64,000 nt of DNA from Symbiotaphrina buchneri (lineage: Eukaryota; Ascomycota; Symbiotaphrinales; Symbiotaphrinaceae): positions 124,001 to 188,000 of the forward strand of contig BCIG01000019.1 of assembly GCA_001599915.1 (NCBI GenBank). Direction: 5' to 3'. Below are positions 1 through 64,000 of this stretch, piece after piece. The notes beneath the pieces are model-generated. The model was not told the DNA's origin, did not search any database, and saw nothing but the letters and a program-made list of their open reading frames with translations. The stretch's first letter is position 1. Each line of letters opens with the position of its first letter. The translations under genes and the position numbers were made by a program.

Positions 1-784
1 CCGTACGCTGTGCATTCAAGCTCGCACCCCGCTAACATCCTTTTCTTCTGATCCACACAGCCAAAACAGCCGGCATCACCAGCACGCAGACGCAGCTGCT
101 GCTCAACGCCATTCAGACGCCGGTCATGATGGTCGCAGCGTTGACGGGGCTGTCCTTCATCGGCCGCTTAGACCGCCGCCGGCTACTCATGGTGTCCAGC
201 AGCGGCATGGCCGCATCCGTCGCCGTCATCACCGCCTGCACGGCCAACCAGGCCGGCAAGGCAGCCGTGGGCGCCACTGGTGTTGCATTCCTCTATGTCT
301 TCCTTGTCGTTTTTGCTTTTGCTTGGGTATGTCGTGACGAGCTCCTCATCTGCCAATTCCCCTTCCTTCTTTCTTTCCTTGGATAGTAAGGAGAAACTAC
401 CAGCCAGCTAATGATGATAACGGGAGACAGACACCCATGCAATCCCTCTACCCCTCCGAAGTGCTGGCGTACAACACGCGTGCCAAAGGACTGGCGTACA
501 TGAACCTGATGGTCAACGCCGTCAACGTCCTCAATACGTACGTGCCGCCCGTCGCCATCGCCCACTCCGGGTGGAAATTCTACATCCTCTACATCGTCTG
601 GGACGCGTTCGGCGTCCTTGTCATCTACCTCTTTTTCGTCGAGACCCGTGGCAGGAGTTTGGAAGAGGTCGAGGAGCTGTTCAAGGCGCGTAATCCTGTG
701 AAAGAGAGCCTGAGTCGTAGAGAGGTCCTGGTTCTGGCGGATGGGAGTGTCGTGGAGGATGCTGTGAAGGGGCAGGGTGTTTAG
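1..784 (+). CDS. MFS sugar transporter, C-terminal part
   Basis: This is the 3' end of a major facilitator superfamily sugar/lactose permease-type transporter cut by the window edge. Two introns are visible: 3-60 (gtacgc...cacag) and 327-430 (gtatgt...gacag). The exons read through to a TAG at 782-784. The sequence holds the loop motif GRLDRRRL, where fungal hexose transporters carry their conserved GRR/GRK loop, then FAWTPMQSLYPSEVL, the usual sequence around the tenth helix, and the terminal VETRGRSLEEVEELF, the classic PETKGxxLEE signature. It would import a sugar or small polyol across the plasma membrane by proton symport. The substrate cannot be told from this part. It may belong with the tailoring genes that follow, but this is inference from position only. 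Confidence 0.9.
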
Positions 785-1505
785 CGTCTGCCCTGCTTTG
801 AAGAGCGTTGGGACGGTTCGTTTCTGATGTGGCGTCTCTTCTATTGGAATTTCTGCGTGGCACCTTGGAATCCGATAATTTTGTGTTTGCTTAATCTTTG
901 CCGTTTATGACTGAAAATGCAGCACCTAATTCCTGTGCTCGATCCCGCCAGGGCATGAGATATGCTTTGGTTCATAACCTAATCTTCGCACTCTACCCTT
1001 CTGTGAACGCCTGCCGATGGTCGTCGTCACAATCTAGGCATTGTTGTGTGTAAGGTAAGTATAGTCTCGGGCTCGGTCAGGGGCTATCTATCAGTGGGCC
1101 TCCTTGGCGGGATCTACGGCCCTCGTTTCTGTTTGGTCGTCCCGCCCGAGCGGGCCCGGCCGAGCAACCCTAGCCCTTATCAAGACCCATCCGCGGACCG
1201 AGGACAGGTGTTGTATAGATGATAGACGATGCGCAGTTGCGAGCCGCGTGTACTCGAGAAAAGATTATAGTAGGACATGCTCGGAAAGTGAGCGATCTTG
1301 TTTCTGTTCCTGTCTTTGCCTTGTTATCTACATATTCTTATCGCTCGAGGTGGGGCAACGGATTATTGCGTGTCTAGACCCCTATATCTCGCCATCGCGC
1401 GCCCCGAGCTCCTGGGAAGCTCCAACAGGCTGTGAGACCTCGTGAGATCTCAGAAACCAAGACTCAAGGAGGCAGAGGGAACCCATACGCGGTAAATCTC
1501 CCGCC
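785..1505. other. Intergenic, 3' flank and promoter region
   Basis: I see no supported gene here. It holds the 3' flank of the transporter and the upstream region of the FAD monooxygenase. The open frames in it have no family resemblance. Confidence 0.5.
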
Positions 1506-3092
1506 ATGGCACCTCCCACAGCCAACACCACCGCGCTCTCGCTGCCCTCCGCCAGCCTCGAAATCGCCATCGCCGGCGCCGGCATCGGCGGGCTGGCAGC
1601 AGCCATTGCGCTGCGGAAGCACCCCAAAGTCCGCGTGACGCTGTACGAGCAGGCGAGCGCGCTGCGCGAGATTGGCGCCAGCATTGCGCTGGGCCCGAAT
1701 GGCATGCGCACGCTGGAGAAGCTGGGCGTGGAGAATGCGTTGACGGATGAGGTGTGTTTCCGGGGTGGCAGCGAGTATCCGATGATTTATAGGTGAGTCT
1801 TGAATGACGTTTTGAGAGGGATGCTACGAGGGAGAATTGGTACTGAGAGGTTTTTGTGTGGCAGGCATTGGAAGACGAATGAGGTCGTGAGCCATGATGT
1901 TCACCATAATGTGACGAACCGCAAGCATCAGACGGCGCGATACCATCGTGCGCATCTCCACCAGGCGCTGCTGGAGAATGTGCCTTCGGATATCATACAT
2001 CTGAACAAGAAAATCGTGAATGTTGAGGCGGACCCCGCGACGGGTGTGAAAATGTTCTTCGCAGATGGCACGTCGGCAACCGCGGATATCCTGCTTGGAG
2101 CTGATGGCATCCATTCGGTATGTCATTCCCTGTCATATGAGCTTGGTCTAGTGGGAATGAAAGCTGATGGAGGTGTTAGAATGTAAGGAAGATTTTCGTA
2201 CCTGATCACAGCCTACACTGGACTGGGTGGGTCGCGCTGCGCTCGACGTTCGATGCTTCCTTGATCGAGGGCATCCCAGATGTGCCTTATGATGCCACAC
2301 ACTGGGTATGATCCTTCTTCCTAATTTCTAGGATGATTTCTAATAGCTGCGGACAGTGGGGCCCCGATCGCAACTTCTTCGCATCCAGACTTGGTAGGTC
2401 TCCCCAGCATGCAAGACTCCTAAACGGTCCGGCACATCTAATTTCCAGCAGGCAAGAACCAATACACCATTGTAGGCGGCTACGACGCCGACCCTCAAGA
2501 CCCCAACGCGCCCTACCGCGACGCCAAATGGAACGGCCCCGGCGACAAGGCCATCCTGCGGCAGTACTACAAAGACTGGCACCCAAGCATCCGCGCGCTG
2601 GTCGAGGCCTCGCCCTACGTGCGGCTGTACCCCAACGTCGCCGGCGCGCCCATCGAGACCTGGACCTTCAGCAACCGCGTCACGCTCATCGGCGACGCGG
2701 CACACACGCATGGTGGCGCGTTCGCGGCCGGCGGCTCACTGGCTATCGACGACGCGTACTGCTTCTCCCTCGCGCTGAAGGAAGTGTTCCCGTATACGGC
2801 GAGCGAGAAGCCGAAGCCGGAAGCGCTGGCGAAGGCGTTTCGATTGTATGAGTCGACAAGGAAGCCGCATGCGAATAGGATCCTGGGCGTCGTGCATGGC
2901 ATGATTGCGAAGCAGAAGGAGAGGGTCCAGAAAGGCCAGACGGAGACGGATGAGGAGCTGAGAGAGCGCATGAGGAATCGCCCGGATCCGTATTGGATTA
3001 GTGAGCATGATGTTGAGGCGGCGTTCTGGGAGACGGTGAGGAAGGAGAAGGACGCTGGGGGCAAGGCTGGTGAAGAGCGGGCGAGGCTTTAG
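1506..3092 (+). CDS. FAD-dependent monooxygenase (salicylate hydroxylase-like)
   Basis: The gene has five exons: 1506-1792, 1865-2117, 2180-2305, 2357-2393 and 2452-3092. They sum to 1344 bases, giving 447 residues. The N-terminus carries the dinucleotide-binding fingerprint GAGIGGLAAA followed by the acidic end of the second strand (VTLYEQ). LLGADGIHS is the conserved DG motif. RVTLIGDAAHTHGG near residue 300 is the GD motif that binds the FAD ribityl chain. These place it in the class A flavoprotein aromatic hydroxylases, which use NAD(P)H and oxygen to hydroxylate phenolic rings. The length is normal for the salicylate hydroxylase/6-hydroxynicotinate monooxygenase group. It is followed by a dehydrogenase on the same strand, and an O-methyltransferase and a laccase lie within 12 kb. 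The precise substrate is unknown. Confidence 0.92.
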
Positions 3093-3414
3093 ATTGGTTT
3101 CGATAATAGATATGAAGGTTCTTGCATGTTGGAAATATATACTGGATTTAGAGCATCTTATAAACAGAACGTGCAGAAGATACTACGACAGAAATCGTCC
3201 AGACAAGTGATTTTGCCTTATGCTGTCAATATTATCCCGGCGTAGAGTCGCAGCCAAACCATTCTTTTCACCAAATCACTCTCTGACCCCGCGGCATCCT
3301 CACTACAGATACAATGACTTCTAGCTTCAATTATTCCTGAAATGAGCTAGCTTAAAACTGTGTCTTGAGGCATCAAATCATCATTCTATGTTCCTCATTC
3401 CTGACAAATCCCCA

Positions 3415-3442
3415 CCGGCCAATTTCGCCGGCCAATTCGCCG
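3415..3442. promoter_or_regulatory. Paired CCAAT boxes in a 13-base near-repeat
   Basis: The block CCGGCCAATTTCGCC is followed at once by CCGGCCAATTCGCCG, giving two GGCCAATT cores 13 bases apart on the same face. CCAAT is bound by the fungal Hap/CBC complex. The pair lies about 570 bases upstream of the dehydrogenase. Function is inferred from the motif only. Confidence 0.35.
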
Positions 3443-3779
3443 CAGCCCACAAATTCCTAACACAGCCAAACCAAACTCGCCGAACGGTGGCAACGTAACA
3501 TAACATAACGCCGTACACCCAGGCGCAAACAATCTTCTTTTCCTAATCTGCAGCAGTTCCAGCTTTCCAGTTGCTTGCATCCAAGCTGGAAAATGGCGCC
3601 CATCATTCGCACATGCAACGAAAGTAGGCTTTTTCGCAGGAAGTGTGATGGATGATCCCCAGTGTATCTCGGCGGCCAGATTGGCCTTTATTGTGTACCT
3701 TAGGGTTCTCAAGTAATCAGGCAAAAGTGGTTCATTTACTCTGTTGATTCTATTTGGATTTGTCAGGCGAATCTTTCAA

Positions 3780-3785
3780 TATAAG
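3780..3785 (+). promoter_or_regulatory. TATA-like element upstream of the dehydrogenase
   Basis: TATAAG lies about 225 bases upstream of the ATG at 4009 and is followed by a long CT-rich tract, a common core-promoter layout in filamentous fungi. Confidence 0.35.
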
Positions 3786-4008
3786 AGCGCAGTGAAGTCC
3801 ATCCTTGAGACACGTCTTTCTCTCTCACTCTCTCTTTGATCTCCCAACACGACAGACTTGCTTCCCTGGCCATACTACGCGGCATCTAAGGAGTCTTTAA
3901 GAGCAAAACGAACCCTCAAAGCCCTCTAAAAAGAAAGCTCATACTCAAATCCTCTCCCGACCCTCACACCACCTTCCCACATTCCCACATCCAACGAGAA
4001 CCACCACC

Positions 4009-4770
4009 ATGGCCGCTCCCGCACCCACCCAACCCATCACGCTCATCACGGGCGGCAACAAAGGCATCGGTCTCGCCGTCGCGACCCTTCTCGCCAGCCC
4101 GCCCTACGCACACCACGTAATCATCGGCTCACGCAATCCCTCGGCGGGCTCCTCCATCGCCACCCAGCTCCGCAGCGCCGGGCACGCCGCCTCCAGCATC
4201 CAACTCGACCTCTGCTCCGAATCCTCCATCGCTGCCGCCATCGAGAGCATCCGCGCCGACTTCGGACGGCTGGACGTACTGGTCAACAACGCGGGGATCT
4301 TCCTCGACCCGAACCCGTTCGTGACGGGGCCGGCGCTGAGCACGTTCGAGCTCTATAAACAGACCTTCGCAACCAACGTGGTCGGCACGGCCGCGCTGAC
4401 AGAGGATCTGTTGCCGCTGCTGCGGAAAGCGGAGGCGAAGCCCGCGCGGATGGTGTTTGTCTCGAGCACTCTGGGCAGCCTGCAGCTCTCGAGTACCGAT
4501 ACGGATAAGCTCCGCCAGAGCTGGAAGGCGTATAATGCCAGCAAGGCGGCCGTCAATATGCTGGCGATTAAGTACGCGCAGGCCCTGGAGGACGTGGGTG
4601 CGAAGGTGAATACGGTGAGCCCTGGCTTCGTTAGCACGGATATGACCGGCCATACTGAGTATGGTATCGCGCCGGAGGTGGCTGCCTTGAGCGTTGTGAA
4701 GATGGCGACGTTGGGTGAGGATGGTCCGACGGGGACGTTCAGTGAGAGTGATGGGCCTATTCCTTGGTAG
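4009..4770 (+). CDS. Short-chain dehydrogenase/reductase (SDR)
   Basis: This is an intronless gene of 253 residues, the usual length of a classical SDR. It has the Rossmann fingerprint TGGNKGIG near residue 14, NNAG near residue 93, a Ser in VFVSS, and the catalytic Y-x3-K as YNASK near residue 178. PGFVSTDM follows, the usual segment after the active site. It should reduce or oxidise a carbonyl/alcohol pair with NADP(H) in the cytosol. The context of ACCACC before ATG is favourable. It lies next to the FAD monooxygenase on the same strand and may act on the same metabolite, which is inference. Confidence 0.93.
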   Translation: MAAPAPTQPITLITGGNKGIGLAVATLLASPPYAHHVIIGSRNPSAGSSIATQLRSAGHAASSIQLDLCSESSIAAAIESIRADFGRLDVLVNNAGIFLDPNPFVTGPALSTFELYKQTFATNVVGTAALTEDLLPLLRKAEAKPARMVFVSSTLGSLQLSSTDTDKLRQSWKAYNASKAAVNMLAIKYAQALEDVGAKVNTVSPGFVSTDMTGHTEYGIAPEVAALSVVKMATLGEDGPTGTFSESDGPIPW

Positions 4771-4828
4771 ATAGCTGTAGATATACCAATTGCCAGTCTG
4801 CTTTTATGTCAATATCCTCAGACGGCAC

Positions 4829-6519
4829 TCAGTCGGACTTCGACTGATCCAGTGTCCAGGATTGATCCCTTTCAACCATAGAGATTGTGATACTCATCAA
4901 AACTCCCATCTTATCCGTGGCAGCTTCCCAGGCATCCAGCTTCATCGCGTTCAAAGGCCCATTGCCTTGATGAGCGTCAATCAGTGCGCCAAAGCTCCAC
5001 ATATCCGTATACAAGATGCTGGTCTGATAGAAAGTGCGTTCGGTCTCCCATTCGTCACGAGACCGTGCCTCCCACATGCCCTTTGCCGTGCAGAGCGGTT
5101 TGTCCCTGTAGGAGGCAGACCGGGAGCAGCATGGGCCGGCATCGGCGGGCATGAGCCGGGTGACCACGAACCAGAGACATCCGACCTGCGGCCACATAGT
5201 TTGTTAGGGCGGTTCCTGTGTAACGAAATGGCTCTGTCTTACCGCCGGCGCGACTCTGCAAAAACCCAATCCTCCCACTGGGTACTTGGATCTGCCCATT
5301 CGGTCTCGGAGAAAGGTGCGGTGAGAAGTTGGAGAAACCTCATTGTCAATGTCTAATCATGGGTCAATATCGGGGCAGTCATTTGAGCAATTCAGTAGAT
5401 AACAGACCTTGAACGTATCGGTCAGGCGGGCTCTTCGAGCAGGCGTTTCATCACTCTGGTCCACAATTGCCATTATCGTGTATATAATCAGAGCTTGCAG
5501 CGCCGTCAAAAGCTCATATTTGTCATACGTATCCATCTTGACTCGGCGCTCAAGTCAGCATCAAGACTCCAAACCGCTCCTAATGCGCGGACCACTCACC
5601 TCATCCCGAAAACGCTGTTCCTCACGATCAATCGATCGCCAGAGAAACGGGCGACTCTCCTGCGTCCGCAAAGCAAAGAGCTGGGCGATGCTCATGCATG
5701 TCGCCAAGTGCTCGGGGAGGGAAGGCGCATGCCAGTGCTGGTGGATGAAAGGCGGGAACGTCTGTCGCCGGAGCATCATCTCCGGGAAGGCGCGGAGGAT
5801 GTGCAGAATCAGCCTGGCGCCTTGTTCAGCGGCTGCGGTGCCTGGACGACGAGTCGTGAGAGATCCGTTCCTGGAGGGTAGTACCGAATCGGCCGAATAA
5901 TCCGGTGGAAATCCAGGGTTTGCGAATGCTTGGTCGTTCGAAGATACCGAAACATCCAGAGTGTCCTGGCTAAGACCTGTGCCTGTGCTGATCTCCCCGA
6001 AGGCTAGCTCATGGCCCATCACACCCTCCCAGTCAAGATCAGGGTCATTTCCCACCGCAGCAGCCTCCGAAATGTCCTCGCCCGTCGCAAACCCTCCCAG
6101 CTCTCCCTCATCGCTCCTTCCCACCTTACCACCCACATACCCCGTTCGTCTCAAACCCCTACTCTTCGAATCCTGATACCCGCACCCCAATCCTCTCTCA
6201 GCACATCTCCCACACCGCGGGCGCTCAAAGCTGCATTTCGTCTTGGCCGCGCTGCACGCCGCACAGGACCTGAGCCGGCCTTTACGCCTGGCTTGTGCGC
6301 GCCGACAATATGAGATGTGGCGGTTAAATGAATACTCTTCTCTTAGTTAGCTGGAAAGAGGTGGGTGGCGGGGAGTGGGATGGGGGTGAAGCTGGGGTTG
6401 GGCGGGGCAGGGAAGGTGGGAGAGGGATGCAGACCTCTATTGAAGACTTTATCGCAGTGCGGACAGAATCTAATAAACGTCTGCACTGACTCTGACGAGG
6501 CTGGGGATATGATCTCCAT
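4829..6519 (-). CDS. Dual-finger transcription factor (C2HC finger plus Zn2Cys6)
   Basis: Exons on the minus strand are 6519-6435, 6336-5600, 5536-5408, 5352-5243 and 5185-4829. Exon 1 begins MEIISPASSES and ends in CPHCDKVFNR. Splicing to exon 2 completes a zinc finger with C-x2-C-x3-F-x5-F-x2-H-x3-C spacing. About 15 residues later comes a perfect Zn2Cys6 cluster (C-x2-C-x6-C-x6-C-x2-C-x6-C) starting CAACSAAKTKC. The rest matches the fungal regulator middle region, with motifs such as WEDWVFAESRRR and YRDKPL...WEAR. It would bind DNA in the nucleus and is a good candidate regulator of the surrounding metabolic genes. One oddity is that exon 4 ends in phase 2 while exon 5 must be read from a codon boundary, so the canonical splice (5242-5186) leaves the frame one base short. 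Confidence 0.85.
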
Positions 6520-7134
6520 GGTTGACGTGAGGCAAGAGAAAATAGTGATTGTGTTTGGGAGATGGAACAAGAAGACGGTTGTTGCACTCGTTTCGTATGC
6601 GCAGAGCAGGCAGCTTTTGGCGATTTGTAAGCGGCAAACCACGCACCACCGCACACCACGGATATAGCTAGATTGAGGAGCTTCCAGAGGTTAGACGCTG
6701 AACCAAAATCCGAGAACCTGAGTTTTGGTCCGGTGTGGTTATTTACACATCACAACAAAGATCGGTGTGAACATACCTAAGGTACATATGGGAAGGAAGG
6801 AAGAGATGCATCGACAAAGACTACTAGCTATTGTTTCATGCCCGTTTCGTGGATTGAACCGGCAGAAGATGTCAAGGACAAGCCACAAGGTAGGTACAGT
6901 AATTCTGTCATATTAATTTTGCGATGAAATCTAACCTCATAAAGTGGCTTTCGTAAAACCAAACTTGTCGTCCCTTTGTGCTCATTAGAATGCGGCGGCG
7001 TACCGCTCATGCACGCATTCGCGCCCTCCCCTCATAGCCAACGCCCAACACATCGACTCCTTAAGGTATCCATCCATCCAGTGCTAACCTTCTCCCTCCG
7101 TCTTCTTCCTACCTCCCATCTTCCTCCTCCCTCC
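6520..7134. other. Intergenic, upstream of the dual-finger regulator
   Basis: I see no supported gene. It lies between the 5' end of the regulator and the 3' end of the rhodopsin-domain gene, both on the minus strand. Confidence 0.5.
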
Positions 7135-8736
7135 TCACGTCGACGCCCGCTTCATACTAACCTCGACCTCCTTCGTAACACTTATCGTATTCAACGGGAC
7201 CTCATCACTCTGCCCATCCGCATCCCCCGCACGCCAGGGACTATTCGTCCTCTGCCTACCCCACCCGCCGCCGCGACCATCCTCCAGATCCACGTCGCCA
7301 TCACTGCTGCCGAACTTACTCGGCGCGCCATGGCCCGTGACCCGCACGTCCAGCTTGCCCTCGTGGCCTGTGCCGGGGCCGGACCAGTCGCGCGCTGAGA
7401 GAGGGGGTTCCGTGCCTGCGCCGCCCATTTCGACGCCGTGGTTCTTGGTTCCCCCGCCACCGCCCAGCCGCGTGAAGCCCGCGAAAGCCCCGTGGCTGCG
7501 CGCGCTGTGGTGCGTGCTGAGCCCCGTTCCACCGTGGGGCCCGCCGTTGCCGCCGCCACGCAGGTTCCAGCGGGGGAGACTACCGCGGCGGCTGCTCCAG
7601 CTCTTGCTTTCCTTAGCCGCGCTGCCGGCACTGCCGCTGCCACCGCTCGCTCCGGGGGGCGTGCCGCCCGTGCCGTCGTTGCCCTGTCTATCGAACGTCG
7701 GGCGGGTGATGGAGCGGGGAACGGCGCAGGCGAAGAGCGGCCAAAGGCTGGGCAAGCAGGCAGCGATGACGAGCAGGCCGGCTTCAGCGAGAGTCCAGAC
7801 GCCGAGCGTGACAGACGTCCAAGTGGGGTCGACGAGGGCGTTTTTCTGGAAGAAGGTCGACATGCGGACGCAGCTCGCGATGGTGCCGAGCGAGCCGAGC
7901 GTGAAGACGCCGGTGAGGCCGACTTTTTGAAAGACCGTTGTGTGAAGGCGCCACACGGCGGGGAGAGGGAGGACAAGGATCAGCACGTCGGTCAGGATGT
8001 TGGGGACGGAGACGTAGCGGTAGTAGGCGACTTGGTTGAAGCACTGCCCGCCCGCGATGGTTTTGTCCCAGGTGTACGCGATCGGAGAACATTGGAAGAT
8101 GGCGGCGAAGAAGGTCCCGATCCCCGTGCCGATGACGATGAAGCCGATGATGTAGAGGCCCCACGTGAACCGCTGCGTCTGCGTGCCGAAGATGCGTCGG
8201 TAGAAGAACAGGATGCTGATTTTGGCGGGTGTCACGCTGAGGGGGAAGTCGATGATTTCGTCGGCCATTAGGCCCTGTATAGGTGGTCAGAGGAATTGAC
8301 AGAGGGCGGAAGAGGCTTGGAAGTACCTTTTCGAGAGCGACCACTGAGTTAGGCCAGTGCTGCAGGACGTACTCGAAGTGATAGCCTACTTTTCCCACTT
8401 TGACCACTGCGTTGTGTTAGCACGCCGCTCAGAAGTTCTGGCGCCAGACGACGTGACTTACAGACGATGTAAAGCGCGCATTGGGCAAGACCACCGACCT
8501 ATATCACGCGGATTCATCAGTATCGGTCCTTTAGCATCGACAGCAGCATCTCAGCATACCAGTGCAGGAACCATCAGGTAGTCATCCCAGCCAATCTTCA
8601 TCTTCCTCAGAGTCCTGGCATAGAACCGCAACGCCACCACGAGAATCTGCAAGACTGCGAAGACTATAGCGACAGCGATGACTTTATCCCCGGTATAGGC
8701 ATCGCTGACCGCAGTGTCGGCCAAAGTCGATGCCAT
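7135..8736 (-). CDS. Rhodopsin-domain (PTH11-like) integral membrane protein
   Basis: Four exons (8736-8560, 8498-8462, 8406-8327, 8274-7135) sum to 1434 bases, or 477 residues. The first 290 residues hold about seven hydrophobic helices with hallmarks of the fungal rhodopsin-domain family: RFYARTLRKMKIGWDDYLM after helix 1, KISILFFYRRIF, QCSPIAYTWD, LILVLPLPAVWRLH and the final ACLPSLWPLF. The family includes the Pth11-type receptors but is large and mostly unassigned. The remaining 190 residues are a disordered cytosolic tail very rich in Gly, Ser, Thr and Ala. I started at the first true ATG (MASTLADT); an upstream TTG in frame was rejected. It may be a surface sensor, but no ligand is known. 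Confidence 0.9.
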
Positions 8737-10243
8737 GATGACATGCAATGCGCAGCTTCCAAACGCAGGCTTAATGCTGAACGAGGGATGCGCAGAGCAG
8801 CAAGATCATAGACTCCAAAAGCACCCGCAAACAGTACGTCGTACTGTCTGCCAGCCAGGCGTCAGGAACAGGAAAATGCTCCAAGATTCAGGGACATGGG
8901 ATGTTCAAAAGTCTTTGGCTCGGGCCGTTCGACACCACAACCACACTACCAACTCTCCCGAAGGAAGGGCGGGCAGCGTCAGGAAACGAGTCCCGCAGCG
9001 GGCACAGCGCTTGCCAAGCGCACGTAAAAAGTGTCCTAGCCATGTCTTCGGCCAGCGCTAGCACTTGAGTCGTTCAAGCCCCAAGGCCGGTTCAGGTCCC
9101 CGGCGCGACGATCCGATCAGCAAGGGGGATGCTAGCTTTGGGTAACCTTTCAGTGAGTGGCTCCACTGTATCCTCCGCTTCTGCCCTGCCCACCAACCAG
9201 GTCTTTCTGCCTCCCGAGCTCGAATTACGCCATGCAGGCGTCCGGTGATTTGCCGCCAATCGTGCGAATGGGACGCCGCCGGCTTTCGGCTTGGCGAGTC
9301 TTCTGTTCCAGTTAAAGGCACCACTTGAATCGAAAGTGATCAGCGCAGCAACACAACGCCGACATCGCCGTTCCCCTTCGCTTCGTATTACGAAGTAAAA
9401 GGCTGCAAAACTCATGAACCACACAAGCCACCGAAGTTGATCATTACCTACTCAAAGGCGAAGGTTCAGCCGTGCCGGCCGCCTGATGATAGTTTTCTGA
9501 CGGTTGTTCTTCCGATCAGGCAACGAGCGCGATACTTTCAGAGGCTGGAGGAAATAACGCCAGCCGATCTTTTAGTCACGTCGAATTGCTGGTGCGTACG
9601 CCGGTTCCACAGTTGCGCACGGCACCGAGCACACCAGCAAAACTGTCGCCCTGTCTTGGCGCGGCCACCAAGCGAACGGGAGGGAGGAGCCATGGCGCGA
9701 GCAGACGAACAACAAACTCGTGATGGTGAGGAAAGCTCACTCGTAGTCGATTATTACCTCGGTAGTGAGTTTGCGAGGACTTTCCCTTGCTCCTGCTCAG
9801 TTTTTGTGTCCAACCGTTGAAAACAATTGGATGCTTCATCGTGTGCCTTGGACCACCAGCGGAAGAGATCCGCCTGCCAAGCAGCCACACTTCTGTGCGA
9901 ATTGGACTGTAATGAAACGTTTCTTCAACTAGCACAGCTGGTCAGTATCTCGCAATTAGGACTAATAAATATAAAAACGGTTGATTACAGACTGCGTACT
10001 TCTTAGTGTTATTAGTTAATGGTAAGTAGTAGCGGATGGGCCAGCAATATTAATCCGCCGGCTTGACGCAAGGAACACAGACCACCTCCCAGCTCTGCAA
10101 GGACTCGAACGACTTCCACGCTATCAGCGCCGCCTAGACTTACCAACTCGGTAGCACTTACTGACCCCACTACCGTACCGCGACCACCTTCGCTACAGTA
10201 CATCCCCTTGCAACAACAATCCTCCGACCAACGAGCAACCACC
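8737..10243. other. Intergenic, 1.5 kb, between divergent genes
   Basis: This is the shared upstream region of the rhodopsin-domain gene (minus) and the O-methyltransferase (plus). Several open frames occur but none has a family resemblance or splice support. I see no RNA gene or repeat. Confidence 0.5.
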
Positions 10244-12143
10244 ATGGCGGACCCAGGCCACGCACAGGAAGTGCAATCGCTGATCAGCGAAATCAATGCC
10301 GCAACGGGCGCCCTAAACCCATCCAATGTCTTCGCGGACGAGGGCGCGCGGCAACGCGCCCTGGCTGCGGCGCGCGGCCTGATCACGGCGCTGGAGAACC
10401 CTGTTGAGGCGGTGTTTGGGACTGTGTTGCTGGTAAGGCAGTCTGTGTTTTGGATTTGTTGTTGAGGTGAATTGCTGCCTGCTGCTTGCTGCCGTCATCT
10501 GTTTGTTGTCGCTGCTGCTGCTTTGTGACTGTTTGAGTGCCTGTTTTGGGGATGTTATAAGGTGTGGAAGAGAGGTGACAGCGTGTGGCTGATAGACGAA
10601 AATGACAGGCTCCGCCGGCTCCGATGTGTATCCGCCTGGGAGTACAGATGGGCTTGTTCCGGATCGTGCTTGAAGCCGGAGAGAAAGGCATCACGGCGCA
10701 TGAATTGGCGGAGAAGGCGGGCTCCGAGTGGTTGTTGATTGGTATGTATAACGTTGATATCAATTCGAGTCCATCTGCTTGTTTGCCGCTCCAGGCTTGA
10801 ATATCTTTCGTATGAGCAGCTAGAACGGCTTGTCTTCGGTGTCGGATACCCATATTATGTCAAAGCGCAATGATTCTTTGTCAAGAAATCAGTCGTTCTT
10901 CGGCTTGTTTCCCCGTCTCTATTTGTTCCAGGAAGATCAACGTACAGCCTGCCTCATGCTGTTCCGAACTTCAATTGACCAAAACCATTTCAAACCATAG
11001 CAATCATGCTACTACCATTTCCTTCATACTAACAGTCCTCACAGTGCAAATCATGCGCGTCCTCACCTCCACAGGCTTCATCGCCGAAGCCGACGTCGAG
11101 CTATACAAGCCCTCACGCTTCACCGGGGCCCTAACAGATCCCAGCATCGAAGCCACCGTGCGCTACTGGTACTTCCCCCTCTCCCTTCCCTTCTCCCCTC
11201 CGGCACCCTCCCCAACTCTCCCCCAGCACGCACTCACCAGTTTCATACCAGCTACGACGTCGGCGACGCCACCGCGATCAAAGCACCGGTCTACTTCGCG
11301 CAAAACGGATACACCTTCCCCTCGTCCGCCGACTACACGCCGTTCCACCTCGCCATGGACACGACGCTGCCGTATTTCGGCTACTTATCGCAGCACCCGG
11401 ACAAACTCGCTGACTTCCAGACCTGGATGCATTTCAACCAGCAGGGCAAGCCGAATTGGGTCGACTGGTTCCCCGTGCAGGAGCAGTTGCTGGATCCGCT
11501 GTCGGACGGAACCGAGGAGGATGTGCTCCTTGTGGATGTCGGTGGCGGGCAGGGCCATTATCTGAAGAGTTTCAAGGAGAAATTCCCAACTGCGAAGGGC
11601 CGCCTCGTCCTTCAGGATCTACCAGACGTGGTCGCGCACGCACAGCTGCCAACGGGGATTGAAGGCATGCCGCATGATTTTTTCAAGGAACAGCCCATCA
11701 AAGGTCCAGTCCCCCTTTCCCCTCCCCTCTCCCATTTTCTTCCTCCCTTTCCCCCTTCCCTCCCTCTCTATCCACCCCCATCCATCCCTCCCCCAACTCC
11801 CCTCAGGAACTGACACCCCCCAACAGGCGCAAAACTCTACTACCTCCACTGGATTCTCCACGACTGGTCGGACGTGCAGGCCACCACGATCCTCTCGCAC
11901 ATCGCCGCCGCCATGGCGCCCGGCGGGCGGTCGCGGCTACTGATCAACGAGATCATCCTGCCGGACAAGGGGTGTCCGTACCCGTACGCCAGCATGGGCA
12001 TTATGATGATGGTCCAGGTTGCCAGCCTCGAGCGCACACGTCGCCAGTGGTCGGCCCTCGTGGAGGGCGTGGGGTTGAGGGTGGTCAAGTTTTGGGATTG
12101 TCCCGGGATTGGAGAGGGGGTGGTGGAGGTGGTTAAGGATTGA
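10244..12143 (+). CDS. SAM-dependent O-methyltransferase
   Basis: Exons are 10244-10432, 10609-10741, 11045-11157, 11241-11703 and 11827-12143, summing to 1215 bases (404 residues), normal for fungal caffeate-type O-methyltransferases. The dimerisation part has CIRLGVQMGLF and QIMRVLTSTGF. The SAM site is VDVGGGQGHYL near residue 240. The catalytic region is LHWILHDWSD, with the His that acts as base, followed by RLLINEIILPD. It transfers a methyl group to a phenolic hydroxyl. The intron at 10742-11044 is unusually long (303 bases), and the introns at 11158-11240 and 11704-11826 are strongly CT-rich. The ATG lies in a good CAACCACC context. It faces the laccase tail to tail. Confidence 0.92.
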
Positions 12144-12538
12144 AAATTCTGAAAGAGGGACGAATAAAGGAGGTGGAGGCTGCATGGTGGTGGTTCTGGA
12201 TTAGAGGGGGCTTGCTTAAAGTTTAGATGCCCGGTTTGATGGAATATTCGACTGATCTTGTCAATAACTTGTCAATAATGAACGAAAGATCTATCGTTAT
12301 CGTCATCATCGCATCAAAGTCAAGATGCTCTACCGCGCACAAACAAGAAAAGGACACATATTCCAACCACCTTACTTTCCCATAACCCTTCCAGACCCTC
12401 CCTCATCCCCGCTCTCAACCCATGTCCCACATTCCCAGCTGGCAAAGTGCCCTCTCTTCTTCCCCACCATCACCTTATCACCCTCACGCGCCCCCTATCC
12501 AAGTCACCAAGCAACTCCAACCACATCACAACAACAAC
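12144..12538. other. Convergent 3' intergenic region
   Basis: This is the spacer between the 3' ends of the O-methyltransferase and the laccase, which are transcribed towards each other. I see nothing else in it. Confidence 0.5.
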
Positions 12539-15127
12539 CTACAGCCCCGAATCGATCTGATCCACCGCATTCCCCTTCGAATACGCATCCCAATCCTTGC
12601 ACGTCTGCGGCATGATCTGCGGGATCTGCATCTCATTGATCTTCTGCGGCATCTCCTATCCCATCCACAGACATCAGCTTCTCCTCCTTCCAAAAGAACG
12701 CAGAACCTTTTCTTTAGCCGCAGTACCCGGCTTTCAGGCCGGGGTCGAGTGAGCAAAAGAAAAAGCAGGAAAACATACCATGATATTGATATACAGCCCA
12801 CCACTGACATGCCACGCGATGTGGCAGTGGAACGGCCACACGCCCGGGTTGTCGGCGTCGATCTGCATCACCATGTACCCGCTGGCGGGCAAGATCTGGA
12901 CGTCGCGCCGCTGTGGGTTGCTGGGCCGGACCGTCTGCGGGGTGCCGCTGTACACGCCGTCGCCGACCTCGAGGATGTACATGTTGTGGCCTGTTTGCAA
13001 GCAGACAAAGAAACGGGTCAGCATGGAAAACATTTGAGCAGCACCGGAAGTGGGAATGGGGGAGTGAAAAGGGTTGAGGGAGGTCAGGGCCAGACGTACC
13101 GTGGATATGCATAGGATGCGCAATGGGGACGAGGTTATTGAGCACGATGCGGATGGACGAGTTGGAGCCGAAGTTGTACACGTTCCACTCCGGGTCGTAC
13201 GGGTAGCTGTAGTTCTTCTCTTGCGCCAGCAGCAGCAGCGGGTCGTTGTAGTCGGCCCGGAACGTCTGATTGTTCATGAACCATACAAAATGCCCCTCGT
13301 TTGGCTCCGTGCTGTTGACCCCGAATGTTATGTTGATCGTTTGCGTCGTGGCTGGCTGCACGGGCGGCGTGATGGGGTACAGTGGCTCGGTCATGTTCAG
13401 TGGATCCTGGAAGGTGTGTTAGCTTGGTGATCGACGAAAGGAAGGAGCGGCTGATAAAGTACGTTTTGGCAGACGGTGAGATCCACAGGCCAGCCGGTAC
13501 TATTAGGCTTGAGGTGCGAGTCTGCTTCGTTATAGTAAACGGCTGCGAGGCCGAAGGGCTGCGTTGTTACGGCACAGCTTGCCATGGTCGAGCGCAGCCA
13601 CACTGCATCAGTAGGTTTGCCAGTCGCGTGGACCAGTACATCTGTGCGTTGCCCGATACCCAGCGTGACGTTGGTGGTGTTATACGGCTCTATAGGGACA
13701 AAGTCATTGGCGATGACAGTCATGATATGATTATCGATGGAAATCTTCTGAATGGCTTCAGCGCCGGCGTTGATGAGGCGTAAGCGATGGGTCTTGCCGG
13801 CTGTGAACTTGAACTTGGCCAGACCGGCATTGTTATGGCAGGTGGAGTTGGCGGGTGCTAGTGAGCAGTTGAAGTTGCCTTTACCATTGATGAGGTTGTT
13901 GAGCGATACGGGCGCGACATTCGAGACGTTAGTTCCCATGACCTCCTCGACGAGCGAGAAGTAGTCGTCGTGATACCAATCGGTGATGAAGACAGGGCCC
14001 AGGTCAATGTCATATGGCGTTTGAGGATTGTTTGGACCATGTATGATCATGGCACCGTGCAGGCCACCGGCATATTGTGCGCTGTAGTGTGAATGGTACC
14101 AACTTGTTCCGTAAAGATCGGCTTGGAACTGGTACGTGAAGCTTTTACCGGGAGCAATGGGACATTGTTGAACAGATGGGACGCCGTCAAACCAAGGGGT
14201 AGCTTTCTGAAGCAAGCCATGCCAGTGAAGTGATGTGCCTTCCGGAGGGTCATTGATCTTGTTGTTGACAGTAACTTGAATAGTGTCTCCCCAGTTGGCT
14301 TCGATGGTTGGACCGGGGTAGGCGCCGTTGATGACAAGGACATCTCTGAGGAACCCGTCAGGAGCTAGCTCAGCTCTAGCTATGTCGAAGTTATAGTAGC
14401 GTATAACCCCTGAAGGCGGTGTTAACAATGGATATATGATCTCAATCGGACAAACTCACCAGTGTTGGGTGGACTCGTGTAGGGATTCGTGTTAAAAGTC
14501 GTATCAGTACCCCACGGGAATCCATTGGGAAGCTGCTGTTCTGGTCAGTAGAGAACACATTGTCACCCATTTCATACTTCATATCTGGGAATGGAAACAG
14601 GGAGAAATTGTTGCAACATTAGACGGAATTAAGCAAAACAGACAAGGCATGAAAACAAAAAGGAGAAGAGTATATCTTGACAATGGAGGAAAGTCAAGCT
14701 ACCAAAGAAAAGCCTGAAAAGAAAAATCACAAACGTATGCCCTATGCTGACATGTCCGAGAGAGAGATGATATTCTTACATTACTAGTCAAGTACTGACT
14801 ATAATTTGCAGCATCCAACGTGCCGAGCAACGAAGCACCTAGAAGTGGCAAATAACACCCGGTCAGCAACGAGCACTACCTAACAATTTCCAAATACAAA
14901 GACATAACAGAAGCAAGCGTGGGACGGGGCGAGTTCTTACCATTCTGTGCCGTGGAGGTCAACACCGAAGGCAGGATCCCGCTGGCGTTGTTGACGATGG
15001 CATTGACAAAGTTGCTAGCTACCGCAACTGCAGCGGACGGCACCGGGTTGAGGACGGAAGAAGCGGCCGCTGGAGCAAGGATAGATGCGGGTATGCCGCT
15101 GGTAATGGCGGCAGCGAGGGATGTCAT
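12539..15127 (-). CDS. Laccase-type multicopper oxidase (asco-laccase)
   Basis: Seven exons (15127-14941, 14838-14780, 14535-14460, 14409-13463, 13406-13100, 12990-12779, 12655-12539) sum to 1905 bases, or 634 residues. All four copper motifs are present: LHWHGL, WYHSHYSAQYAGGLHG, HPMHIHGH (split by an intron) and FHCHIAWH. The region before the first cupredoxin domain, QLPNGFPWGTDT...NTGVIRYYNF, and the C-terminal end VDQIDSGL are typical of asco-laccases, whose DSGL tail is processed and plugs the solvent channel. It would oxidise phenols at the expense of oxygen. The N-terminus (MTSLAAAITSG) is a weak signal peptide, so secretion or storage in a vesicle is uncertain. Upstream ORF extensions start at GTG and were rejected; a TATAAA about 155 bases upstream fits the chosen start. 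Confidence 0.93.
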
Positions 15128-15278
15128 GCTGGATTGCCACAGAAGAAAAAATATAAATGTCAGGGATAATGATATAAGCTGATGAATAAGAAAAAGGGGC
15201 ACCGAGTTCTGCTATGGAACTACCAGCAAGTGTGTGTATGAGAAGAAATGAGAGATATACAACAAGAGACAGCTCGTC

Positions 15279-15284
15279 TTTATA
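15279..15284 (-). promoter_or_regulatory. TATA box of the laccase
   Basis: TATAAA on the minus strand lies about 155 bases upstream of the laccase ATG. Transcription starting about 30 bases downstream would make 15127 the first ATG of the message. Confidence 0.45.
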
Positions 15285-15769
15285 CATCATTTTGTCCTCT
15301 GAGAGACAACTGTTTCAGCCGGTTGAAGCTGAGGGCAGACTGCAGAGGCATTGTCGCCCAGCCCCGAGTACTCGTCCATATGCATATAGTATTCCAACTC
15401 AGTGGGAATGAGAGCTGATGCCCGTATGTTGGGCTGAAAAATTTAGACCCAAATATGGCACCTCTGACTACAACATGGTCTCCTCCTGACCAAGAGGGTA
15501 CAGGGTAACTCCATAGTCACCTTGCGAATGGCTGAGAGGAACATCGCCCAGCCGCGGCTTCCTTGTCAGATTGCTGTTAAAACTGTCCGGACAAATTTCG
15601 CCTGATATTTCTTACCATGGCTTGGTCGTGTGATACAGCACATGGCTATGGCGAAATCTGATCAGTTTTCAGAACACCACCACGGAAGCTGCAGGACGTC
15701 GGAAGATCAAGGCAGCTAGGCTTAGCCATGTGTCAGCCCAGAGCGCTGTGAGGGGATCAGCATTGGGTC

Positions 15770-15777
15770 TATAAAAG
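15770..15777 (+). promoter_or_regulatory. Orphan TATAAAAG element
   Basis: A strong TATA match on the plus strand is followed 50 bases later by an ATG that opens only an eight-codon frame. No gene follows for 2.6 kb. It could be chance or mark an unseen transcript. Confidence 0.2.
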
Positions 15778-18250
15778 GTTCTAACTCACTGAGGAAACAG
15801 CCCCCATCCGCGCCATGTCTCATCCAATCTTGGTATCATAAGGCCTATTCCGCATGGCGATATAGCACTTTCATGTGCTAATACGATACTGCGATTTCTT
15901 TTCATCGGCTCAGCACGTGGCTGCCTCGTAGCTAGCTTGTGCAACGAGCATAATTCCTTTCCGATGCCCAGAGCCTATATTAGTACAAGTAACGCGAGGA
16001 AACAGTATAGGTCGTGTAATTATCGGAAGAGGCCTTGGCTTATCTCTTCTATGCTGAGATTTTCCGTCGCTCATTGCGGGAGCCGCGGTTAATGCTGCAC
16101 ACCTCGGAACGATTTGTCTAGGTAGACGAGCAATTTGAAGCCAAGCACACCGAAATAACCGGGATGTCTTTGATTCAGCCTCGATACGAGGCTGAGTACG
16201 AGAACGTGGGGGCAGCGAGACCGAACAAAATAGATATGAAAAGCACAGCACCTGAACGGCTGTGGCTGACTGGGGCCAAACTTACCCCACCAAGTATGCT
16301 TAGTAGAGTTGACTCAAAATACGAGTAGCTGCGACAACTGTCTTGGGGGCAGACTCGTGAGCTCGGGGGCAGGATATTCATGAGTCTTAGTCTGGCATTT
16401 TCCAATCAGATTGAACCATGTCACCGTAAGTCAGCCAAGGCGATTATAATCCAAAGAGACATCGCAGTTTATGGTGCTAGATCCGATGGCTAGCTAACCT
16501 TGCGGCTATTGTACCTGTGGGTCTGGGAACTTGTACTCAAGAATAGCACAATCCCAGGACCATAGCTGCGGGTTACGCATGGTCGGGGTTGCTTGCATGC
16601 TGCTGGCCTAGATTCTTGTGCCTCGAAAACCCGGTGCCCGATCTGCACTGCATCTGTAGCCTATCAGGCAACCAGCTTGGCAGGTAACTAAAATTGGCGA
16701 TTCCGTATCTTGACACATGCAGCTGCAGTGCGATGTCTCATAACGCTCCTGCCTAGTACATCACTGGAAATAGGATTCTTGCCAGGAACCAGCCGGAGCC
16801 GGATAAGAATGCAGCCTCCCAAAGGACAAATCATGGCGGCTGCGGATGCACGTACCCTTAAACAAGGTGAGATGGAAGAAAAGCATAATTAGAGATCCAA
16901 AAAGCAGGACTACCTGCAATTTTCGAGCGATGACCCCTACTGAAATGGTTAACTTCGGGAACCGCGAGGAATGCAACTAATTAGATGACCGAATATTTGG
17001 AGCTGGTAGCTACAAATTCCGTGCATTTTTTATCGAGGTGACCCTCCTCTTCACAGCCCTTCTGGTTCGCTTTCAAGTATTAGTCCAAGAGGAGTTATCG
17101 TCCGCGGCCTAACATATTCGTACATATTGGGCTAAGACGCTTGCTCAGTCAATCGACATGAGAATTTGATGGTATGATCAGCTCGCATTCACGCAGGGCT
17201 CTCGTAGCTTCTCGCGAATGCGGTGGCGATGCAGGTATAGGCGCCAATATCATGCTGTGTCCGAACGCTTAGGGCACGAATGATCAGAGGGTTGGTTGCA
17301 TTACTGCAGTGGCAGAGCGTCAGGTTCCGTCGAGGTCGTATGTTTTGAGCCAGGTTGCATTTCAGACCATGTAGTCTTCAAGCAGTTGCAGAGGTATCAA
17401 AGTTAGGGTCATTGGGCCGCGATTCCAGTGCCATCTCGCTCCAAATAGAGAAACATCATGAATAGAATAAGACATCACTGAAAGCGTTAATTGAAATGAA
17501 ACATAGATAGCCTTCCGGATATCACGAGTCAGTTCGAGTTATACGACCACCAAGCCAAGTGTAGAGAAAACAAACGACGATGGCATTAGAGGTCTTCAAG
17601 CCTCTAAGACATGCGTCGCTTTTAAGTGGCCGCGGATCCTAGAGTCGTAGCCAATTGAGAGCGGCATGAAGAGGTCGTACTGGTCGATCGTCCACATGGT
17701 CCAAACAGAACGTGGCCCGGTAATGTGTAACTGTTGTCTTTTGCGTGATGTGTGCCATCCTTAACCTTATGATCCGTCACATAGTACAAGAAATCTGAGA
17801 GTCTTGTCGACGGGTAGATTCAGGAATGTCACTGTGCCTAATAGCAATCCAAAGAGTGCATCTTGAGGCAGAAGGAGGTTGGGCCACGAAATCCAAGAGG
17901 ACAGGACAGAACAATTCAATCGCTGCAACCCGCACAAGTGAATTTAGTCGTTCCTCTTGACATACATACTCGCACCGTATGACGCGCAGCGCCAGCGCGC
18001 CGAGTCTGGACCACTGCATGACACTGCGCCAAGGCGCTTGAACCCCACACAACCCTAGCACATCAAATGTGACGTCAAAAGCGGCTTTCTCGGATGGATG
18101 CCCCGACACCGCAGAGCTCATCATTAACAGGTTCGTTTGTGAAGCTTTCCAAGCAAACAATTAACCGGACAAATAGCGTTTGCTCCTGCTCGGAGTGTTC
18201 CGCATGACGCAGCATGACTGAATCTCCCTCATTCACGTGACAGTTCCAGT

Positions 18251-18256
18251 TATATA
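18251..18256 (+). promoter_or_regulatory. TATA-like element of the small glycine-motif gene
   Basis: TATATA lies about 120 bases upstream of the ATG at 18375 and is followed by a CT-rich leader. Confidence 0.4.
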
Positions 18257-18374
18257 CCCCGCACATCCATCTAGACTCCATTTCTCCCCACCTCCCCTGT
18301 CTCAGTCAAGGTACTCAAGCACTCAAACGTCAATTGATCAATACGCTATTGGTCAGTTGCAAGCCACAAACCAT

Positions 18375-18961
18375 ATGAATCCCGAAGATAAACACCTCGA
18401 ACACCAAACTATGAGCAGCAACTCGCAAGAGACCGCCCTCGACAGCGGCGCGTCCAGTGCGCTCAACGCCCAAGATCTGACGGATGGTATCCACGAGGCG
18501 GCACATCGCAATGAGCATGTATGTTTCCTCTAGTTGCTGTTCCCCGCAAGCCTTTTGCTTCTCATTCTGAGCGCTGCGGGCTTGTGCTTCACTGCTTTCA
18601 GAAGATAAGAGCTGATTCGATCCCGTTATTAGGCCGCAGGTGCTAGCACAACAACGGAAGGATCGCGGGCATCGGCCTTCTCTTCTCAAGGTGAGGTGGG
18701 CAAGGAGTTCACCGGTAAGTGATTTGCACCTTACACAACTCCGCAAGGACTACTTTCATCAGGTTTATCCCTGTTCTCTCATACCCTCCATCAATTGGAG
18801 ACATAAGCTAATTCTTCTCATCTACAGAGACGGGCGCGGTTGGATCCATAGGCCAGAAGATCGGCGGTGCATTTGACAAGGAAGGGAGCATTGGCAAGCA
18901 GTTCACGACCGAAGGCAGCGTTGGTGGAACGGTGGAGAACAACATGGGAAAGAAGGGTTAG
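18375..18961 (+). CDS. Small conserved fungal protein with repeated glycine motifs
   Basis: Three exons (18375-18518, 18633-18714, 18828-18961) give 119 residues. The C-terminal half has a repeating pattern: GEVGKEFT, GAVGSIGQKIGG, GSIGKQFT, GSVGGTVENNMG. I recognise this as a widespread short fungal protein family of unknown role, hydrophilic and probably unfolded when free, somewhat like stress or glycine-zipper proteins. There is no signal peptide or membrane segment. A second in-frame Met (18411) could be the true start. A TATA-like element lies upstream. The function is not known. Confidence 0.75.
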
Positions 18962-19885
18962 AAGGTTTCGTCAGGGCCATACGTTATGCATTCAGAATGC
19001 TGGACAGTTCGGCCAGCTCAAGCATGCCAATGGCATAAGAGCTAGCAGCTAGAAATAAAACAAGCTTGATCAACAAAGGCATCGTCCTTCGCATGGTCCT
19101 CTGGTAACCAGACTGTGGCCTGACTTCACCTTCGCAGCCCGCTGCTCCCGCCATACTCCAGCTCGCTGGAACCATGAAATGCATCCAGGCCCTACCCCGG
19201 CACTACGATGGCCTCTGCGGTACGAAAGTCTCCGCACAGCCACTACTGCTCAGGAACTCCTGCTGTTGGGGCTGATGTTTATTGTCCAAATCCATAATGA
19301 CACTCGCTGGCCATTGGAAGATAATTGCTAAAGCACTCATTTAAGCAGCAAACAGACGATGATGGGTATTAACGTCAATTCACTTCCAGATCACCGCAAC
19401 AGCCGGTCTGTGTGTTGCGGATGCGGAGGAGAGGCGGCAAGCCCGCACTACCGTACAGCGAACCGACTCGCTTTGGCTCTGGCTCGGTTTTAAGGGGCGC
19501 GGATAGGGGTAAGGGGTATCCTACCGTCAAGCGCATATACGACATCGGGGACGGTTATTGTTCACAGCCCACGGAAATTCTGTAGCCTTGGGGGTCCCAA
19601 TATCATCGTCTCGTTTTTGAGTCAGATCTCATCCCGATAATGGCTAGGTAGACGGCTGATGAGTTGTTACCACCAAGGTCCCCATCCACGATGACTCCTT
19701 TCCATGTCTATCGAATATGGTCCAGAAGTTATACGATACAGATGCACTCTTTATATAAGTGCTCTGCTGTCTGAAAACCTTCACCGTCGCGTGCGCTTTC
19801 TCTTCTTTTATCAATATACACAATTCCGTCTCGTTGCTCACTTACCCAGTCCTGCATCTGCATCAACCCCTTCACTACCATCACA
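18962..19885. other. Intergenic, promoter of the HNH-like gene
   Basis: No supported gene is seen. The right end carries a TATATAAG at 19752-19759 about 130 bases before the next ATG. Confidence 0.5.
19752..19759 (+). promoter_or_regulatory. TATA box of the HNH-like gene
   Basis: TATATAAG lies 127 bases upstream of the ATG at 19886 and is a strong core-promoter match. Confidence 0.5.
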
Positions 19886-21215
19886 ATGTCCTCCCCCTCC
19901 AACCCCACACCTCCCTCNCCCTCACCCTCTTCCCCGGACTCTCATTATACCCACCGCCTCGCCTTCCTAACAGCGCAGATCAAGACCATCGAACAAGCCG
20001 CCTCATCCCACTGCCCCTCCTCCTCACCAGGACCCTACCTCGCATCACAGATCGCCCTCGTCTCCGCACAAATCGCGGTCTTCACACTTGAATTCCAGCA
20101 CCTCGTCGGTGGGGAATACCTCTACGGCGACAGCCAAAACAGCGCTTACGACCGCGCCGCAGCGCTGCTGCAGAAACGCAGCACCGCGCGGATCTGGCTG
20201 TGCAAACTAGTTCTCGCGCGGGAGACGCTTCTGGACCGCTGAGGATGCCGCTCCAACGCCATCAAAAGCAAAGCGCCTCGCCGCGCTCTTCAAAGCTTAC
20301 AAAACCGCACAAGTATACTCCTTCCCCGGATCCGAGCCCTCGCGCGGCGCGCCTCCAGTGTTCTACTTCCACCCCAGGCACACCTTCCGGGGCGGTCCCT
20401 GGACCACCGCACTTCTACAATTCTACGCCGCGCACAAGCCGCCGGGGGAATGCTACGCCGAGGACCGTGTCTGGTGTCCCATCTTGGGCGCGTTCAATGA
20501 CCACTCGGGCTGCTGCGCGCTGCAGATCCTCCCGCCTACACTGGGCTATGAGAACATTGCGTGGCTCTTCGGCGAACCTGCGGATGCGGCTGCTGGGTCG
20601 CGACGTGTCTGGGGGTTTGAGAATGGGTTTATCAGTAGTGAGGAAATGGCTTTCAGGCGTGGTGATTTGGTCGTCGTGCCGATCCCCGAGGAGGAGGATC
20701 GGGAGCGAGAAGGAGACACTCATAGTGCAGAGGACGAGGCACAGCCCCACCCACAGCGTTTCCGCGTGCGACTACTCACCCCCCGTCTCGCCACGCGCAA
20801 GCTGCCCCTCGGGCTCTGGAACCGGTACACAATCTTCGACGGGCGGGAGCTAGAGTTCCGCAGCGGTGCACGGCCGGGGGTGGAGTCTCTGTGGGCGCAC
20901 TACGTGCTGAGCGTGCTGCGGATGAGTGCGTGGGAGAAAGACGGGCTGGAGGGATTTAAGAGGCGGTTCGAGGATTGGCCGCCCTGGAAGACCAGGCCCG
21001 GGAAGTGGCTGAGGAGGAGCTTGCTGAAGCGGCTTGCGAGAATCTTGGGCGGTGTGGATATTGAAGCGACGGAGATGTGGGAGGGGGCTTGTGAGGGCGT
21101 GGGTGGGACCAGTGAGGAGGAGGAGGAGCTTATGGCGGTGGAGATGGCGGAGGCGATTGGCTTCCTGGGGAGAGAGAATTGGGAGGATTATGATGATGAC
21201 CCGTGGCGCTGGTAG
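19886..21215 (+). pseudogene. HNH-nuclease-like fungal protein, frame-interrupted
   Basis: An N-terminal frame from ATG 19886 reads to a stop at 20240. The same protein clearly continues in the next frame from about 20235 (AEDAAPTPSKAKRLAALF) to 21215, so one extra base, or two missing, near 20234-20240 breaks it. No intron fits. The second half matches the fungal HNH-endonuclease domain family: a CPILG start, then LPPTLGYENIAWLFGE, NGFISSEEMAFRRGDLVVVPIP, and a LDG/FDGREL-type strand. Relatives have His in a HIVP-type motif, but here the equivalent is LQILPP, so the catalytic His looks lost. One undetermined base lies at 19918. It could be a decayed gene, a non-catalytic relative with a sequencing error, or both. 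Confidence 0.7.
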
Positions 21216-21422
21216 TTTCCTTTACTTGCGTAAGAACAAACCGTCTAGACAGCATTATCACACATTTCCCAGAAAAGTAGTTTTAGAACGAGACATGATC
21301 TATAACCACACGGAAACAGCATGATTTATTCACAACCGTACCTCTACATCAATGCTCTATCAGCTGACCACACATACCTTCTTCAGCCCACGCCTTGCCC
21401 ATCGACTCCCAACACTGCACGC

Positions 21423-22552
21423 TCAATCAATGTCAATGTCCATGGGGTCATCAGGAGGTTCTCTGTACTCTCTGAAGGCAACGTCCGGGAAGGCGCCCAG
21501 ACTACCTGGCTTGACGCCGGGCACCTTCCCGGACGTTGCCGGCGCGGAGCCCATATTCGTCGGCCTCGAAGAAGATGACGGCTGATTATCTGTCCACATG
21601 CCCGATGGCGCGAAAGTCCCCTTCTTCCAGCCCGGAGGCGCGCTGGCCGCCTGGTTCTGGCTGTTGTTCCCATCCTGCGCCTCTAACTTCTGCACCTCCG
21701 CCAGTAGTTCTCTGATCTTGCGCCGCCGCTGCGTATCCTCGGTGTTCGGCCAATGCGAGCCGCCCGCCGCCTGCGCCGCGTTGGTGCGGTCGATGATTTC
21801 CTTAATCTTGTCCGGCGACAGCACGCCGTTCTGCAGGTCGCCGAAGTTGCCGTGCTCAGCAATGCGGCCCGCCTCTTTCATGGTTGTGCCAACACGGGTG
21901 AGCTCTCGGCCAAGCTCCGAGTAGACCCAGCCGTGGTGCAGGATCTCGTCCCCCAGCTCCCCGGCAGCTCGGCCAGCCTCCGCGCCGGCCTCATGTACCG
22001 TCTCACGCATCATGTTGAAATGGTTATGCAGCCAACTGGAGACGCGGTTCAACTGGTCCATATTATGGAGGGCGGGCGGGGGGTCGCCTTGAGGGAGATG
22101 TGATGTCTCGTTGGGAGCGCGCGATGCATTATTGGCACCTTGGTTGTGGTTATTGTTGTAGTTGTTGCGGCTGTGGTTGTTGTTGTGGTTGTTGTTGTAG
22201 TTGTTGTTGTAGTTATTGCGATTCTGGTTGTTGTTATTAAAGTTGTTAAAGTTGTTGGTGTTATTGCGCTGGTTATGATTGTCATTGCCTCTATTATCGC
22301 GGCGGTCGTTGCTGTTATTGACATTATGATTATTACGAAAATTGCCGTTGGCGTTGGCATTAAAATTGCCGTTGCTGTTGATGTGAAGGGGTATGGTCAG
22401 CTTGGTAATTCCTTCACGATCCTGGGACTAACTTACCTGAAATTTCCGCCATTGTTGTTCCTACCGCCATTCCAGTTGCCTCCACCGCCTCCATCACCTC
22501 CGGGGCCTCCGCCACCATTGTTGCGGTTGTTTCTTCGTTTCCCCCTTTCCAT
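21423..22552 (-). CDS. Asparagine-rich low-complexity protein of unknown function
   Basis: Two exons (22552-22437, 22374-21423) sum to 1068 bases, or 355 residues. The N-terminus is basic and Gly/Asn-rich (MERGKRRNNRNNGGGG). Then come about 90 residues that are more than half Asn, mixed with Tyr, His, Gln and Arg, encoded by an imperfect AAC repeat at about 22140-22374. The middle 110 residues are ordered and helical-looking (SWLHNHFNMMRETVHEAG..., IKEIIDRTNAAQ), followed by a short coiled-coil-like stretch RRRKIRELLAEVQKLEAQ and a Pro/Ser-rich tail ending in acidic DDPMDIDID. The composition resembles RNA-binding or prion-like condensate proteins. I do not recognise the family. The tail contains a long inverted repeat at DNA level (21477-21540). 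Confidence 0.75.
21477..21540. repeat. Inverted repeat inside coding sequence
   Basis: The left arm 21477-21498 and right arm 21519-21540 are reverse complements in 21 of 22 positions, with a perfect 17-base outer part (GGCAACGTCCGGGAAGG) and a 20-base loop. It lies wholly within the last exon of the asparagine-rich gene and would form a stable GC-rich hairpin in DNA or RNA. Confidence 0.85.
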
Positions 22553-23091
22553 AATTTGCCAAAGAAGATGACTGTTCTAGACAAAGGTATTGCAGAAGCG
22601 ATGCTTACCGAATCAAGAAGTTGTAATCACGGTATATTAACAGTGAATGCAATGTATATCGCCGGCGATGTGGAAGAAAAAAGTATAACCAGCCAGCTGG
22701 TGTCGTAAGCTCTATGTTCAATGGACGGATATATGGTGGACGAATCGTGGAGATGCCATCGCCTTTATACGACCGGTTGCTCGGCGGTGGTCAGGATCGA
22801 CTTCGACTGCTCGGCGGAGCATGATTGAACGAGGTGACAATGAAAAGACAATGTGGTTATTGTCCTCGACCATCTTCAAAGACCCTATGCGTGGACTTTG
22901 TCCATGATATGCCCGTTTGTATGCCATTGTCAAAAAGAGCCTTGATGTCGACAAAGCAACCAGCGATAAGCGGGACACCAAATTTAGCATCAATAGTCCT
23001 TTATCGATACCCTCTTTGAATCTTCCTTCCTGGGCAGGAGGAGGAAAGTCGACGGCTGACCGAATTCCGCCCATTTTTTTTGTTGCATCTT
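22553..23091. other. Intergenic
   Basis: Upstream region of the asparagine-rich gene and 3' flank of the Zn2Cys6 regulator. No gene is seen. Confidence 0.5.
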
Positions 23092-25563
23092 TCACGTTAC
23101 ACCGGCAACGTTCTCCGGGCCGTCCGTCACCTGCCCGGCATCCCTCCACCCCCAGCTCTGCAACAGCTGCTTGACGCGATACTCAGTCGCCCAGCCCAAG
23201 TCCCGCTCAATGCCCCGCATCAACTCCACCACAATAAGACGTCCCTTGCGCTCCGACAGACTCTGCCCAGCGACGAAGAGCGGCTGCAAGCTGTGCACCC
23301 GCGCAGACGCGTCCATGCGGCCCAGCGATATGCCCACAATCTCCTGTGCGTGGTAGCGGATTTCGGCCTCGATGGTGCGGTACGACGATAGCCGCGATGT
23401 CACGGTGCTGTACCGCATGGTGGAGAGTTGTGGTTTGTTTATTAGCAGCAGGATGCGGATCATGTGATATGATTGCATGGCAGATGCACACATTGGCAGT
23501 GAAAACCAGATCTCCGACAACTGCGGATCCGACGTAGGTGAAAAGGGTTCGCTTGCTGGGAGAGGCAGTGAAGTAGCGGGGATGCGTGCGCACGGCTTGA
23601 AGGTAGTCGGCAGACGTCTATACCAGGTATCGATCTCTTTCTCAATCTCCGACCAACGTGTAAGAAGTGTCTCTTGGTTGATGCCATATACGTTTTCGTC
23701 TTTCTCGATGGCAGGACTGCTTAGCGGATGACCCTGCGGAGTCCCATATATCCCGTCCCCAGCGGCCATAAAATTTATGAATTTGGACATGAGCCATATG
23801 AGGGCGTTAGCAATCATGTCTTCGTGCATCATCGATTCGCCCTCGGGGTAGCCGCTGTCGGTGGTATTGCTCGGTTGGACGAATCCCTGCTCATCAAGCA
23901 GGAGACCAGCGGCTTTCCACATGCCAATGTCTTCAGGGTCAAGGCGTGTCTGGCTCTCGTTGATGAACGCAGCAAGGAAGTCCTGCCGTGCGAAATTCCA
24001 AAAGGTTGCTTTACGTGCCCTAGACGGAAGACGCTGTGATTGGTGAGTGCTAGCCATCGATTGGTACTGGAAAGGCATAACGGCATGTTCAGCAACATCG
24101 AGCAGAGACTTCGTGCCGTTCAGATGCCGTGACCAAGCAGGGTCGGTATTGTCCAGAAACTCGTATACGCACAAAATGACAGTCGCAGCGAGCGTTTCAT
24201 CTGAATCCATAGATATCCTATTTTCCGACAGCCGTCTTCTCTTCCTCCGTTCAAGTTCGTTCTCCATGGCCGGATCTGAGTTTGGCCAGGGACTGGTGGG
24301 AGGCTCGCGGTCTTCCTGCAGGACAGCCATCATCAAAGAGATTGCTTTGTCGTAATAGAATGCCGCCTTTGTCAACCAGTCTATGTGTTCAGCATCCGGA
24401 AATAGCTCCATCCGAGCTTGCTTTGAGCACACCCCACCAATGATAGCCTTGGCACCCTGGACTCTATCTAATTGCTTTGCGGCATACGCTAGAGCGGCGT
24501 TCTTCAATAGTGGGTTCGTCAGAGCGCGCACCGGCACGCAAGAGCTGAAGTAGGTCCCTAGATCAAAGAGATCCATCCATTGTCCTGGACCCTCTGAGAA
24601 ATGACGTAACAGAAACGCCCTCTCGTGGTCTGTCTCCAGTCCTGCAGGCTCGCTTCTCAGCAATGTCACAGACGGCCTAGATCCGATCGAGCCACGCGAA
24701 ACCGATGATGGAGGTCTGTGGAATGGTGAAGTAAGATTCGGGTCAATGGGTGGCGTCATTGCGGCCGGGTTCAGAATGAAATTGATATGGTTGTTGTGAC
24801 TCGACGAGGACATGGACGCGGAAGGAGATGCGCTGGGCGGAGACATCTGGCTCGCAAGCGGAGCATGTGGTGGAGGTAGTTGGGAGCGGAGGATGTTGTT
24901 CTCGTTCACGCCAGCTGGCATGAAGGGATAGCGATCTCCAGATGCAACGGCGGACAGTGTTTCCAGCGCATTCGGAGGTGTCGGTGCAGTCATGCTCGGC
25001 ACACCATCTGATACGTTCCAGTAGGGGGTATTCATCTGCTCTTCCATCGCATGTCCCACCCCTCCACTCGAGGCCTCCAAGCCAATATCATCTTCCGCAT
25101 ACGGGTCATTGCAATCGATAAACGTGACTGTAACACCACCAGTCAGCTCTCTGGCCCTCCACTCCACGCACCCAGGTAAAGAACACTCACCGTTTTTCGG
25201 GATATCCACCCAAACGCTCTCGGTCCCAAAGGTATTCCGATAAGCGTAAAATCCCTTAAGCCCACGCCTTGCCCCTTCCTCTCCTCCCTTACCCGCTCCG
25301 TCCGCATCCCCGTTCATTGACGCATTCTGCTGGTGCCGGAATACGATCCCCGAGCTGGGCTGGCACGTCCGCGCCGCCTTCCGGCACTGCCCGCATGTCG
25401 GCTTCTGCTCATCGCATTTGAGCTTGCGCTGCCGGCAGGTGAGACTGTTGGTCGGTAGACTTCGATTAGTGCCATGGAGATACAATTTGGGAAAGGTGGG
25501 GCAGGGGAAGATGAAAAGCAGTTGTTGAAGGGGTTCAGCGTACCAGCCGGTCCGCGAGCGCAT
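23092..25563 (-). CDS. Zn2Cys6 fungal transcription factor
   Basis: Three exons (25563-25544, 25444-25191, 25127-23092) sum to 2310 bases, or 769 residues. The first exon codes only for MRSRTG and part of a Cys; splicing gives MRSRTGCLTCRQRKLKC with a complete C-x2-C-x6-C-x5-C-x2-C-x6-C cluster at residues 7-34. The body is the fungal-specific regulator fold, with an acidic/Ser-rich linker and a helical region with LERRKRRRLSENR. The end, RDLGWATEYRVKQLLQSWGW, is typical of a large conserved subgroup. It acts as a nuclear DNA-binding regulator; the targets are unknown. I rejected the longer reading through intron 25543-25445, because it would separate MRSRTG from the cysteine cluster. Confidence 0.93.
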   Translation of the reverse strand: MRSRTGWYAEPLQQLLFIFPCPTFPKLYLHGTNRSLPTNSLTCRQRKLKCDEQKPTCGQCRKAARTCQPSSGIVFRHQQNASMNGDADGAGKGGEEGARRGLKGFYAYRNTFGTESVWVDIPKNGECSLPGCVEWRARELTGGVTVTFIDCNDPYAEDDIGLEASSGGVGHAMEEQMNTPYWNVSDGVPSMTAPTPPNALETLSAVASGDRYPFMPAGVNENNILRSQLPPPHAPLASQMSPPSASPSASMSSSSHNNHINFILNPAAMTPPIDPNLTSPFHRPPSSVSRGSIGSRPSVTLLRSEPAGLETDHERAFLLRHFSEGPGQWMDLFDLGTYFSSCVPVRALTNPLLKNAALAYAAKQLDRVQGAKAIIGGVCSKQARMELFPDAEHIDWLTKAAFYYDKAISLMMAVLQEDREPPTSPWPNSDPAMENELERRKRRRLSENRISMDSDETLAATVILCVYEFLDNTDPAWSRHLNGTKSLLDVAEHAVMPFQYQSMASTHQSQRLPSRARKATFWNFARQDFLAAFINESQTRLDPEDIGMWKAAGLLLDEQGFVQPSNTTDSGYPEGESMMHEDMIANALIWLMSKFINFMAAGDGIYGTPQGHPLSSPAIEKDENVYGINQETLLTRWSEIEKEIDTWYRRLPTTFKPCARIPATSLPLPASEPFSPTSDPQLSEIWFSLPMCASAMQSYHMIRILLLINKPQLSTMRYSTVTSRLSSYRTIEAEIRYHAQEIVGISLGRMDASARVHSLQPLFVAGQSLSERKGRLIVVELMRGIERDLGWATEYRVKQLLQSWGWRDAGQVTDGPENVAGVT

Positions 25564-26168
25564 GACGGGCGATATTGGGAGAACGGTATGTGGCTCCAAA
25601 TGCCTGCAAAGCGGCGTGGGTGTTATTTCCAGCGATCGCTCATCATGGTTTCCAGTCAGTCGCTGTGTGAAAAAGTCTCTGGAGGTCTGGAGTCGAGATG
25701 CCACCGCACTTAGTCTATCATTTCGCGCTAGTGGGGGTGATGCGGGGATGCTAGCGCCGGGGAGTTACGTGCTAGCGGATCGTCATATCTCTCGAGGCAG
25801 AAGTCCATGATTGGGACAAGTAATGATAGGCATCGTTCGAGAATCGGGGGCTTTAGAATAGCATTCAGCTTGTCCATGTCTGTAGCATAATGGGACTACA
25901 GGTTTCAGGGACATGTGTGAAGGAAAGCTATGGACCACAGAGACAGCAGGAAATCGTATTGCAGACACTGCCTGAGATGGCAGTGATGCTAGTCGATAGA
26001 TGGACACAGAATAACCAAGAAGACACCCTGGACCGATAGTTCTTTCGTAAAAGTGAACAATGCATCAAAGTTCTGTCGTGACAACACCAAAAGACCCAAC
26101 GCCATAGCAATGCATCACCCCCGATGGTTCAGATCACTCCCAGAACCGCAACACCAGCAGTTTACTTT
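25564..26168. other. Intergenic
   Basis: Upstream region of the Zn2Cys6 gene and 3' flank of the kinase gene. I see no gene. Confidence 0.5.
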
Positions 26169-27294
26169 TTAGTAACCGCCTTGAGCAACCATACCGCCCT
26201 GATGCGTCGGGTATCCAGGTCCTGGAGCGCCCATACCTTGCATCTGCGGTCCCGGCTGCTGCATGGCTTGGCCAGCTTGTTGAGCCTGCTGCTGGCGTCT
26301 CAACTGCGGGAGATCATTGAACCATGGATGGTTTAGCGCATCTTTTGCTGAAATCCGCATTTCAGGTCTCAGCTGCAACATCCGGCCCAGAAGATCCAAG
26401 CCTAATGCATCGACTTGAGGCAAGATATGCCTCAGGTCCTGAGTAGCGTAGATATGGAAGTTCGGCTTGTACTCTGGGAACTGCGAGATTCCTGGCCATG
26501 AGCGCTCGGAAGGAGTGCCCATCAGACGGAAGATCTTCTGCAGCTGATCTTCGTTCGTAGTACCAGTGAAGAGCGGCCGCCCGGTATACATTTCCGCCAT
26601 GATGCACCCAGCGCTCCAGATGTCAATGCTGGTGTTGTAGGTACGGGAACCAAGGAGGACATCAGGCGCACGGTACCACAGGGTGACCACCTCGTTGGAG
26701 AAAGTGTTGACCGGGATACCAAAAGCCCGAGCCAAGCCAAAGTCGGCGAGCTTGAGCTGCCCTTTGGTATTGATGAGCAAATTCTGCGGTTTCAGATCGC
26801 GATGCAACACCCGATTTTCGTGACAGAATGCAATGCCCTGGAGCAACTGATGCATGAAAGACTTGATGGTAATATAGTCGAGCTGTCCCCGATCACCGCG
26901 TGAATCCATGTACTTCTTCAGATCCTTGTCCATGTACTCAAAGACAAGCATCAGCTTGTTCTCAGTGTGGATGACATCGTGCAGCGAGACAATGTTTTCG
27001 TGCTTCAGCTCCTTCATGAGGGAGATCTCCCGGATGGCGGTTGAGGGGGTGCCTTCTTCGCTGTCGAGATGGATCTCTTTCAAAGCGACCATCTCACCGG
27101 TCTGTCGGTTACGGCCTTTGAAAACCTGCTTGAAGTCAGATAATGCATCCGACACTGACGCGAATGTAGGACTTACTGTAGCATAGGTACCTTCACCCAG
27201 CTTCTCCAGTTGCTGGTCGTCGTTAGTCTTACCCATCATAGACAGACACGACAGAATCACAAACCTGGAACGAGTTGGGGTGTCTTTTGTCCAT
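26169..27294 (-). CDS. PHO85: Pho85-type cyclin-dependent kinase (PSTAIRE)
   Basis: Three exons (27294-27265, 27212-27177, 27125-26169) sum to 1023 bases, or 340 residues. The N-terminus [20 protein letters not shown] is the glycine loop. PSTAIRE is exact in [17 protein letters not shown]. Further motifs are [12 protein letters not shown] (catalytic loop), DFGLARAFG and the APD/E-type anchor [11 protein letters not shown]. This matches the Pho85/Cdk5 group (PhoA of Aspergillus nidulans), which pairs with Pcl cyclins to control phosphate response, glycogen and development. The tail after the kinase domain is Gln/Gly/Pro-rich, with many QQ pairs. The two tiny first exons are separated by introns of 52 and 51 bases. 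Confidence 0.95.
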
Positions 27295-28393
27295 GGCAGG
27301 GCGTAGATAATCAGGTATATTCTCGATTTTACCGTCAAGATTCCTGACGCTGATGAGTGAGTCGGACTTGAGGAGTCGCGCTCCGTTAGCGGAGATGGTA
27401 TGAACGGTGGTCGGTCGAAGGCTCGGAGGTTTCGGACGAGTCGTATAGCGTGGATCCCAGAGAATCGAACTGGCGCTGACGAGGGAATTGGCGATGGAGA
27501 GCGGCGAAGTGGGGGATGGTGAGGAAGGGGAGGGGGTGGAGGGGTGAGAGGTGGGCGCCGTTGAGGACGCCAGGGCAGGAGCAGCGACGAGCTAAGGATG
27601 GCAAGGACGACTGGCGGAAGATATCGAAGCCTTCTGACGAAGCATATGGCGGCGGCTGTCTGTCTCGGAGAGGGAAGTAAGGATTGGAGTTGGTGACTTT
27701 GGCGTCACGGAAGACTCTAAAACAAGGGCAATGGTGGGCCGTCGGAGGCTGGCCAGTCCATCGCCGCCGATGGATGGCTGCCAAGCGCCAACCTGCGATT
27801 GGCCGATGAACCGCCGTAGAGGCCACACCCTTGTGATCGCAGAATATCACGTGATGTGACCCCTTGCTTTAATGCCAAGCCTTCGCTTGATTGGCTACTA
27901 CCACTCCATGTAAAGTGTCCGATCACAACACCAAACTGAAGTTATTCCAGCATTCAACAATTTCTGAGAGAAGAGCTAATTTAATATACGGACTCATTTA
28001 CCAGCAGAGACCAAGATGCATCTCGCTTATCCTCCATTAATGATCTATGATGATGGACCTTAAAACCGAAGAAGGTCGTCATCCATTTCAGTGGGCTGAA
28101 AACCCTCCCTTTGTGGTCGGTTCAATACGGTGACAATCGTGCTTAAATTCGCATGGACTCACCTTTGAAGGTTGAGTCAATTTCATTACGGTATATGGTC
28201 CTGCTGGATCATATTCCGTCTCGTCTCAGGATGAGGTTGAGAGCCATGTACGAATTTGGATGAGCAGGGCCCTGATTGGAGCCACGATATGACGGCCTTT
28301 CAGCCACTCACGTGGTCTAGAAGTTAGACGGAAACATTGGAAGGCATGAGGGCCTTCTTGTTGTCCTAATATCAGTCAGTTGTCATCTATCCA
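27295..28393. other. Intergenic, divergent promoter of kinase and HET gene
   Basis: This is a 1.1 kb region between divergent genes. Open frames on the minus strand at 27.4-27.9 kb have no family resemblance. No repeat or RNA gene is seen. Confidence 0.5.
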
Positions 28394-30335
28394 ATGGCTC
28401 TGCAAGCGTATCACGGCTACTTCGACATTCACGACATCCACGGTATCCACGACATCATGGTTCAGGACGCAAATCCAGTGACCAATCTCAGGATGTCTCA
28501 ATCGATGTCGAGATTTCGTATGCCAACCGGTGCGGATTATGAAGGACTCAATAGCGTTTGGAAGCGAGGGCCGCCAAAAGATTTCATAGAGAGGGTCCAT
28601 GGTCGTAGGGATGGCATAGAAATGAGGTGGGTTTGTGATGGATGTGAAAAGGTGCTGATCTTTCACCTTTCCAATGTATTATTGACTTGTAATGGCACTG
28701 ATCCTCTTGCTTGCAGGCGTTTTCGGCCTCGCAAACACGATTCCATTGCTTGGACTGCTGCGACTTCGACTATTGTTCTACTTGTTACACTGATTCCGCT
28801 TCCAAGCATGAAGAGTATCGCTTTGTTGAAATTGAGAACTCGGCTCATACTAAGAGTATGGATCATTACCTCCTGTTTCCCCTCGAAAATCAGCCGACAC
28901 TGTCGGAGTGGGCTGAGAAGGAGCAGAGCAGTCTAGCTGAAGACGAGCGGACGAGGACAAACCGGACATTCTTCTCAGTCACACATATTTACAAGCCATT
29001 GAATGAGCTGGACATGGAGGTACGACTTCTTGCACTTCTACCTGGATCATCAGGAGAAGCTGTGAAATGTAAGCTCGCTCACGCTCCGCTGTACTCCAAC
29101 TTAAAGTACGATGCGTTATCATATACCTGGGGCGCGAAAGCTGGGCAAAAGTCGATATCCCTCGACGGAGCTCCTTTTTCCGTTCGCCAGAATCTTCACT
29201 CTGCGTTGCTCGCATGCGGAATGAAGATCACATGAGGTTCCTATGGATCGACGCGATTTGCATCAATCAGAACGACGACGCAGAGAAAAGTCGCGAGGTT
29301 CAGCGGATGAGACATATCTACACGGAGGCGTCTAATGTCCTGGTTTGGCTGGGAGATGCAGCCGAAGAGAGCGATCTGGCGATGGAACTAGCGGCTAGCC
29401 AGCCTCTGGGCAATGTCCTGCGCGGAACTGATGCGCATTGGTCAGCACTGGAACGCCTTGTGCATCGGCCGTGGTGGAGCCGCATATGATGCGTGCAAGA
29501 GCTGGTAACTGCCATACAGAGTCCGATCATGATGTGCGGCCGAAAATCCGTGTCCTACCTTCGTATGTCCGATGCGACGAGGAAACTACCCGGTCACTGG
29601 GCTCGCAAGGGGTTGACAAGTGGGGAGAAGTATTCACCCTCGTACAAGCGGCTTACTTTCCAAACACTTTCATCTCTACGAGGACAATTTCCGATATACA
29701 CGGACTGTCTCCTTTATCTCTTGGCCATGACTCTGGCACACGAAGCTACCAATCCCCGGGACGAAGTCTATGCTCTCATTGGGATGTGTCGCCGAGAAGA
29801 TCGTGAAGGCATCTTGCCTGACTACAGCAAGACTGTCCGAGATGTCTATATAGAAACATCTCGCCATCTCATGAAGTCCAGTCTTAATTGCCTGTCTTTC
29901 AATACCAACTCCCCCAGAACTGAGCTCTTTGGCGGCAGGAAGCTGCCCTCATATGTGTCTGACTGGTCGCTCAACGCAAGCCGTCCTTCTCCTCTTTGGA
30001 AAGAGGGTGTATACGGTGCGTCCAAAGTAGGTCACACCAGATGTTACCCAGCAGTCTTCGAAAGTAAAGATCCGGATGTTCTACGACTAGCAGGAGCACG
30101 GCTAGTTCGCGTAGAAGAGATGACTGAGGTCATCGTCCCAGATGAAACATGGGCATCGAAGGGTTCGGAAAGCTTGTATCATACCATCCGCACAGTTGAA
30201 AACTTCGTGAGACGATGTATAAAATCTCAACGTCCAAATTACAACCCTGATCGAATTATTGATCCCGCCCACTCCGATGTCTCTTGGAGGACGCTGATAT
30301 CGGACAAGGAGTACCCGCAGCTTCTTCTTTCATAA

Positions 30336-31408
30336 AACTTATGTCTAGATATAAACAATAGACTTTCCTACATTATTTGGTTAAATAATGTGTTGACATT
30401 ATATATCACTTTTTTATTTAATTATTAAATAAATATAATCAATAAGGGTTTATTTAGCTTAACTAAATAACATGTAAAACCAACTAACAAATGGTTTAGT
30501 GTACATAATTATCTATCTANACATATATAGATTTAAATTAATGTAAATCCAGTGCATCTTTTATATAACTACTAGTTAATACTACAAAAACTTGAGCTTG
30601 TATAAAANCAATACCTAACTCTAAACCAGAAAAGGCTATAATAAACGCTAAAGGTATTAAAGCTAAGAAGAAAAATATGAAACCTGAAGTCATTATATTA
30701 TAACAGAATCCTGATAGTATATTTAATAGCATATGACCACTTAATATGTTAGCAGCTAAACGTAAACCTAAACTTACATTTCTAGCTAAATATGAAATGA
30801 ACTCTATTAATACNAATAAAGGTAATAAAGCTAAAGGACAACCAGATGGAACAAACAATGAAAAGAATTTTAAACCTGAAACCTAGTATAGTTGCACCTA
30901 AAACTACTGTAAAACTAAGTGCAAATGTTAAAATAAAATGAGAAGTTGAAGCAAAACTATAGGGAACCATACCTATTAAGTTATTTATTAAAATAAACAC
31001 AAATAATGTATAAATAAAAGGAAAGTATANTTGTCCTTTATTTGCATTAATTTGATTTATAACTATACTATGTATAGTAGCGTAAATAGATTCTTGACTT
31101 ATTGATNAACTATTTGACACAACCTTGTTGTAATTAGTTGCCAATAAATTTAAACTTAGTGTTATTAAAGCACCTATAGTTAAATACAATCCTATATTAG
31201 TTAAAGAGAAATGTAAATTGGCTAGAATAGGAGCATCTAAACTTAACAAATCTCTAACTTCAAATTGATCTAAAGGACTAGAGATCTGTGAATATTGTGA
31301 ATACTGTGAATAGTAGGTTTCTGNCATATCTTACTAACAGTTTCCTTAGAATGAGTTATTGAAATAAACTTACATGTACCTTTTTTTTTACAATTAACCA
31401 TAAATAAT
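30336..31408. other. Nuclear copy of mitochondrial DNA (NUMT) inside the HET gene
   Basis: About 1.07 kb of strongly AT-rich sequence sits inside the HET reading frame, with coding sequence of the same protein on both sides. It contains atp6 in reverse orientation plus its mitochondrial flanks. Six undetermined bases (30520, 30608, 30814, 31030, 31107, 31324) fall in it, against one in the rest of the window. Boundaries are judged by where HET coding stops and restarts, so they are good to some tens of bases. Confidence 0.85.
30538..31327 (-). pseudogene. atp6: Mitochondrial ATP synthase subunit 6 copy
   Basis: The minus strand encodes mitochondrial ATP synthase subunit a, the proton-channel subunit of complex V: SPLDQFEVRDLLSLDAPIL, then MVPYSFASTSHFILTF, ARNVSLGLRLAANILSGHML and the end IQAQVFVVLTSSYIKDALDLH. 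One codon of the form TNA at 31107 falls where Trp (TGA in mitochondrial code) is expected. The copy is not intact. At about 30870-30885 the frame shifts, and a stretch equal to KHG is missing between ATILGFR and LKFFSLF, consistent with loss of about eight bases. The segment upstream of the conserved start has three copies of a 9-base unit (TGTGAATAT-like). A nuclear location and the shift both argue that it is not expressed. Confidence 0.92.
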
Positions 31409-31841
31409 CTGTTACTGCTGGAACTCCCCCGCGAACGCAGAATTCGGAAAAGCCTACCAGGTACTGCGCAGAAGAGCTTGGGGCGGCAGAGGTACAGACG
31501 ATGGTGACGACGATGAAGACGACCGTCTTTGGCATGTCCCAGAATACATCGGTCTCGCACGACACATCTTGCAGAATCGCCGGGTTTTCTGTACGACACG
31601 GGGCTTCTTTGGGGTGTCTGCTGCAGACATTCAAGTAGGGGACGTTGTCACCATCCTTGCTGGTGGCGATATGCCGTTCATTTTACGAGACATTGAGCAC
31701 AACCCCCTAGCAGAGAAGGCTACTATGAGAAGTGAGCAAAGAGGCGACCATCTCCAATTCATTTCAGAAGCGTACGTCTATGGGTTCATGGATGGCATAC
31801 TTTTCACAGCTGTACCAAAGATAATTTTCTCAATCGCCTGA

Positions 31842-32223
31842 TTCGACAGCACAGGCTTCTGTGAGAGATATTGATTGGCAAGGAGACTGTCTCAAGATAG
31901 TAGGATGTGTCTTCTATATCGAAGATATGTATTTGAAGCTCAAAAGTGCTAGAGCGATGGAGATTTATCAATGTAAAGAAATATCAATAAAAAAAGAGAA
32001 ATTCGTAAATGCTTAAGAATGGGGGTTTCATATATGCCACAAACGCTCCAGCTGTACGCTCTGCAAGAGACACACAAACAAGGCATGCGCAAAGATAAGA
32101 TCCAAAAGCAAGCAAGCAAGATCCCGGATCATGAGCCCATCTCCATCTCCAACCCCTTACTCTCCCCTCCGCAAAGAAAGACCTGCACACGTCATTCCAT
32201 CCCAACCCAAACATCACCACCGC
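31842..32223. other. Convergent 3' intergenic region
   Basis: Spacer between the 3' ends of the HET gene (plus) and the DUF1399 gene (minus). I see nothing in it. Confidence 0.5.
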
Positions 32224-34476
32224 TCACCCCCCACCACCACCGCACCCACCTCCTCCTCCACCACCACACCCTCCTCCTCCTCCCCCGCATCCCCCACCAC
32301 TCCCACAGCCTCCTCCGCCACCACAACTCGCGCCCGCCCCGCCCCCTCCAAAGCCACCACACCCGCCCGCCGCACACGTGCCCGCCACACAATTCCCGAC
32401 CTCCCCCGCACCAGTCGGGACATACGCCGGATCACACGGATACACATCACCATTCATGACGCACGGGTCAACGCCATAGGGGATATAGACCGGGTACATG
32501 AGCGGGTAGCCATACGCATAGACGAGGTAATCGTCCCGCGAGGGGGCGGGGCGACCGCGTTTCTCCTCGCGCTGGGAGTGGTCGCGGTAGGCGCGCTCGA
32601 GGCGCGCGGCGCCGATGCGTGCGTCGAGGGAGGAGGAGCTGCGGACTGCGTTGTGTGCGCTGATGTGGGGGTTGCGCGAGGCGGATGTGAGCGCTGCCTC
32701 GCGGTCGTGGGCGGTGCCCGCTGGGGTGCTGGGTTTCTTCCAGGAAAGGGATGGGGAGGAGGTGTAGAGGGCTTCGTTGGCGGTGTGGACGGAGCGGCGG
32801 AAGAGGCGGTCGACGGAGGAGGTGTGGGATTCGCGGACGGCGCAGCAGTACCAGCAGGTGCACTCGCTGTAGGGCTCGGAGAACCTGCTTTGGTAGATGC
32901 GCGACGTCCAGGTGAAGGCGTCGTTGAGTTTCTCCTGGGGCACTTTGTCGTCGTGGTCGATGAATTTGCGGGTTAGCGTGACGGTGTATTGGTAGTAACC
33001 ATATGGCATGAGTTGGTGCGTGTGCCATGCCAGATCGACGTCCAGGGTAGGTACTGCCATCGACCTGGGGTTGTCCCTGATGATGGTCATGAAGCGCTTG
33101 TATTTGACCAGCAGCCGCTCCATGGTCGATTCCAGCGCGGGAGAGTGCAGCCAGTCGATGGCGTGCATTTTCTCGATGAATGAACCCTGGCGGATGACGG
33201 CGCCGACCAGGTCCAATGCGAAGGGAGACGAGTTGTCCCAGTATCGTGACATCATGCGCCTAACAGCGATGGATTCGTCTCGTGCTATGGTCGTCTTGTG
33301 CTTTTTAGCGGACCGAATGAGTTCCTTGTTCCGCAGGGCCTTTTCCCACATCTTCCGCAGGTCCGCCATGGAGCCGGACAGCTGCAGTGCTTCAGACCCA
33401 AGACCGCTGAGTAGGAGTTGGTTGGGGAAGAACGACTCATGCGGGCCGTAACCCATATTGGTCTTCGGTTCTGCGGGCATGCCTTCCGTGCTCAGCACTG
33501 TCCCGGGCAGAGGGTATCCATATTTGAGCAAGTCTTGAACGTCTCTCCGGAACCTGGCCACCCGCAAAGCATCATGGGTAACCTCAGCCTTGCAGAGGTG
33601 GCACTGGGCTAGAAATCCCCGGTCCGCGTAGCCGGCGCCACTATTGTATGAATTCGTACTGTGGCTGAAGCCGCAACCCCTCGTCCATGGCACACCGATC
33701 CACATGGAGCACTTGGGGCAGCGTATGTCGGCTTTCAGCGGACCGTCAAGGTTGTTCCAAGTCAGCTTGGTGTTCTTTTCGAAATGTCGTTGTGATTCGG
33801 AATTGGGCTTGTAGTCGAACGTCATATTGTCAATGGCGCTGTCGACCGCCTCCCAATAGATCCCATGTGCGAACAGGTGCATTACGCCATATCGAAGGCA
33901 GTCTTCCAAGAAGCCGCGTGGGTTGAGCATGTAAGCATGCAACACCATCAAGACATCCAGAGGCGGTAAGGAGTCCTTGTGCAACGACACCGGAGTGCTG
34001 CCAAAGGCCATCACTTTCTTCGCAGCGTCTTTGTCCTCCATATCATACCTGGTCAAGCGTCGAGACGAGCTCGGGAGTGCCTCCCACCAGACCCTGAATC
34101 GCTCCACAGCCCGCGCCGTATACACCGCCCAGCGTTTCTCGCGCATCTTGGCCGCATCGGCATCTCTGGTCTCCGGCGGTGGATTCGGCCGCGTATCCGT
34201 GAGGCCAAAGAGGCCATCGGTGTTGGCCACCTCCTCGCGGAGGTTCTGGAAGCATTCAAGGAGCTTCAGGTGCGCAATGCAATGGTTTGTGCCGGGGATG
34301 GTCGCCTGCTTGAGGTTGAGGTTGGCTAGTCGAGCCGTGAGCTCCCCGCCATATTCGGGCAGATCTTCGAAGTAAGCTGGCGGCTGCTCCTTCTGTGAGT
34401 CTCCGTTGCTTTGTTTCTCCATTGAGCCCTTCTCAGGGACTGGAGGCTTGATGTCCTTTGAAGATGTCGCGGCCAT
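32224..34476 (-). CDS. DUF1399 / glycine-rich-domain protein
   Basis: A single exon of 750 residues. I start at MAATSSKDI; the longer frame begins at a TTG. The core has the DUF1399 signature DVDLAWHTHQLMP near residue 490, with the preceding FIEKMHAIDWLHSP. There is also a cysteine-rich patch, CPKCSMWIGVPW...CHLC, that could bind zinc, and CTCWYCC later. The last 65 residues are almost only Gly and Cys in runs such as CGGGGGGCGGGG. Plant members (GRDP proteins) have the same layout of DUF1399 followed by a Gly-rich tail and are linked to stress and auxin responses. In fungi the role is unknown. The tail is encoded by a CCA/CCT-type low-complexity tract at 32220-32400. Confidence 0.9.
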   Translation of the reverse strand: MAATSSKDIKPPVPEKGSMEKQSNGDSQKEQPPAYFEDLPEYGGELTARLANLNLKQATIPGTNHCIAHLKLLECFQNLREEVANTDGLFGLTDTRPNPPPETRDADAAKMREKRWAVYTARAVERFRVWWEALPSSSRRLTRYDMEDKDAAKKVMAFGSTPVSLHKDSLPPLDVLMVLHAYMLNPRGFLEDCLRYGVMHLFAHGIYWEAVDSAIDNMTFDYKPNSESQRHFEKNTKLTWNNLDGPLKADIRCPKCSMWIGVPWTRGCGFSHSTNSYNSGAGYADRGFLAQCHLCKAEVTHDALRVARFRRDVQDLLKYGYPLPGTVLSTEGMPAEPKTNMGYGPHESFFPNQLLLSGLGSEALQLSGSMADLRKMWEKALRNKELIRSAKKHKTTIARDESIAVRRMMSRYWDNSSPFALDLVGAVIRQGSFIEKMHAIDWLHSPALESTMERLLVKYKRFMTIIRDNPRSMAVPTLDVDLAWHTHQLMPYGYYQYTVTLTRKFIDHDDKVPQEKLNDAFTWTSRIYQSRFSEPYSECTCWYCCAVRESHTSSVDRLFRRSVHTANEALYTSSPSLSWKKPSTPAGTAHDREAALTSASRNPHISAHNAVRSSSSLDARIGAARLERAYRDHSQREEKRGRPAPSRDDYLVYAYGYPLMYPVYIPYGVDPCVMNGDVYPCDPAYVPTGAGEVGNCVAGTCAAGGCGGFGGGGAGASCGGGGGCGSGGGCGGGGGGCGGGGGGGCGGGGG

Positions 34477-35431
34477 ACTTGCGAGTAAGATCCTTGAAGA
34501 TAGATAGGACAAAGGGGAATCAGCGACAGTAATTTATAGCCTGATGTTATCTCGGGCTGTGAGTCACGGCGCAGAAGCCTATGCTCGGCGTCTCGATGGG
34601 CGATGTCATGGCCGTGGCTTGCTTACTTTGTTACGCTGGCTCAGAAGGAGTGGGGTCCGCTGGCAAGGCTGAGACGCCTGGCTGACTGCCTTGCGAGCCC
34701 GCGAAGCTTAACCAAATTAAGCCCCACATCCCTCCCTGTGCGCCTTGTTACCTTAATCACATGAAGGTCGGGAAAACTCGATAGCGATAGCCCTACGGTG
34801 TACATAATGAATGACATAGCACACTACCCATCAGTACAAACGAATCTTCCGCCAAGTATTTTGACTCTGGCTGCTCTCCTAAGCCCCCAATTGGCCGAAC
34901 CACCCCGTTGACCCCCAAATAGGGTCAACTCTGAGCCAAGGCAGAGCACGCCCGCAATTGAGTTCCCATCCTTATTTTGGTACAAGCTCTAACCCCCGGT
35001 CTGCCTTCGGCGTGTCCTCATCCATTGCTCTCAGTTCTTGACGTGTTCGCTTCTCTGCTTGCTCCGGAGACACATGCCACAAGCGACAGTCGTGATTGGT
35101 GCAAGGCAAGCTGGCTCGCTCAAAAGAGACATTATGTTGGGCTTCTGGAGTCTGGAGCCTACTTTAGACACTTTTGTGGAAGAGCCCCGTAGATACATGT
35201 CTATATCTGACCTATTGTAATCTATGATATGCCCCAGTAATATCGCTACACGTCACCGAGGGAAATTCCGCTATCAATTATGCAATTTTCAACTTGGCTA
35301 AAGTGGTATCACAACATCATTTGGATGACAGCAGGGGGTATATGCATCAGCCCACCCACGGCAAGACCAACACCAGACCAAAACTCCGGATGCACCTTCG
35401 CTGAATAGACTGCAAACTCAATCCCATCCCG
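34477..35431. other. Intergenic
   Basis: Upstream region of the DUF1399 gene and 3' flank of the serine-rich gene. No gene or repeat is seen. Confidence 0.5.
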
Positions 35432-36730
35432 TCATGACTCATCCAGCGGATCCTTTGATTCCCCGCCAGGGCTTTCTGCCTCCTCCTCATCATCCTCATC
35501 TCTCTGCCTTGCCTCCTCAGTAAATATGCCCAGTCCCACTGGCCCGTGCACTTCCATCCCCCTCTGCTCGTCCGTCGGCACCGCCTTAACAGCACCTTCT
35601 GCCTCGCCATCTTCATGCCGGATCATCAGCTTGTTACCGGAGACTTTCTCCACGCTAATACGAGGGGCAGATCCGGAAGTTTGCGATGATCCCGCGCCCG
35701 ACGGCTTCCGATTCCAGCTCGCCTGCTGCGCGCCCAGGGGGCCGAAGTAATCGTATCCGCCCGGTTCGTCGTCTTCCGGAAAGTCGGGAATGAGGCATTC
35801 CGCTGCGTGAACGCCGCTGTAAGGCCGCATTGGCGTTCCCATAGTGCCCATAGAGCTCGTAGACGGGCGGCCACCCGACGAGGAAGCAGTGGGCGGACCT
35901 GAACTTGTATAGAAGGAGGCCGCGGAGAGTCGCGGTAGTTTTATGGATTCGGGAACGGGTGATAGGGTGGTAGCTTGAGAGGCGGTGTTCGAGGGGCGCC
36001 GGCCGGGCGGATTGGAAGTTGCAGGGGGCCCGCTGAAAGGTGGAGCGAGGTTGGTGGAGGTGACCGAGTTGCGAGTTGCTGATCGACGACGAGATGAAGG
36101 GATCGAGGAATTCGTGGAAGTGGATGCTTGTGAGAAGCGTCGCTCAGCCTCGCTCGCCCATGGGTCCGAGCTAGAGCCGGGCCAGAATGACATGCCACGC
36201 TCGGCGGCGGCGGCGCTGGAAATGCTGCCATATCTCCCTGGCGCCCGGCCATCGGTGCCCGCCATGGCAGCCGCACCGGCGTCCTCTGTACCTTGTGCGC
36301 CTGGAGCCCAATCTTTGGCTTCACCAGGAGGGGACGCGGGACCGCTCCAAGGATCAGCACGGTTACCCAGCCACCCTTCGGTCCAGCTGAAGGGCGATTG
36401 GCCTATACTGGGCGGCTTCGCTATGGAACTTCCGGCTATGGACCCCTTACGGAAGTCGTTGACATCCAGGTTCCAAGCCGAGATGCGCCTTGATGCGCCG
36501 GTAGGGGTGGTGACAGGGTCTGCAGCGGCGGGATCGTCAACAGATAAGTAGCCAAAGATGTCGTTGTTGGAGTATTGGGTGCCGTCACCGGCGTTCGTGG
36601 TTTTCGAAGTGGTAGAGTGTGCCCGGCGCTCCGTCTGCAGAGACTTTTTGGAGCTGTGCCTTGTGGTGTGCTCCTTGCTGTGACGGCTGAAAGGGTTCCA
36701 GGATGACCTGTCGACTGACGGTTTCTCCAT
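35432..36730 (-). CDS. Serine/proline-rich protein of unknown function
   Basis: A single exon of 432 residues from a good ATG. The whole protein is low complexity and rich in Ser, Pro, Gly and Ala. It has recurring short motifs that look like conserved docking or phosphorylation sites: NDIFGYLSVDD near residue 57, ISAWNLDVNDFRKGS, PFSWTEGWLGN, AAECLIPDFPEDDEPGGYDYFGPLGA and KVSGNKLMIRHEDG. The C-terminus is acidic (DEDDEEEAES). There is no signal peptide or membrane span. The well-formed motifs spaced along a disordered chain suggest a real, conserved fungal scaffold or regulator. I do not recognise the family. Its start lies only 13 bases after the predicted end of the rhodopsin-domain gene upstream. 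Confidence 0.7.
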   Translation of the reverse strand: MEKPSVDRSSWNPFSRHSKEHTTRHSSKKSLQTERRAHSTTSKTTNAGDGTQYSNNDIFGYLSVDDPAAADPVTTPTGASRRISAWNLDVNDFRKGSIAGSSIAKPPSIGQSPFSWTEGWLGNRADPWSGPASPPGEAKDWAPGAQGTEDAGAAAMAGTDGRAPGRYGSISSAAAAERGMSFWPGSSSDPWASEAERRFSQASTSTNSSIPSSRRRSATRNSVTSTNLAPPFSGPPATSNPPGRRPSNTASQATTLSPVPESIKLPRLSAASFYTSSGPPTASSSGGRPSTSSMGTMGTPMRPYSGVHAAECLIPDFPEDDEPGGYDYFGPLGAQQASWNRKPSGAGSSQTSGSAPRISVEKVSGNKLMIRHEDGEAEGAVKAVPTDEQRGMEVHGPVGLGIFTEEARQRDEDDEEEAESPGGESKDPLDES

Positions 36731-36743
36731 CGATCGTGTGTTG

Positions 36744-38074
36744 TCATTTTCCTGGGGCTATCCTCAATGTCCCCTGACTTGCGACTGTGGATATGCCCCG
36801 ATGTATCCATCAGCCGGTGTGCTATACGGCGAGGTGAAACTTTGGTGAAAAGTGGTCTGATAGCCGGAACGCTTGCAGTAATGATCGCCAAGTTCGTCTC
36901 CACGAATGAACAGATGTTGATATCTCGAGACGCCCCTAGACAACGAGATCATTCTTAGTCTGAAGAACTCCCCTTTGCGCTACAGATATTCAATAAAGAT
37001 GAGGAAGATTGCATACACGTAACGTCTGAAGAGCCCATTATTATACGGATAGTGGTGATACGAACAACAGAGGCGATGCAGGAACTTTGTAGAATATAAG
37101 TCAGTCGATCAAGTCAGCTGTAGACTAGCGGGGGGTGTAAACGTACAAGAGTCCAAAGGAGAAGATAATGATGAGTCAAATCCGTTGCTTCTTTGACACG
37201 TTAAGTCCTGAGAGAGATCATCATATCAGCACAAGGGCGCAAAGTAATGTTCGCGGGGCAACATACGCCACAGCTCCCTCACCGGTAACAGTAGAATTAC
37301 AAAGTCCGATGCCGTTTGGAATCCATTGAATGCATATTGCAGTGCCGCCTTGTTGACGCAATGAGGAGTCCCCCGTGGAGTAGTCAAATATACATCTTCA
37401 ACAGGCACGCATTGAAGAATGAAAGTAATGACGAACGCGACGGTTGCTAGACAGATGATACAGACGCAGACGTGCAAGACACGCCGAAAAGATGGTTCGG
37501 CGAACAGGCGGAGGTAGAAGGTCAGTATGGATATCTTGACAAATCCGATACCGATAGCGTAGATCCATTGTATGATCCAAATAAGCTGTTCGACGTTAAA
37601 TTTCGGAGGTGGTACAGGGGCTCCACATGCAGTTATGATCACATACAAGCAAAATCTTCCACAGATTTGAGGGTTCCACGTCGTAGATGTGTCGTCCGCC
37701 GCCATAATGAGTATCTAACCACCAATATCAGCAAGAACTAACGGGCATCTTCGGGAGCCGTACCGAGGATAAAGAGCGTGAAGTCCATGGCAGAGAAAAG
37801 CTGTATCAGTCAGCATCATGCCCATACAAAGAGCCCAAGGAGTTATACCAAGCCCACAATTATGAAGCAGTCATCGAGGCCGAAGAATCGAACCAGACGT
37901 GTCCGACAGTATATCCTCAATGCTACCGCAATGGCTGCCGACCCCAGCATGACACACTGCCCGGCGATGAGGCTGGGTCCATAATTTGGGCCAGTCTTGA
38001 AGAGTTAGTATTCCGCGGATATGGACATCAGGCGCAAAACTAACCCCGTAGCCCGCAGATGCTGCCTCCGACAT
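36744..38074 (-). pseudogene. Second rhodopsin-domain membrane protein, with a premature stop
   Basis: Nine exons can be drawn: 38074-38045, 37995-37849, 37800-37764, 37714-37647, 37585-37267, 37207-37147, 37084-37017, 36935-36828 and 36784-36744. They sum to 879 bases in frame. The protein has the family hallmarks: ALRIYCRTRLVRFFGLDDCF, THYGGGRHIYDVEPSNLWK, YAIGIGFVKISILTFYLRLF, ILLLPVRELWRL, FSFGLFSCIASVVRITT and SFVETNLAIITASVPAIRPLF. However, exon 6 has an in-frame TGA (37178-37176) where the family has a small residue, in KKQRI-stop-LIIIFSFG. Everything around it is well kept, so the lesion is recent or an error. The last exon is the weakest part; without the 43-base final intron the frame runs on into the next gene. 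Confidence 0.75.
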
Positions 38075-39393
38075 CTCAACCGCCGCTGAAGGAGAAAATA
38101 CTCCCAGCTGGGGTTGAGTTGAAGCAGCTGAAATTCGGAATCGACAAAACGACGCAAATTCCTCGGCGGTTGTAGGTCTCGGGGTTGCATTGATGCGTAG
38201 AATAACGGCGCCTTGATTACCAGGGGAGACGTGGTTGAACCACCGCGGAGACTAACTCGCTCGGGCCCTTTGCTTGCATCAACACCGCGTTGTCGGAGAG
38301 GGACCCTCGACTGGTCCAAGCGCTCCTCTTTTGCGCTCGTCAACACTGACAGGTACCGGGTTTATCACGCAAGATTGCTTTGCAGGAAGTGGATCAAGAC
38401 ACGGATTCATTGTAGGCAGACAGGCAGGAGAGGAGGCGCGTTGTGCAAGGCTCGTATCCATAGCCACCATAGCCTGAGGAACTACCCTGGCCGGCGAGAT
38501 AGCTATGATGGACATGCCACTTTCCATAGAAGGCATCATGGATAGCTCTTGGCGTATCTGTCAAGCCACTCCTGCAGGATCTGGTTTCCTGTTAGGCCCA
38601 AGGTGAACGGCAAGCACTGTGGGCCTGATGTCAACGTCTTTTGCGGTCCGCCGACGTAACCTTCGTCTTTCTCCTGGCTGGATGCTGAAACTGCCCGGCC
38701 ATGGTAAGGGGAGCGAGCAGATTCGAGCGAATCAACGCTTCAACTGGCATAAACATCCTAACGGCTTTGCTGTTTCCGTCGTGACGCCGACTCCCATGTC
38801 TGGAGAAAGTCTAGAGCGTGGGGCCAATGCTCCGACCCGACGTTCTGGGGAATGCGACCCTTTTCCGCTTGCGGCTTCTCTGATGCTTTAGTGCATCCCA
38901 AGGACTCTTTAGCGGCAGGGCCCGGGCCATTTTTGAGCCAGCCCATGCCGGCAGATATACAAGGTTTTGGGAAGGAATTCAAATCATCTCTCTCGGCCGG
39001 CTCGATCGTTTATCATGTCAGGCCATTATTGCTACTTCTTCCAGTAGGCAGACAAAGTGCTGTTGTTGGCGATTGGTGAGCTGTGATTGTTGTCGTAGGG
39101 TTGGAGTAGGAGCTGTCCGAGCACGGAAACAGATTAAAATGATGAATAAGCCAAAATATGACCACACGGCCGATAGACTGATAACGGATTTTCTACTCCG
39201 CCCTCATCTTCTTATCGAATGGCTCTTATGCATCTTATATCTTATCAAGTTCAATGAAAGTCGAGCAGTTGCTACAACATCGCACGCTTCCCAACGCCAG
39301 AGAAAGATATCCGATACGATACAAACAATCCAAGTTGTGCCCGATGCCTCCAATGCCAACAAAGACATTGCGGAGAATTACCCTGAAGAACCC
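38075..39393. other. Intergenic, 1.3 kb
   Basis: Between the rhodopsin-domain gene start and the 3' end of the GH114 gene. I searched here for the missing Sph3 (GH135) gene and saw no trace of it. No repeat is evident. Confidence 0.45.
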
Positions 39394-40488
39394 CTATGCC
39401 CATACCGTTGCTCCTCCGTAAGTGATGGGGCAATTGTCAAACCAGGAATCCAGGTCCGGTGTCTTTATCAACGTGCTCATCCCCCTGCTTCCATCTGCTC
39501 CGCACGCATTTATGATAAACTCCGCGCTGCCTGTATAGGTCTCGTTGACATACTCGATGCGAAACACCGGTCTGCCGGCGGCCACAAACGGCGTGAACAA
39601 GCCGCACTCGTTGTACTCGGCGCACTGCTCCACAATCGCCCAGTCCATGTTGCTCACGACGCTGTTCACCAGGTCTCCGCCGTTCTTCAGTCCGATAGAG
39701 AGTTTGCGGCTGTGTGCTTGTGCCGCTAGGAAGGTGATGTAGTCAATTGCGGTGTCTGAGGTGAGAGCGAAGCCGCTGTCATATGTATACCCGTCGATGT
39801 TATCCGGGTCCACCCCGTCGCAGCCTTTGTCCACCGCCATATCCAGACGCTGGATCATGATGTCCCGCACCGACTGGCTGCGAGTGTCGAGCCACTTCTC
39901 GTCGGGAAAATCGGCCAGCGTGTTGCCCAGCACATTACTAGGAAAGCTGCTCGCGTCCGGCCGATAGCTTTCCAACGTACCGGCAGAAAAATAGCAAATG
40001 ACCTTCCGGTTCAAGGTGTGCATTTCATCGATGGTGCTCTTAGTATTCTCGAACAGGTCGATGTCATACATGGCTGCCAGTGCCGAAATATTGGCCGGCG
40101 TTACAGCGGAGTTGAGCTGGATGTTCCATGGACTCCCAATTGCAGGCTTCCATGCCCCTGTATCCCCGTCATGCGCATGAACTGCCTTCTCATGCTCTGC
40201 CACCGGCACCCCAATTACCACGCCGATTATGGCCAGAACAAGCACAATGATAACGATTTTCCAGCGTGTAGAGAGACGTGTCCAGAAGTTTCTTCTCTTC
40301 CGTCGCCCATTCCGGTTATGGCCAACTGGGCCTGGTAGGGGTTTGAGATAGTCGAGCGATGAAGCGTTACTCTGCTTTGAGGACCGAGAGGAGGACAGAT
40401 CAGAGAGCTCATGACGGCGGGGTTTCAACGGAGGTGATGGAGGGACCGCAACGGAGAGCCGCTGATGTGTTGATGATGAAGACGCCAT
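39394..40488 (-). CDS. ega3: Membrane-anchored GH114 endo-alpha-1,4-galactosaminidase
   Basis: A single exon of 364 residues. A 75-residue Ser/Arg-rich cytosolic part is followed by one membrane helix (about 76-95, WKIVIIVLVLAIIGVVIGVPV) and then an extracellular GH114 barrel: KVICYFSAGTLESYRPD, GCDGVDPDNIDGY, KLSIGLKNGGD and VEQCAEYNECGLF. The acidic residues in DPDNIDGY and EQCAEY fit the catalytic pair of the family. This type II membrane layout is that of Ega3 of Aspergillus fumigatus, which cuts de-acetylated galactosaminogalactan at the cell surface. It lies next to agd3- and uge3-like genes on the same strand, which supports the assignment. Confidence 0.9.
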   Translation of the reverse strand: MASSSSTHQRLSVAVPPSPPLKPRRHELSDLSSSRSSKQSNASSLDYLKPLPGPVGHNRNGRRKRRNFWTRLSTRWKIVIIVLVLAIIGVVIGVPVAEHEKAVHAHDGDTGAWKPAIGSPWNIQLNSAVTPANISALAAMYDIDLFENTKSTIDEMHTLNRKVICYFSAGTLESYRPDASSFPSNVLGNTLADFPDEKWLDTRSQSVRDIMIQRLDMAVDKGCDGVDPDNIDGYTYDSGFALTSDTAIDYITFLAAQAHSRKLSIGLKNGGDLVNSVVSNMDWAIVEQCAEYNECGLFTPFVAAGRPVFRIEYVNETYTGSAEFIINACGADGSRGMSTLIKTPDLDSWFDNCPITYGGATVWA

Positions 40489-41267
40489 GTTCTAGTATTC
40501 TCTGAGCGCCTGTAGAGGCATTGAAAGCATTTCCAACCGCTAAATACCGCTGCTCGAGTAATAGTACAGCCCTATCATAAGCCGCCAAAGAGCAAAATGG
40601 ACTTGAGCATCAAAGGCGTTGAAACCATTGCCAGATCCCAAGCAGAAATGTCCATGGGAATCAGAATGTCATGAGGTGATCTTTGAGACTTGTGTATCAC
40701 GAGAAAATGTCAAGCAGCTTTTGCTCAGGGAAGAAATCAAGACGCCATGCCACTCCATTTTGGCGAATACGGACAAGCATGCAAGTCCAAATCAGACCGC
40801 CGCAGTCGTCAATTCCAGATGCGCAGGCTGGCCCAGATGTTGTCATGCTTGACATGGGTTGGAGCTTGAACCTTGGGCCGTTTCTGGCACTAAACTAGGG
40901 GCCGCTTGGTGCACTTCCGTTTTCGGCCACATCAGATCCCATGTAAACCTACCCTGAACGGCAAAACATGGGAAGGCTGGCATTTTGCAGCGCAAATATG
41001 ACGTCTGAAGATGCGGGTGAGTTACAGCATACCGCATGTATTGCGAAATTGGGAGTTTGCAGCATGCTACTGTTGTGCTGAAATTTCGAGATATTTGACA
41101 GAAACTCTATTTTGCGCTTGAATTGAGATCATTGCAGTTTTGCTGTATAATATACGCCTCGACATCCAATGCTTAATTGCCAACACGAGAACACCACCCA
41201 AAGAAATGCACGTTGACCATGAAATGCAAGACATCAACACTCATAGCGCTCCGAGTTTACCTTCGTA
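40489..41267. other. Intergenic, between ega3-like and agd3-like genes
   Basis: Upstream region of the GH114 gene. I see no gene and no trace of an extra cluster member. Confidence 0.5.
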
Positions 41268-43513
41268 TCAAAGCTGAATTGGAGGATCCAACGTGAAGCT
41301 GACCGGCTGTCCATTGAGCCTAGCCCAGATGGTGAGCGGATCATCACCGACCTGCTCCGTCGCCTGGCCTTGTATATCGGTGACATTGCCTGGAACTTGC
41401 AAGGGGATTGCAGTCCCGCACGTGTTGTCATTACCACAGTAAACACCCACATCTGTGAGATGTGTACTGTTCGTAGTGTAAATGACATACGGATTACAAG
41501 CGTCGCGAGCCATGCGCTTCGCGAATGAGCGTGCGATCTATTAAAGAATGAGCTTAGTATGAACGTAATATTCTGACGGAGTGAGAGCCGTACATCATCG
41601 TGTTTGAGCGTGATCAGAGGCCAGGTGACTAGTTTTTGCACCTCGGCCACGATCGTCTCAACCCACATCTGCAACAGCCCAAGTTGCTGCATTTTGCCGT
41701 TTATAAAGACTTCATCAACATCGGCACTGCGGATATTCGGTTGATGGAACATGTACGGATCGTGATATAGAGTCAGAAGCTGGTCCGTCACGGATGACCG
41801 TTCGATAGCGAGAAGATCGTAGATGGTTGCGTCAGCGGAGTTGTTGGTGGTGTCGATCCACTGTTTGACATCACACGTCACAGTATCGCAATTGTAATAG
41901 ACACGCGTTGAGAAGCGGGGCGTAATATGGAAGTTGTCATAGCCATTCGAGGCCACAGTTGAGATTTGCGGCCACATAAAGTTTTTCTAGGAGTTGTCAG
42001 CACGGTTGACTCAAAAATTGGATGCCTACGGTGTCTTACCGCATTCCGCAGGGCAGGACGTGTGTTATCACCGACAGCGTTCCATAGCCCATTATCACTC
42101 CATGCCCTTAAAACGTCTCCGTTGTGAAGGCCTGTAATAGCTGGAGGTATAAGCCCACTTCCACTGAACTTCTCTGCCAGTGTCAGGTTCAGCCTTTCCG
42201 CATACATCAAATTGTACGCAATCTCTCTCGTGGCATCGTGGTACGTAGCGTTGTCCAGCTCCAAGTGTGTGAAAGTATGCGAGACGAGCCCGAATGCATC
42301 TCTCTGCGTGGTATTGGCCAGCCAAGAGGCAAGAGAGTCAAGATAGATACATTGAGAAGAAGCACTTAGATTGGGATTATCGGGCCAGTAGTTGATTCCA
42401 GTGCCTAGCGGCTTTTTGTATTCCAGGTTATCGCTAGGCTCGGACCAGCCGGTGAATACGGGGTTCCTGCATGTTAGGATGGTTGAGTTCTGCACTTCAG
42501 CATATGCCCAAATCAGATTTCCGTTGCTGTTGAATCCGAACTCCGTGAAGTAGCTGCTGCCCTTATTCATGCGGCTGTTGAGGTCCATTTGCCATGCATA
42601 ATGATTATCCAAGTCCTCCGCCCGGAGACGAAAGTCTTGTCCATCAGGCCAGTACAGCGCAGTCTGTAGAAGAAGGTCATCCACCTGTGTATTGAGATTG
42701 ATGCGTCGATACCCGGGTACAAGACCCCGGTAACCCCATTGTATCCATATGTGACTGAGATATGCGCTTGTTTCAGTGCTATTACTGCCCGAGATGAACA
42801 TGGCCATCTGCTCACGGCCATCATCAAAGCGATTTATGACCCCGCCGGTAGTGTTGTCGGGAAACAGTTCGTTCGGCCCGAATGATAGGAACTCCTCCAC
42901 ATTGGAGCCGTTGACGATCTTTCCAGGATAATGCCAGAGGTATTGTGTGGTGAGGTCTGGGGTTCTGTTGCTTATTAGCCTCCTCACCTCTGCAGCGATA
43001 GGTGTCAACTCACCTCATCCCCGCAAAAGGAAATTCTTTCGCCTGCATATCTCCGTCCAGTGTTACGTTCTGATCCATGGGACTGACACAACAGCCTCCA
43101 TTGACCAACTGTACCCCAAAGTCGGCAACATTGGGCAGCGGGGCCAGTTGGATCATCCGGACATTATACGTCCTTTGGTAATCATATAGCGCATTCCAGC
43201 TGTCATTGCTCAACGCCGACACGGTTAAATTCTTGTTGTTTTGATATTGTGCTTGTTGATAGACGATAATCAAGCCGTAGTTTCCAATTCCATTGGTATC
43301 ATTCAACGATGGTAACGTGGCTTCCTGTTTGCCAGTCTTTAGGGTGTCGAAAGGCACACCGTACCCATTGAGCATGTAGGACGTAGAATTTCCGGAGTCG
43401 TCATCGACCGCGATGATGAGCGCAGTCGACCGAAATTGAGCACAGTAGCAGAATTGCAGAATGGTAGCAAGTGCTATGAGAAGACGGACAGCATGCCTAA
43501 TTGCAGGGGACAT
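41268..43513 (-). CDS. agd3: Agd3-type GalNAc-polysaccharide deacetylase
   Basis: Four exons (43513-43014, 42964-42040, 41986-41594, 41537-41268) sum to 2088 bases, or 695 residues. A signal peptide (about residues 1-24, ending LQFCYC) is followed by a strand with ALIIAVDDDSG, an acidic trio near residues 37-39. The metal-binding motif HTFTH starts at residue 396 (42279-42265) in LVSHTFTHLELD. The chain has many N-glycosylation sites and a terminal beta-rich part. It matches Agd3 of Aspergillus fumigatus (carbohydrate esterase family 18), a secreted enzyme that removes acetyl groups from GalNAc in galactosaminogalactan, making it cationic and adhesive. All exon phases agree and no lesion is seen. 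Confidence 0.92.
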
Positions 43514-44317
43514 TGCTTTGAGGACGTTGAGCGCGCCGAAGTGGGCATTCTATCTTAATCCGAGATGGACAAGGCAGAGATAGTAAGTTACAGCCGATGA
43601 TTGAGCATGAGGACAGACGAGGATGAAAATGCCGATGTTACAACACGACCCAGAAACCGCAAAAGTGCATTAGGAATGAGCCATCCGCCGCCGGTAGCTT
43701 AGATGCAAGGCCCAGCCATAGGTCGCCATCTGCCGCCGAGATGTTCTGGCCCGGCTCCCAAACACGTGAGCATTGCGACCGCCGTTCCACGACGTCTTGA
43801 CGCTGGTGTGCATTGAGCGCTTTGGGAACGGTCAAGTCGTCATACTCCACAAACATCACCATTACAATTCCACAGTCTCTGCATTATGAGACGAATTTCC
43901 GCATGCAGCGAGGGTCAAAGCGGGATTTTCTTGAATGTCGATAGGAAAAAGGCATCAACAGAGATGGCGCAAGATTGGATAGCGCCCTGCGTCCGCTTTA
44001 GGTTGAGTCCCTGCAATAGCGTGACTGCTAATCGGCACCGACACCAAGATAAGGTTCGTGGCGTCTCCGATCCCGAGGAGATTGGGTTTGACTGGTCTGG
44101 AAGAGTGCAGATCCTGGCTTGGCATATATGGCTGGCCAACTGTGCCACAGACGCAGTTTCATTGGAGTCAAGGGACGTCGAGAGGATATGTGCCTTCGTA
44201 TTGCACCGCTCAAAGATAACGATAAGCACAAAATATTGACAGGAACTAGTGGATATATAGAGATGGCGCTGAATTGAAACGATTCGAATCCCGTAACCAG
44301 AAAGCCCCACACTAAGC
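43514..44317. other. Intergenic, between agd3-like and uge3-like genes
   Basis: No gene is seen. Open frames here have no family resemblance. Confidence 0.5.
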
Positions 44318-46180
44318 TCAAGTGGAAACAGACTTCTTCTTGAAAGGATCATTCCCGAACATGCCCCAATTTGCCGGTCCCGGCAAGCTAGGCACCTTAC
44401 CCTCATCTTCCTCGTCTTCTTTTATTCCTTGCAAAGAACCCATGCTCAAGACACTCATTTTCCGGATAATGCCCTGGAAGGAAGCTTTTCTCGCAGCAAT
44501 GTTCTCCATGCCCGAAAGAATATCGTTGAGGCCCTTGTCTTGCAGGTTAAGGCCCGCGTCAACACTCGCCTTGCGCATTGCGACCGGATCTTGAAGTGCC
44601 AGTGACGACAGACGGCGTAGACGCTCATAGCCCATTGGATTCTCGGCGGCCCAGTTGTATACATCGCGGCACATATCCTGCAGGTCGAACTCGGCAGACC
44701 AGCCAAGCTCTGTCATAGCCTTTGTGTTATTGGCCGTGACTGTACCAAGGTCTCCCGGACGGGGCTCTTCAATATCAAAAGGAATCTCAATCCCGCAGAC
44801 CTGACTAAATGCCTTGAGGATGTCCAGGACAGAGTACCCTCGCCCTGTTCCTAGATTGTAAACCCTGTAATTCTCCTCAGGGGGCATTTTCGGTTTGACA
44901 GTGGGCGACCCAGTTATAGGGGTCATGGGATCAATACCGGAATCGTCGGAGACATCGGAGACGGTAATACTAGGTAGTCTGGAAGGTGGATTCTGCGGGC
45001 CTAGTTTGCGCAAGGCCGCGACGTGTCCACGTGCAAGATCTTCCACATGTATGAAATCGCGCACCCCTGTGCCATCTGCGGTGTCGTAGTGGGCGCCGAA
45101 CACGTGGACCTTGCTCCTGCGGCGTTGATACGCTTGAAGGATAACCGGAACAATATTGTTTGGTGTCCCTTTTGGATCCTCACCGATCAAGCCGCTTGGA
45201 TGTGAACCTGTGGGATTGAAATATCGTAGAGCGATGGCATGAAATTCAGGATCGGCAATGCAATAGTCGTTGAGTATTTCTTCGCACATCCACTTCGAGC
45301 GGCCGTAAGGGTTTGTGAGAAGACCAGCCCCAGGACCGTGTCCGCCAACTTGGACCGCATCTTCCGTGATATTCTCTTCCTTACCTGCACCATAGACCAC
45401 AGCACTGCTGGAGAATACAATATTTTTCACTTTGTAGTGGCGCATAACTTCGAGAACGAGAAGAAGTCCGGCAACGTTCGTTTGATAGTATTCGATGGGT
45501 TTCATGACCGACTCTCCCACCGCTTTGAGTGCAGCAAAGTGGATTACCGCCACGATCTTGCCGAAGAACCTCGGATCCTCGGCTATTGGTAGCTTCTCCC
45601 ATCCCTTCGATGCATCAAAGGGATAGCTGTGCATATGATAGCTGCGCTTGCTCAAGAGAGCGCGGATGTCGACAGGATATAATCTGACTGTCGAGGGGTT
45701 GCCGATGTATAAGTCGAAAATGTGCATCATCGCTTCCTTGTCCTTGATATCTGATTGATGGAAGTATATCGGTGGAACACTGTCTGGCGACAAGCCCGCC
45801 CTCTTGTATTCTTCCCGGGCAATCCACATCACGCGTATGAGCGCTTCCATATGGCTGTTGGACAGGTTATCAACAACAACTACAGCACAACCAGCCTTGA
45901 GGAGCTCAAGGACAGTATGCGAGCCTATGTAACCACTCCCACCGGTTACCAGGACAATCGGATACCTTTCCACGGTCTTTCGCATAGCTTCGAGTACGCT
46001 TGGCCGACGGCCGTTTGCTACGTTATCCGCAATATTGCTCGCACCGTTCGTGGTCCGGCTGAGCGAGCCATTTGAAGCTCCGTTGGCTGATCCATTACCA
46101 GAACCCTCAACTTGGCCCGACATAGGAGACCGAGTCGTGCCATTCGCATCCTTTGGAGGAGAAACTGCTGTAGGAGCCAT
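44318..46180 (-). CDS. uge3: UDP-glucose/UDP-GalNAc 4-epimerase
   Basis: A single exon of 620 residues. The Rossmann fingerprint VTGGSGYIGSHT is at about residues 78-89; the catalytic Y-x3-K is in NPYGRSKWMCEEIL; the substrate region is ALRYFNPTGSHPSGLIGEDP; and YNLGTGRGYSVLDIL follows. This is a GalE-type epimerase giving UDP-Gal and, in Uge3, UDP-GalNAc, the precursors of galactosaminogalactan. It is much longer than the usual 340-370 residues. There is a 75-residue Asn/Gly/Ser-rich N-terminus, a Pro/Ser insert before EENYRVYNLG (DVSDDSGIDPMTPITGSP), and about 110 extra C-terminal residues ending FKKKSVST. The Uge3 name rests on its place in the cluster; a general Uge5-type paralogue is the alternative. 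Confidence 0.88.
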   Translation of the reverse strand: MAPTAVSPPKDANGTTRSPMSGQVEGSGNGSANGASNGSLSRTTNGASNIADNVANGRRPSVLEAMRKTVERYPIVLVTGGSGYIGSHTVLELLKAGCAVVVVDNLSNSHMEALIRVMWIAREEYKRAGLSPDSVPPIYFHQSDIKDKEAMMHIFDLYIGNPSTVRLYPVDIRALLSKRSYHMHSYPFDASKGWEKLPIAEDPRFFGKIVAVIHFAALKAVGESVMKPIEYYQTNVAGLLLVLEVMRHYKVKNIVFSSSAVVYGAGKEENITEDAVQVGGHGPGAGLLTNPYGRSKWMCEEILNDYCIADPEFHAIALRYFNPTGSHPSGLIGEDPKGTPNNIVPVILQAYQRRRSKVHVFGAHYDTADGTGVRDFIHVEDLARGHVAALRKLGPQNPPSRLPSITVSDVSDDSGIDPMTPITGSPTVKPKMPPEENYRVYNLGTGRGYSVLDILKAFSQVCGIEIPFDIEEPRPGDLGTVTANNTKAMTELGWSAEFDLQDMCRDVYNWAAENPMGYERLRRLSSLALQDPVAMRKASVDAGLNLQDKGLNDILSGMENIAARKASFQGIIRKMSVLSMGSLQGIKEDEEDEGKVPSLPGPANWGMFGNDPFKKKSVST

Positions 46181-47057
46181 CCTAAGGGCAAAGAAAAAAA
46201 TAAAGGCAAGGAAGTGATCAGATAAGCCTGATCCAACACATGGATAAGGAAATCGGAATATTATGACAAGAGAGTAAGAGTTCTAGAAAATGCCCTCACA
46301 GATATACCGACGGTGGGTTTCAGGACCGTCCGATCTGGCCCATCGAACTGGGCAACTTCTACCTTAGCCTCTACAAGCTCTTCCGCGAATGGAAGCCTGC
46401 CCAGGCAGGGAGCGGTTATGTCTCCACATCGTACTGGATGCCAATGGATCTCTCACATGCTTACTATGACATCGCGCTGCCATGATGGCGTCGACATTGG
46501 TGTGAAGTCAGTGGGCCTCTTTTGTGAGCCGTGATGGCCGCATGTCGTTAGGTTCGGGTGCGGTGCGGGTGGACAGAGGCAATACGGTAGACGAAGGCGA
46601 CCTTGAACGAAGCATTCCGCGGATCCTAGTGCAGATCCACACCTTAGCGTGATATCAGCCTGCTTCGGGCATGGCCAAAACAATCATGACAGAACTTCAG
46701 GTTCCCCCTATACACACCATGGCTGCATCCGTCCGCAATCGCTTATGGCCTACATTCCTAGTATTGCGTTACTTCACTGAATCAGGTTGGCGTCATCATT
46801 GACGCCTATCACCCGTCAGAAGCGGCATGTAGGCCATCGTGTGCTGCGGAGAAGCAGCAGCTCGGCTCCGCTGCCATGTGCTTTGCTTGGAATTGCTACA
46901 GTCCCGCCTGTCATGGCAGATCCGTGGTCCTTGCAGACTCTCCGCTTCGCAATCAACGTGCAACAATTGAGTGCGGTTCACCATCTAATGCATACCTCCA
47001 GAATGTCCTTCTTTTGACTGTCGTTTTCTATCCTAGTGTCAGTGCTGGTCTGCCAAC
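46181..47057. promoter_or_regulatory. Divergent promoter region of uge3-like and gt4C-like genes
   Basis: These 877 bases separate the ATGs of the epimerase (minus) and the giant glycosyltransferase (plus). They probably hold both promoters. I could not pick out a convincing TATA box or a known regulator site. Confidence 0.5.
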
Positions 47058-50000
47058 ATGGCTTCCTTTTTCCAGCCGTCCACCTTTACCGATAATACAG
47101 CAACTGCCGGCGGTTCGAAGTACAGCGTATATGGGAATGCCATCCTTCAGTTTGATGACCTTCTGGTCCGTTGGTATCAGTACCTTGCTCTCATTGTGGG
47201 GGTCTGCGGAATAGGTGCGGCCGTCTCGAAATGGAGTATACAGGGGATACAACACGCATGGCGGAGGAGGCGCTATAGACCAAAAGAAGAGCGGCAGGAA
47301 AGGAAACAGTATGATAAAAGGCAGGATTCAGGGTCATTAGGCCACGTCAACTCATTTGGCTTCTATGCCGGAGAAGACATCGAAACATTCTATGAGAGAG
47401 AATTTGATCTCCATATAGTGGACGTGCAGGTGGGCATGGGGCGGTCGACGACGCATCCTTCGCAGTATGAAAAGCAGGGATTATATAGCTCCTCCTCTGG
47501 GGACTCGAGCATCCCTTCGCCCCAGCCAAAGGAGAACACGAGGCGGGTTTTCAGTTATATTGGTTCGCTGGAATTGGGTGAACAGAAGACAAATTCCGAT
47601 GCCCCTACTAGGATCGCCGACAGCTTAGATGGGATAAGACAGGCAAGAGGTCATGCTGGCCTGGTCCTAGCAGCAGAACTGCTGCCACCTAGAAAGCTCA
47701 ACTCTTTATTGGAACGGCTTGCCGCTCTTTGCATCGACGTGGTAATACTTGGGCATCCTAACGAGTCCTCCTTCGACGAGATCGACTTCCGTCTTATTTC
47801 TGGAGTCATCTTTCGAAACGCATGTATTCGCGCCAACGGTTCGAGAAGGGACTTTTTCCAGGCAGAAAGTCTCCGTGAACATCTCGGAAGAAGTGCTAGA
47901 CAACGGAAGACTCGACCACATTTCTTCGTTGGGTTTCTGGATTTGTGGGAGATTGCTCCTTCACCAGCGGTCATCCGGCGGGCACATAAGTTCGCCAAAT
48001 TCCACAATGCTGTACTTCAGATTGCTTCCGGAAGTAGTTGGAGGACAACTGGCCCACCGGTCCGCCGTGTCTGAGTGGGTTCGATTATCTCAAAAGGCCT
48101 GAGATTATCAATCTGCAACGAATGTGGTGTCAGGGGCTGAAGAGAATACACATGGGAAGCGGACAAGCGGAGGACATCGCACGACTTGACCTTGCACGAT
48201 TGGCTGATGTGTTACCGTCGGCCGCAGCCGACATGGAGAGATATCCAGTCTCCGATGCTGTTACCTCTCCATTACAGATCTCTGCCTGGTCCGCAACCGA
48301 TGAGGCGAGTGGTTACATTCCCACGGTCCTCCCCGGGCCGGAGTACATCGAGCAGGCTCCTCCACGATGGGATTTCTGGGAAGCAAGTAGTCACGGAGAG
48401 AGACTGTCCGGGCTCGGCTGCTATGACCTTCGGGAAGAGGTATCTGCCGAAGCTTATGAGGCAGTTATCAATACCCAGAGGCAGTTGCATCGACTTAAGA
48501 TGCTGGTTGGACTTCTGGAATCGGAGATATACAATACCGTGACTGCCCTGCAACAGTTTCCCGCGGATTCAACTTTCCACCCATACGCCGTTGAACTTGC
48601 CAACGGAATTCACCACGGAACAATACGGGTGCTGAAGGGCTTAGACAGCGGTTTCGTAGTACCTGAGAATAGGGGTCATCTATGGGCTGTGTCCCTTACA
48701 GAGGATGATGGAGGTGTCGTGATCTATCTTTCGCAGAAAGCTCCTGACATCGCTGGCACCATATTACACACATACCTTGCACACCTTGGTGTTCCACGGG
48801 TAGACCGTTTCAACGCAGAATGGGAGCTACTGCGTGCCGAAAAGAGCTCCGTCGATGATGTTCTTATCCCTCGCATCGAAAGTGAGCTGGAAGGATCAAC
48901 TTACGCCGAACTACTGAGTCTTCTCGAGCAGCTTCGGGTGTCCAAAGTCAACCATCCCATGGTCACCGTCATTCAAAAGAGATGTGAACACTTTCTAGTC
49001 TCTGAACCAACTAGGAAAGCTTGGGTAAAGCAGCATTCTCAAGCCTACCTAGAAGGGGCCATCTCTGAGCGTGGCTTGGTTGATAGTAGACTTGACTGGT
49101 ACAGGCAGCAGGGCGCAATGCATTTACCTGATGCTAGCCGCCTCACCGATCTTTTCCTATCAGTCGATCGTCTAGTTCTGGATGGATTACTGAGTAGCAA
49201 TCGTGATCGACTATCCTTGTTCACTTCTCTGCTTAACGATACCTACGGTGCTGGAACACTTCCTGTCGTCGACATCAATGCCGATATGTTCGGGTTGATG
49301 TTCTTTTGTTCTCTGCGCAAATACGGCTTCGAAGATGTATACATTGAAACGACCGACAGATGCCCCTTGTTCCTACCACAGCCCGACCAAGCCGCTGTGT
49401 TCGCCGAACTCTGGGTCCTTGGTTCCCAATGCGAAATATACTTCAACATACTACCACGCGCACTAGGACACATCATCTTTCGGAAGATCCGTGACTATCA
49501 AATGATGAATCCTCCCCCTGTCGATTCATGGAATGGAGTGGATGTGTTTACAGCGTATCACAAAGTCGAGAAACCGCAAGTCATCGAGGGTGTTGGTCTA
49601 GCGCCAAGGAGCGACAACGAGCGGCCATTGTCTATTCGTATGCGGGCTACTCGATTTGGTTCTCTATCCGTATTCTGTGTGCCAGCCATCATTGATGTGC
49701 TGCTTCTAACCTTTCTGGGTCGAGGACTCTACTTGACATCCTACATGGACCTAGTTGAGCGTACGATGGCAAATTACGCATTGCTTACGGCTTTGCTTCT
49801 TACTGCAGGTGTGACCGGCTGGGTTGGGAGTACCGGCGGTTTCTATCTATATAACTATGCGTTTGACAACATGAACCATTTCCTTGTACAGCGGTTATCA
49901 GCTGGCTTCATGCTAGCTGTTATAGTAAGTATCTGCTGCTTTATTGCCTTCGGCTTCGAATACAGTTGGTATGGCGGATTCGTCTTTGTTGCATACCTCA

Positions 50001-53000
50001 TAGCTCTCTCAACTTTCTTGAACCTTTTAGGTGAGAGTTACCGCAAACAGAAAGCATCTTAGGTGTGTTTGCTGACCCCTTCAGGCATCATGGCAACTAT
50101 GCATCGGGAACAGTCACCACTTCCTTCCGGGCGGTTTCGGTTGTTTCGATGTACTGTCATCCTTCTGATCTCCCCGATTCTCACCTCCTTTCTGAATCAT
50201 GACATGCTCATTTACCTCCTTGTTATCTATGCTTTTGTGATCACTCTCCTATACAACTACCGGCAATTGCTGTACGAGTGGTCATCATGGACGGATAATA
50301 TCGTGGTTCCAAAACAGTCGGAGATTGAAGCTTGGTATATCGAGTACAAGGAGAGGAATCTACCGAAGGAAGAGAGGCAAGTCATCGAGGCAAAGCGACC
50401 AGCAGAAGCTACTCAAGAGTTCCCGGAGGCACATGACGTTCTCCTTCGGGAGGTCCTTGCCACGAAATCGGCTGGCAGAAGAAGCAAAAAGACACAAGAT
50501 CCTTTCGTACAGAAGTTGAGCGACGGCTATGATTACTCAGTATGGCTGCTTGAGAAAGAAGCAAACAACCAACCATTACCTGAACCCTATACCCCGACAT
50601 GGATCGTCCAACTTGGACTCGCATTGAAGAATCAACGACAGTTGATGCAAGGCTTGAAGGAACACAGCCCCTTCATTACCTACAGATATTCGAAATATGA
50701 CCTGGGTCAGAACGTCGGCTTGTTCTTAATTGCTCTCCTTGACCGTTGGGTCAGTATTGCTACGTCTGCTCACGACCCTGTCTACAACATCTACTTCGAT
50801 AATCGTGCACGGTACGGTGTATCATTCGGTCTTCTGTACTTTTTGATGAGTGCGATTGCCCTTGACTCACTTCTACAACGGTATTGGGGTAAGACTGGAC
50901 GCAGATCAACTGAGAGACTGCAAGGGTATGCAGATCTTGACTATGTGGAAGAGGTCGAGGCATAGTGAGTTCTCCACCCCTTCAAGCCAGAACAGAGCTC
51001 ATAATCCAATTAGTTCTCAGAAACGACGGTGGGCAACTGCCTTCGGAGATTTGTTCTTTAGAATGGCTGCTTTACTTGGGCTTATGTGCATATTTTTATG
51101 GCTCTTTGTAGATGATCACCGCTCGCATATCAATTTCTGGATCTATGTTTTGGGTTATTCAGGCGTTATATTCTTCCAGGTACGTTCCATCTGGCCTTCG
51201 GGTGGTATGGATTTCTTTCGGCTTACACTCTTCTCAGTTCAACCGAGTGTTTACAACCAACATCTCCTGGCATATCAGAATTGTTTTTATTTCAGCCTTT
51301 ATTGGATTTTGGGTGGGCATTATCATGCGTTTAGTCCCGGGAACCGAAGAGCTGCTTTACACGACCGCTATTTCACTAACCGTAGCTTCTGTCTTGGCGG
51401 CTGTTGGAACATGGTTCATATCCGACTTCACGGATGACGCTCGACTCGAAGATGAGACGGAAAACCAGATGTCGGAAGAAGCCACAAATTGGAAACTTCA
51501 TTCCATGAGATTCATTGGAGCGGAGAATACCCTTCGACCTGGTCGCGACCTCGTAGCCTTTGATTCCTTGGATGGGAAAGAAGTCTTGTATAACGATGGG
51601 TCAAGATTATCGGAGAAGGTGACCGAGATTGTCCGCATGGCTTTTGAATATCAATCTCCTGTACTCAAGGTCTTTCCCCTTTGGAAGGGCCGGTTAGAGG
51701 AGGCACTCCACAGGTGGCGTACTCGGAAAAGCCGAATCGTCATCTGTCACCGTTCGGAGTTCCTTCATCTCGGTCTTGATGATCGCTTGGCTGTTGCGCA
51801 GTCCAAGTCCGGGTTTCTAACGCTCTGGGTTTCACCTTATCCCACTGTTGAAGATGATCCGCATTGGACTGAGCCCGACGACTTGTTGGGAGAGGCCAGA
51901 TTGTAAGACAGACCCCTGTGCATATCCGAAAGATATCACTGACGACTTTGCAGATTTGCAGAAGCTCTCCTGCATGAGACGGCAGAGGCAGGCATGGGCA
52001 TGACCCACCAGGATTCCACTTTAGCAGAACTGCTAGTGAGTGACAACAACGACCTAGTGTCTACACGGATCAAGAATCAGCTTTATCAGAGCCGCCCAGA
52101 CGAACTTATCCGGATCATGCGGCGGACCAATACAGAAGTTATGAAACATCTCTGTTTGGGTATCAATGTTGATATTGATTGGGACTCAACACCAGAGGAC
52201 GTTCGGAAGCTCATAGTGGCACGCATCTTAGGCCACTCATTCCTGCAGACGACTCCAGTGGAAGAATGGCTAAAGTCTAACAAGGTACGGGTTGACCGGA
52301 AGGATATGTGCCTAGCGCAGTGCCTGGCCATCTTCCGCATGGCTGAAGAAAGGTCCCGTGCGGTAGAAAACAAGAGATTCGGGCCAAAGAAACTTACCAT
52401 ATCGCCTGAGATGAAGCTACTAGAATTCCCTGAATCGGAGCGCCCTCCGCTTGTTGATCGTATTTCGCAAGCAGTTAGGACTGTCTACTATTTCTTCTAC
52501 CAGCTCGTCGAATATGTCGCTATTGTTTCCGGTGGCGGTACCGATGCTGGTAGGGAGCTCTGGTACGTGCTGAGATACAGCAGCTTTCAGATGCCTGTCT
52601 TGTGGGTCGCTCTGAAATTTTGGAAGCTCTGCTGGTGGGTCAAGAATATCTGGGTCCGCTTGATGCTCGTACGCTCCAGGGCAGAAGTCTGGCAAATACT
52701 GGAACTGGCTCGACGTGGAGTACCACGTTGCCTCAGTACCAACACCTTTTTCATCAAAGATCCTTTCTCCCCAATCTCTGGGTTTTTCTATCGGAATGAA
52801 GACCACCACTTGATGATGGACATATACGACGGGCTGCATACTGTGGCTCCGGATAGTCAACCGGTGGCAACCGTGGAATACGGCGATGACTATCGCCTGA
52901 TCAAACGAGTGCAATACCATACGGAAAAGGACGGCCAAGATATAGAGGATGCTGTCTTCCAGTACATCTATGACCCCGAGCAACCCGATTTAAGGTGGCC

Positions 53001-55947
53001 TGTGTCGAAGAGGGTGGTAGAAGAAGGAGTTGAGACGATCTATCAATACGACAAGCATGGACGTGTCGTTCAAGGTAATCTTGTCAGAAAGGAAAGGCAT
53101 TTCCAGTTCTTCTACCTCTATAAGAAACATCCCAAGGGCAACTGCGACCTCCTTAAGGCTGTCTACACTTGTCTGGATCCTGATCTCCCCGTTACATATT
53201 CGATCTATTGGTGCAGCACGCCAAGAGAGGAGTCGAACGATGTGGAAGACTGGGTACCAAGTCAGAAGCTTACGAGATTGGTTGTCTCAACAGGAGAGGA
53301 GACATGGGATACCACTTGGACATATCATCACAAACGAGACCCCATACTCTCCACCATGTATGTCACCAGAGAGGGTATCAGTCCCGTCAGTCACACCCCG
53401 GCGCATGCCAGGGAGGATGAGTATGGCTTCCTCAAGAAGCCGCAAATGCTATCCTTTGACCAGGAAGACTTGCTCATTTATCATTCCCGACGCTACCTCC
53501 GTAGCAGTCTCGCCGTTGCATTGACACCGGGGACAGTGTCCAGTTGGAGAAGCCGACTTACACTGTGGATACCTTTCCGACGACAAAAGAAGCCTGGACA
53601 GACTGTTTACCGTAAGCTCCCTACCGCGCGTCTGAGGACGATCCTCTGGCAGCAATGGGCGAAGGCTGCTGGTAAATTGGACGCTGTCTCTGCTTGTCTG
53701 GCAGACGAGCTCATTTTGAGAGAAGAACCTATGCTTCGTAGATACTGGGCATTGCGCGATGCCGGCTACTTGGAGAAAGCGAAGGATGTCCTCCTTGCTG
53801 ATATTGAACTGATTGTGCCGACGATAGAAATTTCTGATGACGTCTCGCAAGGAACTCCTTTGGCCATCAAACCTGCTGATCTCTTGGTCATGGGTACCAG
53901 CAAGGATGCAACACAAGTCACAAATACGCTAGATGGATGCTACAACGATACTGAAGAGAAATTGTCTGTCATTTTTGTAGATACTGGATGCTGGCCTGAT
54001 GCTCCTGGAGGCGTGTCAAGTTGTCGACGGGACCTCGTCAATGGCCACACAACGATCAGGAACCATGTACTGGCCGAGTCAGCAAACGATTATGGCGTGC
54101 CCCGCTACCAGACAGAGAGGAATGTACAGTCACTCAAGGTTCTACCGTTGTGGGGTCTTGACGGCAAAACTCCTTATCATGGTCTGTTCGACAACTTACT
54201 ACAGTCTCAGGTAGATCAAAAGATCCGAAAGACGGATGTGCAGAACGACATCATCGGTGTCTTTATTCCAATGCTAAAGAAGATCGTCAAGGGCTGCCGA
54301 AGTCGGACCTATAGTACAGCAGACCTTCTCGAATATAGCAACGTCTTCCTGAACCTCAACAGGTACTTCGAAGAAAGGGACTTCAACAAGAGCTGGCGAG
54401 CCAAGGAGACTGTGAGAGCATGGCGAGAGGCATGGCTTGAGCCCTACGACGATCCCAATGTGTGGGACCCCTCTGAAGCCTTGGAGATTAGAAGAGGAAC
54501 TATGACGGACTTTCAGGACGCCCTCGAATTATGGATCTGTTACTTCTTCATATTCCACGTCAAAGTTCCGGATTCTTGTCCGCAGGTATTCCAAAGCACT
54601 CACCATGGGATTGGCAGTCTCTATGGCATGATCCTCAAATTGCGCAAGGGAACCACCTGGGGCATATGGGACCACGCCATCATGTGGAGAGAAAGTTGCT
54701 TGAACATCAGCCCAGCGCAGTGTATACTGAATCCACCTGTCCAGACGATGCTGCTTTGCTGTATGCGCCTAGCTTCGCATCTAGCCTATAGCCACGTTGA
54801 CGTCGTTCTGCCATGTACATCGGTCTACAATCCGATGTGGGAGACGGACATTGGCACTGACCAGGGTCGCCGAGCACATCCGAACTCGTTCAAGCGAAAG
54901 ATTGATCCTATTGTCAACGGTATCAGTGACATGCCTTCATTCAAACCTGTGGATGAGATCCGCACAAAAGTTCCAACGGTCATTATGTTGTCTAATGTGC
55001 AGTTTATCAAGGATGTGAAAAATGCAATCCATGCCGCCGATGTCATTCTGAACGAGTTTGGCTTTAAAGATTACAATCTTACTGTCTATGGCGCTCAGGA
55101 CCGACAGCCACCTTATGCCATTGAGACCGAAGAACTGATAAACAATCGTGGAATGGCCGACAAGGTCAAGTTGGGTGGTTTTGGCAAGCCTCAAGAAGTG
55201 CTCAAGGATGCCTGGCTCTTTATGAACTCATCTCTCTCCGAAGGACTTCCTTTGGCTATAGGGGAAGCTGCTCTCACGGGTACACCGATCGTTGCCACAG
55301 AAGTGGGCGCCACAGCAATGGTTTTGACCGATCCTGATGACCCGAATATCCGATATGGTGAAGTTGTTCCACCAAATGACCCGGTTGCTTTGGCTCGTGC
55401 TCAAATCAGTATTCTGGCGATGTTGGGTCCATGGGCAAGGTTCACAACCGATGCAGAATCTCCACCACCGCTACCGGAAACCTTCACCCCGGAAGATGTT
55501 GAATGGATCACAGCACGAATGTACGCCAAGATGGACGATCGGCACGCTTTGGGCCTCAAGCTGCGGGATGTGGCTTTGCGCAAGTTCAACGGCGATCGTT
55601 ATCTGCGCGAACATGAACAGATGTACTGGATCCATAAGCATATGGCGGGGATGCGTACGGAAGAACACTACCAGAAGGTAGCAAGGGATTGGCCTGAATC
55701 CGGACAATCGCCTACGCTGGTTCTCCGTTGTAAGGAGTTCGAGCATCCACCGAAGGAAGAGATACCCTGGCAGACCTGGCAGCCGGGTGAGGGAGCTATA
55801 GGTCGCTTACGCAGAAGGCGCAAGGCAAGGACAAGAGAGAAGGCTAGTTTCGGTGCCCAAAATAGGCAGATCAGAGACAGTAGTCCTGACTCGAGGGAGG
55901 AACTCGCGCGTATCAGCAGTATGGAGGCTGGTACGCACTCAGACTGA
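47058..55947 (+). CDS. gt4C: Giant membrane glycosyltransferase, Gt4C type (frame-interrupted)
   Basis: Exons are 47058-50030, 50085-50964, 51014-51179, 51238-51902 and 51954-55947, about 2,890 codons. The N-terminal third has one helix (about residues 40-56) and a domain (LVLAAELLPPRKLN...GVIFRNACIRANG...FFVGFLDLWEI) that could be a degenerate glycosidase-like barrel. The middle has roughly ten membrane helices coded at about 49.65-51.45 kb. The last 450 residues are a family 4 glycosyltransferase: KVKLGGFGKPQEVL, then SEGLPLAIGEAALTGTPIVATE with the E-x7-E pair that binds the nucleotide sugar. It should polymerise Gal/GalNAc and export the chain. At 48051-48066 two 8-base near-copies (GGCCCACC, GGTCCGCC) shift the frame between SSWRTTGPP and CLSGFDYL, and no intron resolves this. 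Confidence 0.88.
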
Positions 55948-56288
55948 GGTGTTGTACGGCTGCTGTGAACATCGAACTCAAGCAGATGAGAGAGTAACGT
56001 GACACAGGATACCTCTGCAACAAGGCCTTTGTGAACATTGTTGTTTCGTGGATTCTTTGTTTTTAGACATGATATCAATTATCTGCGTCAAATAAATAAA
56101 ATGTAAATCATCGCGCCTTTGATATGCGACCTGCCAGAGACATCTTTCAATGGACAAGGCTCAAACAATGGTACCTCTATTCGTCGCTTTGTGCTTCTTT
56201 CGCCTACCGTAAACGCCCCTTATTACCCCTGAGCTAGGCGCACCAAGCGGCTCCTTTACCTCTCAACCACCATTTCTGATGTTTAACA

Positions 56289-56322
56289 ATACATTTTAAT
56301 GCCCCATACATTTTAATGTCCC
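56289..56322. repeat. 17-base tandem duplication
   Basis: ATACATTTTAATGCCCC (56289-56305) is followed at once by a copy with one change (56306-56322). It is a simple local duplication in non-coding DNA. Confidence 0.85.
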
Positions 56323-56558
56323 ATGACACAGGTTCCTGTCGAAATGAAAATCTGCAATGGATGGCCATGGATAGCCTCGATCCTGCTACCAAAGGGACCG
56401 AAGAGTCCGAGTATCTGATACCAGGGGCAAAGGGCATCCCAAAACGAAGGGTTTCGTCTGCCACGATTGCCTGTGGCCCGCAGTATCACAGAGGAGAGAC
56501 ACACGCTTCCTAAAGATGAAGAGTCTCAACCTCTGTCCCTTGGCAGCCCACAGTCCTG

Positions 56559-56564
56559 TATAAG
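56559..56564 (+). promoter_or_regulatory. TATA-like element of a small gene
   Basis: TATAAG lies about 340 bases upstream of the ATG at 56898, with a CT-rich leader between them. Confidence 0.3.
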
Positions 56565-56897
56565 TAGGGCCGGGAGGTCTATATCGGAATCCCAGTTCTC
56601 CTTACATTTCCGCCTTGACACAACAGCTTCTCCTTTTCTTCCATTTCGAATCTCGACTGCTCAATTCACTGTTCATCTCTTAGTCGCAGGCGACCTTTTT
56701 TTAGGCCAGTGACTGTTCTTCATCGACTCGTCCATCATTCTATCAGAACAGATATTCAGTCGATCTTTACCCCTGGCGCATCGATCGAGATCTTTGTATC
56801 ATATCAGCCTAAGCAAGACAACGGGACTATAGCGAGTAAGGGGTTTTTGGGTCCCAACGGCGTTTGTTTTAACCACTGACTCCCCATCCAGACAACC

Positions 56898-57260
56898 ATG
56901 GGGATTCTCAAAGACTTTATCAATGAGATTCCTGACAGCTCCTTAGAAGATCTCCCAGAGGTGCCGGGTAGCGTACTGTTTTCGGATGCCAATGTTAAGC
57001 TTATGCACCAAGGAGTGGGTCTTCCCTGGTGTTAATATGGAATATACTGATCGGTACATTTTTGCATTTAGTTGACAACATCGGTTGCCGATCGTCTCCA
57101 GAAACATCGGCTATATGTCAATATTGTTAAATGGACGAAGGCTCCGAGTCTAAAGCGCCGAAAGGGCAAGGTTGTGTCCCATGCCGAGATCCCTAATGCA
57201 GGGACTTGGCCCGCCGAGGCAGTTCGTAAAGAGCTTCTCATGAATGCTTATATCTCTTGA
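56898..57260 (+). CDS. Small basic protein of unknown function
   Basis: Two exons (56898-57014, 57072-57260) give 101 residues. The 57-base intron starts GTGGGT and ends ATTTAG. The N-terminal half is acidic (MGILKDFINEIPDSSLEDLPEV); the second half is basic (VKWTKAPSLKRRKGKVV). There is no signal peptide or membrane span. The ATG has a strong ACAACC context and a TATA-like element and CT-rich leader lie upstream, which is why I accept it. I do not recognise a family. Without the splice, the first frame ends after a few more codons. Confidence 0.45.
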
Positions 57261-58310
57261 AGTACGCCGAGATTATGCAATAGGTCGCGGCGAAAGTCAA
57301 GGGCTCCTGTGAAGTTTAATGATGGATGGCTATGGAGGGAAAGTTGTATGGTGACATGAGTCGTTTTTGGTATTTCATAGTGATGCACAATCCCCGCCGG
57401 TTCGGGTTTGGCTGATTCGAATTCTATCTGTACGTGCCTTGCTGTTTTCGTTTTCTGACTCCAGTGCTTCCCTAAGTGCCGTAGAGCTTCCACATTCACT
57501 GAGAGCTGGAGAAGAAAGCAAGGAGGGATTACGACTTCACAAAAAATAAATAAATAAATACAAAGCAAACGGAGATCATCGAGGCAAAAAGTTCAGGGCC
57601 GTGACTGCAAAGCAGCCACGGCACCCTATGAAAACTCCCATTCCGAAGAAAGGTGGTTTTACCAGGACTCGAACGCAGGTGTTAACTTGGGATGATGTAC
57701 TGACGGGTCACTAATCACTCCCTTTCCCGAATTCCCAATTGGGTAATTTGGCATCATGGGGAGCACCGTCGGGCCGTTTCGACCATCTTCATGTTTCCGT
57801 TAAAAGATGATCCCTTATTGTAATATATATGCTTTTCTTGGCAGACGCCCTCCTCGAAGGGAGCAGCTTGCATTATCCCCTCTTCGGTATATCTTCTTTT
57901 CTCCCTCAGCAGCGGTCCTTGTACCCGCTCTGTGTATCAATCAGCCTAATGGCCCGCCGAGAATTCTAATAAAGCAACATTTGGCCACTGATTTATGGAT
58001 TTTGGTTCACTTAGGAAGCCCAGGCTGCTCAGTTGCACAGCATGCGGGCCTTGACCCTTAAGACCTTGAGAAGATCACACCGTGCCCGGAGATGCTCGGC
58101 ATTATCGCTTGCTACACGATTATGAATCCATGTAGTACCACTAGCCTGTTGTAAGTGAACGTGATTACAGAAGACCACGACGTCTGCCAACTCCATTTGA
58201 GCACCTAAAGTCAAACAGGCCACGCCATTAGTCTGCTTAACTCCGGATATCAACGGACAACCACTCGATTCCGCATCCCACGAACTCCGTCAAAAATAAA
58301 GCCCGTCATT
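57261..58310. other. Intergenic, 1 kb
   Basis: No gene is supported. It contains an AAAT microsatellite at about 57541-57561 and a possible tRNA remnant near 57655-57735. Confidence 0.5.
57655..57735 (-). other. Possible tRNA-like remnant
   Basis: The minus strand holds a T-arm-like block (GCGTTCGAGTCC) preceded by a D-arm-like block (GTGATTAGTGAC) at the right distance. The T stem has a mismatch and two wobbles, the acceptor partner of TAAAACC is missing, and no clear anticodon stem forms. If it is a tRNA it is decayed. Confidence 0.2.
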
Positions 58311-59415
58311 TCACGAGGGTCTCAATCTCCAGAATGATTCGTATGTCACCTCGAAATTGGAGTTCCTGCTTTTATCTGCCTTCTGTTCTATCTCTTTTGA
58401 GATCTGACTGGAAGAGGCCATGCAGGAGTCCACGCTTTCGTCGAACAAGGTTGCACATGGGTTGCAGTACATCTGATTGACATCTGTGGCCTCCAGATCT
58501 TCCAGCATGAGCCCCGGTAGATCCACGGTAGTGAACTGGTACATATCTAATGGTCCAGCAGTAATATCGGCGAAATAGTCCATAACCTGTCGAGTATCCA
58601 CACCATCCGCGGGGGTGGACAGTTCCGTCGAGGTACTTGACACACTGGTCGGTCCGTCGAGGCAGAATTCGTTGAAGTCAGGCATGATTGGGCTGGCCTG
58701 GCCGGATGAGCTCGACGCGGACGAAGCAAGATCCTTGGAAGTGTTGCTGCTCATGCTGACTGCGGTACGTTTGCTGTACGCGGCCAGCAGATCGGCGACG
58801 CTGCCAGTCATAGTACCATCAGGCGACTCTGACTCTTTCAAAAGCGCACTCTCCATGGCGAATAGTTGCTGCTGTGCTGCTTGAAGGTCTTCGTGAAAGG
58901 CGCTCGGCGGATCGCGTTTCTTCTTCTCGCTGAGCAGCCCGAGCGAGTCAAGGACGTCGTGCACTTTCGGTGCTCTTGAAGCTGGATCTGACCTCGGAGT
59001 CCTTATGGGTTCCTGGACCCCATGCTCCACGAGCCTGCGGTACAGTTCTCGCAGTCCGCCAATAAGCTGTCCTTGCTGATCTTCGAGCAGTTCGATATAT
59101 CTGGTGGTGTCAGCTCAAAACTGATGCCCATCTGCAGAGAGAGCTCACCCCTTTGGAACTACACGATTCTGGGAATACTGCCTGTCGGTGAAAACACAGA
59201 TTGAGTCATCTCCGATGCAACGTCTACAGGGAGTAATGCCGTTACACTATATTGGTCAACAATGCCACAAAGATGCTACTGGGCGGTGATGCTCAAACCT
59301 TGGCTTTTTTGATCCGGCAGCGATCACATGCTCTGGAGATTCTCGTCCTTTTGGGCTTTGGCCCTGGACCACCATCCGCTGTGGTGGGCGTCTGAGGATT
59401 CGACGCCGGAGCCAT
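58311..59415 (-). CDS. Zn2Cys6-type regulator lacking part of its zinc cluster
   Basis: Exons 59415-59299, 59223-59149 and 59100-58311. The N-terminus has a basic lead (PKPKRTRISRACDRCRIKKAK), giving cysteines 1 and 2. The next readable exon gives RCIGDDSICVFTDRQYSQNR, cysteines 5 and 6, and then VVPKGYIELLEDQQGQLIGGLRELY, the usual linker and coiled coil. The expected piece CDGxxPC with cysteines 3 and 4 cannot be found in between. The two flanking exons also disagree in phase (exon 1 ends in phase 0, exon 2 needs phase 2). So about 20 bases appear to be lost along with the acceptor. The rest (240 residues, Ser-rich, acidic) is open. It is either a dead regulator or one with an altered DNA-binding domain. 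Confidence 0.75.
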
Positions 59416-61009
59416 TGGCTTCTGATATGTGCCAAGGACTAGAGCCGGCCCAATGATTTGCAGTAGGGCAAGCAATGCCAGATCTCAAAGGGGGTATAGC
59501 TCTATATGATGCGAGCAACGGCCGTCCAATTGCTGGATCAGATAATGGCTTGGTAATGGCTTAGCAAATCGTTTGGCGTGTGAATAATAAAGACTAATGT
59601 TGACCGAGAACTGCAGGAAACGGACTGTTCTCTTATATTTCCATTCCCCGCCAAGGCATTGCCTGCATGTGTTGTTCCTCTCTACAACGGTCACTAAGAC
59701 ATTACGGCGGAAACAGTAAGCAGGGGATCCCGGACCCAACGAACCGGAGGCACCTTCTATTACTACGACTAACATCAGCAGCAAGCCCTCCGAAGTCAAA
59801 ATATTTGTGTGGTAGCGTTTGCAGCACAAGATGCCGCCCTGGCGTCAAACACAGAGTTGGATCGCTGATGGTGCTTGAGCAGGGGCGTAACGCCCGATCG
59901 GTACAGCCCCCGTCTCGGCCAATGATTCTTCGCCGGATTTAGAGGATGTCTGGGTGGCTTGCAACTACATCCGGATAAATGATTATCGAATGTGTCAAAT
60001 ACCGTGGCCATAAAGAGAGCATGGGCACGACGGCGGAACATAGCTACTACGAAGCATCCGCAAGACTCGCAGGATGATCCATCAGCTTGCGAAGGACTAC
60101 TCAGCTGGGCAACAGCTCGGTGAACAGCACCTCCTTGGGATATGCATCCGTCCCGTGCAGTTCGTGGAGCTCGAAGGAATTTGGGTTAATTGCGTCTTGG
60201 CAAGCCTCAATGCATAATGAGTGGCATCAGTTTACGCCGTGTCAACAGCCTGGAACACCCGGCGCATCTTTTGGTGGACCTCCGTACTAGCGAATGGCAT
60301 GTGTGAACAGTCGCCTCGAGTCCGGCGAGCTCGCCGGATAAACTACCTCACTGGGTCTTCGGAAGCCTTTAGGAGGACGGCTGGGAGCTGCGAGCCACAA
60401 ATCCCGCATATCCTTCCGTTGCTGACAAGGCAGCATCAAAGACCGAGCGTTTACTTAGCTGAGCCTAGAGAGCTGTCAGCCACGGCTCCCCAATTCCGAA
60501 TAACGCAAGCTCCTTAGCCTGAAACTTCAAGGGCCCCCCATAGACCAAAGATCACGTTCCCTAACCCGTCCAATGAGAGATCACCTGCGGCGATTTCACA
60601 AGCAACTGGGCGCCAGTTACCTAGCATAACCATAACATGCATCCCTTTCACCGATTTCCCCTCTCTAGGCTTTCCACAATGCCGCTTTTATAAACTTCCC
60701 GTGCCCCGGCCTTTGATGTACGGCTGACTGCCGCAGGTGCATGCCCATTGTTTTTCCACTTGGGTATAAAGCATAATCTGCCCCCGACCCCAGTGATAGA
60801 GAAACTAACAAAGCTCCATGGTCAAGGTACCCTGTCACGTTGTGACCGGGGCGATTGGATCATTTTCGAGCTGTCCGAAGTCATTTTTGCGTACTCCCTG
60901 CGAAACAAACTGGTAGTCCTAACATATCTATTTGCTCTTATTGGCCCCGGAGCAGTCCACACCGGGCCGGTTTCACCCTTTACTGCTATCTTCTCTGAAG
61001 TTTTCACCG
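59416..61009. other. Intergenic, 1.6 kb
   Basis: No supported gene. A TATAAA lies at 60689-60694, upstream of the small gene at 61010. Confidence 0.45.
60689..60694 (+). promoter_or_regulatory. TATA-like element
   Basis: TATAAA about 320 bases upstream of the ATG at 61010. It is the best core-promoter match before that gene. Confidence 0.3.
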
Positions 61010-61378
61010 ATGCCAACTATAATTCACGAAGGCGTCTGCACCGAGCACACATGGAGCAACGAGGAATTCCAAGCCCTTCACGGCTGCTGGATGGCAGGGC
61101 TTGACGTCGTGGCCATCCGCACCAGGCTGCGAAATGAGTTCAGAATCCCTTTTACTACGGAGATGGTCACCGTCATGGTCAAGCGGATCATCAGACAGAT
61201 GCAGAATCCGGGGTCACTGATCAACAGGGAGTGGAAGATTGGCGGCCCAGATGCGGACTGGAACGAAGACCAAGGCTCCGATGTCGAGGCGAACCTCTCG
61301 GATCTCGCAGCGATGGAGCCTGAAGTGCTTGACTCCGTTGCTCCTGCGATGCTGCAGCTTAGTGCGATGCAGATGTAG
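61010..61378 (+). CDS. Small protein with a possible SANT/Myb-like helical domain
   Basis: An intronless frame of 122 residues starting MPTIIHEGVCTEHTW. Residues 15-65 (TWSNEEFQALHGCWMAGLD, VAIRTRLRNEF, VTVMVKRIIRQM) have the spacing of a three-helix Myb/SANT-like fold with a leading Trp and a basic third helix, but the match is by eye. The tail is acidic (WNEDQGSDVEANLSDLAAM). The frame could extend upstream to non-ATG codons, which I rejected. I recognise no named family. It could be a small DNA-binding or protein-binding factor. Confidence 0.45.
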   Translation: MPTIIHEGVCTEHTWSNEEFQALHGCWMAGLDVVAIRTRLRNEFRIPFTTEMVTVMVKRIIRQMQNPGSLINREWKIGGPDADWNEDQGSDVEANLSDLAAMEPEVLDSVAPAMLQLSAMQM

Positions 61379-64000
61379 CTTTATTGGCGCGTCCGATGTG
61401 CAGAGCTTGCAGGAAGCTGAGGCGGAAAGGCATCCAAGGATCTGCCTCCCTCCTGGGGCACTCACATTCGCCCGGAAATTGAGTGTATCGTCTGAGAGTC
61501 CAGTGGATTCAGGGTGACAGCGTGGTCAAATGTGGCCAGGTGTGGGCAACCTGCTAATGCCGCCTCTGCGAAGCAAGGAGAGAACCGTTGAAGTTCTCCT
61601 CCTGTTTGCGTTCAATAAAGTCCGGCTCATTGCTGGGCTCATAAAAATACCAATACAAGCATACCCTGGAGTATGCCATGATATCTAGCTATCTCACATT
61701 CAATTGGCTCAACTTACTATCACTTAGGCATAGTCCAGCCCGTAACTCCTTTGCTCCTCACTTCGATCATGACCACGGCCTGCAGACTGAGAACCTCAGT
61801 TCCGGGAGCCAAAACACAAAACCCATGTTCCAGAGTGCCACGAAACCAGAAACCCCTACTCGCACTCACTCGATCTCTACAGCCAGTAATTAGGGCCACA
61901 GAAGTGCAACCAGGCCAATGATAACGGGTCACAATCCGCCAACAGCCGGGAACAATAATACTCCCCTGATCGTCTAACCGAAGTCATATTACTGCTTGAC
62001 CAAATATCCTCAAGCAGCCTTGCCCATTGCTGAGAGTGCATTATTTTAAATTATGTGCATTTGGGCGCATCAAGCAAGGTCATCAGCGACAGCACACGCT
62101 TGCAGCCCCCTGTCAGTCGGATATAATTGCGGGGAAAGCTTGTTAGCGAACGAAGACCTTTCGGCCTGGTTCTGACATGGCCACAGCATCATCGCTCTAC
62201 TTCGTACTATCCATCTACAGGCACACTGAGGAATCGATCAAGATCCTGTCGGCTGCTCAAAACAGCCCCCGTGAATGCTCTCAAAAGTTGCGCGTTACGA
62301 TTTGGTTGAGATGAAGATCTCCCACAAGACGCAGAGAGATCCGAACTTGCACTAGGCTTATTCCGTCGTAATTCCGATCCGAAGATGGTATATCCGGATC
62401 ACCCCCTTTTTATAACTCGTTACTAATCGCTCCTTTCCTACAACTCTTACTGAATGAGAGCACCGTCACAATCTTTCCAATATCTCTTCTCACTTATCAA
62501 ATCTTTATCAAGAACGTTCTGATGAAACATTGACGCCATATCCTCATTGCGATGCAGATTGCGGCCTAGGATGCGCTTATGGTAGAGGCTGCTCCTTGGC
62601 AGGGGGCCGATCCTCCATGCCAAAATATGCGTTGGTAGGGAGGCTTGTTGAGATGTCCCTGCTCAAGCCCAGTGAAAGGCCTCAAGGTTCGCGTCATTGT
62701 TGCTCAACAGTCCAAAGCTAGGACAATATTTATTTCTTTGGACTGTTCTGGCCCATTCAGATCACAGGCCGCGGCGTCTCATTGTCCGGCCAGCCTGTCT
62801 GTGGCCTGGCCGCTTTTGTTGTCTCTGCTTCCTCTCGAAACACCATCTGAAATAGTCTCAGTAGACTTGCTCGTGTCCTTGCTTGATCATGCTTATGCAA
62901 TGCAGCACCTTCCCGTCCTCTGTCTAGCTTGCTGCCAGAGCGGAGGTATAGCTCCGATATGGCAAGCCCTCTCTGGTCTCGTTAGACACCAACGTGGGTG
63001 TTGTATTCTTGAATCCAGCAACATCTTTTTAGTATTACTGAGTCATTATCCAATGCTTATCGTCTAATTTCTTACCCCGTGCTCTTGCCGTACCATGTCT
63101 GTTGTGCAAACTTGGCAGGCCATTATGCTCCTCTAAACGCTCAGACAGCATGGGCCAGCATCGCCTTGAACTAGGCAGCTGCAACACACCCGCTGAATTC
63201 AACAGCTTGTTCTAGTTACCTCGTTCCATGGACCTCTGCTGTCACCGGTCGATCCGGATGAGGCATGGATCACGCCGCAAGGTCATCCTTCAGATTGGTG
63301 ACAATGCCTGTTTCTAAGGATAAACTTCAATCCCGTTGCAAATAACCTAGTTGCAGGCGCCACGGCTTGCATGAGGATGACCAAGACTTACGTGCTTGGT
63401 CTGTGGCCTCTTAGTGCATCTTGCTGTTTCTAATCTTCCCTGTTTTGTCCTAAGTCGATGGCCATCAAGCGTGTTTCGTTCCTCCTGACAAGCTCTGTCT
63501 TCCTGTTAGCGTCGTACTCTTCTCCTCAGTCTTAATAGTTGCAGATTACTGAACCGGAGATCATCAAGACCATCCCCGATTTCGAACGGGAATACACCGC
63601 CCGAAACGGTCAATCTTCCGGTCTCTCTGGGCTTCCCCCTCCTCCAGATACGCACCGTCCTGCAGGCATGCACAGTCATCCCTTGCCAACAGTGCAGCAT
63701 ACTCACGCCCCGAGTCTTGAGGGCTTTTCGCTCAATAGCGGTACCCATGCATGGACACTCACGGTCAGCACGGCACGTAGGTTCGTGTCCGGTCATAACG
63801 CTAACCTTCCAACTCCCAGCTTTTCATGCGCTTTTCTAATCCACTCCGGATGAATATTGAATATCTGTCCGTTGAGACCTCGAGATGCTACTAGCCATGC
63901 AGGGCCTGACCGGACACCTGAGGCAATAGAGTTTGTCGGCCCCCATCCCTTGTTTCTATCACAGGTCAGAACGTTGCCGAGTCTAGGAAACGATCCGCGC
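61379..64000. other. Gene-poor right end, 2.6 kb
   Basis: I see no supported gene, RNA gene or mobile element. Open frames are short and of random composition. Confidence 0.45.

Follow-up and report, generated by a model that had tools for sequence, protein, structure and literature searches.

The window, a stretch of 64,000 nucleotides on a 665-kb contig (C19) of an assembly of 23.38 Mb in 82 contigs, carries on its plus strand the parts of a HET-type gene and, between two of these parts, a segment of low G+C content that holds most of the mitochondrial gene atp6 on the minus strand. The HET genes of the assembly suggest a filamentous ascomycete. The 5' part of the HET-type gene (28702-29235, plus strand) contains the start of the HET domain (PF06985, E 0.00035) and seemingly opens with a weak ZZ-type zinc finger (PF00569, E 0.001), both matches lying just below the Pfam cut-off, and the main HET domain follows at 29073-29489 on the same strand (PF06985, E 8.4e-22). 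Next come a middle part (29490-30335, plus strand), whose stop at 30333-30335 lies immediately upstream of the segment, and, downstream of it, a C-terminal part in the open frame 31404-31841 (plus strand), within which nuclear sequence begins at 31412. About 380 bases past the end of the HET-type gene, and in the opposite direction, there is a minus-strand open frame of 769 residues with a glycine-rich tail (32224-34533).

The HET pseudogene and the segment within it

The HET profile runs from the first of these frames (profile positions 1-41) into the second (39-141), and this continuity across two frames places a frameshift at 29205-29214. The TGA that ends the second frame (29487-29489) is in frame, and two paralogues on contigs C3 and C34, aligned by eye, have a tryptophan at that position. 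Neither the middle nor the C-terminal part gave a Pfam match of its own; the middle part is recognizable from the paralogues on C3 and C34, and the C-terminal part from paralogues on C8, C5, C33 and C34 and, weakly, C3. The similarity to these paralogues is weak (for the C-terminal part, C34, E 0.036, and C3, E 0.998, in the genome search; C3, E 8.6e-8, in a local comparison), and the two parts stand in the same order and on the same strand as in the C3 and C34 paralogues. The spacing between marker motifs is 2031 bases in the window and 955 without the 1076-base insert, compared with 1073 in C3 and 1152 in C34. Because the paralogues share part order, strand, and comparable spacing without the segment, the latter is best described as an insertion into one HET gene. 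The empty-site spacing of 955 bases is 118-197 bases below that of the two paralogues, and some sequence may possibly have been lost at the insertion site.

The HET domain is thus clearly present (8.4e-22), but the reading frame is interrupted by the frameshift, the TGA, and the insert. Judged from these lesions, the gene is a pseudogene irrespective of the insert, since the frameshift at 29205-29214 and the in-frame stop at 29487-29489 would each be disabling, and the insert therefore need not have killed it. The earlier note had described an insertion into a nuclear HET gene; HET parts do flank the segment on both sides, but the target is not otherwise intact. The open frames on either side of the insert happen to be in phase (31404 - 29490 = 1914, a multiple of three), as would be expected had the insert been adopted as an intron or as a new end of a HET protein that still works. 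This is nevertheless extremely improbable, given the stop at 30333-30335 and a HET domain that already bears the upstream frameshift and TGA.

The insert itself (30336-31411, minus strand) is about 1.08 kb long (1076 bases) and comprises most of atp6 together with some sequence past it. Its left edge lies near 30336, with an uncertainty of about 12 bases, and its right edge is set at 31411, the last position at which a second copy on contig C20 is still identical. The G+C content of the segment is about 25%, against a mean of 53% (0.528 in 1-kb windows over the first 258 kb of contig C19), and in 50-base steps it drops from about 0.4-0.5 to 0.12-0.32 at 30351-31400, a drop that is also visible in the 500-base profile. 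Two minus-strand open frames match both the Pfam family ATP-synt_A (PF00119) and, among solved structures, the ATP synthase subunit a chain 6b2z_a (yeast Atp6). The frame at 30782-31330 represents the N-terminal part (PF00119, 1.9e-19; 6b2z_a residues 1-136, 1.2e-26) and keeps to the atp6 frame as far as about 30878, and the frame at 30538-30882 represents the C-terminal part (PF00119, 6e-27; residues 138-249, 2.1e-28). Comparison of the two 6b2z_a alignments locates the break between them at 30877-30880 (minus strand), where residues 134 to 138 require 9 bases and the window has 1, so that 8 are missing, provided there is no other gap there. The claim that the atp6 copy is about eight bases short and non-functional is therefore borne out by the placement of both frames on 6b2z_a; the insert cannot serve as atp6 because of the missing bases and its nuclear location. 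Likewise, the proposal that some 1.07 kb of mitochondrial DNA lies between two HET coding parts is confirmed by the G+C content, the atp6 matches, and the flanking parts with their paralogues. Taken together, the locus shows homology to mitochondrial DNA (atp6), nuclear DNA on both sides (the HET parts), and a copy that is non-functional, as in a nuclear insertion of mitochondrial DNA (NUMT).

Exact pieces of the segment in other contigs

A search of the genome with the segment as query returned exact pieces on three other contigs. The longest, 31279-31411 (minus strand), recurs at G000:C20:360607-360739 over 133 bases, 122 of which lie within the query, and includes the same single N. A 36-base piece (30843-30878, minus strand) matches G000:C15:346691-346726 exactly, and this match stops at the place of the 8-base loss in the window's atp6. 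The third, of 31 bases (31193-31223, minus strand), is found in inverted orientation at G000:C14:321143-321173, within a larger array of A+T-rich pieces (G000:C14:321143-321882), two of which are shared exactly with the window and C20. There, the inverted 31-base atp6 piece runs directly into a stretch of 30 bases that C20 also has, and 3 bases (C14:321171-321173) belong to both; joins with a 3-base overlap are typical of end joining. Further pieces of this insert are found again at C16, C13, C11 (two places), and C10, and the whole is interrupted, within an ATT repeat, by a gap of 100 Ns. The C14 insert is a mosaic of joined non-contiguous pieces, the one clear mosaic of the set. The inserts on C13, C16, C20, and C46 may also be mosaics, although some of their adjacent pieces could be plain neighbours in the mitochondrial genome.

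The coincidence between the end of the C15 piece and the 8-base loss would reflect either chance or a preferred break point. Together with the mosaic nature of the C14 insert, it invites the reading that the segment in the window is itself a complex NUMT, in which two mitochondrial pieces were joined at the 8-base loss. Such a structure would be a special case of a true nuclear insertion. It deserves some weight but is rather doubtful; by a rough estimate, as opposed to a computed one, a shared end could arise by chance with a frequency of roughly 1% over 1.08 kb, and a plain small deletion is simpler because the order and strand of atp6 are kept across the point. The window insert shows just an 8-base loss within one ordered piece, whereas the C14 insert joins several non-contiguous ones. 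That preferred sites in the mitochondrial DNA are cut, for instance by a homing endonuclease encoded in an intron, with the ends feeding a steady series of nuclear insertions of which the C15 end would be a footprint, is very improbable.

Mitochondrial-like scraps across the assembly

Following the A+T-rich stretches beside the first matches with further searches revealed mitochondrial-like DNA at 17 places on 14 contigs including the window, i.e. 16 further places on 13 other contigs. These places are C3:825426, C6:297401, C9:399519, C10:398618, C11:325169, C11:395024, C13:614012, C14:321143, C15:131431, C15:346691, C16:617046, C17:288424, C19 (the window), C20:360607, C24:244450, C24:268182, and C46:1, and the number is a minimum, since a piece had to overlap one of the queries to be seen. 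The earlier note had described a single insertion at 30336-31408; the insert is real but is not isolated, being one among many such scraps. Mitochondrial identity is backed by protein matches for the window and for the places on C13, C16, C9, and C17, and the remaining places are linked to these only by shared sequence (88-100% identity), the weakest link being that of C10 (88%). For example, C13 carries a nad4 stretch (PDB, 6.6e-8; Pfam family search, 2.8e-7), to which the C3 scrap is tied through an exact match. On C3, the scrap consists of tandem pieces of 55 and 48 bases, 27 bases apart (C3:825426-825555), both exact to the same nad4-type stretch of C13. Elsewhere on this contig, a 306-residue open frame with a PF00361 match (6.2e-6, C3:808771-808926) was left out of the 17 places. 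Cytochrome b is represented on C9 (8.0e-11) and, short of the family cut-off, on C17 (6.7e-5); both stretches contain an in-frame TGA, as in the mitochondrial code. C16 carries a LAGLIDADG endonuclease stretch (8.8e-5), the one of ten translated pieces to exceed the Pfam cut-off. The C16 insert (C16:617046-617526) holds, besides the LAGLIDADG stretch, three single Ns, and parts of it recur at C6, C11, C13, C14, C15, and C24 (twice). The 30-kb contig C46 starts with a scrap common to C20 and C14 (G000:C46:1-38), and a NUMT may have ended the assembly at this point.

Several candidate assignments were set aside. In the C14 mosaic, a stretch resembling cytochrome b scored no better than E 0.036 against the PDB and had no Pfam cytochrome b match, and an atp8-like stretch at C10 (0.0032) stayed under the Pfam cut-off and retrieved no ATP synthase chain from the PDB. 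Apparent rRNA and tRNA pieces, spotted by inspection of the C14 and C46 inserts, are not claimed, as Rfam returned no RNA gene match in the scraps and ARAGORN no gene in 11 loci. C13, C14, and C16 might have had a repeat or exon unit in common, since their piece ends seemingly fall within 3 bases of one another, the C13 and C14 ends being 3 bases apart on the C16 sequence; this was set aside because the C6 and C15:131431 matches cross that point and the C16 sequence looks continuous. A search of the assembly for COX1 gave no match, from which the mitochondrial genome itself is seemingly not in the assembly, and cytochrome b gave only two short pieces. When the first 258 kb of C19 were compared with ten of the islands, no scrap matched beyond the window insert, and the one other A+T-rich stretch of this region that was scanned against Pfam gave no match.

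It is of note that 6 of the window's 7 single Ns lie inside the segment, where the assembly was thus unsure of the bases. Single Ns number 10 in 4169 insert bases and 2 in 282623 other bases (Fisher p 2.7e-17), as counted over ten loci (L002, L003, L004, L009, L037-L041, and L045) and the first 258 kb of C19, with edges set by eye and leaving out loci that repeat the same places as well as the HET paralogue loci L006 and L007. The C20 copy also has an N at the base that corresponds to the N at 31324, and the two copies agree at all 133 shared positions. On the simplest reading, which we infer from this distribution, the Ns mark bases at which mitochondrial reads, or reads from other copies, disagree with the nuclear copy. 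The pattern fits real NUMTs, and a consensus drawn from mixed mitochondrial reads would yield the same.

The latter is what would be expected of an assembly artefact in which a gap in the HET gene was filled with mitochondrial reads, high-copy mitochondrial reads being a usual source of wrong joins. The concentration of the window's Ns in the segment, the N shared with the C20 copy, and the 100-N gap in the C14 mosaic are all in keeping with such an error. On the other hand, gap filling is disfavoured because other contigs, ordinary in their composition, contain exact pieces of no more than 31 and 36 bases, and scraps occur at 17 places. The sole join that can be measured, on C14, overlaps by just 3 bases, whereas assembly programs need far more than this, and beyond the segment the HET gene continues on the same strand, with roughly the spacing of its paralogues. 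An artefact is accordingly unlikely. The view that a NUMT is more probable than a contig chimera gains support from the presence of one gene type on both sides, in the right order and strand, and from the short exact pieces elsewhere.

Origin of the insert and comparison with known NUMTs

A true nuclear insertion is the reading best supported by the sequence, and the segment is very probably a NUMT. A double-strand break in a nuclear HET-type gene would have taken up a mitochondrial piece of about 1.08 kb, presumably in the course of break repair, and end joining would then have sealed it in. This fungus has probably captured short mitochondrial pieces repeatedly, sometimes several joined together. 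Simple NUMTs are stated to arise through end joining, whose marks have also been described in mosaic mitochondrial-plastid insertions of plants (PMC6215612). Numts made of non-continuous pieces in differing orientations are known, and concatenation before insertion has been suggested for them (PMC2820518).

Events of this kind are known and fairly ordinary, and so is the single case in the window, a NUMT in a HET pseudogene; the genome around it holds many more mitochondrial scraps. What stands out is a compact fungal genome (23.4 Mb) in which such scraps are spread over many places and many match one another exactly. This set could serve the study of how fungi patch breaks, and it could also warn that a nuclear copy may be taken for a mitochondrial variant. 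No NUMT inside a HET gene came up among the listed titles and opening lines of abstracts on NUMTs, for which HET was not a search term, and this is no sign that there is none.

Among fungi, NUMT content ranges from 0.078 to 77.142 kb in the table rows seen of one survey (PMC2820518). The NUMT-rich Phaeosphaeria nodorum (77 kb) and Ustilago maydis (59 kb), as listed in those rows, likewise hold much nuclear mitochondrial DNA (PMC2820518); whereas these figures are totals, the 17 places reported here come from partial searches. Counts have been given for Pichia sorbitophila, with 24 NUMTs (PMC3284337), and Penicillium rubens, with 2 (PMC12125605). The latter is, like the present species, a filamentous fungus with mitochondrial DNA in nuclear contigs, and it shows a pile-up of reads over the inserts, which in our case is guessed from the Ns alone (PMC12125605). 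No coding region was found to be disrupted by the two P. rubens NUMTs, in contrast to at least 17 places here, one of which is in a HET gene (PMC12125605). With NUMTs in general, the insert shares a fragment of a mitochondrial gene in nuclear DNA, a broken frame, and occurrence at several loci. It does not differ from them in kind, and what is particular to it is its position within a HET pseudogene, in a genome that harbors many very short mitochondrial pieces.
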